Source: Candidatus Pelagibacter communis
GTDB lineage: Bacteria; Pseudomonadota; Alphaproteobacteria; Pelagibacterales; Pelagibacteraceae
Direction: 5' to 3'
Length of the DNA stretch: 48,534 bases
Assembly (NCBI RefSeq): GCF_001179945.1
Contig: NZ_CVSG01000012.1
Location: 1 to 48,534 of the forward strand
Shown here: positions 1 to 48,534 of the stretch, piece after piece
Layout of the letters: each line of letters opens with the position of its first letter
How positions within the stretch are numbered: position 1 is the first letter of the stretch
The notes under the pieces: generated by a model
Databases searched by the model: none
The model's input: the letters and a program-made list of their open reading frames with translations, nothing else
Told to the model about the DNA's origin: nothing
Made by a program: the position numbers and the translations under genes

Positions 1-61
1 CATCAATAGGGGAAATTACTTTTACTACTCCTGACTCCATCCCAATCTCTATTCCCAAGCC
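1..61. other. Inverted copy of an internal ctpA segment (probable amplification chimera)
   Basis: Bases 1-61 are the exact reverse complement of 1660-1720 inside ctpA: position p pairs with 1721-p with no mismatch. The match stops at base 62, where proA sequence begins. An 8-base word, AAACTCAC at 64-71, also occurs on the complementary strand of ctpA at 1650-1657, so the junction sits next to microhomology. A short inverted copy of sequence lying about 1.6 kb away, exactly at the sequence end, is the common form of chimera made by multiple displacement amplification. A real inverted duplication is possible but less likely. In proA's frame this segment contains a stop at 32-34. Confidence 0.85.
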
Positions 62-509
62 CTAAACTCACATGCTAAACAAATAATAGATACTCTTTTA
101 AATTCAGGCTGTGAGGTCAGAGCTGACAAAAAAGTTAATAAAATTTTTAAAGGAAAATTAAAAAACTTCAGAGAAAGACTGGAAAACTGAATATTTAGAT
201 GCCATTATTTCAATTAAGACAGTTAAAAATGTTCATGGAGCTGTCGATCACATTTTGAAATATGGCACAATGCATACCGATAGCATTATTACTGGTACTA
301 AAAAAAATGCCGAGATTTTTTTAAATGGTGTTAATAGCTCAATAGCAATGCATAATGTTTCAACTCAATTTGCTGATGGTGGAGAATTTGGTTTTGGTGG
401 GGAAATCGGTATCTCAACTAATAAGCTTCCACCTAGAGGTCCTGTAGGAATAAATCAACTAACTTCTTATAAATATATTGTTTCTGGAAAAGGAATTGTT
501 AGACAATAG
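62..509 (+). pseudogene. proA: Glutamate-5-semialdehyde dehydrogenase, 3' part with apparent frameshift
   Basis: This is the C-terminal third of gamma-glutamyl phosphate reductase, the NADPH-dependent second step of proline synthesis. From base 62 one frame gives HAKQIIDTLLNSG and GCEVRADKKV, which fit the family. A second frame continues with TEYLDAIIS, the HTDSIIT block, FADGGEFGFGGE and RGPVGINQLTSYK, ending at TAG 507-509. The frames join if one A is removed from the six-A run at 160-165; as written, the first frame stops at 188-190. The 5' part is missing because the left end is chimeric. I read the frameshift as a homopolymer sequencing or amplification error rather than true decay, since both halves stay well conserved. 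A TTG-started fragment at 255-509 is what automated callers would report. Confidence 0.85.
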
Positions 510-512
510 TTG

Positions 513-1052
513 ATGGCAAATACCCAAAAAAAAAATATTGGTTTATTAGGTGGTAGTTTTGATCCAGCACATAAAGGGCATTTGGGGATATCAAAAATTA
601 CTATACAAAAATTAAAACTAAAAAGAATTTACTGGGTTATTACAAGAAAAAATCCTTTTAAAAATAAAACATTTTATTCTTTAGAAGAAAGAATCAAGTT
701 TGCCAAAAAAATAGCTAAAACTGAAAAGAAGATTAAATTAATCTATTTAGAAAATATTATTAAATCCTCTAGAATTATTGATGTGATTAATTACTTTATG
801 AAAAAAAAGAAGATAAAAAATATCTATTTTGTAATTGGCTCTGATAATTTAGCTCAATTTCACAAGTGGAAAAGCTGGAAAAAAATACTAAAATTAGTAA
901 AATTAATAGTTTTTTCTAGAAGAGGATATGATAGAAAGGGTATGAAATCTACTGTGGTTAAAAATTTTAAAAATAGAATAATTTTTATAAAAAACAAACC
1001 AATAGTTATATCATCAACACTTTTAAAAAAGCATTCAAAATCAAGTACTTAA
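513..1052 (+). CDS. nadD: Nicotinate-nucleotide adenylyltransferase
   Basis: NadD joins ATP and nicotinate mononucleotide to give deamido-NAD+, a cytoplasmic step of NAD synthesis. The 179-residue protein starts with the nucleotidyltransferase fold signature GGSFDPAHKGHL, whose HxGH-type motif binds ATP, and ends with the ISSTLLKK motif matching the family's ISSTxIR element. The length fits the short bacterial enzymes. I chose ATG 513; a TTG at 510 sits directly before it in frame. The gene begins 3 bases after the proA stop, and its stop shares a base with the rsfS start (TAATG at 1050-1054). This proA-nadD-rsfS order is common in alphaproteobacteria. The protein is very lysine-rich, as expected for an AT-rich genome. 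Confidence 0.92.
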   Translation: MANTQKKNIGLLGGSFDPAHKGHLGISKITIQKLKLKRIYWVITRKNPFKNKTFYSLEERIKFAKKIAKTEKKIKLIYLENIIKSSRIIDVINYFMKKKKIKNIYFVIGSDNLAQFHKWKSWKKILKLVKLIVFSRRGYDRKGMKSTVVKNFKNRIIFIKNKPIVISSTLLKKHSKSST

Positions 1053-1399
1053 TGGGAATTATTGATATTAAAAATAATATTGAAAAAATATTAGACGATA
1101 ATAAAGCGCTAAACATTATGAGCATTGACTTAAAAAATAAATCATACATTGCAGATTATATGGTCATTGCTTCTGGAACATCTTCAAGACATTTACAGGC
1201 ATTATCTGAAATACTTGTTACCCAATTAAAAAAATTAGGTATAGATAATTGTCGTATAGAGGGAAAAAATAGTAATGATTGGAAATTAGTTGATGCACAT
1301 GATGTAATTGTTCATATTTTTCATCCAGAGAAAAGAGAGCTTTATGACTTAGAAAAAATGTGGTCAGAAGAAATTCCAAAACAAAAGGCAATCATATGA
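1052..1399 (+). CDS. rsfS: Ribosomal silencing factor RsfS (Iojap/YbeB family)
   Basis: RsfS binds ribosomal protein L14 on the 50S subunit and blocks subunit joining when nutrients are short. The 115-residue protein has the family core: an IDLKNKSYIADYMVIASG strand-helix block at about residues 25-42, SSRHLQALS, then IEGKNSNDWKLVDAHDVIVH and the terminal HPEKRELYDLEKMW. Length is typical. It is translationally coupled on both sides: its ATG overlaps the nadD stop by one base, and its TGA at 1397-1399 overlaps the ctpA start as ATGA. Confidence 0.93.
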   Translation: MGIIDIKNNIEKILDDNKALNIMSIDLKNKSYIADYMVIASGTSSRHLQALSEILVTQLKKLGIDNCRIEGKNSNDWKLVDAHDVIVHIFHPEKRELYDLEKMWSEEIPKQKAII

Positions 1400-2532
1400 A
1401 AAAAATTTTTGTAATTTCTATTTTTTTTGTCAATATATTGTTATCTCCAGTTTATTCAAAAAGTGATCTCTATGAAAAAATAGATTTATTTGGTGAGGTT
1501 TTAGAAAATATAAAAAAGGATTATGTTGATGATGTGGATCAGGCAGAGATGATGGACTCTGCTATTAATGGAGTTCTTCAGTCTCTAGACCCATATTCGG
1601 CATACATGAGCCCAGAACTTTTCAAAGAGATGCAAACCGATACAAGAGGTGAGTTTGGAGGCTTGGGAATAGAGATTGGGATGGAGTCAGGAGTAGTAAA
1701 AGTAATTTCCCCTATTGATGATACTCCCGCTGCTAAAGCTGGTATTAAAGCTGGTGATTACATTGTGAAAATTGGGAATGAACAAGTTCAAGGAAAATCT
1801 TTATTAGAAGCAGTAAAATTAATGAGGGGTCCCGTTGGCACATCTATAGACCTTACTATTAGACGTAAAAATGTAAAAAAACCATTAGAATTTAAAATAG
1901 TTAGAAAAATTATTGAGGTTCAATCTGTCAGTTCAAATACAATCGGTGAGAAAAAAAATCTTGGCTATATAAGATTAAAATCATTTAATGAAAATAGTGA
2001 TAAACAATTTTTGAAATCTGTGAAAGAATTTGAAAAAAATCAAAAAATGAAAGGGTATGTGCTTGATCTTAGAAACAATCCAGGAGGTTTACTTCAGCAA
2101 GCAATTAATATTACAGATTTTTTTTTAGAAGACGGTGAAATAGTATCTACTAAAGGAAAGAAAATTTCTGAAACTAGAAAATTTTTTGCCAGAAAAGGAG
2201 ATGAAATAAAAGGCAAACCAATTATAGTCTTAATCAATAATGGTTCTGCATCTGCATCGGAAATTTTTGCCGGAGCATTAAAAGATCATAAAAGAGCGAT
2301 TATATTAGGTGAGAACTCATATGGTAAAGGCTCTGTTCAGTCTATTATTCCTTTGAGAAACGGTGGAGGCATGAGGTTAACTATATCGAAATATTACTTG
2401 CCATCTGGAAAATCTATTTCTGAAGTGGGAGTGACACCTGATATTTTAGTAGAGGAAAAAGGTGAAGATTTTTTAATAAACTCAGAAAAAGATAACCAGC
2501 TTAATTACGCTATTAAACTTTTTAATTCTTAA
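1396..2532 (+). CDS. ctpA: C-terminal processing protease, S41 family, periplasmic
   Basis: This serine protease trims or degrades periplasmic proteins from their C termini. The chosen ATG 1396 gives a 378-residue precursor whose first 21 residues (MKKIF, a hydrophobic stretch, then SPVYS) are a signal peptide. A longer open frame from 1360 would bury the signal and overlap rsfS. Residues about 85-165 form a PDZ domain that includes the FGGLGIEIG entry. The S41 catalytic core follows, with NNGSASASE carrying the likely nucleophile near Ser286 and YGKGSVQ carrying the general-base lysine near Lys311. An LDLRNNPGGLL strand precedes them. Bases 1660-1720 recur inverted at the window's left end, which I attribute to a chimera and not to this gene. 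Confidence 0.93.
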   Translation: MKKIFVISIFFVNILLSPVYSKSDLYEKIDLFGEVLENIKKDYVDDVDQAEMMDSAINGVLQSLDPYSAYMSPELFKEMQTDTRGEFGGLGIEIGMESGVVKVISPIDDTPAAKAGIKAGDYIVKIGNEQVQGKSLLEAVKLMRGPVGTSIDLTIRRKNVKKPLEFKIVRKIIEVQSVSSNTIGEKKNLGYIRLKSFNENSDKQFLKSVKEFEKNQKMKGYVLDLRNNPGGLLQQAINITDFFLEDGEIVSTKGKKISETRKFFARKGDEIKGKPIIVLINNGSASASEIFAGALKDHKRAIILGENSYGKGSVQSIIPLRNGGGMRLTISKYYLPSGKSISEVGVTPDILVEEKGEDFLINSEKDNQLNYAIKLFNS

Positions 2533-2535
2533 AAT

Positions 2536-3006
2536 ATGAAAAGAAAAAAATTACCCATGCGAGACGGGGTGGGTATAATAATTCTTAATAAAAAAAATCA
2601 TGTTTTTGTTGCTAAGAGAAAAGATAATCCAATAGATAAGTGGCAAATGCCTCAAGGTGGAGTTAATTCAGGAGAAAGTTATCTATCAGCGATGAAAAGA
2701 GAACTTTTAGAGGAAACTAGTATAAAAAGCATTGAAATTTTAAAGGAGATAAATGGTTTTTTTGAATATGAACTACCAGATAATCTCGTAGGAATTATTT
2801 GGAAAGGTAAATTTCGAGGTCAAAGACAAAAGTGGTTTATAACAAAATTTACTGGGGATGAGAATGAAATAAATCTCAGTACAAAACACCCAGAGTTTAT
2901 AGAATGGAAATGGATTTTACCTGATGAGCTTCCGAATGTAATTGTTAATTTTAAAAAAAAATTATATTTAGATTTATTAAAAAATTTAAAAAAATTTATT
3001 GATTGA
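2536..3006 (+). CDS. rppH: RNA pyrophosphohydrolase (Nudix)
   Basis: RppH removes pyrophosphate from mRNA 5' triphosphate ends and so triggers RNase E decay. The 156-residue protein shows the RppH N terminus (LPMRDGVGIIILN), a KWQMPQGG segment and a Nudix box from about residue 42, with the EX7RELXEE core intact (GESYLSAMKRELLEE). The conserved glycine near the end of the box is serine here (ETSI). WFITKFTGDENEINL and EFIEWKWILPDELP are typical of RppH rather than other Nudix enzymes. It follows ctpA by 3 bases, and its 3' end overlaps atpC on the other strand by 11 bases, leaving no room for a terminator. Confidence 0.9.
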   Translation: MKRKKLPMRDGVGIIILNKKNHVFVAKRKDNPIDKWQMPQGGVNSGESYLSAMKRELLEETSIKSIEILKEINGFFEYELPDNLVGIIWKGKFRGQRQKWFITKFTGDENEINLSTKHPEFIEWKWILPDELPNVIVNFKKKLYLDLLKNLKKFID

Positions 3007-3384
3007 TATTTTTTAGGGTATTTATTTTATAGGAAAGTACGTATTTTTCTTTGTCTGATAATTTATTGTCACTCATTTTTTTTTCTACTTCAATAACACT
3101 ATTTTTAATAAAGTTTTGATCAATATCCGTTAATTCTTTAGCTGTTGATGTTAAGATTAAAAGACTATTGTTTACAAACTCTACCGTGCCCTCCTCAACA
3201 AAAAAACTTTTTTCCTCATTATCTTTTATTTTTATAATCCCAGGCCTCAAGAAAGTTATAAGCGGAATGTGCTCTTTTAAAATACCCATTTCGCCCTCAT
3301 AGGAGGGAATTATTACCTCGCTGGTCTCACTTTTTAATAGAGTCCCATCGGGTGAAATAATTTCAACTGTAAATTTCTCCGACA

Positions 3385-3385
<1 letters not shown>
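2996..3385 (-). CDS. atpC: ATP synthase F1 epsilon subunit
   Basis: Epsilon is the central-stalk subunit that turns with gamma and restrains ATP hydrolysis. The 129-residue sequence has the N-terminal beta-sandwich signature (VEIISPDGTLLKSE, then PSYEGEMGILKEHIPLIT) and a short helical C-terminal part. Length is normal. It is last in the F1 operon, and its ATG overlaps the atpD stop by one base. The 3' end runs 11 bases into convergent rppH. Confidence 0.93.
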
Positions 3386-5683
<2,298 letters not shown>

Positions 5684-5684
<1 letters not shown>

Positions 5685-7207
5685 TATTTTTTCTTATATT
5701 CCTCTATAATTTGTTTTAATTGATTTTCTGTATCTTCATCTAATTTTCCAGATGATTGAATTGCTTCAACTATTTCTGGTTTATCATTTTTGACTTTTTC
5801 GATTATATCTTTCTCAAATCCCTTAATTTTTACTAAATCAATGTCATCCAAATATCCTTTTACTCCAGCAAAAACTGAGATTACTTGTTCTGCAACAGTC
5901 ATTGGAGAGTATTGGTCTTGTTTTAATAATTCTGTTAATTTTGCACCTCGATTCAATAGCTGTTGAGTAGAAGCATCTAAGTCTGATCCAAATTGAGCAA
6001 AAGCTGCCATTTCTCTATATTGGGCAAGTTCTAATTTGATTGAGCCAGCTACTTTTTTCATCGCTTTAGTTTGTGCTGCTGATCCTACTCGCGATACTGA
6101 TAAGCCAACGTTAACTGCAGGTCTTATTCCTTGGTTAAATAATTCAGTTTCTAAAAATATTTGTCCATCAGTAATAGAAATTACATTTGTAGGAATATAA
6201 GCAGAAACATCGCCTGCTTGAGTCTCAATAATTGGTAATGCAGTTAATGATCCCCCTCCATTTGCGTCACTTAATTTTGCAGATCTTTCTAAAAGTCTAC
6301 TGTGAAGATAAAAAACATCTCCAGGGTAGGCTTCTCTTCCTGGAGGTCTTCTAAGTAAAAGTGACATTTGTCTGTATGCTACTGCTTGTTTTGACAAGTC
6401 ATCGTAGACTATTAAAGCATGCATTCCATTATCTCTAAAATATTCACCTATCGTGCAGCCAGTATATGGAGCTAAAAACTGAAGTGGCGCAGAATCTGAT
6501 GCTGTTGCAGCAACTATGGTTGTGTATTTAAGTGCGCCTGCTTCTTCTAAAGTCTTAGTTATTTGAGCTACAGTTGAACGTTTTTGTCCAATTGCCACAT
6601 AAACACAATAAAGTTTTTTCTTCTCGTCAGAAGACTCATTAATTTTTTTTTGATTAATAATTGTATCAATAGCAACTGCAGTTTTACCTGTTTGTCTGTC
6701 ACCAATAATTAATTCTCTTTGGCCTCTGCCTACAGGTATTAGCGAGTCGATAGATTTTAGTCCTGTCTGCATTGGTTCACTTACAGATTGTCTTGGAATT
6801 ATACCTGGGGCTTTTACTTCAACTCTTTTTCTTTCTTTTGTAGAGATAGCTCCTTTTCCGTCTATTGGATTTCCTAAACCATCTACAACTCTTCCTAATA
6901 ATTCTTTTCCAACTGGAACATCAACAATTGCATTGGTTCTTTTAATTGTATCACCTTCTTTAATTTTTCTATCATCTCCAAAAATTACAACTCCGACATT
7001 GTCATTTTCTAAGTTTAGAGCCATGCCTTTAGAGCCATCTTCAAACTCGACCATTTCTCCAGCCTGAACATTATCCAAACCGTAAACTCGCGCTATTCCA
7101 TCACCAACTGATAAAACTTTTCCAATTTCTGAAACTTCAGCTTTTTCACCAAAATTTTTAATTTGATCTTTAAGTAATTTAGTAACTTCTGAAGGGTTTA
7201 TAGACAT
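5684..7207 (-). CDS. atpA: ATP synthase F1 alpha subunit
   Basis: This is the non-catalytic nucleotide-binding F1 subunit, 507 residues. The P-loop GDRQTGKT lies at about residues 169-176. The family signatures [27 protein letters not shown] and [21 protein letters not shown] are present, including the region that contributes the arginine finger to the beta site. It lies one base downstream of atpH and abuts atpG in the same operon. Confidence 0.97.
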
Positions 7208-7208
7208 A

Positions 7209-7766
7209 TTAACTTTCTAACATCGCCTGTTTGTATTTATTTAATTTATTTTTTATTGAGGTATCGATCATAAAGCTTCCAAGTTGAAGTTTTAATCCTC
7301 CAATAAGTTCTTTATCAACCTTATAGTTAAGTTTTATAGTTGAGCTTGTTGAAGAAGATAGTTCTTTACTTATATTCTCAAGTTCAGTCTCTGATAATTC
7401 TTTAGAAGATATTAAAGAAGCTTTAACTTCTCCTCTTTTTTTTGCACATAATTTTAAAAAACTATCAACAATTTTTTCAACAAAAAATATCCTTCTTTTT
7501 TCAATTAATAAAAACATAAAGTTTTTTAAATTTTTTGAAAGACTCAGCTTTTCAGCCAATAGTTTTAATACGTTATTTTGATTTTGTTTACTTTGAGTTG
7601 GATTGTGTATGAAATTTTTTATCTCAAGGCTATTATTCAATAGAGAGGCAAAGTTCTTGATGTCATTTTCTATTTTCTCTAATTCATTAGCTTCTTGGGC
7701 TACTTCAAAAAGTGCGCGAGAGTATCTTTCTGAAGTTTCTGTTGAGAAAGATTTATGTGTGCTCAT
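7209..7766 (-). CDS. atpH: ATP synthase F1 delta subunit
   Basis: Delta (OSCP-like) joins the peripheral stalk to the top of the F1 hexamer. The 185-residue protein has the N-terminal helical domain ([19 protein letters not shown]), the ILKNFM-like [19 protein letters not shown] block and a C-terminal [21 protein letters not shown], the most conserved part of the family. It is the first gene of the F1 operon. A 78-base gap separates it from priA, so an operon promoter could lie there. An ATCATA at 7805-7810 (TATGAT on the minus strand) is a possible -10 box with no clear -35 partner. Confidence 0.92.
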
Positions 7767-7844
7767 TTTTTATTGAAATTATTGTGAAATAATGAAGGTT
7801 TCGTATCATAAGAGTTTACCTTGATCAAGTTACCAATTTATAAA

Positions 7845-9794
7845 TTAACCAAAATTTACAGGATCGACATCAACCGTAAGTTTAATTTTACTTGAGATTT
7901 TCAATGAATTTAGAAGGTTAGAAACCATTTTTTGCTTTAAGCTTTTCTCATTAAACCTAATTAATAATCTTGATCTAAATTTTTTTTTTATCTTCAGTAA
8001 AGGCGAGTCTACGGGACCCATGATTTCTAAACCAATAATTTTACTTAGATGTCTTTTAATTTGTCTAGCTCCTTCAATACTTAAAGATTGATTATTTGCC
8101 GATACGATAATTGCAATGAGTCTACAAAAAGGAGGTAGAGAATTTTCTTTTCTAGAAATAAGTTCTTTTTTTAAAATTTCATCAGGATTACTTTTGATTA
8201 ACTCATTTAAAGTAATATCCTCTGGAGATAATGTTTGATAAACAATTAAAGACTCAGAACTAAATCTACCAGCTCTTCCACTTAACTGGTTATATAATTG
8301 AATATTTTTTTCAGTAGTTCTTAAATCGTAACCTCTTCCCGAAAAATCTGCATCGATTACAACTATACAATTTAGTTTAGGAAAATTAAAGCCTTTCGAA
8401 ATCATCTGAGTTCCAACTAAAATATCTACCTGATTATTTCTGATTCTATTAAACAAAGAATTAATATGATCTTTTTTTTTCATATAATCACTTGAAAAAA
8501 TTTCTATTTTGCTAGTAGGAAATAATTTACTTACTTCCTCATAGATTTTTTCAACACCTGGACCATACATTATAAAATCACAATTTTTTTTATCTTTACA
8601 TTTATTTGTTATTTTTTTTTCAGAAGAACAATGATGGCAGATAGCTTTATTTTTATTTTTATGAAATGTTAAATACATTGAGCAATTATTACATATCTGT
8701 TTATATCCGCAGTTTTTACAAATCAGATATGGGGCATATCCTCTTCTATTTAAAAAAAATAAAACCTGTTCATTTTTCTCAAGGAACTTTTTAACTATTT
8801 TAATACTCTCATCAGAAATAAAACTATTTTTAATTTTTCTTAAATTTAAATTAACAATTTTTGTTTTTGGTAAAGGATAGTCAGCGTATCTTTTGTTAAT
8901 TTTAAAATGTCTAAATTTTTTATTTTGAATATTATTAAAAGTTTCAAGTGATGGTATCGAAGTAATCAAGTGGATTGGTATTTTTTCAAAGGAAGCTCTG
9001 GCTATTGCCATGTCTCTTGCATGATATATTACACCTTCATCTTGCTTATAAGAAGTGTCATGTTCTTCATCAACAATTATAACTCCAAGTTTTTTAAAAG
9101 GTAAAAGTAAAGAAGATCTTGCTCCAACTACTAGTTTAATATTATTATTAATTATGCCATTCCAAATAATTTTTTTATTTTTTGGCGTTATTTTTGAGTG
9201 CCAAATTGCAGGTTCGAAACCAAAAAAATCATAGAATCTTGATTTAAATTCATTAGTTAAAAAAATTTCAGGAAGTAAAACCAAAGCTTGCTTATTTTCA
9301 GCAATAATTTTTTTTATTCTCTCAAAATATACAAGTGTTTTACCTGAACCAGTTATTCCTTGAAGGACAGAAACATCAAATCTATTATTTTTTAAATTTA
9401 GAAATTTAAAAGCATTATTCTGTTCTTGATTTAAGTTAAATTTTTTCGCTTTAATAATTCTTAGATCAAAATTTTTGTCATTTTTTATAAATAAATTTTT
9501 ATTTCCTCCAATGACCATTTTAAGAACGAGCCCTAAGGGTGTTACGTTGTACATCGCAAACCATTTCATAAAATTAATGAAATTTTTATTTAAAGAAATT
9601 TTGCCTATCTTTTTATGGATATTTTTAATTTTTATGTCTTTTGGCGCAAAAATTTTATCTGGCCACACAACACCAGTCGCCTTTTCTTTTCCAAACGGGA
9701 CTTCAACAATATCACCTGGAGTCAATTTTTCTTTTTTTGTTTCGTATGTGAATGAAAAATTAAATATTTTAGGCAGCAGTACTTGTGCTTTCAT
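7845..9794 (-). CDS. priA: Primosomal replication-restart helicase PriA
   Basis: PriA reloads the replisome at collapsed forks. The 649-residue protein has an N-terminal DNA-binding domain (about 1-105), Walker A GITGSGKT at about 146-153, a DEEH box at 241-244 and helicase motifs such as GTQMISKGFNFPKL and QLSGRAGR. Eight cysteines between about residues 358 and 404 (CKNC, CNNC, CHHC, then two more) form the expected double zinc site. It starts 28 bases downstream of lpdA. Its length is at the short end for PriA, consistent with a streamlined genome. Confidence 0.95.
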   Translation of the reverse strand: MKAQVLLPKIFNFSFTYETKKEKLTPGDIVEVPFGKEKATGVVWPDKIFAPKDIKIKNIHKKIGKISLNKNFINFMKWFAMYNVTPLGLVLKMVIGGNKNLFIKNDKNFDLRIIKAKKFNLNQEQNNAFKFLNLKNNRFDVSVLQGITGSGKTLVYFERIKKIIAENKQALVLLPEIFLTNEFKSRFYDFFGFEPAIWHSKITPKNKKIIWNGIINNNIKLVVGARSSLLLPFKKLGVIIVDEEHDTSYKQDEGVIYHARDMAIARASFEKIPIHLITSIPSLETFNNIQNKKFRHFKINKRYADYPLPKTKIVNLNLRKIKNSFISDESIKIVKKFLEKNEQVLFFLNRRGYAPYLICKNCGYKQICNNCSMYLTFHKNKNKAICHHCSSEKKITNKCKDKKNCDFIMYGPGVEKIYEEVSKLFPTSKIEIFSSDYMKKKDHINSLFNRIRNNQVDILVGTQMISKGFNFPKLNCIVVIDADFSGRGYDLRTTEKNIQLYNQLSGRAGRFSSESLIVYQTLSPEDITLNELIKSNPDEILKKELISRKENSLPPFCRLIAIIVSANNQSLSIEGARQIKRHLSKIIGLEIMGPVDSPLLKIKKKFRSRLLIRFNEKSLKQKMVSNLLNSLKISSKIKLTVDVDPVNFG

Positions 9795-9822
9795 ATTTTA
9801 ATAGTAGTTGAATTTTACTTTT

Positions 9823-11223
9823 TTAAAAATGAATTGGTCTTTTATCAACAGCTAAAGCTGCTTCTTTAATGGCTTCTGTATGTGTAGGATGGGCATGACA
9901 CGTTCTAGCAATATCTTCTGAACTTGCTCCAAATTCCATCGCTAAAGCCATCTCTGCAATCATATCTCCACAATGCGGGCCAATTATATGCACGCCTAGT
10001 ACTTTATCAGTTTCACTATCAGCTAAAATCTTTACAAATCCATCTGTTTCGTTGTTAACTTTCGCTCTCGAATTAGCTAAAAAAGGAAATTTTCCAACTT
10101 TGTAAGATTTTTTTTCTTCTTTCAGTTGTTCCTCTGTTTTGCCAACCGTGGCTACTTCGGGAGATGTATAGATAACTCCTGGAATTACATCATAGTTTAC
10201 ATGACCTGCTTGACCTGCCAAAATTTCAGCAACTGCGATCCCTTCCTCCTCTGCTTTGTGAGCTAACATTGGTCCTTTAATCACATCTCCTATCGCATAA
10301 ATATTTTTAATTGATGTTTGAAGCTTACTATTAACTTCGATTCTACCTTTGCTGTCTTTTTTTATTCCGACTTTTGTCAAATTTAATCCTTCTGTGTATG
10401 GCTTTCTACCAACCGAGACCAAAACTTTATCAAATTCTAATGACTCAGCTTTCGACGTTTTTACATCTGTAAAATTTATTAAAATTCCTGTTCCATTAGT
10501 CTTAACAGAATTCACTTTTGAACCCATCTTAAACTTTATTCCTTGTTTAGTTAAAATCTTTTTAAATTCGTCAGATATTTCTCTATCCATACCAGGAGTT
10601 ATATGATCGAGATATTCAATTACAGTAACCTCTGAGCCTAGTCTTGACCATACCGAACCCATTTCTAAACCTATATAACCTCCGCCAATAACTGCTAATT
10701 TCTTTGGCACCTCATTCAAAGACAATGCTCCAGTTGAAGAAATTATATTTTTTTCATCAATTTCTATGCCTGGTAGAGAAACAACTGCAGACCCTGTAGC
10801 TATAACAATATTTTTTGCTTTATAATTCGCTCTCTTGTTATTTTCATAAACTACAATATCATTTTTTGAAAACAAAACACCTTTGCCTTTGATATATGTA
10901 ACTTTATTTTTTTTAAATAAAAACTCTACACCCTTTGTTAGCACTTGAACTGATTTGTTTTTGTTTGACATCATTTTTTCTATATTTAATTTAATACCTT
11001 CAATTTCTATTCCTTGCTTGTTGAAATCTTTTTTTGCTTTATGGAAGTTTTCAGATAAATTAAGTAGACTTTTTGATGGTATGCAACCAACATTCAGGCA
11101 AGTCCCACCTAATGTTCCTCTGGATTCCACACAGGCAGTTTTAAGACCTAATTGTGCAGCTCGTATCGCACAAACATAACCTCCAGGTCCTCCGCCAATA
11201 ACTATTAAATCAAAATTATCCAT
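9823..11223 (-). CDS. lpdA: Dihydrolipoamide dehydrogenase (E3)
   Basis: E3 is the FAD flavoprotein that reoxidises dihydrolipoyl groups with NAD+ in 2-oxoacid dehydrogenase complexes. At 466 residues it is full length. The N-terminal FAD motif GGGPGGYVCAIRAAQ is followed by the redox disulfide GGTCLNVGCIPSK (Cys42 and Cys47). An NAD motif GGGYIGLEMGS lies mid-protein, and the catalytic His-Glu pair is in HAHPTHTEA near the C terminus. It is last in sucA-sucB-lpdA, one base after sucB, and most likely serves the 2-oxoglutarate complex, though it may be shared with other complexes. Confidence 0.96.
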   Translation of the reverse strand: MDNFDLIVIGGGPGGYVCAIRAAQLGLKTACVESRGTLGGTCLNVGCIPSKSLLNLSENFHKAKKDFNKQGIEIEGIKLNIEKMMSNKNKSVQVLTKGVEFLFKKNKVTYIKGKGVLFSKNDIVVYENNKRANYKAKNIVIATGSAVVSLPGIEIDEKNIISSTGALSLNEVPKKLAVIGGGYIGLEMGSVWSRLGSEVTVIEYLDHITPGMDREISDEFKKILTKQGIKFKMGSKVNSVKTNGTGILINFTDVKTSKAESLEFDKVLVSVGRKPYTEGLNLTKVGIKKDSKGRIEVNSKLQTSIKNIYAIGDVIKGPMLAHKAEEEGIAVAEILAGQAGHVNYDVIPGVIYTSPEVATVGKTEEQLKEEKKSYKVGKFPFLANSRAKVNNETDGFVKILADSETDKVLGVHIIGPHCGDMIAEMALAMEFGASSEDIARTCHAHPTHTEAIKEAALAVDKRPIHF

Positions 11224-11224
11224 A

Positions 11225-12571
11225 TTATATATTTAAAAAAAGTCTCTTTGGCTGTTCAAGAGACTCTTTTACAATTTTCAAAAATGAGACAGCTTCTTTT
11301 CCATCAATTATTCTATGATCATAAGATAGAGCCAAATACATAACCGGTCTAACTTCTACGTTGCCATCTACAGCAATTGGCCTTTGAATAATATTGTGCA
11401 TACCAAGAACAGCGGATTGGGGCGGATTTAAAATTGGTGTAGATAACATCGATCCATATATGCCTCCGTTTGTAATCGTGAAAGTACCACCTTGTAAATC
11501 TTCAATAGTAATTTTTCCGTCTCTAGCTTTTTGCCCTAACTCTCCAATATTTTTCTCAATATCAGCAAATGACATTTCATCAGTTTGTCTTAAAACAGGT
11601 ACAACTAAACCTCTGTCAGTTCCTACTGCTATACTTATATTGTAATAATTTTTATAAACTATCTCTTCGTTTTGAATTTCAGCGTTAATTGCTGGATAAT
11701 TTTTTAAACCTATTACACATGCTTTTACAAAAAAAGACATGAAACCTAATTTAACACCATAGTTTTTTTGAAATTCATCTTTGTATTGATTTCTCATTGC
11801 TATTACTTCGCTCATATCTACTTCATTAAATGTTGTAAGCATAGCTGCATTTTCTTGTGCTTCCTTGAGTCTTTTGGCAATAGTTAATCTCAATCTAGTC
11901 ATCTTTACTCTTTCTTCTGGTCCATGTTTGACTTTTCTTTCCGATGGAGACGGTTTAGATCCCATTAAACTCATTATATCCTCTTTCAATATCACTCCAT
12001 TTTTACCGGTCCCACGTATTTCATTAATATCTACATTAGCTTCATGTGCCATCTTGCGAGCAGCAGGAGACATTAAAGTATCTTGTTTTACAGAACTTGT
12101 TTTTTGTACAGCTTTTTTTTCTTTATGAAGTTCATTCAAAATCAAAGGAGCTTCCTCATTAGTAATACTCTCGTTATCCAATTTTAATACTGGTTCTGCT
12201 AATTTAGGTTTATTTATTTTTTTTGAGGTAGGTTTTTTAATTTCTTGTTCAAATAATTTTGGCTCATTTGAAACCTGTTTTTTTGGTGGATTATAGTTTT
12301 TTATTTCTTTTGGTGTATTTGTCACTTGACTTGACTTATCGTTTATTGTGCCTAACAATGATCCAACGTTTACAGTTTCTCCCTCTTTTACGGCAATGCT
12401 CCCTAAGATACCGTTTGATGGTGCCGGCACCTCAACATTGACTTTATCTGTTTCTAATTCAACAATAGGTTCATCGGCAACTACTTTGTCCCCTTGAGAT
12501 TTAAGCCATTTAGAAACTGTCGCCTCAGTGACTGACTCGCCTAGTGTTGGTACTGTAATTTTTTCTGACAT
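11225..12571 (-). CDS. sucB: Dihydrolipoyllysine succinyltransferase, E2 of 2-oxoglutarate dehydrogenase
   Basis: E2 carries the succinyl group from E1 to CoA. The 448-residue protein has one lipoyl domain with the modified lysine in [12 protein letters not shown] (Lys43), a long low-complexity Pro/Lys/Glu linker, a peripheral subunit-binding domain starting near residue 166 ([20 protein letters not shown]), and the acyltransferase core with SYDHRIIDG (catalytic His about 419). Context immediately after sucA fixes it as the succinyl rather than the acetyl type. Confidence 0.96.
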
Positions 12572-15463
12572 TTAAACTTTAAATACCTTTTCTAATATTT
12601 CTTTTTGTTGTGCAAGATGTTTGTTTGCATTTCCAGTCGCAGTTGATGAAGAAGCTTGTCTACCTACATATTTTACGTTGATATCTCTGAAGTTTATCAT
12701 CTCTAGAGTTCTATCTATATAATTTCTAACAGTATTCCATCCACCCATATTTTTTGGTTCCTCTTGACACCAAATGAAATCAGCATTTTTGTATCTTTTT
12801 AATATACTCGCTAGAGTTTTAGCTGGAAAAGGGTACAACTGCTCCAAACGAACTATTACTACATCTTTATATTTTGATTTTTCTCGTGCATCTATTAAAT
12901 CATAATATATTTTTCCCGAGCAAATAATCACTTTCCTAATTTTATTATCTTTATTTAAAGTTAGTAGATTATTTATTTTTTTATAAGCATCATCTTCTAA
13001 AACTCTATGAAAAGTACTTTTTATTGAAAATTCTGATATATCAGACATACATCTTTTATGTCTTAACAATGATTTTGGTGTCATGATGACAAGTGGTTTT
13101 CTAAATTCTCTGTGCATTTGCCTTCTTAATACGTGAAAATAATTAGATGGTGTAGTACAATTTACCACTTGTATATTTTCGCCAGCACATAACTGTAAAA
13201 ATCTTTCTAATCTTGCAGATGAATGCTCGGGTCCTTGACCTTCATAACCATGGGGTAGTAACATTACTAAACCACTAGCTCTCCCCCATTTTGACTCTCC
13301 TGAAGTTATAAATTGATCTATAATTATTTGTGCACCATTTGCAAAATCTCCAAACTGAGCTTCCCAAAGAACCAATGTCTCTGGTTCAGATAGAGAGTAA
13401 CCGAACTCAAAACCTAAAACTGCTAACTCAGATAATAGACTATCAATTATTTCAAATTTTTTTTGATTTGCTTCTATATTGTTATGAGGAATGTATCTTT
13501 CGTGATTATCTTGATTTCGTAAAACAGCATGTCTTTGACTAAAAGTTCCTCTACCTGAATCTTGTCCAGATAATCTTACTGAGAATCCCTCAGTTAATAA
13601 TGTTGCAAATGCTAAATTTTCAGCTGTTGCCCAATCAACTTGTTTTGTTTTATTGAAAATTTCAAATCTTAATTCAAAAATTCTTTTCAGTGTTTTGTGA
13701 ACATTAAAATTTTCCGGTATTGTCGAGATTTTTTTTCCGATCTTAATTAATTTTTTCTCATCAAAGCCGCTGGCACCTCTTTTGTCTTTTCCTAAACCTG
13801 GTTTAAACCTTGACCAAACACCATCAAACCACTTCAGCTCAGATTTATAATTTTTCGATGTTTCAAATTCTTTTTCTAAATACTTTTTAAAATTTAATTT
13901 CTCCGTCTGAAGTTTTTCATTAGATATGAGGCCCTCATCGTTTAGTTTGTTTCCGTAAATATTTAACGTAGTGGGGTGTGATTTTATCTTTTTATACATT
14001 AAAGGTTGAGTAAATGAAGGTTCGTCACCTTCGTTATGTCCAAAGCGTCTGTAACAAACCATATCTATAACAACATCACGATTAAATTTTTGTCTGTACT
14101 CTGTTGCTATTTTTGCGCAATGAACCACTGCCTCGGGGTCATCTCCATTGACATGAAATATGGGAGCCTGGGCAATTTTAGCAACATCGGATGGATACGG
14201 AGATGAGCGAGCAAATCTAGGTGCTGTAGTAAATCCAATTTGATTGTTTACAATTACGTGGATAGTTCCTCCAATATTATGTCCTGGCAAACCTGACATT
14301 GCAAAACACTCTGCAACTATTCCTTGACCAGCAAAAGCAGCGTCTCCATGCATTAAAACTGGAATAACTTTTTTTCTATTTTTATCTTGATGAAAAAATT
14401 GTTTAGCTCTCACCTGACCTAAAACAACTGGGTTTACTGCTTCGAGATGAGAAGGGTTATCAGTTAAGCTAATATGAACCAGATTCCCATCAAACTCTCT
14501 ATTTGAAGATGCTCCCAAATGATATTTGACATCTCCTTCAAAATCTTTACTAGCATTAACTGATTTTCCAAAAAATTCACTAAAAATTGCTTTATAAGGT
14601 TTACCCATTACATTTGCTAATACGTTAAGTCTACCTCTGTGAGGCATTCCAATTTTTATCTCTTTAGCACCAAGGTTTCCTCCCCTTTTAATAATTTGTT
14701 CTAAAGCTGGTATTAAAGACTCTCCACCGTCTAAACCAAATCTTTTTGTTCCTACAAATTTCACATGTAAATACTTTTCAAATCCTTCTGCTTCTATAAT
14801 TTTATTTAAAATTGCTTTTTTTCCATTATCAGTAAAGGTTATATCTTTTTCTGGACCTTCAATTCTATTTCTTATCCAAGCTTTTTCCTCTGGATCACCT
14901 AAGTGCATAAATTCGTAACCAATAGTAGAACAATAAGTTTTTTTAAGAAGTTTAATAATCTGACTTAAATTGGCATATTGAAGTCCAAGCACTCCATCCA
15001 GAAATATTTTCCTTTGATAGTCTCTTTCAGTAAAACCATAACTTTCAGGTTTTAATTCTGGATGTTCATTTTTTTTTTGTAGGGAAAGCGGATCTAAATT
15101 TGCTATAAGGTGACCTCTTATCCTATATGCTCTGATTAACATTATAGCTCTTACTGAGTCTTGTGAAGCTTGTTTTATTGAAGAAGAGTCAAATTTCTTT
15201 TTTTCTTCTTTCTCTTTTTCAATTTCAGGTACTAGAATGTTTAGTCTATTAATCTTTTTTGTAGGAGACCAGCTTGGACCATTCAAATCGTTTAAAACAA
15301 GTTTTTCATCCTCACTCAATCCTTCAAAGAACTTTCTCCATCCCTGAGGTAAAGATTTTGGATCTGATAAATAGTCAGAATAAAATTGATTAATAAACTC
15401 AGAATTAATTCCAGATAAAAAAGAGGTTTTTTTGTAAGTAGTATTGTTATTTGAAGAGGACAT
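12572..15463 (-). CDS. sucA: 2-oxoglutarate dehydrogenase E1
   Basis: E1 is the thiamine-diphosphate decarboxylase that starts the conversion of 2-oxoglutarate to succinyl-CoA. At 963 residues it is full length. The N terminus has the E2-contact peptide (FINQFYSDYLSDPKSLP). The ThDP-binding element runs from GDAAFAGQG to NNQIGFTT, preceded by KIGMPHRGRLNVLANVMGK. The transketolase-like domain has SGQDSGRGTFSQRH and LPHGYEGQGPEHSSARLER. The order sucD, sucA, sucB with a 32-base gap before sucA is the standard alphaproteobacterial TCA cluster. Confidence 0.97.
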   Translation of the reverse strand: MSSSNNNTTYKKTSFLSGINSEFINQFYSDYLSDPKSLPQGWRKFFEGLSEDEKLVLNDLNGPSWSPTKKINRLNILVPEIEKEKEEKKKFDSSSIKQASQDSVRAIMLIRAYRIRGHLIANLDPLSLQKKNEHPELKPESYGFTERDYQRKIFLDGVLGLQYANLSQIIKLLKKTYCSTIGYEFMHLGDPEEKAWIRNRIEGPEKDITFTDNGKKAILNKIIEAEGFEKYLHVKFVGTKRFGLDGGESLIPALEQIIKRGGNLGAKEIKIGMPHRGRLNVLANVMGKPYKAIFSEFFGKSVNASKDFEGDVKYHLGASSNREFDGNLVHISLTDNPSHLEAVNPVVLGQVRAKQFFHQDKNRKKVIPVLMHGDAAFAGQGIVAECFAMSGLPGHNIGGTIHVIVNNQIGFTTAPRFARSSPYPSDVAKIAQAPIFHVNGDDPEAVVHCAKIATEYRQKFNRDVVIDMVCYRRFGHNEGDEPSFTQPLMYKKIKSHPTTLNIYGNKLNDEGLISNEKLQTEKLNFKKYLEKEFETSKNYKSELKWFDGVWSRFKPGLGKDKRGASGFDEKKLIKIGKKISTIPENFNVHKTLKRIFELRFEIFNKTKQVDWATAENLAFATLLTEGFSVRLSGQDSGRGTFSQRHAVLRNQDNHERYIPHNNIEANQKKFEIIDSLLSELAVLGFEFGYSLSEPETLVLWEAQFGDFANGAQIIIDQFITSGESKWGRASGLVMLLPHGYEGQGPEHSSARLERFLQLCAGENIQVVNCTTPSNYFHVLRRQMHREFRKPLVIMTPKSLLRHKRCMSDISEFSIKSTFHRVLEDDAYKKINNLLTLNKDNKIRKVIICSGKIYYDLIDAREKSKYKDVVIVRLEQLYPFPAKTLASILKRYKNADFIWCQEEPKNMGGWNTVRNYIDRTLEMINFRDINVKYVGRQASSSTATGNANKHLAQQKEILEKVFKV

Positions 15464-15495
15464 AAGATGTTTATTTTAACACAAAATTTTAAAAA

Positions 15496-16371
15496 TCAAC
15501 TATTTAGTTTATCAAATAAAGTTCTACCAATGTCTGCTGGTGATTTTGATATAGAAATTCCAGCAGATTTCATCATTTCAATTTTATCTTCAGCTCCACC
15601 TTTTCCCCCAGATATAATCGCGCCTGCATGTCCCATTCTTCGACCAGGAGGCGCTGTAAGCCCTGCAATAAAACCAACCATCGGTTTTTTTATTTTTTCT
15701 TTTTTAATGAATTCTGCAGCCTCCTCTTCAGCAGATCCGCCTATTTCCCCTATCATAACTATTGATTTTGTTTCTTCATCTTTAAGAAAAAGTTCCAAAC
15801 AATCTATAAAATTTGTTCCATTTATCGGGTCACCACCAATACCGATACAGGTTGACTGTCCAATACCATTAGATGTAGTTTGAGCTACAGCTTCGTAAGT
15901 GAGTGTTCCAGATCTTGAAACAATTCCTACAGAACCTTTTTTATGAATATTACCTGGCATGATACCTATTTTACATTCATCAGGTGTTATTATGCCTGGA
16001 CAATTTGGTCCAATTAGTCTTGACTTACTATTTTTTAAAATCTTTTTTACTTTTAACATATCAATGACAGGTATCCCTTCAGTTATACAAACTATTAAAT
16101 CCATCTTTGCCTCTATTGCCTCAATAATTGCAGCGCCAGCAAATTGAGGAGGAACATAAATCATTGTTGCATTTGCTGAAGTATAATCTTTAGCCTCTTG
16201 AACAGTGTTAAACACTGGTAAATTTAAATGTTTTTGCCCACCTTTTTTTGGAGTAACTCCTCCCACGAGCTTCGTTCCATATTTTAATGCTTGCTCTGAA
16301 TGGAAGGTTCCATGAGTTCCAGTGAAACCTTGGCAGATAACTTTTGTATTTTTATTTATTAATACTGACAC
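15496..16371 (-). CDS. sucD: Succinyl-CoA synthetase alpha subunit
   Basis: SucD binds CoA and carries the phosphohistidine during substrate-level phosphorylation from succinyl-CoA. The 291-residue protein has the CoA-binding N terminus ([15 protein letters not shown]), LIGPNCPG in the middle, [14 protein letters not shown], and the active-site histidine in [15 protein letters not shown] (about His248). It is one base short of touching sucC, as expected for the heteromeric enzyme. A 138-codon open frame on the opposite strand (15467-15883) is an antisense shadow. Confidence 0.96.
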
Positions 16372-17535
16372 TTATTTTATAGCCTCCACAATTTTTTTAG
16401 CTGCATCATTCAAATCAGCTGCTGATAAAATTTTTAAATTTGATTTGTCTAAAATTTCTTTACCTTCTTTATAATTAGTTCCTGCTAATCGAACTACTAA
16501 AGGCACCGAAAGGTTTACTTGTTTTGCAGCCTCAACTACACCTGAGGCTAAAACATCACATCTCATTATTCCTCCAAAAATATTGATTAGAATCCCTTTT
16601 ACATTTTTGTCAGCTAAGATTAGCTTAAATGCTGCAGTTACTTTTTCCTTTGAAGCCCCACCGCCTACGTCTAAAAAATTTGCGGGCTCTTGACCATATA
16701 ATTTTATTATATCCATTGTAGCCATTGCTAGACCTGCACCGTTTACCATACAGCCAATTGTACCATTTAATTTTATGTAAGCTAAATCATGTTTGCTTGC
16801 CTCTATTTCTGCCGATTCTTCCTCGTTCAAGTCTCTTAATTTTAAGATCTCTGGTCTTCTAAAAATTGCGTTATCATCAAAATTCATTTTTGCATCTAAA
16901 CAAATAATTTTATTTTCTTTTGTAATTATAAGTGGATTTATTTCTATAAGACTAGCATCCTTCTCAATTAAAATTTTATAAAGTGATTGCACTAATTTTG
17001 AAGCAACGTTATTTTGTGATTCATCGAAATTAAATATTGAAATAATATTTTCAATTTCCTCTTTACTTGGACCTTCACTTTTTAAATCTATTTTTGTTGT
17101 AATTATTTTATTAGGTGTTTCTTCAGCTACTTTTTCTATGTCCATCCCTCCTTCGGTACTACTAATAAAAGCTATTTTTGATGACTCTCTATCAATTAAA
17201 CATGAAAGATAAAATTCTTTTAAAATATCTGATGCTTCTTCAACATAGAGTCTTTTGACTTCCTTACCTTCAGGCCCTGTTTGATGAGTGATCAAAATTT
17301 TTCCCATCATTTTTTTTGCCTCTGATACTAAGTCAGATACATTTTTAATAAGCTTAACCCCGCCGGCTTTACCTCTTCCTCCTGCATGGATTTGGGCCTT
17401 TAGAACATACTGTTTGCCTTTAAGAATTGAAATTTTATCTTCAATTTCATCTTTAGAATAAATTACTATTCCGTTTGAAACTGGGGCTTTAAACTCTTTT
17501 AAAATTTCTTTAGCCTGATGTTCATGAATATTCAT
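16372..17535 (-). CDS. sucC: Succinyl-CoA synthetase beta subunit
   Basis: SucC supplies the nucleotide site and contacts SucD. The 387-residue sequence starts with MNIHEHQAKEILKEF, has the ATP-grasp features VLKAQIHAGGRGKAGGVKL, and later FLDVGGGASKEKV, GILINIFGGIMRCD and PLVVRLAGTN. No obvious Shine-Dalgarno precedes the start. The upstream membrane-protein gene ends one base before this ATG, so sucC may be translationally coupled to it here, which is unusual because in related genomes sucC normally follows mdh. Confidence 0.96.
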   Translation of the reverse strand: MNIHEHQAKEILKEFKAPVSNGIVIYSKDEIEDKISILKGKQYVLKAQIHAGGRGKAGGVKLIKNVSDLVSEAKKMMGKILITHQTGPEGKEVKRLYVEEASDILKEFYLSCLIDRESSKIAFISSTEGGMDIEKVAEETPNKIITTKIDLKSEGPSKEEIENIISIFNFDESQNNVASKLVQSLYKILIEKDASLIEINPLIITKENKIICLDAKMNFDDNAIFRRPEILKLRDLNEEESAEIEASKHDLAYIKLNGTIGCMVNGAGLAMATMDIIKLYGQEPANFLDVGGGASKEKVTAAFKLILADKNVKGILINIFGGIMRCDVLASGVVEAAKQVNLSVPLVVRLAGTNYKEGKEILDKSNLKILSAADLNDAAKKIVEAIK

Positions 17536-17536
17536 A

Positions 17537-19114
17537 TTATTTATTACAACTAACTATTTCATGGATTGAAAATTTATTTTCCATGAGCGTTTTACTTTTA
17601 AAACAAACATCGGTAAAGTAATTTTTAACTTTATCAAAAGTTATCTCATTTTTTTGCCCTAAAAGATAAATAACCTCAACATTATTAGATTTAATGTTTT
17701 TATTTACCAAAGATTTGTAATTATCAAAATATTTATGGTTTTCTGTGGGATGAGTATTGTTGTCCCAAAGATACCATCGATTAAGTATATTAAGATTTTC
17801 ATCCAATACCGTAGATATAAACTGGTAGTGAGTTATCAATGTTTTTTCCCTTTTATCATTTTCTATTACTCGGATTGCTTTTTGTAAAACTTCTGCCTCA
17901 ATTCCAGGTACATCATTTTTACTTATCCATTTAAGACTATTCAAATTTTGATGTATTTGTTTTGCTTCTACAGCTTTACTTTTATCTAAGCTTTCTAAAT
18001 CATGAAACTTTCTTTCTACATTATATCTGTAATGAAATTTTATTGTTGCAAACAAAACTACGAAAAAAAGCAAGAAAACTACTTTTCGATTTACCTTTGA
18101 TAATTCAATATTTAAATGAAGTAATGCAGCTAAAATAGGAATAAGACTAAATATATAAATCTGATTTGCAGTAATTAATTGATTAAATAAAAATGCAAAT
18201 ACAGATATTATGAATATAGAATTAAGATAATTAATTATTTTTTTATTTTTGTCAAAATTTTTAAAAGATAAGAATATTAAAGGTATTAAAATCAAATGAA
18301 TAAATTTAAAATCACCTACTAATCTTTTAAAATTAATTTGGTCTAATAAACTTACATAAGCAGCTGTGTCACTTGAAATTCTTCCTTCTCCGATCGTTAA
18401 TGGAAATAATATATACTGATAGATAAAATTTTCAAAAGGTGTATTTGTGATATATAAAAAAAAGAGAAACATCAATGTAGCACTAAAAGAACCTGCTAAA
18501 AAGATCTTAAAACTTTCAAAATCTTTTGTAGTTGAAAAATAGCTAATCAAGCTAAGTAGTAAAATTAATAATATATAGCCAGACGGCGTTTGCATCGAAA
18601 AAAAAGAAAAATAACAAATAAATGGAAACAAGAACCAAGTAATTTTATTTTTATTTTTAATTGCTAAAATAAAAAACATAATTGCTACCAAAGAGAAAAT
18701 GTATGAATGAATATAGGCAAATGGTGTACCAGAAACTGGGTAACATAGTGTTGCAAATGAAATACAATAGGCGATAATATATTTTTTTTGAAATTTAAAA
18801 TCTTTTAGAAAATAATACAAAACTAATACAGCAAAAATATTCATAGACGATGAGTGGATCAAATGGCTGTTCCAGCTGTTTCCAAATATGGTTAAGAAAA
18901 AGGCTTCCATATAATCGACTAACAAACCAGTGAATATCCAAAAATCTCTTATCGGCAGTTTACCCTTTAAAATACTGTGACCAGTATCTAAAAACCCGAA
19001 TGAGTCGATAGGCAAAACGCCGATGTTACCGCTGAACCAATTGATGTAGAAAGCATAAATTGAAATTCCTGCTATTATCGGAAGTTCTTTTAATGTGGTT
19101 TTTTTTAAAAACAT
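17537..19114 (-). CDS. Polytopic membrane protein, possibly GT-C-type glycosyltransferase
   Basis: I do not recognise this gene by name. The 525-residue product is hydrophobic with roughly ten or more predicted membrane segments over residues 1-365, then a soluble C-terminal region of about 150 residues. Near the N terminus an acidic first loop (DTGHSILKGKLPIRDFWIF, residues about 43-61) resembles the catalytic first loop of GT-C/RgtA-like transferases, which use a lipid-linked sugar donor. That assignment is inference from topology and this loop only. The gene is divergent from a methyltransferase at 19180, and the two sit between sucC and mdh, suggesting an inserted surface-glycan cassette. 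It ends one base before the sucC start, so it now leads the suc genes. Confidence 0.6.
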   Translation of the reverse strand: MFLKKTTLKELPIIAGISIYAFYINWFSGNIGVLPIDSFGFLDTGHSILKGKLPIRDFWIFTGLLVDYMEAFFLTIFGNSWNSHLIHSSSMNIFAVLVLYYFLKDFKFQKKYIIAYCISFATLCYPVSGTPFAYIHSYIFSLVAIMFFILAIKNKNKITWFLFPFICYFSFFSMQTPSGYILLILLLSLISYFSTTKDFESFKIFLAGSFSATLMFLFFLYITNTPFENFIYQYILFPLTIGEGRISSDTAAYVSLLDQINFKRLVGDFKFIHLILIPLIFLSFKNFDKNKKIINYLNSIFIISVFAFLFNQLITANQIYIFSLIPILAALLHLNIELSKVNRKVVFLLFFVVLFATIKFHYRYNVERKFHDLESLDKSKAVEAKQIHQNLNSLKWISKNDVPGIEAEVLQKAIRVIENDKREKTLITHYQFISTVLDENLNILNRWYLWDNNTHPTENHKYFDNYKSLVNKNIKSNNVEVIYLLGQKNEITFDKVKNYFTDVCFKSKTLMENKFSIHEIVSCNK

Positions 19115-19133
19115 GTTTTGAAAAGATCAACTG

Positions 19134-19150
19134 TATTATAAACATATAAT
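19134..19150. promoter_or_regulatory. Candidate divergent promoter pair with TATAAT boxes
   Basis: The 65-base spacer between the divergent membrane-protein and methyltransferase genes is nearly all A/T. It contains TATAAT on the plus strand at 19145-19150, about 30 bases before the methyltransferase ATG, and TATAAT on the minus strand at 19135-19140, about 20 bases before the membrane-protein ATG. Neither has a good -35 at the usual spacing. In such AT-rich sequence a chance match is quite possible. Confidence 0.35.
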
Positions 19151-19179
19151 CTATTTTTTAAATTTATATAATTACAAAT

Positions 19180-19986
19180 ATGATAAAGATATTTAAAAAA
19201 GTTCAGTTTTCCCATAACGAAAATCGAATGAAATCTATAGCAGATACCAAAATTGCTAGGGAATTGTATTATTCATCAAAATCAAAAAACGTAAAGTTTC
19301 TTTTAAGTGAAAGGTTTTCTTGGATGAATGATTTTATTCAAGATAAAGAGACTGGGATAGAAGTTGGGTCTGGTGCAGGTTTTTCAAAAGATTTTATAAA
19401 AAATAAAAATTTCAAACTAACTGATATAGGAGAAGATGATCATTTAGATTTTAAGAAAATAGATGCTCAAAGTACAGGTTTTGAAGGTGAAAGTTTCGAC
19501 TACGTAATCGCCTCAAATATGATTCATCATATTCCATATCCTATTAAATTTTTTAAGGAAATGAATAGAATTTTAAAAAAAGGTGGGAAATTAATCATAT
19601 TCGAGTCTTATTGCTCATTAATATTTCAGTTGGCTACCATAATTATGAAACATGAAGGTTTCGATTTTACTCTTGATGTATGGGATGAAAAAAATCCAAA
19701 AAGTGATGAAAAAAATGCTTGGCATGGCAATATTGCTGTTCCACACTTAATATTTGATGATAAAGCAAAATTTGAAAAAAATTTAGGTAAACATTTTAAA
19801 ATTGAATATGAAAAACTCACGGAATGTTTTATTTTTTTAAACTCAGGTGGAGTTACTTCAAAAACTAAATGTATACCTTTAAATAATTTCTTTTTAAATT
19901 TATTAAACAAAATTGATAGAATATTAGTAAAGTTGTTTCCTAAAATATTTTGTATGGGAAGAAGAATAGTTCTTAAAAAAAACTAA
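19180..19986 (+). CDS. Class I SAM-dependent methyltransferase
   Basis: The 268-residue protein has the Rossmann methyltransferase motifs: motif I GIEVGSGAGFS at about 59-69, an acidic FKLTDIGEDD strand end, SFDYVIASNMIHHIPYP at about 106-122, and MNRILKKGGKLIIFE (the methyltransf_11 post-motif). The target cannot be read from sequence. Its divergent partner is a GT-C-like membrane protein, so modification of a glycan or lipid intermediate is a reasonable guess. The TAA at 19984-19986 abuts the mdh stop codon on the other strand with no base between them, so transcripts must overlap or end inside genes. Confidence 0.75.
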   Translation: MIKIFKKVQFSHNENRMKSIADTKIARELYYSSKSKNVKFLLSERFSWMNDFIQDKETGIEVGSGAGFSKDFIKNKNFKLTDIGEDDHLDFKKIDAQSTGFEGESFDYVIASNMIHHIPYPIKFFKEMNRILKKGGKLIIFESYCSLIFQLATIIMKHEGFDFTLDVWDEKNPKSDEKNAWHGNIAVPHLIFDDKAKFEKNLGKHFKIEYEKLTECFIFLNSGGVTSKTKCIPLNNFFLNLLNKIDRILVKLFPKIFCMGRRIVLKKN

Positions 19987-20943
19987 TTATAAAGAGGGGT
20001 CAATTTTTTTTGCAGCATTAAAAAGTTCTTTCACAGCATCAATAGATTTTTTAAAATTTTCCTTTTCTTGATTAGATAATTTAATCTCAACCACTTTCTC
20101 AACTCCGCTAGACCCAATTATTACAGGAACTCCAGCATATAAATCTTTTGTGCCATACTCTCCATTTAAATAAGCTGCACAAGGAAGTTGTTTTTTTAAA
20201 TCTTTTAAATAGCTCTCTGCCATCTCAACTCCTGAAGCTGCAGGTGCATAAAATGCAGATCCGTTTCCAAGTAATTTTACTATTTCAGCTCCACCACTTT
20301 TAGTTCTATCCACTATTTCATTTAATTTTTGCTGCTTAACTTTTCCCTCTTTCACTAGATCTAAGATTTTTTTTCCATCAATTTCTGTGGACTCAAGCAT
20401 AGCAACCATGGTATCCCCGTGTCCACCTAGTACAAATGATTTTATTTTTTGGACAGGGACTTTTAATTCTTGTGATAAAAAATAAATAAATCTAGAGGAG
20501 TCTAGAATTCCAGCCATACCTATAACTTTATTCTTAGGTAAACCAGAATATTTTTGTAACGCCATAACAATAACGTCTAACGGGTTAGTAATACAAATAA
20601 CAAAGGCATTAGGTGACGTTTTTCTTATACCATTAGCTACTTGTTTAATTATTTTTAAATTAATGCCAAGTAAATCATCTCTTGTCATTCCTGGTTTTCT
20701 AGGAACACCTGCGGTGATAATGATTACATCAGAGTTTTTTGTGTCTTCATAATTGTCTGTTCCCAGTAAATTAATATTGAATTTGTTAATTGGAGAAGAT
20801 TGAGCAATATCTAAAGCTTTTCCTTTTGCAATACCTGCTGCTACATCAAATAAAACAACATCTCCAAGTTCTTTTAATGCGATTAAATGAGCTAGAGTCC
20901 CTCCAATTTGCCCAGCACCAATTAATGTAATTTTTTTTCTCAT
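19987..20943 (-). CDS. mdh: Malate dehydrogenase
   Basis: This NAD-dependent enzyme oxidises malate to oxaloacetate. The 318-residue sequence is of the LDH-like bacterial MDH type: N-terminal NAD motif [11 protein letters not shown], a substrate loop with arginines ([12 protein letters not shown]) that marks malate rather than lactate specificity, ITNPLDVIV, and the catalytic histidine in [10 protein letters not shown]. It is the last gene of a 13-kb minus-strand run and lies 10 bases after mmsA. In many alphaproteobacteria the next gene would be sucC; here two extra genes intervene. Confidence 0.96.
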
Positions 20944-20953
20944 TATTTTAACC

Positions 20954-22447
20954 TCATTTCATTGTAGGCATCACAAATTCAGGATCTGATCTGAGTCCAG
21001 ATGGCCATCTAGAGGTTATCGTTTTTAATTTGGTATAAAATCTCACTCCCTCAGGACCGTGCATGTGTTGGTCCCCAAATAAAGATCTTTTCCAGCCACC
21101 AAAACTATGAAACGCCATAGGCACGGGTATAGGTATATTAATTCCAACCATTCCTATTTTTGCTTTGTTATAAAATGTTCTTCCTGTATCTCCATCTCTT
21201 GTAAATATACTAACTCCATTTCCGTATTCGTGATCATTAACTAATTTAAGAGCTTCATCAAAATTTTTGGCTCTTACTACTGATAAAACTGGCCCAAAAA
21301 TTTCCTCCTTATAAATCCTCATATCTTTTTTTACGTGGTCAAATAAACATCCTCCAATATAAAAACCTTTTTCATATCCCTGTATCCTAAATTTCCTTCC
21401 ATCAACAACTAATTTTGCTCCCTCCTTAACGCCAATATCAACATATCCTTTTACTTTTTCTAAATGCTCTTTTGTAACAAGTGGCCCCATCTCAGACTCT
21501 TTATCCATACCGGGTCCAACTTTTAAAGCTTCAACTTTCTTTGATAATGCATTCACTAATTTATCGCCAATTCCTCCAACTGCAACTGCAACTGATTGAG
21601 CCATACACCTCTCTCCTGCTGAACCGTATGCCGCTCCCATAAGACCATTAACTGCTTGGTCCAAATCACAGTCTGGCATAACAACACAATGATTTTTAGC
21701 TCCACCTAGAGCTTGAACTCTCTTTTCATTTTTAGCACAATTTTCATAGATATATTTAGCGATTGGAGTTGAACCAACAAAACTCATTGCTACTACGTCT
21801 TTGTTATTTATTAAAGCATCAACTGCCTCTTTATCTCCATTTACAACATTGAATACTCCATCTGGTAATCCTGCCTCTTTTAATAATTCAGCAAGTCGGA
21901 TTGAACATGTTGGATCTTTCTCTGAGGGTTTTAATACAAAGGTGTTTCCACAAGCTATTGCCATGGGAAACATCCACATTGGAACCATTGCAGGGAAGTT
22001 AAAAGGAGTAACACCCGCACAAACTCCAAGAGGTTGTCTAATTGACCAACTATCAACATTCGAGCCAACGTTTTCAGTAAACTCACCTTTAAGCATTTGT
22101 GGAATTCCACATGCATACTCTACTACCTCTAGACCACGAGTTAGCGAACCTTTTGCATCTTCATAAACTTTCCCATGTTCTGAAACTATAATCTTTGTCA
22201 ATTCATCATAGTTTTTTTCGATTAGCTCTTTAAACTTAAACATAACCCTGGCTCTTTGAAGAGGTGGTTTTTCAGACCAAGAAACAAAAGCATTTTGCGC
22301 ATTAGAGACTGCATCGTTAACATCTTTTGTTGATGCTAATTTAACTTCAGCGCTTTGTTCGCCTGTTGCTGGATTGAACACTTTACTTGTCCTTTTAGAC
22401 TGACCTGAAAAGCTTTTGCCACCAACAAAATGTTGTATTGTTTTCAT
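20954..22447 (-). CDS. mmsA: Methylmalonate-semialdehyde dehydrogenase, CoA-acylating
   Basis: MmsA converts methylmalonate semialdehyde (or malonate semialdehyde) plus CoA and NAD+ to propionyl-CoA (or acetyl-CoA), in valine, beta-alanine or inositol catabolism. At 497 residues it is full length. Family markers are [32 protein letters not shown] and the catalytic cysteine in [16 protein letters not shown]. The [16 protein letters not shown] segment near the C terminus is diagnostic of this family among aldehyde dehydrogenases. It sits between sdhB and mdh, so acyl-CoA products would enter the TCA cycle encoded alongside. The exact physiological substrate cannot be decided. Confidence 0.93.
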
Positions 22448-22470
22448 GATGTTATTGATTAAATAAGCTT

Positions 22471-23247
22471 TTAGCTTGTTGCAAGCATTTTTTTAATAGA
22501 ACCAATAGCTTTAGCAGGATTCAAGCCTTTGGGACATGAGTTTGTACAATTCATAATAGTATGGCATCTATATAATTTTAACTCGTCTGCAACTTTTTTT
22601 AATCTTTCTTTTTTATCTCCATCCCTACTATCATTTATCCAACGATAAGCCTGTAACAGAACTGCCGGACCTAAATATTTTTCTCCATTCCACCAATAAC
22701 TTGGGCAAGAAGTTGAGCAACAAGCGCATAAAATACATTCATAATAACCATCTAGTTTTTCTCTGTCTTTTTGAGATTGTTTTAATTCTATTTTTTCTTG
22801 ACCTGTTTGATCTACTTTTAACCAAGGTTGAATAGACTCATATTGTTTATATAAATTTGTTAGATCGCCAATTAAATCTTTAACCACCTTTAAGTGTGGT
22901 AAAGGGTAAATATTTAAGTTTCCTTTAATATCTGTGTGAGATTTAATACATGCAAGTCCGTTGACTCCATCGATATTCATAGCACAAGAGCCGCAAACGC
23001 CATGAGCACAAGATCTTCTAAAAGTTAAGGATGGATCTATTTCATTTTTTATTTTAAATAATATATCCAAAACTTTAGGGCCACAATTATCCATATCTAC
23101 TTCAAATGTATCTATTCTGGGATTTTTTCCAGTAGAAGGGTCCCATCTATATATATTTACTTTTTTTAAATTTTTAGAGTTTGTATTATCTTTGAAGTAT
23201 TTTCCTACCTCAATTTTTGAATTTTGTGGTAGGTTAAATTGAACCAT
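22471..23247 (-). CDS. sdhB: Succinate dehydrogenase iron-sulfur subunit
   Basis: SdhB passes electrons from the flavin to quinone through three clusters. The 258-residue protein shows the [2Fe-2S] ligands in [14 protein letters not shown] plus a later cysteine, the [4Fe-4S] set [12 protein letters not shown], and the [3Fe-4S] set around [37 protein letters not shown] is conserved. It lies three bases after sdhA in sdhCDAB order. Confidence 0.96.
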
Positions 23248-23250
23248 TTC

Positions 23251-25026
23251 TTAGTAAACTCTCTCCTTTGGAGGGAAATATTGAACATCGTTTGTAAGAG
23301 TTCTGGAATGAACATCTCTGTATTTAATCTCCACTTCTTTTCCTTTTTGCCATGCCAATGTATGCTTCATGAAATTTTTATCATCTCTTTCAGTAAAATC
23401 TTCTCTAGCATGTGCCCCTCTACTCTCTTTTCTATGGTACGCAGAATCCATAGTAGTTAACGCTTGACTGATCAAATTATCAAACTCCAGAGTCTCAACC
23501 AAATCTGTATTAAATAATAATGATTTATCTTTTACAGATACGTCTTTCATCCCCTCAAAAGGTTTTCTAATTTGGTTAACACCCTCCTTTAAAGTTTTTT
23601 CAGTTCTAAATACAGCGCATTTAGACTGCATTGTTTTTTGCATTTCCACTCTTAGTTCTGAGGTTTTCGTTGATCCGTTTGAATTTCTGATTTTGTCAAA
23701 TCTTTCCAAACATTTGTCTGTTTCAGAACTAGAAATCTCTTCATGCGCACTACCTGGTTTAACAAGTTCAGCAGCTCTTTTGGCGGCAGCCCTTCCAAAA
23801 ACAACTAAATCAATCAGAGAATTTGAGCCTAATCTATTAGCTCCGTGAACTGAAACGCAAGCTGCCTCGCCTATTGCCATCAAACCAGGCACTGTTTTTT
23901 CAGAACCATTTAGTGTAAGAACTTCTGCTTTATAATTTGTTGGAATGCCACCCATATTATAATGAACTGTTGGCACCACAGGAATAGGTTCCTTGCTTAC
24001 ATCCACATTAGCGAAAGTTTTCGCCGCCTCTGATATTCCTGGGAGTCGTTCATCTATAACTTTTTTATCTATATGATCCAAATGTAGATTAATATGATCT
24101 TTATTTTTTCCTGCACCCCGTCCCTCATTTATTTCTACTTCCATTGACCTGCTAACTACGTCTCTAGAGGCTAAGTCTTTTGCGTTTGGAGCATATCTTT
24201 CCATAAACCTTTCACCTTTACCATTAACCAAAAATCCGCCTTCACCTCTTACTCCTTCAGTTATCAAACAACCAACTCCATAAATACCCGTAGGATGAAA
24301 CTGAACAAATTCCATATCTTGTAATGGTAGGCCAGCTCTTAATACCATGGCATTACCATCTCCTGTACAGGTATGAGCAGACGTTGCTGAGTAATATACT
24401 TTTCCATACCCTCCAGTAGCAATTATAGTTATGTGAGACCTAAATCTATGAATTGTTCCATCAGTTAAATTCCAGGCAATCACACCTTTACATTGACCAT
24501 TCTTCATAATTAAATCCAAAGCGAAATACTCTATAAAAAATTCTGTTTGCTGTTTCAAAGCTTGACCGTAAAGCGTGTGTAAAATCGCATGTCCAGTCCT
24601 ATCCGCAGCTGCACATGTTCTTTGAGCCGTACCATTCCCATAATTTTTAGTCATACCTCCAAAAGGTCTTTGATAAATCTTACCATCATCAGTTCGGCTG
24701 AAAGGAACTCCGTATCTTTCTAGTTCTACAACTGCTCTGGGAGCTTCTTTACATAAGTATTCAATTGCATCTTGATCCCCAAGCCAATCAGATCCTTTGA
24801 CTGTATCGTACATGTGCCATCTCCAATCGTCTTCTCCCATGTTACCTAGAGCTGCTGAAATACCTCCTTGTGCCGCTGATGTGTGGCTTCGAGTTGGAAA
24901 AACTTTTGATATGCATGCTGTTTTCAAACCTGACTCAGATAAGCCTACGGCTGCTCGTAATCCTGATCCACCCGCTCCAAGAACTACAACATCATATTCA
25001 TGGTCTATAATTTTATAAGTGCTCAT
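23251..25026 (-). CDS. sdhA: Succinate dehydrogenase flavoprotein subunit
   Basis: SdhA oxidises succinate with covalently bound FAD. At 591 residues it is full length. Features are [13 protein letters not shown], the FAD-linked histidine in [11 protein letters not shown] (about His48), [21 protein letters not shown], and the substrate region [19 protein letters not shown]. The C terminus has [15 protein letters not shown]. Its ATG overlaps the sdhD stop by four bases, so translation is coupled to the membrane anchors. Confidence 0.97.
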
Positions 25027-25352
25027 ATGTTAAGAGTATATATACCTAAAATAGTTAATAATGGAATAGCTATAGCAAATAAATACAGCACTTTGTTTGC
25101 GACATTTTTGATTTTTTCATCGTGTAAATAGTCTTCAAATATCTCACTTATAGTTAAAGCTGAAAAAAAGAAAGCAATTACAATAAATATAGAAAATAAT
25201 ATTTTAGATGGTTGTTTAGTAAAAAATTCTAAAATTTTATTGTATTCTTTGTCGTAAATAGAGACGAAATTTATCAAGAACCAAATCATTAAGGGAATTA
25301 GAATCAATGAACTAATTTTAGTAAATAACCATTTTTTTGTAGACACATGCAT
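25023..25352 (-). CDS. sdhD: Succinate dehydrogenase membrane anchor SdhD, divergent
   Basis: The 109-residue protein has three hydrophobic segments (about 12-30, 48-70, 85-107) and an FEDYLHDE motif that lines up with the EDYVH motif of SdhD. Position between sdhC and sdhA, with one-base and four-base overlaps, supports the call more than sequence does. In canonical SdhD a heme-ligating histidine sits about ten residues before the EDY motif. Here that segment reads [15 protein letters not shown] and has phenylalanine at the aligned place, with no histidine nearby. The b heme may therefore be missing, differently ligated, or my alignment is off by a few residues. Confidence 0.8.
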
Positions 25353-25735
25353 TAAAAAAAATTTCTCCCTAATAAATATATTAAAATTGTTAATACAAAG
25401 GAACCAATCAGCGCTACTACCCCAGTAATTTTTGCTACTTTTAAATCGAATCCATAACCTGCATCCCAGATTAGATGTCTTAATTCGTTTAAAATATGGA
25501 AACTAAAGGTCCAGCATAATGAAATTATCAAAAATTTCCCAAAGGTAGAGTTAAAAATATTAAAAATAACTTGATAATTATTTTGACCAAAAATAATAAG
25601 TGTTACCCAACTACAAATTAAGATTATTGCAAAAAAGTTTATAACCCCAATAATTCTATGCGTAATTGATAATAAAGAAGATATTTGCCATTTATAAATT
25701 TGTAAATGTGGGCTTAAAGGATTTTTATTTTCCAT
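25352..25735 (-). CDS. sdhC: Succinate dehydrogenase cytochrome b556 subunit SdhC
   Basis: SdhC anchors the complex and forms part of the quinone and heme site. I chose the ATG at 25735, giving 127 residues that begin with ENKNPLSPHLQIYKW, the usual SdhC start. The open frame extends upstream to 25777 but would overlap asd. The signature LSITHRIIGV and the heme-ligand segment FHILNELRHLIWDAGYGF are both present, with three membrane segments. It follows asd by 20 bases. Confidence 0.92.
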   Translation of the reverse strand: MENKNPLSPHLQIYKWQISSLLSITHRIIGVINFFAIILICSWVTLIIFGQNNYQVIFNIFNSTFGKFLIISLCWTFSFHILNELRHLIWDAGYGFDLKVAKITGVVALIGSFVLTILIYLLGRNFF

Positions 25736-25755
25736 ATTCAACTTATAAACTAAAG

Positions 25756-26748
25756 TTACTTTTTTTTCATCAAACACTCTGCAATTTGCACAGTATTTAA
25801 AGCCGCTCCTTTAAGCAAATTATCTGAAACTACCCACAAATTAATTGCTTTAATATTAGTATTATCTTTTCTTACCCTGGAAATATAAGTTGTATAATTA
25901 CCCTCTGCCTCAATGGGAGTAATATAACCGCCATCTTTTCTCTCATCGATTACTTTACATCCCGGAGCTGTTTTTAAAATTCTAATAATATTTTCAAAAT
26001 CGTAAAGATTATCGAATTCAATATTAATCGACTCAGAATGACCTGTTCTTACTGGAACTCTCACACAAGTCGCAGTAACATCAATTGAGTCTTCCAAAAT
26101 TTTTTTTGTTTCGTTCGTCATTTTCAATTCTTCTTTCGTATACCCATCTTTATCAAAAGCATCAATATGAGGAATCAAATTAAAAGCGATTTGTTTTGTA
26201 AAATTTTGAGAATTAATTTTTTTTCCGTCTAAATATTTTCTGGTCTGTTCAAAAAGCTCATCCATAGGTGCTTTGCCTGCACCAGAAACTGCTTGGTAAG
26301 TTGAAACCACTACTCTTTTAATCTTATACTCATCATGCAGAGGTTTTAATGGCAGTACCATCTGCATTGTAGAACAATTTGGATTTGAAATAATATTATT
26401 GTGTTTATCAAGTGCGTCAGAGTTTACTTCTGGAACAACTAGCGGAACATCACTGTTCATTCTAAAATAACTTGAATTGTCAATTACAATAGTTTTTTTT
26501 GCTGCTTTTGGGACCCAGTCTTTAGCAATTTGGCTTCCGACAGCAAAAAAAGTTATTTCCGCTTTTGAAAAGTCATAATTTTCTAAATTTTCGATTTCAA
26601 TTTCTTTTTTTCTAAATATTATTTTTTTCCCAGAACTTTTGGAAGAAGCTACTAGGTATAAATTATTAAATGATAAATTGGATTTTTCCAAAATTTCAAT
26701 AGTTTTTCTCCCAACGTTTCCAGATGCGCCAATAATTGCAAGATTCAT
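25756..26748 (-). CDS. asd: Aspartate-semialdehyde dehydrogenase
   Basis: Asd reduces aspartyl phosphate to aspartate semialdehyde, the branch to lysine/diaminopimelate, threonine and methionine. The 330-residue protein starts with the NADP motif IIGASGNVGRKTIEIL and has the nucleophilic cysteine in NPNCSTMQMVLPL (Cys125), STYQAVSGAGK, CVRVPVRTGHSE with the catalytic histidine, and NLWVVSDNLLKGAALNTVQI. It lies 11 bases after leuB, in a neighbourhood of branched-chain and aspartate-family synthesis (dapF is across the ffh spacer). Confidence 0.95.
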   Translation of the reverse strand: MNLAIIGASGNVGRKTIEILEKSNLSFNNLYLVASSKSSGKKIIFRKKEIEIENLENYDFSKAEITFFAVGSQIAKDWVPKAAKKTIVIDNSSYFRMNSDVPLVVPEVNSDALDKHNNIISNPNCSTMQMVLPLKPLHDEYKIKRVVVSTYQAVSGAGKAPMDELFEQTRKYLDGKKINSQNFTKQIAFNLIPHIDAFDKDGYTKEELKMTNETKKILEDSIDVTATCVRVPVRTGHSESINIEFDNLYDFENIIRILKTAPGCKVIDERKDGGYITPIEAEGNYTTYISRVRKDNTNIKAINLWVVSDNLLKGAALNTVQIAECLMKKK

Positions 26749-26759
26749 AATTTAATAGT

Positions 26760-27866
26760 TTATTTCAATTTGGAGATAATTGCATCACCCATATCCGAGG
26801 TTGAAACCTCTTTCATATTTTTAGACATGATATCTTTTGTTCTCAAACCATCATCAAGAACACTTTGAACAGCTTTATCGATTTGCTCTGCTTCTTTATC
26901 CAAGTCCAACGAGTATTTTAAAGCCATAGATAAACTGAGAATAGTTGCTATTGGATTTGCAATATTTTTCCCGGCAATATCAGGTGCTGAGCCATGTACA
27001 GGTTCGTACATTGATCTTGTTTTACCATTTTTGTCTCGAGCGCCTAGAGATGCTGAGGGAAGCAATCCTAATGATCCTGTAAGCATTGCCGCTTCATCAG
27101 ATAAAATATCTCCAAAAAGGTTATCGGTAACAATCACATCGAATTGTTTTGGATTTCTAAGTAGTTGCATTGCACAGTTATCCGCAAGCATGTGTTCTAG
27201 TTCAATTTTTTTATACTCTTTATCTTTTAAAGATTGAACTTCTTCTCTCCACAAAATACCTGCTTCCATTACATTGGATTTTTCGCAAGACGTAACTTTA
27301 TTTTTTCTTTTTTTCGCCAAGTCAAAAGCTACTCTAGCAACACGTTGGATTTCGTTTGTTGTGTATGTATGTGTATTAATTCCTTTTCTCTCATTATTTT
27401 CTATTGGCTCAATACCACGAGGTTCACCAAAATAAATTCCACCTGTCAGCTCACGTACAATCATTATATCTAACCCAGAAATTATTTCTGGTTTTAATGA
27501 AGAAGCGTCGACTAATTGTTTAAAACAAATAGCCGGACGTAAATTAGCAAAAAGCTTTAATTCTTTTCTTAATTTTAATAGGGCTCTTTCAGGACGTTTT
27601 GAAAATTCAAGATTGTCATATTTTGGACCCCCAACTGCACCAAGAATAACAGCTTCGCTTTCTAGTGCTTTATAGAATACCTCATCAGTAATTGGGGTTT
27701 TATGTTTGTCGTACGAGGCGCCTCCAACTAAACCTTCCTCAATTTTAAAATCTAAAGATTTATTTTTATTGAACCATTCTATTATTTTTCTTACTTCTCT
27801 TACTACCTCAGGTCCAATTCCATCTCCAGGTAAAAGTAAAAGTTTTCTATCTTTTACCTTAATCAT
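26760..27866 (-). CDS. leuB: 3-isopropylmalate dehydrogenase
   Basis: LeuB performs the oxidative decarboxylation step in leucine synthesis. The 368-residue protein has [22 protein letters not shown], the substrate-binding [31 protein letters not shown], and [20 protein letters not shown] with the metal-binding aspartates. [16 protein letters not shown] is typical. Its start overlaps the leuD end by eight bases. Confidence 0.96.
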
Positions 27867-28467
27867 TTTTAAGCAGCCAAGGCCTATCTTCCTCTACTTT
27901 TTTTTCAAAATTTTCAACTAGATTTATTTTACCCATAGATAAAGCTATATCGTCTAGACCTTCCAACAAACACTTTTTTTTAAATCCGTCTACTTCAAAA
28001 TTTACAATTTCATTCCCAAATTTTACTACTTGGTCCTCTAAATCTACTTCAATTTCTTTTTTTCTATTAGAGTATTCAGCCAATTGTAAGATTACTTTTT
28101 CATCTAATCGGATTGGTAAAATTCCGTTTTTAAAACAATTGTTGTAAAATATATCTGCAAAGCTTGAGCTAATTACACACTTAATACCAAAGTCTAAAAG
28201 CGCCCATGGAGCATGTTCTCTTGACGAACCACATCCAAAATTTTTACCAGCGATTAAAATTTTTGATTTATTATATGGGTCTTTGTGTAAAACAAAATCT
28301 TTTATCATCTGTCCTTTTTCATCATATCTCATCTCATAAAATAAACCTTTGCCTAAACCAGTTCTTTTTATAGTTTTTAAAAACTGTTTTGGTACTATCA
28401 TATCTGTATCTATATTTTGTAATGGTAAATATGATGGTATGGAATTTAATTTGTTAAACTTTTCCAT
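27859..28467 (-). CDS. leuD: 3-isopropylmalate dehydratase small subunit
   Basis: LeuD is the swivel domain of isopropylmalate isomerase. The 202-residue protein has [18 protein letters not shown] at the N terminus, [20 protein letters not shown] in the middle and [10 protein letters not shown]. Length matches the family. It overlaps leuC by one base and leuB by eight. Confidence 0.95.
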
Positions 28468-29867
28468 TATTGTAATTCTCTAACGTCTGTAAGATGTCCT
28501 CTAATAGCTGCTGCAACAGCCATGCCAGGACTAACTAGGTGAGTCCTTCCTCCTCTTCCTTGCCTTCCCTCGAAGTTTCTATTTGATGTGGAGGCGCATC
28601 TTTCTTTTGGTTTTAATTGATCAGGGTTCATTCCTAAACACATAGAACAACCAGGTTCTCTCCATTCAAATCCAGCGTTTTTAAATACTTTATCTATACC
28701 TTCTTTTTCAGCCTGCTCTTTAACTAATCCAGAACCAGGCACTACCATTGCGCTTACATGGCCTGCAATTTTTTTTCCTTTTAGAAGCTCTGCGGCTAAT
28801 CTTAAGTCTTCTATCCTTCCATTTGTGCAGCTTCCTATAAAGATTTTATCTATTTTTATTTCAGAAATTTTTGTGTTTGGTTTTAGACCCATATATTCTA
28901 AAGATCTTTTAATGGCCATTTTTCTATCCTCATTTGTCTCTTTATCTGGATCTGGTACAAAGCCACTAATAGGTGAAATATCATGAGGAGAAGTTCCCCA
29001 AGTTACTAAAGGTTCTATATCTTGACCCTCAATATTTATTTCTTTATCAAAATTACAATCTTTATCAGAGTATAAGGTTTTCCAATAATCTAAAGCTTTG
29101 TTCCAGTTTTCTCCCTTAGGCGACATTTTTTTTCCTTTTAAATAATCGAATGTTTTTTGATCTGGAGCTATCAATCCAGCTCTTGCGCCGGCTTCTATAG
29201 TCATATTACAAACGGTCATCCTTTCTTCCATGCTGAAATTTCTGATCACATCACCAGCGTATTCTATTACATAACCAGTACCTCCAGCGGTGCTAATAGT
29301 GCCTATAATTTTTAAAATTACATCTTTGGCTGTAACACCTTTCGGTAAAGTACCGTTAATATTAATTCTGAAGTTTTTTGATTTCTTTTGCATTAATGTT
29401 TGAGTGGCTAAAACGTGCTCAACCTCTGATGTTCCTATACCAAATGCAAGAGCTCCAAAAGCTCCATGTGTAGCTGTATGACTATCTCCACAAACAATAA
29501 CAGAACCTGGTTGTGTAAAACCTTGTTCTGGACCTATAATATGAACTATACCTTGCCTTTTGTCATTAACGTCAAATAATTGCACACCAAAGTCTTTACA
29601 ATTTTTTCTTAGTGTTTCTATTTGTATTTTAGCTTCTTTGTCATCAATTCCTTTTGACCTATCGGTTGTAGGAATATTATGGTCTGGCACAGCTAAAGTT
29701 AAATCAGGTCTTCTCACTTTTCTATTGTTTAATCTCAATCCTTCGAAAGCTTGAGGACTTGTTACCTCGTGAACTAAATGTCTATCTACGTATATTAGGG
29801 AGGTACCATCTTCTTGTTCGTGTACAAGATTTTTTTTCCAAAGTTTGTCGTATAAAGTCTTTGACAT
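28467..29867 (-). CDS. leuC: 3-isopropylmalate dehydratase large subunit
   Basis: LeuC is the [4Fe-4S] aconitase-family subunit that isomerises isopropylmalate. I use ATG 29867; a TTG directly upstream is in frame. The 466-residue protein has [21 protein letters not shown], the cluster cysteines in [11 protein letters not shown] and [13 protein letters not shown], and the C-terminal [19 protein letters not shown]. It begins six bases after rplS, an unusual operon mate that joins ribosomal and leucine genes. Confidence 0.96.
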
Positions 29868-29873
29868 CAAATT

Positions 29874-30383
29874 TTATTTTTTTTCAGTAGTTGTTTTTTC
29901 AGTTTTAGTTTCAGATTTTAAAGGTATTTTTTTTTCTTCGTCAGATTTATCCTCTTTTTTAACTTCTGAAGTGGGACTCGCTTTAGGGTCTTCTAGCTTC
30001 ACTGAAACATCAACACCAATTTTTTTTTTAATTTTTTCAGCAATTCTTGCGGATTTTCCTTTTCTATCTCTTAAATAATATAGTTTTGCCCTTCGAACTT
30101 TTCCAGATCGAATAACTTTTATTGAGTCAACGTTCGGGCTATAAAGAGCGAAAGTTCTTTCAACTCCCTCACCAAAAGAAATCTTTCTAACAGTAAAAGA
30201 GGAGTTTATGTCTCTATTTTTTTTAGCAATACAGACACCTTCAAAAAATTGAATTCTTTCTCTTTTTCCCTCTATAATTTTAACACCAACTTTAATTGTA
30301 TCACCTGGAGAAAAATCCGTAATTTTTTTGTCAGCGAGTATTTTTTTAATTGCTGCTTTATTAATATCTTCAATGTTTTTCAT
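29874..30383 (-). CDS. rplS: 50S ribosomal protein L19 with charged C-terminal tail
   Basis: L19 sits at the subunit interface. Residues 1-122 are a normal L19, with [47 protein letters not shown] and a [19 protein letters not shown]-terminal signature. About 45 extra residues follow, nearly all Lys, Glu, Ser and Thr (for example [17 protein letters not shown]), giving 169 residues against the usual 115-130. The tail is likely disordered. The start lies 14 bases inside the trmD 3' end, in the common order rpsP, trmD, rplS. Confidence 0.94.
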
Positions 30384-31071
30384 TTTTTTTCTCTAAATAT
30401 TTTTTCCAAAGATCGGGTCTCTGGCGACGTGTTATAGCCTCAGATTGAGATAAACGCCACCCTTTTATTTTGGCATGATCACCTGAAAAAAGGACCTCTG
30501 GTGGGCTTTTACCTTCCCATTCTCGTGGTTTAGTATATTGAGGATATTCTAAAAGAAAATTTTCAAAACTTTCTTCTTTAACAGATTCTTTATTTCCAAG
30601 AACTCCCGGTAATAATCGAACTAAAGCATCAATTATTACAAAAGAAGCTGGCTCTCCTCCTGATAGGACAAAATCACCCAAACTATATTCTTCAATATTT
30701 CTTGTCTCTAAGAGTCTTTGATCAACACCCTCAAAATGACCACAGATAAGGTTTACATTTTTTTCTTTACTTAAAGATTTAGCAACGTTTTGATCAAATT
30801 TTTTACCTCTAGGAGATAAGTAGATAATCTTTTCACCCTTTTTTATATTATTATCAAGCGCTGATGCTAATATATCAGGACGTAAAAGCATTCCACTTCC
30901 TCCGCCAAAAGGAGTGTCGTCTACAGTACCGTGATTATCTTTAGAGTAATCTCTGATATTAATTACTTTTAAATCCCAAATCTTGTTTTCCTTTGCCTTT
31001 TTAAATATCCCTATGTCTAAAGGTCCAGGAAATATATCTGGATATAAAGTAAAAATTTTTACCTCTAACAT
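30370..31071 (-). CDS. trmD: tRNA (guanine37-N1)-methyltransferase
   Basis: TrmD methylates G37 next to the anticodon and prevents frameshifting. The 233-residue protein has the N-terminal [28 protein letters not shown], the SAM-binding knot segments [24 protein letters not shown] and [15 protein letters not shown], and the C-terminal [19 protein letters not shown]. Length is typical. It follows rpsP by 17 bases; rimM, often between them, is absent here. Confidence 0.95.
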
Positions 31072-31088
31072 CTCTAATTACCTTTTGG

Positions 31089-31613
31089 TTAAGACTTTTT
31101 CTCTTCCTTCTTTGGCTCTTCCTTTTTAGCCTCTGCTTTAGGTTGCTCCTTTTTAGGTTCTTCCTTCTTTGGCTCTTCCTTTTTAGCCTCTGCTTTAGGT
31201 TGCTCCTTTTTAGGATCCTCTTTTTTTACTTCATCTTTTTGATCTGGCTTTTTACCGTCAGCTGCTGGAGTATCCTTGTTTGTTTCTTCTTTTTTATCTC
31301 CTTCAGCTTTTTTTCTATCTTTTTTAGGAATAGCCTTTTGAGGATTGTTTCCAGGTTTAGGCATTGGCATCAACTGCACTTCTCCTAGTAGTCTAGAAAC
31401 TCTCATGGTTGGCTGAGCTCCTTTACTCATCCAATATTTTACTCGTTCGGCTTCTACTTTAATTCTTTCCTTTTTGTCTTTTGGAAGTAAAGGATTGTAT
31501 GAGCCAATTTTTTCAATAAATTTTCCATCTCTAGGATATCTACTGTCGGCAATTACAATTTTATAAATGGGTCTTTTTCTTACGCCGCCCATTGATAGTC
31601 TTATTCTTAACAT
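31089..31613 (-). CDS. rpsP: 30S ribosomal protein S16 with long repetitive tail
   Basis: S16 is a 30S assembly protein. The first roughly 85 residues are ordinary S16 (LRIRLSMGGVRKRPIYKIV, GKFIEKIGSYNPL, VKYWMSKGAQPTMRVSRLL). A tail of about 90 residues then runs to position 174, made of Lys, Glu, Pro, Ala and Gln, including two copies of a 19-residue unit KKEQPKAEAKKEEPKKEEP encoded by a 57-base tandem repeat. Such a tail is far longer than in most bacteria and should be disordered. It lies ten bases after the ffh stop. Confidence 0.94.
   Translation of the reverse strand: MLRIRLSMGGVRKRPIYKIVIADSRYPRDGKFIEKIGSYNPLLPKDKKERIKVEAERVKYWMSKGAQPTMRVSRLLGEVQLMPMPKPGNNPQKAIPKKDRKKAEGDKKEETNKDTPAADGKKPDQKDEVKKEDPKKEQPKAEAKKEEPKKEEPKKEQPKAEAKKEEPKKEEKKS
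31102..31214. repeat. 57-base tandem repeat inside rpsP
   Basis: Two adjacent copies, 31102-31157 and 31159-31214, match over 56 bases with a 57-base period. The base between them and the flanking bases differ. Because 57 is a multiple of three, copy-number change keeps the S16 frame. The unit encodes 19 residues of the charged tail. The near identity suggests a recent duplication or a site prone to slippage. Confidence 0.9.
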
Positions 31614-31623
31614 TTTATACCTT

Positions 31624-32976
31624 TCATTTTAGTTGATTGAGCATTTCATCTGGAATCATCCCAGATGGAATTTTTTTTCCTTGAGACATTTTTTTCATCA
31701 TGTCTGACATCATTTTAAATTGTTTTAACAATTTATTAATTTTTGAAACATCTACACCTGCTCCTTTAGAAATTCTTTTACGTCTTGATCCGCTAATAAT
31801 TTTTGGATTTTCTCTTTCATTTTTGGTCATTGATAAAATAATTGCTTCATTTTCCACTAACATTTTTTCATCTATATTTGCTTGATCCATTTTTGCTTTC
31901 ATTTTATTCACTCCTGGCAACATAGACATAACCCCTTCCATTCCACCCATTTTTTTCATTTGCCTTAACTGTGAAAGATATGAGTCCATTGTGAATATTC
32001 CTTTTTTTAATTCATCTTCTGTCTCTTTAATTTTTTCCTCACTTAAATCTTGTTGAGCTTTTTCTACTAAAGTTACTACATCACCCATTCCTAAGATTCT
32101 ATTAGCTAATCGGTCAGGATGGAAAAGTTCAAGGTCAGTAATTTTTTCTCCCACTCCAATATATTTAATCGGTTTGCCTGTAACGTGTTTCATGCTTAAT
32201 GCTGCGCCTCCTCGAGCATCTCCGTCAACACGTGTAAGAATAATTCCAGAAAGATTAACAGCAGTGTCAAATTCCTTTGCAACATTTACAGCAATTTGTC
32301 CCGTCAATGAGTCAGCTACTAAAATTGTTTCTGCTGGTTTTGTAATGTCTTTAATTTGCTTAATCTCAGACATCATTGGTAAATCTATCTGGGTTCTTCC
32401 TGCAGTATCAAATATAATAACATCTGAGCCATTAAGATTAGCTGCATTTAATGCTCTTTTAGTAATGTCAATTGGTTGTTGCTTGTCGACTATAGGCAAA
32501 CATTGAATTCCGTTTGTTTCGGCGAGTAATTTAAGTTGTTCTTGAGCAGCTGGTCTGTAAACGTCTAAACTAACTACCATTACTTTTTTTTTATAGTTCT
32601 TTTCTATATTTTTTGCTAGCTTTGCTGCAGAAGTTGTTTTACCTGAACCCTGTAATCCAACCAATAAAAGTGAGACTGGTGGAACAGCTTTAAAGTTAAG
32701 TTCCTCATTTTTAGAGCCTAAAATATTTACAAGTTCATCGTAAACGATTTTAACTATCATCTGCCCAGCAGATGTTGATTTTATTATTTCTTTACCAATT
32801 GCTTTTGGTTTAACATTGGCTATAAATTCTTTAGTGACTGGAAGAGCCACATCAGCCTCTAATAAAGCTAATCGTATCTCTTTTAAGCCAGAGTCAACTT
32901 GTTCCTCCGTCAATGAGGGAGCGCTTTTTAGTTTAGAAAAAATACTTTCTAATTTATTTGTTAAATTTTCAAACAT
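31624..32976 (-). CDS. ffh: Signal recognition particle protein Ffh
   Basis: Ffh binds the SRP RNA and signal sequences of nascent membrane proteins. I chose ATG 32976, which gives MFENLTNKLESIF, the usual start, and 450 residues; six more codons are open upstream. The N domain is followed by the GTPase domain with GLQGSGKTTSAAKLA, SLDVYRPAAQEQL, DTAGRTQID and a TRVDGDARGGAALS guanine-specificity loop. The methionine-rich M domain contains MGGMEGVMSMLPG, SGSRRKRISKGAG and FKMMSDMMKKMSQG. It is the first gene of the minus-strand run; its upstream spacer holds a strongly structured block. Confidence 0.96.
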   Translation of the reverse strand: MFENLTNKLESIFSKLKSAPSLTEEQVDSGLKEIRLALLEADVALPVTKEFIANVKPKAIGKEIIKSTSAGQMIVKIVYDELVNILGSKNEELNFKAVPPVSLLLVGLQGSGKTTSAAKLAKNIEKNYKKKVMVVSLDVYRPAAQEQLKLLAETNGIQCLPIVDKQQPIDITKRALNAANLNGSDVIIFDTAGRTQIDLPMMSEIKQIKDITKPAETILVADSLTGQIAVNVAKEFDTAVNLSGIILTRVDGDARGGAALSMKHVTGKPIKYIGVGEKITDLELFHPDRLANRILGMGDVVTLVEKAQQDLSEEKIKETEDELKKGIFTMDSYLSQLRQMKKMGGMEGVMSMLPGVNKMKAKMDQANIDEKMLVENEAIILSMTKNERENPKIISGSRRKRISKGAGVDVSKINKLLKQFKMMSDMMKKMSQGKKIPSGMIPDEMLNQLK

Positions 32977-33000
32977 TTTTAAAACATCCAACACCTATCG

Positions 33001-33078
33001 CACTAGTGGGCGAACCTTCGCTGACTAGTGTCGACACTCTTGTTTTCAAGAGCACCGCAAAAACATGTGTATTTGCGG
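33001..33078. ncRNA. Candidate structured RNA: three consecutive hairpins between ffh and dapF
   Basis: Within a 167-base divergent spacer, an 80-base block (33001-33080) is about 48% GC, against about 30% for the window. It packs three perfect-stem hairpins. Stem 1 pairs CACTAGT (33001-33007) with ACTAGTG (33024-33030) and has an inner GCGA/TCGC stem with an ACCT loop. Stem 2 pairs CTCTTG (33037-33042) with CAAGAG (33047-33052). Stem 3 pairs CCGCAAA (33055-33061) with TTTGCGG (33072-33078). The strand is undecided: it could be a free RNA, a leader of ffh (which starts 25 bases away on the minus strand) or part of the dapF leader. It lacks the SRP RNA core sequence and does not fold as a tRNA. 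Confidence 0.45.
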
Positions 33079-33126
33079 AAAGTTTGTGGAAACTACAATT
33101 TGGGGTTTTAAAAGTCAATGAATAAT

Positions 33127-33132
33127 TATACT
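33127..33132 (+). promoter_or_regulatory. Candidate -10 box (TATACT) upstream of dapF
   Basis: TATACT lies 11 bases before the dapF ATG. If used, transcription would start about five bases from the start codon, giving an almost leaderless mRNA that excludes the three-hairpin block from the dapF transcript. No good -35 hexamer is visible at 16-18 bases. Weak call in AT-rich sequence. Confidence 0.3.
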
Positions 33133-33143
33133 AATCTACTAAT

Positions 33144-33974
33144 ATGCCTTTGATTAATGCTTTTAGAATGGATGGTTTAGGTAATAGATTTATTATCGTA
33201 GATAGAAGAGAAAAATCCATAAATATACCCAAAGAAAAAATAATTCATTTGGGAAATCTAAAGTCTTTTCATCGTAGTATCGAATTTGATCAAATTATAT
33301 TCATTGAAAAAGAAATTAATAATGCTTTTCCAATAACCATTTTTAATTCAGATGGAGGTGAGGTAAGTGCGTGTGGAAACGGAAGTAGGTGTGTTGCTTA
33401 CTTATTAAGCAAAGATTTAAATAATAAAGAAATCAAATTAAAAACAAATAATAGATTTCTTAATGCAAAAATTATTGGAGAGTCAGATGTTCAACTTGAA
33501 ATGGGGAAACCTATATTTGAATGGACTAAGATTCCATTAAAAGAAAAGTTAGATCACAAAAATATAACTCTTGATATTGATGGTAAAAAATTCACTGATG
33601 GGTTTAGCCTCAACGTGGGAAACCCTCATATAATTTTTTTTGTCAAAGATTGTTTTGAATATGATCTAAAAATATTAGGACCAAAAATAGAGAATCATGA
33701 ATTATTTCCTGATAGAACCAATGTTACTTTTGCTCAAATAGATGATGAGAATAACATTACAGTTAATGTTTGGGAACGAGGTGCAGGATTAACAAAAGCA
33801 TGTGGAACTGCTGCCTGTGCTACTGCTGTTGCAGCATTTATCAAGAAGTTAACTAAAAACGATATCAATATTAAATTTGAAGAAGGAAGTTTAAATATAA
33901 AAATGGATGCAGATTTTAATATACTTATGAGAGGTCCAGTTTCAGAAATAAAACATACTAAACTTGAGATCTGA
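33144..33974 (+). CDS. dapF: Diaminopimelate epimerase
   Basis: DapF epimerises LL- to meso-diaminopimelate for lysine and peptidoglycan. The 276-residue protein carries both active-site cysteines: Cys77 in SACGNGSRCVAY and about Cys220 in KACGTAACATAV. FRMDGLGNRFIIVD and NVGNPHIIFFV are also family features. The TGA directly abuts the ftsY start codon, so the two are likely co-transcribed. In many alphaproteobacteria a MiaB-like methylthiotransferase gene lies between them; none is here. Confidence 0.95.
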   Translation: MPLINAFRMDGLGNRFIIVDRREKSINIPKEKIIHLGNLKSFHRSIEFDQIIFIEKEINNAFPITIFNSDGGEVSACGNGSRCVAYLLSKDLNNKEIKLKTNNRFLNAKIIGESDVQLEMGKPIFEWTKIPLKEKLDHKNITLDIDGKKFTDGFSLNVGNPHIIFFVKDCFEYDLKILGPKIENHELFPDRTNVTFAQIDDENNITVNVWERGAGLTKACGTAACATAVAAFIKKLTKNDINIKFEEGSLNIKMDADFNILMRGPVSEIKHTKLEI

Positions 33975-34895
33975 ATGAGTTTATTTGATAAATTTAAAAT
34001 AGGATTAGGTAAAAGTTCTGATGGGCTCAGTACAGGTTTTAAAAATATATTTTCCAAAAAAAAAATTGATGAAAATGTTCTTACAGAATTTGAAGAGTTA
34101 ATTATTTCATCTGATGCTGGTGTTGATGTGGCTAAAGAGCTTCGAAAAGATTTTGAAAATTTTAAAATAGATAAAAAATTAGACGATCATAAAGAAATTT
34201 TAAAACTTTTAGCAGATAAATTAGCAATAAATCTACAGAAGTATGAAAAAGATTTAAGTCTAATGGGAAACGCAAAATCTTCTGTAATCGTTGTGTCTGG
34301 TGTAAACGGTGTTGGAAAAACTACAAGTATTGGAAAACTTGGCAAATATTTTAAAGACAATAATCGATCTGTTGTCTTTGGAGCTGCAGACACTTTTAGG
34401 GCAGCAGCTATAGATCAGCTACAAGTTTGGGCTGCGAAAGTAAAAGTAGATATAATTAAGTCAGAGATAAATAGTGACCCGGCTTCTGTTGCTTTTAAAA
34501 CTGCTGAATTTGCAAAAAAAAATGAAATTGATGTTGCTTTAATCGATACAGCAGGAAGACTACAAAATAAAAAAAATCTAATGGAAGAATACAAAAAAAT
34601 TATCAATGTCCTGAAAAAAATAGATGAGTCTTTTCCAAATGAAGTAATTCTAGTTCTTGATGCTACTACTGGTCAAAATGCACTGAATCAAGTTGAAGAG
34701 TTTAGCAAAATACACAATCTCACAGGTCTTATAATTACAAAACTTGATAGCACTGCAAAAGGCGGGGTGGTTCTTGCTATTTGTAAAAAATATAATTTAC
34801 CTATTGTAGCAATCGGAATGGGAGAAAAAGAAGATGACTTACAACCTTTCAATGCTGAATATTTTTCAAAAGCTCTTTTAGGTATTGAAACCTAA
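33975..34895 (+). CDS. ftsY: Signal recognition particle receptor FtsY
   Basis: FtsY is the membrane-associated SRP receptor GTPase. At 306 residues it is a short form with only a small N-terminal region before the NG domain. The P-loop GVNGVGKTTSIGKLG is near residue 110, followed by AADTFRAAAIDQL, DTAGRLQNKKNLM, DATTGQNAL, TKLDSTAKGGVVL and GMGEKEDDLQPF. Its partner ffh is on the other strand across the structured spacer. The last 18 bases overlap the convergent hydrolase gene. Confidence 0.96.
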   Translation: MSLFDKFKIGLGKSSDGLSTGFKNIFSKKKIDENVLTEFEELIISSDAGVDVAKELRKDFENFKIDKKLDDHKEILKLLADKLAINLQKYEKDLSLMGNAKSSVIVVSGVNGVGKTTSIGKLGKYFKDNNRSVVFGAADTFRAAAIDQLQVWAAKVKVDIIKSEINSDPASVAFKTAEFAKKNEIDVALIDTAGRLQNKKNLMEEYKKIINVLKKIDESFPNEVILVLDATTGQNALNQVEEFSKIHNLTGLIITKLDSTAKGGVVLAICKKYNLPIVAIGMGEKEDDLQPFNAEYFSKALLGIET

Positions 34896-35681
34896 AAAAT
34901 TTCTCAAAGCATTCATTAATTGATCATTAAATTCCATCATATGATCGTCATTATCAGAAAAGTAACTAAATTTTGGGTTATTCGCCTTCTCGAATAATTC
35001 TAAACCCATTTTAAAGGGAACAACATCATCTTTCTTACCGTGCATGATTAAAATAGGAATATTTATATTCTTAATCTTTTTTAAAGAATCGTACCTGTCT
35101 TTAATCAATAAATCGATAGGTAAATAAGGATAATAAATTTTTGCTGCATCAGCGATTGAGGTAAAAGGTGACTCTAAAACAATGCCTGCAAAAGAATTGT
35201 CCTGGCCCAACTCTGTAGCAACACCTGTGCCTAGTGACTCACCGTAAAGAATTATATTTTTATTAATTACTCCAGTATTATTAAGCCATTCAACAGATTT
35301 TCTAGCATCATTGTACAAATTTTTCTCTGTTGGTTCGCCTAGATTACCACTGAACCCTCTCCATGAAATAATAAGAATATTTACATTTAATTTATTTAAC
35401 TCATTAAGTTTATGAACCCTATTGGTTAGATCACCTGCATTACCATGGAAGTATAAAATTGTTTTATATTTTTTTAAGTCTTTTTCCAAAAACCACGATT
35501 TAAGTTTTATATCTTTATCAACCCCAATAAAAACTTCTTTATATTCAAATTGAATTTCATCTCCCGTGTAGTTATTTTCACTTGGGTGATAAAGTAATTT
35601 TCTTTGGTACAAATAAGTGAAAAGTACAATTATTACGTATGCTAATAAAATAGATGATAGCGCTAAGTAAAGATACTTCAT
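34878..35681 (-). CDS. Alpha/beta hydrolase (BEM46/ABHD13-like), membrane-anchored
   Basis: The 267-residue protein has one N-terminal membrane segment (about 5-25), then an alpha/beta hydrolase domain: oxyanion-side FHGNAGDLTNRV, the nucleophile elbow YGESLGTGVA (Ser149), VLESPFTSIADAA, an acidic residue in HGKKDDVVPF and a histidine in DNDDHMMEF. These match the BEM46 branch, whose substrates are mostly unknown. Its ATG overlaps the EamA stop by four bases, so it ends the long minus-strand unit that starts with the TRAP and glycolate genes. A lipase or esterase role is possible. Confidence 0.75.
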   Translation of the reverse strand: MKYLYLALSSILLAYVIIVLFTYLYQRKLLYHPSENNYTGDEIQFEYKEVFIGVDKDIKLKSWFLEKDLKKYKTILYFHGNAGDLTNRVHKLNELNKLNVNILIISWRGFSGNLGEPTEKNLYNDARKSVEWLNNTGVINKNIILYGESLGTGVATELGQDNSFAGIVLESPFTSIADAAKIYYPYLPIDLLIKDRYDSLKKIKNINIPILIMHGKKDDVVPFKMGLELFEKANNPKFSYFSDNDDHMMEFNDQLMNALRNFLGFNT

Positions 35682-36580
35682 ACTTTTTTTCTAGCGAAAT
35701 AAACTCCAGTAAAAACTAATAAACCACCTAAATAATGAAAACTTAAGAGAGGTTCTTCAAAAATTATAATTCCAAAGATAGATCCATAAACTGCGAATAA
35801 ATATAAAGTAAACCCAGCAAAGGATGCGCCTACATATTTTTGTAACCGTGTATATAAGGAGAAAGCAATAATACTAGGTGAAATAGCAGCAAAAACAATC
35901 CAGAACAAAAATGTCTGATTGTAAGTAGTCTTAGCAAAATAAATATTTTCTAAAATAAAAAATGGGAAAAGCGATATAAATCCAAACATTGCGATTAAAG
36001 TAAATCGAGCCATTAAACTAAATTTTGATTTCCAATTTAATAAATAAATTGAGTAAAGAGCCCAACCTAAAGCTGCTCCCAAAACCCATAAGTCACCTAT
36101 TGTAAAATTTAGGTTTATTAAAAAATCTAAATTACCTTTAGATATAATTGTAAAAACACCTGCAATACAAATAAATAAGCCTAATAATCTAAAAAAATTA
36201 ATTTTTTCTTTAAAGAATAATATCGATAAAAAAATTATTATTACTGGTGAAGATGTATAGATTATACCAATATTTGCCATTGTTGTTGTCATGCCTGCAA
36301 GATTTGGAAAAGCCCCACATATACCGCAACCCATTGAGCCTAAGAAAAAAAGCTTAAAAAACTCTTTATTAAAGTATTTTTTATTTTTTAAGATTTCGTT
36401 AAAAAAAAATGGAAATAATATAGTGAATACTGTAAGCCATCGCCAGAATGCTAGAGAAATAGGAGGTACTGACTCAACGCCACCTCTTGCTACAATAGTG
36501 TTTGTAGCCATAAAAATTGGCTGGATTAACAAAAGTAAATAAGGAGCGTAAGGATTATTTTTTGTCAATGAAGGCTTCAT
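35678..36580 (-). CDS. EamA/DMT-family transporter
   Basis: The 300-residue protein has about ten membrane segments in two EamA repeats. Family traits are the N-terminal PIFMATNTIVARGG segment, SLAFWRW at the end of the first helix pair, TSSPVIIIFLSILFFKEK closing repeat one, and AISPSIIAFSLYTRLQKYVGA plus FEEPLLSFHYLGGLLVFTGV in repeat two. Drug/metabolite transporters of this kind usually export amino acids or metabolites; the substrate cannot be read. It overlaps a membrane small ORF upstream by 26 bases and the hydrolase downstream by four. Confidence 0.85.
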   Translation of the reverse strand: MKPSLTKNNPYAPYLLLLIQPIFMATNTIVARGGVESVPPISLAFWRWLTVFTILFPFFFNEILKNKKYFNKEFFKLFFLGSMGCGICGAFPNLAGMTTTMANIGIIYTSSPVIIIFLSILFFKEKINFFRLLGLFICIAGVFTIISKGNLDFLINLNFTIGDLWVLGAALGWALYSIYLLNWKSKFSLMARFTLIAMFGFISLFPFFILENIYFAKTTYNQTFLFWIVFAAISPSIIAFSLYTRLQKYVGASFAGFTLYLFAVYGSIFGIIIFEEPLLSFHYLGGLLVFTGVYFARKKV

Positions 36581-36734
36581 AGAACATCATTACAATTACC
36601 ATACCCATTAAAATATAAACAGGAAGCACATCAAAAAATCCTATCATCATTGATCTAGTTAGTGTTGTGGCTAAACCAATTAAAAAAAGGGTACAGAGAC
36701 CAACGCCAATTATTATTGTAATTTTATCCTTCAT
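36555..36734 (-). CDS. Small two-segment membrane protein (59 codons)
   Basis: This short frame fills the gap between the amidase and EamA genes. It starts at ATG 36734, overlapping the amidase 3' end by 11 bases, and ends at TAA 36555-36557, overlapping the EamA start by 26 bases. Residues about 5-24 and 36-52 are hydrophobic (ITIIIGVGLCTLFLIG, VYILMGMVIVMMF), joined by a short TTLTRSMM loop, with a charged DKK end. Overlap with both neighbours in a genome with almost no spacer supports it being translated. I recognise no family. It may assist the EamA transporter or be independent. Confidence 0.6.
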   Translation of the reverse strand: MKDKITIIIGVGLCTLFLIGLATTLTRSMMIGFFDVLPVYILMGMVIVMMFYEAFIDKK

Positions 36735-38058
36735 CTCTACAATTTTTCTCCAGCCAGTTAGCTGTACCTAAAAATCTTAAATCATCAAGCTTATCACCAA
36801 CCAACTGAACTCCTAATGGTAAGTCATTTTCACCTGTAAGTAAAGGTAATGAAATTGTGGGCAAACCAAGATAAGTCCAGATTTTTTGGAAGTCCGCACT
36901 TCCAGTAGATTTTAATCCTTTGTCAGCAACTCCGCTTGATGATGGAGTAATAATTCCGTGGTAATCTTCAAAAACTTCTTTATAAGACTCATAACTTTGT
37001 TTCATAAAATCTGAAGCATCACCATATTCTTTTGCTGAATATTTTAATCCTCTTGAGATAGCTTCTCTCATTTCTTTTGAAAGTTTAGTTTTATCTTTTT
37101 TATAATAAACTTGAAAATTATTTGCCATATCAACTTCATGAATGATTTGATGATACTTTGGAATATCGTCAAAGTATGACGGTGTATCAAACACCTCTAT
37201 GTTTTTTTTGAAGTTTTTAATTAGAAATTCAAAAGCTTGCTGTGATTTTTTATTTATATTATTCCAATTTTTCGTTTTATAAAAAATAAACTTTGGATCA
37301 AAAACTGGTCCTTTCTCACATTCCTGAATCATGTTATCAGCAGCGAAATAAATTGTTGAGGGGTCATGTAAATCTTTTCTAATTAGTGATTTAGCTAATA
37401 ATGCAACATCTTTCACACTTTTACCAAATACGCCCATTGTATCTAGTTTATCAGAAACTTTTAAAACACCGTTTCTAGAGATTAATCCATATGAGGGTTT
37501 ATATCCAACTACACCACAATATGATGCTGGTCTGATTACTGATCCTCCAGTTTGAGAACCCACAGATAAAGGTGCCATATGAGCTGCAACTGCTGCTGCT
37601 GATCCACTTGATGATCCCCCTGGTGTTCTTGAATAATCATGAGGATTTTTTGTTTTAGATGGATGTATATATGCAAGTTCACAAGTAACAGTTTTACCCA
37701 TGATAATTGCCCCTGAATTTTTTAATAGGTTTACGATTTCCGAGTCTTGTGAATTAGACATTTTTTTTCTAAAGACTGTCCCACATTCAGTTGGCATATC
37801 ATAAGTACCTATAATATCCTTGATTGCAACTGGCATACCGTGCAATGGCCCGAGGGGTTTTCCAGATTTTCTATAAGTGTCCGCTTCTTCAGCTTTTTCT
37901 AATAAAAGTTTTTTGTCTAAAAATTGCCAAGCCTGGACGTCTTTTTCAAATTTTTTAATCCTATCTAAATAAGCTTTACAAAGATCTAATGAAGAAATTT
38001 CACCAGAATGAAGTTTTTGCGACAAATCGTAAGCACTTAAAGATGTAACGTCTATCAT
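36724..38058 (-). CDS. Amidase (amidase-signature family)
   Basis: The 444-residue enzyme has the Ser-cisSer-Lys machinery of the amidase signature family: Lys80 in MPVAIKDI, the serine-rich GGSSSGSAAAVAA at about 148-160, and the nucleophile in GSQTGGSVIRPAS (about Ser173). GatA-like sequences share these motifs, but no gatB or gatC is present and the C-terminal half differs, so I favour a stand-alone amide hydrolase. It lies eight bases after dctM, so its substrate may be something brought in by the TRAP system, which is inference only. Confidence 0.85.
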   Translation of the reverse strand: MIDVTSLSAYDLSQKLHSGEISSLDLCKAYLDRIKKFEKDVQAWQFLDKKLLLEKAEEADTYRKSGKPLGPLHGMPVAIKDIIGTYDMPTECGTVFRKKMSNSQDSEIVNLLKNSGAIIMGKTVTCELAYIHPSKTKNPHDYSRTPGGSSSGSAAAVAAHMAPLSVGSQTGGSVIRPASYCGVVGYKPSYGLISRNGVLKVSDKLDTMGVFGKSVKDVALLAKSLIRKDLHDPSTIYFAADNMIQECEKGPVFDPKFIFYKTKNWNNINKKSQQAFEFLIKNFKKNIEVFDTPSYFDDIPKYHQIIHEVDMANNFQVYYKKDKTKLSKEMREAISRGLKYSAKEYGDASDFMKQSYESYKEVFEDYHGIITPSSSGVADKGLKSTGSADFQKIWTYLGLPTISLPLLTGENDLPLGVQLVGDKLDDLRFLGTANWLEKNCRDEG

Positions 38059-38066
38059 TTAAATTG

Positions 38067-39428
38067 TTAATTAGCGAATAATGTATCTGGCAACCAAAGA
38101 GCTATTCCTGGAAATAGATACATTAAAAACATGGCAAATATAACAATACCTAGGAAAGGCATAATGCCTCTAAATATTTCCATTAACTCTACATTTTTAG
38201 ATTGGACACCTTTTAAATAGTAGGCGGACATTGCCATCGGCGGTGTTAAAAATGAAGTTTGTAAATTCAAAGCGATAAGCATTGCGAAAAAATATGGATT
38301 TACCTCGAAGAAAGCTACTAAAGGTAAAAATATTGGAACAAATATAATTAAAATTTCTGTCCACTCTAATGGCCATCCTAATAAGAAAATAATTATTTGT
38401 GTGATTACTAAGAATTGCCATGGTTGTAAATTCATTGATTTAAAGAAATGCTCAAAAACTTCATGGCCACCTAAGTAAGAAAAAACAGATGCGAAAGTCC
38501 AAGAGCCAATGAATAACCACATTATCATTGCAGTTGTTTTTGCTGTTAGAAATACAGACTCTTTAAAATTTTTCCATTTTAAAGTCTTGTAAAAATAAGA
38601 AAGCACTAATGCACCAAAGGCTCCTACTGCTGCAGCCTCTGCAGGTGTAGCAAGCCCTCCTAAAATAGTTCCTAATACTAATATAATTAATGAGAAAAGA
38701 GGTAAGAACGAAACCATAACCTCTTTTAAAATTTCAGATCTTGGCGGAATATCCTCTTTTGGAGGTTTAGGCGCTATTGATGGATTAAAATAAGCAAGTG
38801 TAACTGCGTACATTATATAAAGACCAGCTAATAATAATCCTGGGAAAATTGCTGCTGCAAACAATCTTAAAGGAGAAAGCTGAGCAATAACTGAGTAAAC
38901 AATTAACATGATACTTGGAGGAATCAAAATTCCTAAACATCCACCAGAACAAATTACTCCTGAAGCAAATTTTTTATCATATCCTGCCCTTATCATTGCA
39001 GGCCATGCAAGTAATCCCATTAGTGTAACAACAGCACCAATAATTCCTGTCGCTGTTGAGAATAAAGCGCAAGTTACAAGAGCGGCAACAGCCATAGAAG
39101 CTGGTAATCTATGAGATGCTAGTCTTATCGCAAAAAACAATCTAGAAACAATTCCGGCTCTCTCAACTAAGTAGCCCATAAATAAAAAGAGTGGGACGGC
39201 GGTTAAAACAGTATTATCCATCACTGTATAAGTATTCTGAACAAATAATTGGAAAATTCTATTATCAAAAAAATGTTCCATTCTAGAGGGATCAAAATAA
39301 GCGTAGTAACCAAAACCAACTCCCATTGCCATTAATGTAAATGCAATTGGAAAACCAAGTAGAACTGCAAACAGGAATATGCTCATCATTAGAATTGCGA
39401 TTTCAGGATTGGTTAAACTAAATAACAT
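38067..39428 (-). CDS. dctM: TRAP transporter large permease subunit
   Basis: DctM is the ion-coupled translocation subunit. The 453-residue protein has about twelve membrane segments. Family features include FPIAFTLMAMGVGFGYYAY, TAVPLFLFMGYLVERAGI, GVICSGGCLGILIPPSIMLIVYSV, PAEAAAVGAFGALVLSY and LNLQTSFLTPPMAMSAYYLKG. It overlaps the dctQ 3' end by 11 bases. The PSIMLI and TSFLTPPM segments are typical of the group with TakP/lactate-type binding proteins. Confidence 0.95.
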   Translation of the reverse strand: MLFSLTNPEIAILMMSIFLFAVLLGFPIAFTLMAMGVGFGYYAYFDPSRMEHFFDNRIFQLFVQNTYTVMDNTVLTAVPLFLFMGYLVERAGIVSRLFFAIRLASHRLPASMAVAALVTCALFSTATGIIGAVVTLMGLLAWPAMIRAGYDKKFASGVICSGGCLGILIPPSIMLIVYSVIAQLSPLRLFAAAIFPGLLLAGLYIMYAVTLAYFNPSIAPKPPKEDIPPRSEILKEVMVSFLPLFSLIILVLGTILGGLATPAEAAAVGAFGALVLSYFYKTLKWKNFKESVFLTAKTTAMIMWLFIGSWTFASVFSYLGGHEVFEHFFKSMNLQPWQFLVITQIIIFLLGWPLEWTEILIIFVPIFLPLVAFFEVNPYFFAMLIALNLQTSFLTPPMAMSAYYLKGVQSKNVELMEIFRGIMPFLGIVIFAMFLMYLFPGIALWLPDTLFAN

Positions 39429-40002
39429 CTTTTTGATCCTCGTCTTGTGAAGTTCTCATTAACATTTTTTCTGTTTCCTCTGCCACAACCATTCTTGCAG
39501 GCCAGTGACCGGTTTGAATACAAATAATTGCTCTACATACTTCGCTGATGCCCTGGATAACTAATAATATTCCTGCTGCAGGTATCAAAGATTTTGCCAT
39601 ATAAATTTGGATTTGTGCCGGACTATTCCAGCTTGTTTCTTTTATCTTCCATGCAAGCGAAGCATATTCATAACCGTAAAACGCAAGCGCGAGTACACCA
39701 GGGAAGAAAAATATAAAATATAAAACTAAATCGATATAACCTTGTGTTCTTGGTTTAAAAAGTCTGTAAATTACGTCACCTCTAACATGAGCTTCTGTAG
39801 ATAAAGTGTATGCGCCTGCCATCATAAAAATTGCACCGTACATTTGTAAACTAAAATCGAAATTCCACAAAGTAGGAGCATTGAAGGCATATGCCATAAC
39901 GACTTCATAACAAGTTCCTCCCATTAAAATTACAATGCACCAAGAAAATGCCTTTCCTACGGAAGTACTTAAAGTATCTGCAAAATGAATAAATCCCCTC
40001 AT
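39418..40002 (-). CDS. dctQ: TRAP transporter small permease subunit
   Basis: DctQ is the four-helix partner of DctM. The 194-residue protein has hydrophobic segments at about 20-40, 48-68, 90-110 and 137-160, with YEVVMAYAFNAPTLWNFD and GAYTLSTEAHVRGDVIYRLF typical of this subunit. It starts 84 bases after dctP, beyond a strong hairpin, and its end overlaps dctM. A C-terminal hydrophilic tail of about 30 residues follows the last helix. Confidence 0.92.
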   Translation of the reverse strand: MRGFIHFADTLSTSVGKAFSWCIVILMGGTCYEVVMAYAFNAPTLWNFDFSLQMYGAIFMMAGAYTLSTEAHVRGDVIYRLFKPRTQGYIDLVLYFIFFFPGVLALAFYGYEYASLAWKIKETSWNSPAQIQIYMAKSLIPAAGILLVIQGISEVCRAIICIQTGHWPARMVVAEETEKMLMRTSQDEDQKDVI

Positions 40003-40040
40003 GAAATTTTAAACTATTCTAATTTTTTTATAATTTCCAT

Positions 40041-40074
40041 AAAAAAAGGGGGCGCAAATACGCCCCCTTTTATG
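40041..40074 (-). terminator. Hairpin with U-tract between dctP and dctQ
   Basis: Read on the minus strand, AAAAGGGGGCG pairs with CGCCCCCTTTT around a six-base loop (40044-40071) and is followed by a run of seven U. This is the strongest intrinsic-terminator shape in the window. It lies inside the dctP-dctQ-dctM unit, so it probably works as a partial terminator or 3' stabiliser that leaves more dctP mRNA than permease mRNA. On the plus strand only four T follow the stem. Confidence 0.85.
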
Positions 40075-40086
40075 TTTAAAATATAA

Positions 40087-41235
40087 TTAAATTTTAACTT
40101 TTGCTATTGAACCGAACTCATTCTCGTAAGCCAACTTGTAATTAGGTTGGTTCATGAGTAAGTATTTCATAACTCTCTTAGCATAAGCTTTTTGTGAGTC
40201 TACAATCTTTTTAAAGAATGGATCTTTCTTATTGAAATCACCAATTACTTTATCCCAACCTTTTAGTTGTTGAGCTAAGATCGCATCTGACGTTTGATAC
40301 ACATTTACTTTGTGCTGATTCATCAATTTAGATAAGTCAGCTGAGTATCTTACTAATGCTTTAAAGTAGTTATCACTGTTCGCAGCATAAGCAGCATTTT
40401 TTAGGATAGCCTGATGTTTAGGCGATAATCCGTTAAATGTCTTCTTATTTACTGGGATTTCAAACATCTCTTGAGATTGGTGGAAGCTTCCTAAGTGATA
40501 ATGCTTAGAAACATCTTGCATACCAAACTGAGAGTCTGAAGTTGGGTTGTTAAACTCAGCAGCTTCAATCAAACCTGTCTTCATTGCAGGCTGAATTTCT
40601 CCACCTGGTAATTGTCTTACAACCATTCCCATTGCTGTTAATACGTTAGTAGCTAATCCTACTGTTCTGTACTTCATACCTTTTACATCAGATACTTTTG
40701 TTACGTTCTTTTTGAACCATCCAAAAGGCTGTGCAGGCATTGGCATATGGAAGAAACCAATATAGTCGAAACCAACTTTTGCAAGTGTTTCATCATAAAG
40801 TTTTCTACCTCCACCATACTCTATCCATCCCATAATTTCTTGAGATGACATTCCGTATGACGGACCAGTACCGAATAGAGAAGCTGCTGGATTTTTTCCA
40901 TACCAGTAAGCTGTTACCCAGTGTCCCATATCAAGCACACCTGAACTTACCGCTTGTCCAATTTCCGAAGTCTTAACTACAGCTCCAACTGGCTGAAGAT
41001 CAATCTTTAATTCACCTCCAGACATGTCGCCTACCATTTTTGCGTAGTCGCCAGCCATTTCAAAGAAAATGTTAGCGCCTGACGGCCAAGCCGCTTGCAT
41101 CTTTAAAGTTTGCGGAGCACCAAATGCAATGTTAGGCATTGCAACTGTTGCTGCTGCTGCAGCACCCGTAGCTGCTGCTGCTTTAAAGAACTTACGTCTT
41201 GATGGAGTTTTTACTCCTTTTTTTATTTTTGACAT
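40087..41235 (-). CDS. dctP: TRAP transporter substrate-binding protein, TakP/lactate-type
   Basis: This periplasmic receptor feeds the DctQM permease. The 382-residue precursor begins with a twin-arginine signal (SRRKFFKAAAATGAAAA, then AFGA as a cleavage site near residue 40). The mature part resembles the branch that binds 2-oxo and 2-hydroxy monocarboxylates: QAAWPSGANIFFEMA, GELKIDLQPVGAVVK, WIEYGGGRKLYDE, the arginine in MKYRTVGLATNV that usually contacts the carboxylate, and EAAEFNNPTSDSQFGM. Neighbouring glycolate/lactate oxidation genes agree with such substrates. The ligand itself is inferred. An unusually good ribosome site precedes it and a hairpin follows, both fitting high expression. 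Confidence 0.9.
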   Translation of the reverse strand: MSKIKKGVKTPSRRKFFKAAAATGAAAAATVAMPNIAFGAPQTLKMQAAWPSGANIFFEMAGDYAKMVGDMSGGELKIDLQPVGAVVKTSEIGQAVSSGVLDMGHWVTAYWYGKNPAASLFGTGPSYGMSSQEIMGWIEYGGGRKLYDETLAKVGFDYIGFFHMPMPAQPFGWFKKNVTKVSDVKGMKYRTVGLATNVLTAMGMVVRQLPGGEIQPAMKTGLIEAAEFNNPTSDSQFGMQDVSKHYHLGSFHQSQEMFEIPVNKKTFNGLSPKHQAILKNAAYAANSDNYFKALVRYSADLSKLMNQHKVNVYQTSDAILAQQLKGWDKVIGDFNKKDPFFKKIVDSQKAYAKRVMKYLLMNQPNYKLAYENEFGSIAKVKI

Positions 41236-41239
41236 ATGT

Positions 41240-41244
41240 CCTCC
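41240..41244 (-). promoter_or_regulatory. Strong Shine-Dalgarno before dctP
   Basis: On the minus strand GGAGG lies four bases before the dctP ATG, inside ACGGAGGACATATG. Most genes in this window lack such a match, so this site marks dctP as strongly translated and fixes its start. The rest of the 112-base spacer (41236-41347) is AT-rich, with no convincing riboswitch fold seen. Confidence 0.6.
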
Positions 41245-41347
41245 GTTAGTTAATTAACTGAAATATTTAAGCACAATCTCAAATCAGAGTCTCGACTTAT
41301 TTTAGAATAATTTTAAAGTAAAATAATAGATTCAATCTATAGGTGTG

Positions 41348-42304
41348 CTAATTAACTTGATCTTGTGGTTTATTTCCAGAGAAGAAGTCTTCTAAATTTT
41401 TCGTAGCTCTAAACGCCATGTCCCACCTAGTTCTTTTTGTTGCGCTTCCTAAATGTGGAAGTAAGAAAATATTTTTTAATTTTAAATACTCTGGATGAAT
41501 TTTTGGCTCACCATTGTAAACATCTAAACCGTAAGCAAATACTTTTCCACTTTTCAATGCTTCGATCATAGCATCATCGTCAACTATATCTCCTCTTGCT
41601 GCGTTACCTACAACAGTATTTTCTTCTAGATAGCTTAGCGTTTCTTTATTCACAAGTTTTGTTGTTTCTGGAGTTGCAGGACAATTAATTGATAAAAATT
41701 CACTTTGTTTAAAAAGGCTTTTTAAATCTTTATGATAAATTGCACCATCTTCCAATTCTGGTGAAAGTTTAGATCTATTATGATAATGAATTTCCATATT
41801 AAAAGCCTTAGCTCTTTTAGCAACTGCCCTTCCTATTCTACCCATTCCTAATATTCCTAGTTTTTTATTAGACATTTGTTTTCCTAACAAGAAATCCCAT
41901 GACCATTTCCAATTTTGAGTTTCAGCTGCTAGACGTCCCTCATAAGCTTTTCTAGAAGCACCTAGTAAAAGTAAAATCTGAATATCTGCTGTAGCATCTG
42001 TAAGTACGTCGGGTGTATTCGTTACAGTAATTCCTTTTTCTTTTGCAGCTTTTATATCTATATTTCCAAAACCAACTGCGCCATTAGCAATAATTTTTAT
42101 GGAACTCGAAAGTTTAGAGATGGTATCAGCGCTGATAGGATCAGATACAGAACTTAATATCCCGTCAAAATTTTTGGAGCCATCTATTATTTCTTGAGGT
42201 TTATAAATCTTATCGTCTTTATTTAAAGTAACTTCAAATAATTCTTTAAGTTTCTCCTCATTTTCTTTGAGAAGTCTTCTTGTAACGAAAATCTTTTTTT
42301 TCAT
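41348..42304 (-). CDS. D-2-hydroxyacid dehydrogenase, probable glyoxylate/hydroxypyruvate reductase
   Basis: The 318-residue enzyme interconverts 2-oxo and D-2-hydroxy acids with NAD(P)H. It has NGAVGFGNIDIKAAKEKGI, the Rossmann motif GILGMGRIGRAVAKRA, and the catalytic triad elements: arginine in NAARGDIVDDD, glutamate in DVYNGEPKI, histidine in LPHLGSATKRTR. The GRIGRAVAKRAKAF and LPHLGSAT segments match glyoxylate reductases (GyaR-like) better than phosphoglycerate or formate dehydrogenases. It follows glcF by one base, so it likely recycles glyoxylate made by GlcDEF or acts on related oxo acids. Confidence 0.85.
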   Translation of the reverse strand: MKKKIFVTRRLLKENEEKLKELFEVTLNKDDKIYKPQEIIDGSKNFDGILSSVSDPISADTISKLSSSIKIIANGAVGFGNIDIKAAKEKGITVTNTPDVLTDATADIQILLLLGASRKAYEGRLAAETQNWKWSWDFLLGKQMSNKKLGILGMGRIGRAVAKRAKAFNMEIHYHNRSKLSPELEDGAIYHKDLKSLFKQSEFLSINCPATPETTKLVNKETLSYLEENTVVGNAARGDIVDDDAMIEALKSGKVFAYGLDVYNGEPKIHPEYLKLKNIFLLPHLGSATKRTRWDMAFRATKNLEDFFSGNKPQDQVN

Positions 42305-42305
42305 T

Positions 42306-43604
42306 TTAAAAATTATTTAGTTTATACGGCTTGGGTCCTCCGGTAAACCAATCAAGTAACTCTACGGTATGGATAATTGGTATTCGAGTACCAGCTGAAA
42401 TTTGTGTCATACAACCAATATTACCTGTTGAAATAAAATCAGGTGAAATCTTTTCTATATTATTTACCTTATTCTTTAAAAGTGATTTAGCCATTTTTTG
42501 ATGTAAAATATTGTAAGTACCAGCAGACCCACAGCATAAATGTCCCTCAGGAATATCCAATACCTCGTTACCAGTTTTTGAAATTAAATCTTTTGGTTGA
42601 TCATGAACTTTCTGTCCATGTTGCATTGAACATGCTGAATGGTACGCTATCCTGTATTTTTTTTCAGAATTTAAATTTATGTTTAGCTTTAAGTTTTCAT
42701 CAAGATACTCAGTAATATCTTTAGTTAGTTCTGAGATTTTTTTAGCTTTCTTTTTTAGGTCTTTATCATTTTTAAAAATATGACCATAATCTTTTAATGT
42801 TGTACCGCATCCAGATGTGTTACTTATTATCGCATCTAATCCATTTTGTAGATACTCGTCGTGCCAGCTTTCAATATTATTTTTAAATGAATCGTGTGCT
42901 AATTTTTGTTTACCCAAATGATGATTTAAAGACCCACAACAATTAATATCTGGCATCACAACAACTTCAACATTGTGCCTATTAAGAAGTCTTATAGTAG
43001 CTTCGTTTATTTCAGGAGAAATAACTCTTTGAACACAACCAGTCAATAAAGCGACCCTTGAAACCTTCTTGCCTTTTTTAACTTCGTAAACTTTCTGCTC
43101 TTTCAATTTTTTTCCTGGGATCTTATCTGGCATTAAATTTAATGCGTTTCTAATAAATTTTGGAAATAAAAAACTAAATGGTTTTATTAATTTAGAAGAT
43201 AATGCCATTAACAAAAAGACTTTTGGTCTTGGCAAAACAAACGAAAGTATATTTCTAAATACTCTATCCAAAAAAGGTCTCTTGTAAGTTTCCTCAACGT
43301 AATTTCTGCCATGGTCAATTAAATGCATATAGTTTACCCCTGAAGGGCAAGTCGTCATACATGAGTAACAGGATAAACAGCTATCAATGTGTTTTGCTAT
43401 TTCTTTTGTGGCTGGTTTTTTATTCTCTAACATATCTTTAATAAGATATATTCTTCCTCTTGGTCCTTCTAACTCCTCTCCATTTACTTGATAAGTAGGG
43501 CAAGTAGCATTACACATTCCGCAATGAACACATTTTCTTATAATTGTTTCACTTGTTTTATTGTCTTTGTTTAAAAGTTGTTTATCAGTAAATGAAGTTT
43601 GCAT
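42306..43604 (-). CDS. glcF: Glycolate oxidase iron-sulfur subunit
   Basis: GlcF passes electrons from the GlcD/GlcE flavoproteins towards quinone. The 432-residue protein has two 4Fe-4S motifs, CVHCGMCNATCP at about 25-36 and CLSCYSCMTTCPSG at about 77-90, and two cysteine-rich CCG domains (DINCCGSLNHH and LCCGSAGTYN). LEGPRGRIYLIKDMLE is conserved. Its ATG directly follows the glcE stop. Confidence 0.95.
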   Translation of the reverse strand: MQTSFTDKQLLNKDNKTSETIIRKCVHCGMCNATCPTYQVNGEELEGPRGRIYLIKDMLENKKPATKEIAKHIDSCLSCYSCMTTCPSGVNYMHLIDHGRNYVEETYKRPFLDRVFRNILSFVLPRPKVFLLMALSSKLIKPFSFLFPKFIRNALNLMPDKIPGKKLKEQKVYEVKKGKKVSRVALLTGCVQRVISPEINEATIRLLNRHNVEVVVMPDINCCGSLNHHLGKQKLAHDSFKNNIESWHDEYLQNGLDAIISNTSGCGTTLKDYGHIFKNDKDLKKKAKKISELTKDITEYLDENLKLNINLNSEKKYRIAYHSACSMQHGQKVHDQPKDLISKTGNEVLDIPEGHLCCGSAGTYNILHQKMAKSLLKNKVNNIEKISPDFISTGNIGCMTQISAGTRIPIIHTVELLDWFTGGPKPYKLNNF

Positions 43605-44864
43605 TTAAATTCCTGTGTACATTTTTCCCGGGTTAAAAATTCTCTTAGGATCAAAACTCCTTTTTATTTTTTCACTTATTTTATACTTAATTGGATCTAT
43701 TGTAAAAACGTCTGCAGAAGCCTTTAGATCCTCCTCAATTTTAATGATTGTGTAATAACCATGATGTTTTTTCACTATTTGTTTAGTTTCATTAAGTATT
43801 TTGCTATTAATCTCATTAAAGGCCATCCAAACCAAACTTCCTCCCCAATCTATAAAATAATTTACATCATTGCTTTTAAGTTTTTGGATGACTTGTAGGG
43901 TCTCACTTATTGGTACAACTATTCTGAGTAAATTGCTTTTTAAATTTTTAAAAACTTCTAAATTTTTTGTTCTATTCCAAAAAATATTACTTTGTTCAGT
44001 GTCTAAAATTGATATTTCCTGGCTTAAGAGTTTAAGTTCTTTAGATAACCTATCAATTCTTTGGTCCACAGAGTTTGTCGGGCCTTCAATCCTTATAGCT
44101 GTTAAGCCACCTTCATGGGTAAGATCATTTAAAATAAAATTTTTTCCAAAATAATCCGGGTAAAATACACCTCCAGATGGATCTGTTGAAGAAGAAAGAG
44201 ATTGACCGAGATAGCTCAGTGCTTTTTTAAGGTGAGGATTTTTTATAACCAAAGTTTTACTTGTCTCGGGTTTTGGTAAAACTTTAATTGAAAGCTCTGT
44301 TAATATGGAAAGTGTTCCGAATGATCCTGATAACAGTTTACATAAATCATACCCAGTGACATTTTTTACAACAGTGCCCCCGGATTTAATAGTTTCACCT
44401 TTTCCATTTAAACCTTGAAAACCTAATACATGATCCCTAACACTTCCAACTTTAAATCTTCTTGATCCAGCAAAATTACAAGAAACAACTCCACCGATAG
44501 AACCGCTATTGCTTTCTCCACTAAACAAATAACCGAAATCATTAGGTTCAAATGCTAATTGTTGATTATTTTTATCCAATTGCTTAACTATTTCTTTTAT
44601 TGGAGTTCCTGCTTTAACTTTTATATAAAGTTCTTCAGGCTTATACTCGATTACGCCGCTGTAACTCGAAAGGTCTAGTGTTTTTTCGGATTGAAAGTTT
44701 CTACCAATTTTATTTTTAGATTTTAGGCCATTAATTTCTAGAGGGATGTTTTTTTTGAAACAATTTTTTACTATTTCAACTATCTCCTCTCTAGTTGATG
44801 GTTTAAAAACGTTCTGATTAAAATCTAGGGATGTCTGGGAACTTTGTTTTTCCTCCATGGACAT
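43605..44864 (-). CDS. glcE: Glycolate oxidase FAD-binding subunit GlcE
   Basis: GlcE is the second, shorter FAD_binding_4 subunit. I chose ATG 44864, preceded by an AGGAAGG sequence 8-9 bases upstream, giving 419 residues. The frame is open to a GTG at 44885. The FAD-binding half has PSTREEIVEIVKNC, GESNSGSIGGVVSCNFAGSRR, VRDHVLGFQGLNGKGE and GGTVVKNVTGYDLCKLLSGSFG, and the C terminus has the family end FDPKRIFNPGKMYTG. It overlaps the glcD 3' end by 47 bases, a long overlap even for this genome. Confidence 0.93.
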   Translation of the reverse strand: MSMEEKQSSQTSLDFNQNVFKPSTREEIVEIVKNCFKKNIPLEINGLKSKNKIGRNFQSEKTLDLSSYSGVIEYKPEELYIKVKAGTPIKEIVKQLDKNNQQLAFEPNDFGYLFSGESNSGSIGGVVSCNFAGSRRFKVGSVRDHVLGFQGLNGKGETIKSGGTVVKNVTGYDLCKLLSGSFGTLSILTELSIKVLPKPETSKTLVIKNPHLKKALSYLGQSLSSSTDPSGGVFYPDYFGKNFILNDLTHEGGLTAIRIEGPTNSVDQRIDRLSKELKLLSQEISILDTEQSNIFWNRTKNLEVFKNLKSNLLRIVVPISETLQVIQKLKSNDVNYFIDWGGSLVWMAFNEINSKILNETKQIVKKHHGYYTIIKIEEDLKASADVFTIDPIKYKISEKIKRSFDPKRIFNPGKMYTGI

Positions 44865-46314
44865 GAACTCTTCCTTCCTCAGCACATTTTCTAAGTATTG
44901 GATAAACTTTGCCTGGATTTAATAATGAATTAGGATCTAAAGCTACCTTAATTGTCAATTGTTGTTGAATATCTTTATCATTGAAAGCTTCGCACATTAA
45001 TTCTCTTTTCTCTATTCCAACACCATGTTCACCAGTAAGTGCGCCACCTACTTTTACGCAGTATTTAAGTATATCCGCCCCAAACTCCTCACATTTCCTT
45101 AAAGACTCTTTATCATTTGCATCAAACATTATTAAGGGATGAAGATTTCCATCGCCTGCATGAAAAGCGTTAGCAACTGGCAAATTATATTTTTTAGACA
45201 ACCTTGTGATTTCATTCAAAACCTCTGCTAATTTTCCTCTTGGTATCGAACCGTCCATACACATATAATCAGGTGCTAAAACACCACAAGCTGGGAAAGC
45301 TGCTTTTCTTCCTGCCCAAAATTTTAATCTTTCCTCTTTTGATTTATTTACTTTTAGACTTGAAGAATTATTTTTTTCTGCAATCTCTTTTACTTTTTGA
45401 ATATAAGCTTCAACCTCATGCTCTGTTCCATCAAATTCTATTATCATTATTGCCTCAGCGTCTGTTGGATAACCAGCTTTGGAATAATCATTAGTAGCTT
45501 TCGTTAAAGCCTTGTCCATTATTTCGCAGCCTGCAGGTATACAACCTTTAGCAATTATTTCTGCAACACAATTACCTGCATCTTCAATAGTTGGAAAACC
45601 TATCAAAGCTGCTTTCACAACCTCAGGAGACTTTAAAATTTTTACAGTGACTTCCGTGATCACTCCTAGAAGACCCTCTGAACCTGTCATCAAACCTAAA
45701 AAGTCATAGCCTTCAGCGTCCATCGCTTTTCCTCCGAATCTAGTAATTGTGCCATCCATCAAAACTACTTCGATACCTAAAAGGTTATTTGTAGTAGCTC
45801 CATACTTTAAAGAGTGAACACCCCCAGAATTTTCAGCAACGTTTCCACCAATTGAACAAGCAATTTGGCTAGATGGATCTGGAGCATAGTAAAAACCTTT
45901 GTCTTGAACAGCATGAGTGATTGCTAAGTTTGTTACACAAGGTTGAGTAACTACGCATCTGTTTTCGTAATCAATTTCAATAATTTTGTTGAATTTTCCC
46001 ATTGCCATTAGAACACAGTCCTCTAAAGGTAAAGAGCCGCCTGACAATCCTGTTCCGGCTCCTCTCGGAACTACTTTTACTTTATTTTCATTACAGTATT
46101 TTAAAATTTTGCTAACTTCATCTACAGTTTCAGGCATGACTACAACTAATGGCATTTTTCTATAAGCAGTCAAAGCGTCTGTTTCGAAAGGTCTCAATTC
46201 ATCAAGGTGATGAAGTACATTTTTAGATTTTATAATTTCTTTTAGATCTGAAACAATTTTGTCTTTTTTAGACATTACTACTTCATCAACTTTTGGCATT
46301 TGTAAACTACTCAT
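44818..46314 (-). CDS. glcD: Glycolate oxidase FAD subunit GlcD
   Basis: GlcD is the catalytic flavoprotein oxidising glycolate (or D-lactate) to the oxo acid. ATG 46314 gives 498 residues; an in-frame TTG lies just upstream. Features are VVVMPETVDEVSKILKYC, PRGAGTGLSGGSLP, SSQIACSIGGNVAENSGG, LMTGSEGLLGVITEVTV, NAFHAGDGNLHP and GGALTGEHGVGIEKRE with the metal or substrate histidines. The C-terminal RKCAEEGRVHVHGGKTKFPDIPRF type of end confirms the subunit. It starts eight bases after the aminotransferase. Confidence 0.95.
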   Translation of the reverse strand: MSSLQMPKVDEVVMSKKDKIVSDLKEIIKSKNVLHHLDELRPFETDALTAYRKMPLVVVMPETVDEVSKILKYCNENKVKVVPRGAGTGLSGGSLPLEDCVLMAMGKFNKIIEIDYENRCVVTQPCVTNLAITHAVQDKGFYYAPDPSSQIACSIGGNVAENSGGVHSLKYGATTNNLLGIEVVLMDGTITRFGGKAMDAEGYDFLGLMTGSEGLLGVITEVTVKILKSPEVVKAALIGFPTIEDAGNCVAEIIAKGCIPAGCEIMDKALTKATNDYSKAGYPTDAEAIMIIEFDGTEHEVEAYIQKVKEIAEKNNSSSLKVNKSKEERLKFWAGRKAAFPACGVLAPDYMCMDGSIPRGKLAEVLNEITRLSKKYNLPVANAFHAGDGNLHPLIMFDANDKESLRKCEEFGADILKYCVKVGGALTGEHGVGIEKRELMCEAFNDKDIQQQLTIKVALDPNSLLNPGKVYPILRKCAEEGRVHVHGGKTKFPDIPRF

Positions 46315-46322
46315 AATCAATT

Positions 46323-47486
46323 CTACTTAAGCATTTTTGAGATTTTTTCTAGTGCTTTTTGAATGTTATCCCTAGAGGCTGCAAAGCTAAAACGAACGTA
46401 ATCTGTAGATGTTTTTCCAAAAGCTGTTCCAGGTACAATTGCCACACCAGCCTCGTGCATACATTTTTTTGAAAATTCCGACCCACTCATGCCTGTTCCT
46501 TTAACATTTGGAAAAGCATAAAATGCTCCTCCTGGCATGCTACATGTTACTCCTGGTAAATCATTTAATCCTTTGTGAATTAATTTTCTTCTTTGATCAA
46601 ATTTTTCCATCATATGATGAATGGAGTCGTCGGGCCCATCAAGTGCCGCTATTCCAGCAAACTGGGAAGGGGCATTTACGCAAGAAAAACTATTAATTGC
46701 TAATTTTGTTACATGAGAAATTAGTTTTTCTGGCCAGACACTCCAACCCATTCTCCAACCAGTCATTGAGTAAGCTTTACTCCATCCATCTAAAACTATT
46801 AACCTGTCCTGCAAATCAGGATAATTGAAAAAAGTAGGCATTTCTTTTCCATCGAAAATTTGCCTACTATAAATTTCATCACTTAAAATTGTGACATGAG
46901 GATGTTTCTTTAAACCTTCTGCAAGAAAGTCGATTGCTGGTTTTTCAACAAAACTTCCCGTAGGGTTGTTAGGGTTGATCAAAATTACAAGGCGAGTCTT
47001 ATCTGTAATTAAAGATAAAATTTTTTCAGGATCAAACTTTAGGTCTTTTTCTTTTGTTAGGTCATATGGAACTGCTTTAGCGCCAGTATAATTTATCATG
47101 GACTCATAAATTGGAAAACCAGGAGTTGGATGAACTATCTCTGCACCAGGTTCACCAATCATTTGAATAGCAAAATACATTGTAGGTTTACCGCCTGGCA
47201 TAATCATAATTCTTTCAGGATCAACTTCTTTTTTATAAAGACTTTTTATTTTTCGAGAAACTGCCTGTCTACATTCTGTGATACCATTTGCTAAAACATA
47301 TCCGTGGTGACCGTCATCAATAGCTTTTTTCGCTGCATCCATTATGTGTTGAGGTGTTTTAAAATCAGGTTGGCCAAGTCCTAAGTGAATCATTTCTTTT
47401 CCTTGGGCTTCAAGTTTTTTAGCTTCAGCTAAAACGCTAAACGCTGTTTCTGTTCCAAGTCTGTCTAAATTTTTTGCTAATTTCAT
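46323..47486 (-). CDS. Class I PLP-dependent aminotransferase
   Basis: The 387-residue enzyme is a fold-type I aminotransferase of the AspC/alanine group. The PLP lysine lies in VLDGWSKAYSMTGWRMG. The NPNNPTGSFVE loop, ILSDEIYSRQIFDG and the carboxylate-binding arginine in DYVRFSFAASRDN are present, and the N terminus IHLGLGQPDFKTP is typical. The substrate cannot be fixed by motif. Because it sits between lldD and glcDEF, an attractive role is amination of glyoxylate or pyruvate formed by those oxidases. An ordinary aspartate aminotransferase remains possible. Confidence 0.88.
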   Translation of the reverse strand: MKLAKNLDRLGTETAFSVLAEAKKLEAQGKEMIHLGLGQPDFKTPQHIMDAAKKAIDDGHHGYVLANGITECRQAVSRKIKSLYKKEVDPERIMIMPGGKPTMYFAIQMIGEPGAEIVHPTPGFPIYESMINYTGAKAVPYDLTKEKDLKFDPEKILSLITDKTRLVILINPNNPTGSFVEKPAIDFLAEGLKKHPHVTILSDEIYSRQIFDGKEMPTFFNYPDLQDRLIVLDGWSKAYSMTGWRMGWSVWPEKLISHVTKLAINSFSCVNAPSQFAGIAALDGPDDSIHHMMEKFDQRRKLIHKGLNDLPGVTCSMPGGAFYAFPNVKGTGMSGSEFSKKCMHEAGVAIVPGTAFGKTSTDYVRFSFAASRDNIQKALEKISKMLK

Positions 47487-47535
47487 AATCTAAACCTAGT
47501 ATTTATTGACGCTTTTGCAAACTAGTTTTTTTGCA

Positions 47536-48534
47536 TCACCTATAGGCGATTTTCGTTTTATTTAGCTCTTTTATGCTTTTACAGCCTAATAAAATCATGT
47601 CTCTTCTTATTTCATCTCTCATTCTAGTCAGAATCTGCTCTACGCCTTTCTGACCACCTGCGCCTAACGCAAATAAAAAACCTTTTCCAAAACTACATGC
47701 CGTTGCTCCTAAAGAAAGTGCTTTGAGAACATGTGTCCCCCTTCTAATTCCACCATCTAAAATAATTTCTATTTTTCCTCCAACTGCATCTGCTATTGCA
47801 GGTAATTGGTCGAACGGAGATCTCGATCCATCTAGTTGTCTTCCCCCGTGATTTGAAAGCATAATTGCAGATGCTCCAATATCAACAGCTCTTTTTGCAT
47901 CTTCAACAGACATAACTCCTTTTAAAGCAAACGGTCCACCCCATTTTTTTACAACATACTCAGCGTCTTTCCAGCTCATTGCAGGATCATATTGTTCATT
48001 GATATAATCCATTACTCCTTTAGCGATGCTAGATCCTTTTTTTGTCCAATGAGATACGTTTGATAATTGGAATTTTTCATGTGTTAAATAATTAAATGAC
48101 CATTTCGGATGCATTGCAAAACTCATCAGACTTTTTAAAGTTAGTTTTGGAGGAGTAGTGAAACCCCATCTGTGATCTCTTTCACGATTTCCTGCAACGA
48201 CAGTATCAACAGTCAAACACATTGCTTTAAAGCCAGAGCTTTTACATCTATCAATTAAATTGTCTGTTAAGCCTTGGTCCTTGTGAATATAGAGTTGAAA
48301 AAGTTTTGGACCTCCAGAAATATTTGCTACTTCTTCAATTGAGGAAGTTGCCATTGTGGACATGCTATAAAAAGTTCCAAATTTTTCTGCTGCCCTTGCT
48401 GAAGCCTTATCTCCATCATGATGGTAAAGTCTTTGCATTGCTGTAGGTGATAAAAAAATTGGTAAATCGATCTTCTGTCCGAACACCGTCGTTGATAAGT
48501 CAGGTTCACCAACACTTGCAAGAATGTTTGGCAC
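47536..48534 (-). CDS. lldD: FMN-dependent L-2-hydroxyacid dehydrogenase (L-lactate dehydrogenase-like), partial
   Basis: The C-terminal 332 residues are present; the gene runs off the right end of the window, losing roughly the first 50 residues. Markers are DLPIFLSPTAMQRLYHHDG, PKLFQLYIHKDQG, CLTVDTVVAGNRERDHR, the catalytic His-Arg in SNHGGRQLDGSRSP and the FMN phosphate loop DGGIRRGTHVLKALSLGA. The family covers L-lactate dehydrogenase and glycolate oxidase; lldD fits best by length and context, but glycolate or a longer hydroxyacid is possible. A GTG at the window edge is an internal valine codon, not a start. Confidence 0.88.
   Translation of the reverse strand: MPNILASVGEPDLSTTVFGQKIDLPIFLSPTAMQRLYHHDGDKASARAAEKFGTFYSMSTMATSSIEEVANISGGPKLFQLYIHKDQGLTDNLIDRCKSSGFKAMCLTVDTVVAGNRERDHRWGFTTPPKLTLKSLMSFAMHPKWSFNYLTHEKFQLSNVSHWTKKGSSIAKGVMDYINEQYDPAMSWKDAEYVVKKWGGPFALKGVMSVEDAKRAVDIGASAIMLSNHGGRQLDGSRSPFDQLPAIADAVGGKIEIILDGGIRRGTHVLKALSLGATACSFGKGFLFALGAGGQKGVEQILTRMRDEIRRDMILLGCKSIKELNKTKIAYR

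Follow-up and report, generated by a model that had tools for sequence, protein, structure and literature searches.

An inverted ctpA copy at the left end of a Candidatus Pelagibacter communis contig, probably an amplification chimera

The window, a stretch of 48,534 bases, comprises the whole of contig C12 from a Candidatus Pelagibacter communis genome that is assembled into 101 contigs totalling 681,366 bases. Rightwards of approximately base 57 it shows the ordinary SAR11 gene order proA-nadD-rsfS-ctpA, beginning with native sequence of the 3' part of proA (57-509, plus strand). Bases 1-61, which probably form a chimeric tail of the contig, carry a piece of ctpA on the minus strand. As the original prediction had claimed, this piece is the exact reverse complement of 1660-1720 (61 nt, 100 % identity, 1598 nt between the arms), where the native plus-strand copy lies in an intact ctpA frame (1360-2532 as listed). 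Exact inverted repeats of at least 22 nt occur nowhere else in the window. Sixty-one exact bases rule out a chance repeat, and the position of the native copy in an intact ctpA frame rules out the terminal repeat of a mobile element. Elsewhere in the window, an exact 57-base tandem duplication (two copies, 31102-31214) codes part of the K/E/P/A-rich tail of a minus-strand ORF (31089-31613), which we take to be ribosomal protein S16.

The A run that follows position 159 (159-165) is two bases short in the proA sequence next to the inverted piece, and translations showed that the frame is broken there. The deletion was seen relative to every relative compared, eight in one alignment and five in another. 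Against the two closest, L003 (compared up to 3,624) and L004 (up to 3,798), only one other indel was observed: it affects a single base and lies after 2530, in the terminal A run of ctpA. The proA deletion could be either a real mutation or a sequence error caused by thin coverage at the contig end.

The loci of relatives align to the window from approximately base 57 onwards, the point at which native proA resumes: the corresponding bases are AAAAAGCCCTAAACTCAC in L004, AAAAAGCTCTAAACTCAC in L003, CCCAAGCCCTAAACTCAC in the window and CCCAAGCCTCCAAACTCAC on the ctpA antisense strand. Across eight aligned relatives, native proA carries AAGC at 57-60; the two bases after it are CC, CT or TT, and these precede TAAACTCACATGC or a close form of it. 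The same stretch is TTCCCAAGCCCTAAACTCACATGC in the window and TTCCCAAGCCTCCAAACTCACCTC on the ctpA antisense strand. The breakpoint therefore falls within AAGC(C) at 57-61, a microhomology common to the ctpA antisense strand and proA that was delimited with the alignment of eight relatives and the leading bases of 26 relatives. The exact core homology at the join amounts to four or five bases, depending on this genome's native base 61. The original prediction had set the change of sequence beside an 8-base microhomology. The patch in question, AAACTCAC at 64-71, does match ctpA in inverted orientation and adjoins the join, but its partner GTGAGTTT occupies 1649-1656 and not 1650-1657, and one gap and one mismatch lie between the patch and AAGC(C). 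That the patch is the join itself is ruled out, since the relatives put the join at 57-61. Taken with 57-61, it would form an imperfect priming site of 15/16 nt: bases 57-71 aligned to ctpA 1664-1649 give 14 identities, one mismatch and one gap. Among 100,000 random inverted pairs drawn 0.2-10 kb apart from this window, none scored as high as the junction homology, while at least five bases of exact junction homology were found in 0.96 % of 100,000 such pairs.

Both ends of each of the 24 unmasked contigs (48 ends) were compared, over the outermost 6,000 bases at most and, for C12, over its full length. Six contig pairs among these 48 readable ends dovetail exactly, by 48, 55, 55, 59, 62 and 66 bases. 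The left end of C12 matches no other readable contig end, and the contig stops 61 bases beyond the join. A comparable structure was observed in C43 (3786 bases; locus L154), in which bases 1-63 are an exact 63-base inverted copy of the contig's own right end, 3724-3786, a stretch that presumably belongs to a HisF-like reading frame. The first 500 bases of C43 had no syntenic relative among the matches listed, which besides C43 itself were short, and the left end of C43 is probably chimeric too. Inverted terminal copies were thus present in two of the 24 readable contigs and at three of the 48 ends (C12 left, and C43 left and right, which form one pair). As a control, 28 contig ends at the ctpA loci of relatives were searched for inverted terminal matches of 20 exact bases inside the same locus, and none was found; the single readable end of another genome, G061 (19 of its 20 stretches are N), likewise had no inverted terminal match. 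The contrast between 0/28 and 3/48 is weak, and 100-bp trimming of the relatives' contigs could explain it.

Since the six dovetails span 48-66 bases, the 61 bases of the inverted piece look like an assembly overlap, a length class that would also suit an origin other than multiple displacement amplification (MDA), namely a library-preparation chimera produced by PCR or ligation, or an error of the assembler alone. Such an origin is nevertheless very unlikely. A misjoin in the assembly graph could arise only over a long word common to both sequences. At the join, however, the ctpA antisense strand has only 4-5 plus 8 bases in common with proA, and a physical molecule with the join therefore probably existed. 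Blunt ligation, in turn, would not be expected to favour inverted partners 1.6 kb apart with homology at their junction.

The native state of the locus was assessed with a 1401-base proA-nadD query from L004, compared with 169 genomes of the genus, the window's own included. Among the matches listed, 166 of the 169 genomes had some match to the query, mostly a long one, and the remaining genomes had short matches elsewhere or none. With spanning taken to mean that a match covers the 100 bases to the left and to the right of the join, 123 long matches were tallied, again including the window's own genome; in 119 of the 122 other genomes proA continues across the join without a break. The suggested comparison with other SAR11 genomes for intact proA upstream of nadD thus came out as the original prediction expected. 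The three other matches that fail to span it break off at this place, where a contig ends or is close to its end: two begin at query position 757 and, judged by their coordinates, belong to the contigs of L074 and L005, which stop at that point, and the third begins at 859, 13 bases from the start of its contig. As a separate observation, base 1 of L005 and base 1 of L074 both correspond to window position 53, so that the contigs of two SAR11 relatives end at an identical proA base, four bases to the left of the window's join. Coincidence and a site fragile in amplification or assembly were both considered, the hotspot idea being based on two ends; if these assemblies underwent 100-bp end trimming, as seems possible, their real breaks would lie elsewhere.

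The same data bear on whether the join could be a recent inverted duplication or template-switch inversion in the chromosome of one SAR11 cell, truncating proA. Consistent with such an event, the remaining proA is frameshifted, and neither the 5' part of proA nor its upstream region was found elsewhere in the window's genome, where the five other matches measured only 31-67 bases (24 of 101 contigs were readable, the other 77 consisting of N). The missing sequence is unremarkable, because the genome is only 59 % complete. Against a chromosomal event stand the closeness of the join to the contig end (61 bases, past which no sequence follows), the continuity of proA in nearly all other genomes with a long match, and the similar inverted end of C43. 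We consider a real inversion even less probable than a library or assembly artefact; if true, it would have cost this streamlined genome its proline synthesis.

The assembly likely has a single-cell origin, as had been proposed from the inverted join. This is supported, short of proof, by a completeness of 59.41 %, a contamination of 0.36 %, the division into 101 contigs and the names of its relatives. Loci retrieved with the ctpA protein (the best 80 of 101, 77-93 % identity) came from Pelagibacteraceae or Pelagibacter records, and 76 of these 80 bear AG- or AH- isolate names, which we take to denote single amplified genomes, some of these titles being also prefixed MAG. Of the other four titles, two contain the word SAG, one refers to HIMB058 and one to a TMED128 MAG.

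Taken together, the inverted 1.6-kb join, the homology at the junction, its position at a contig end, the intact proA of relatives and the second inverted end in C43 argue, from sequence comparison, that the left end is very probably an MDA chimera left untrimmed in the assembly, an artefact and not biology, which is the reading that the original prediction had favoured. Chimeras of this kind have been characterized by Lasken and Stockwell (2007, PMC1855051), who reported that 85 % of 475 were inverted, that 337 of 406 inversions joined sequences less than 10 kb apart and that complementarity was present in 93.5 % of the inverted ones below 10 kb; in their explanation, displaced 3' ends prime on nearby displaced 5' strands. 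In the window the partners are likewise inverted and within about 10 kb (1598 nt between the arms), a 3' end would find complementarity at the junction, the native locus is continuous in relatives, and, as in the inverted phi29 chimeras described there, the junction complementarity is short and the sequence between the arms is left out. Unlike those chimeras, the present one is an assembled contig end and not a read, and its homology is an imperfect 15/16-nt match with an exact core of 4-5 nt. According to figures given by Tu et al. (PMC5372508), more than 95 % of chimera overlaps measure 3-13 nt and the distance peaks at 80-280 nt; the 1.6 kb observed here are inside the published range and above that peak. 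For products from single marine cells, Woyke et al. (PMC2668756) give a frequency of one chimera in every 13-27 kb. In a pipeline described in PMC5519541, both ends of every contig lose 100 bp and only contigs longer than 2000 bp are retained. The 61-base inverted piece would fall inside that trim, as expected of untrimmed contig ends in single amplified genomes; in contrast to the practice described there, contigs as short as 502 bases are kept in the present assembly, whose readable ends overlap each other.

An MDA chimera could have formed at this locus as follows. A strand copied leftwards through proA (antisense, ending 5'-GTGAGTTTAGGGCTT-3') would have been freed during the phi29 reaction and would have annealed, via the imperfect 15/16-nt match, to the nearby displaced antisense strand of ctpA, 1.6 kb away. 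Its extension on the ctpA antisense strand would then join proA to inverted ctpA. Beyond the core, the homology continues on the side of proA, which points to the proA antisense strand as the most likely one to have switched template. The assembler, following a chimeric read, would have run on into ctpA over roughly the length of one overlap (61 bases) before stopping, presumably because this sequence was already inside the contig.

For the biology of this SAR11 lineage, the inverted copy at the contig end carries nothing new, and its significance is that of a data-quality flag. The warning that synteny read from this end would mislead was borne out: neither gene order nor a loss of proA nor a duplication of ctpA should be read from the left end, and bases 1-61 should be trimmed. 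With inverted end copies in two of the 24 readable contigs, the other ends of the assembly deserve the same check.
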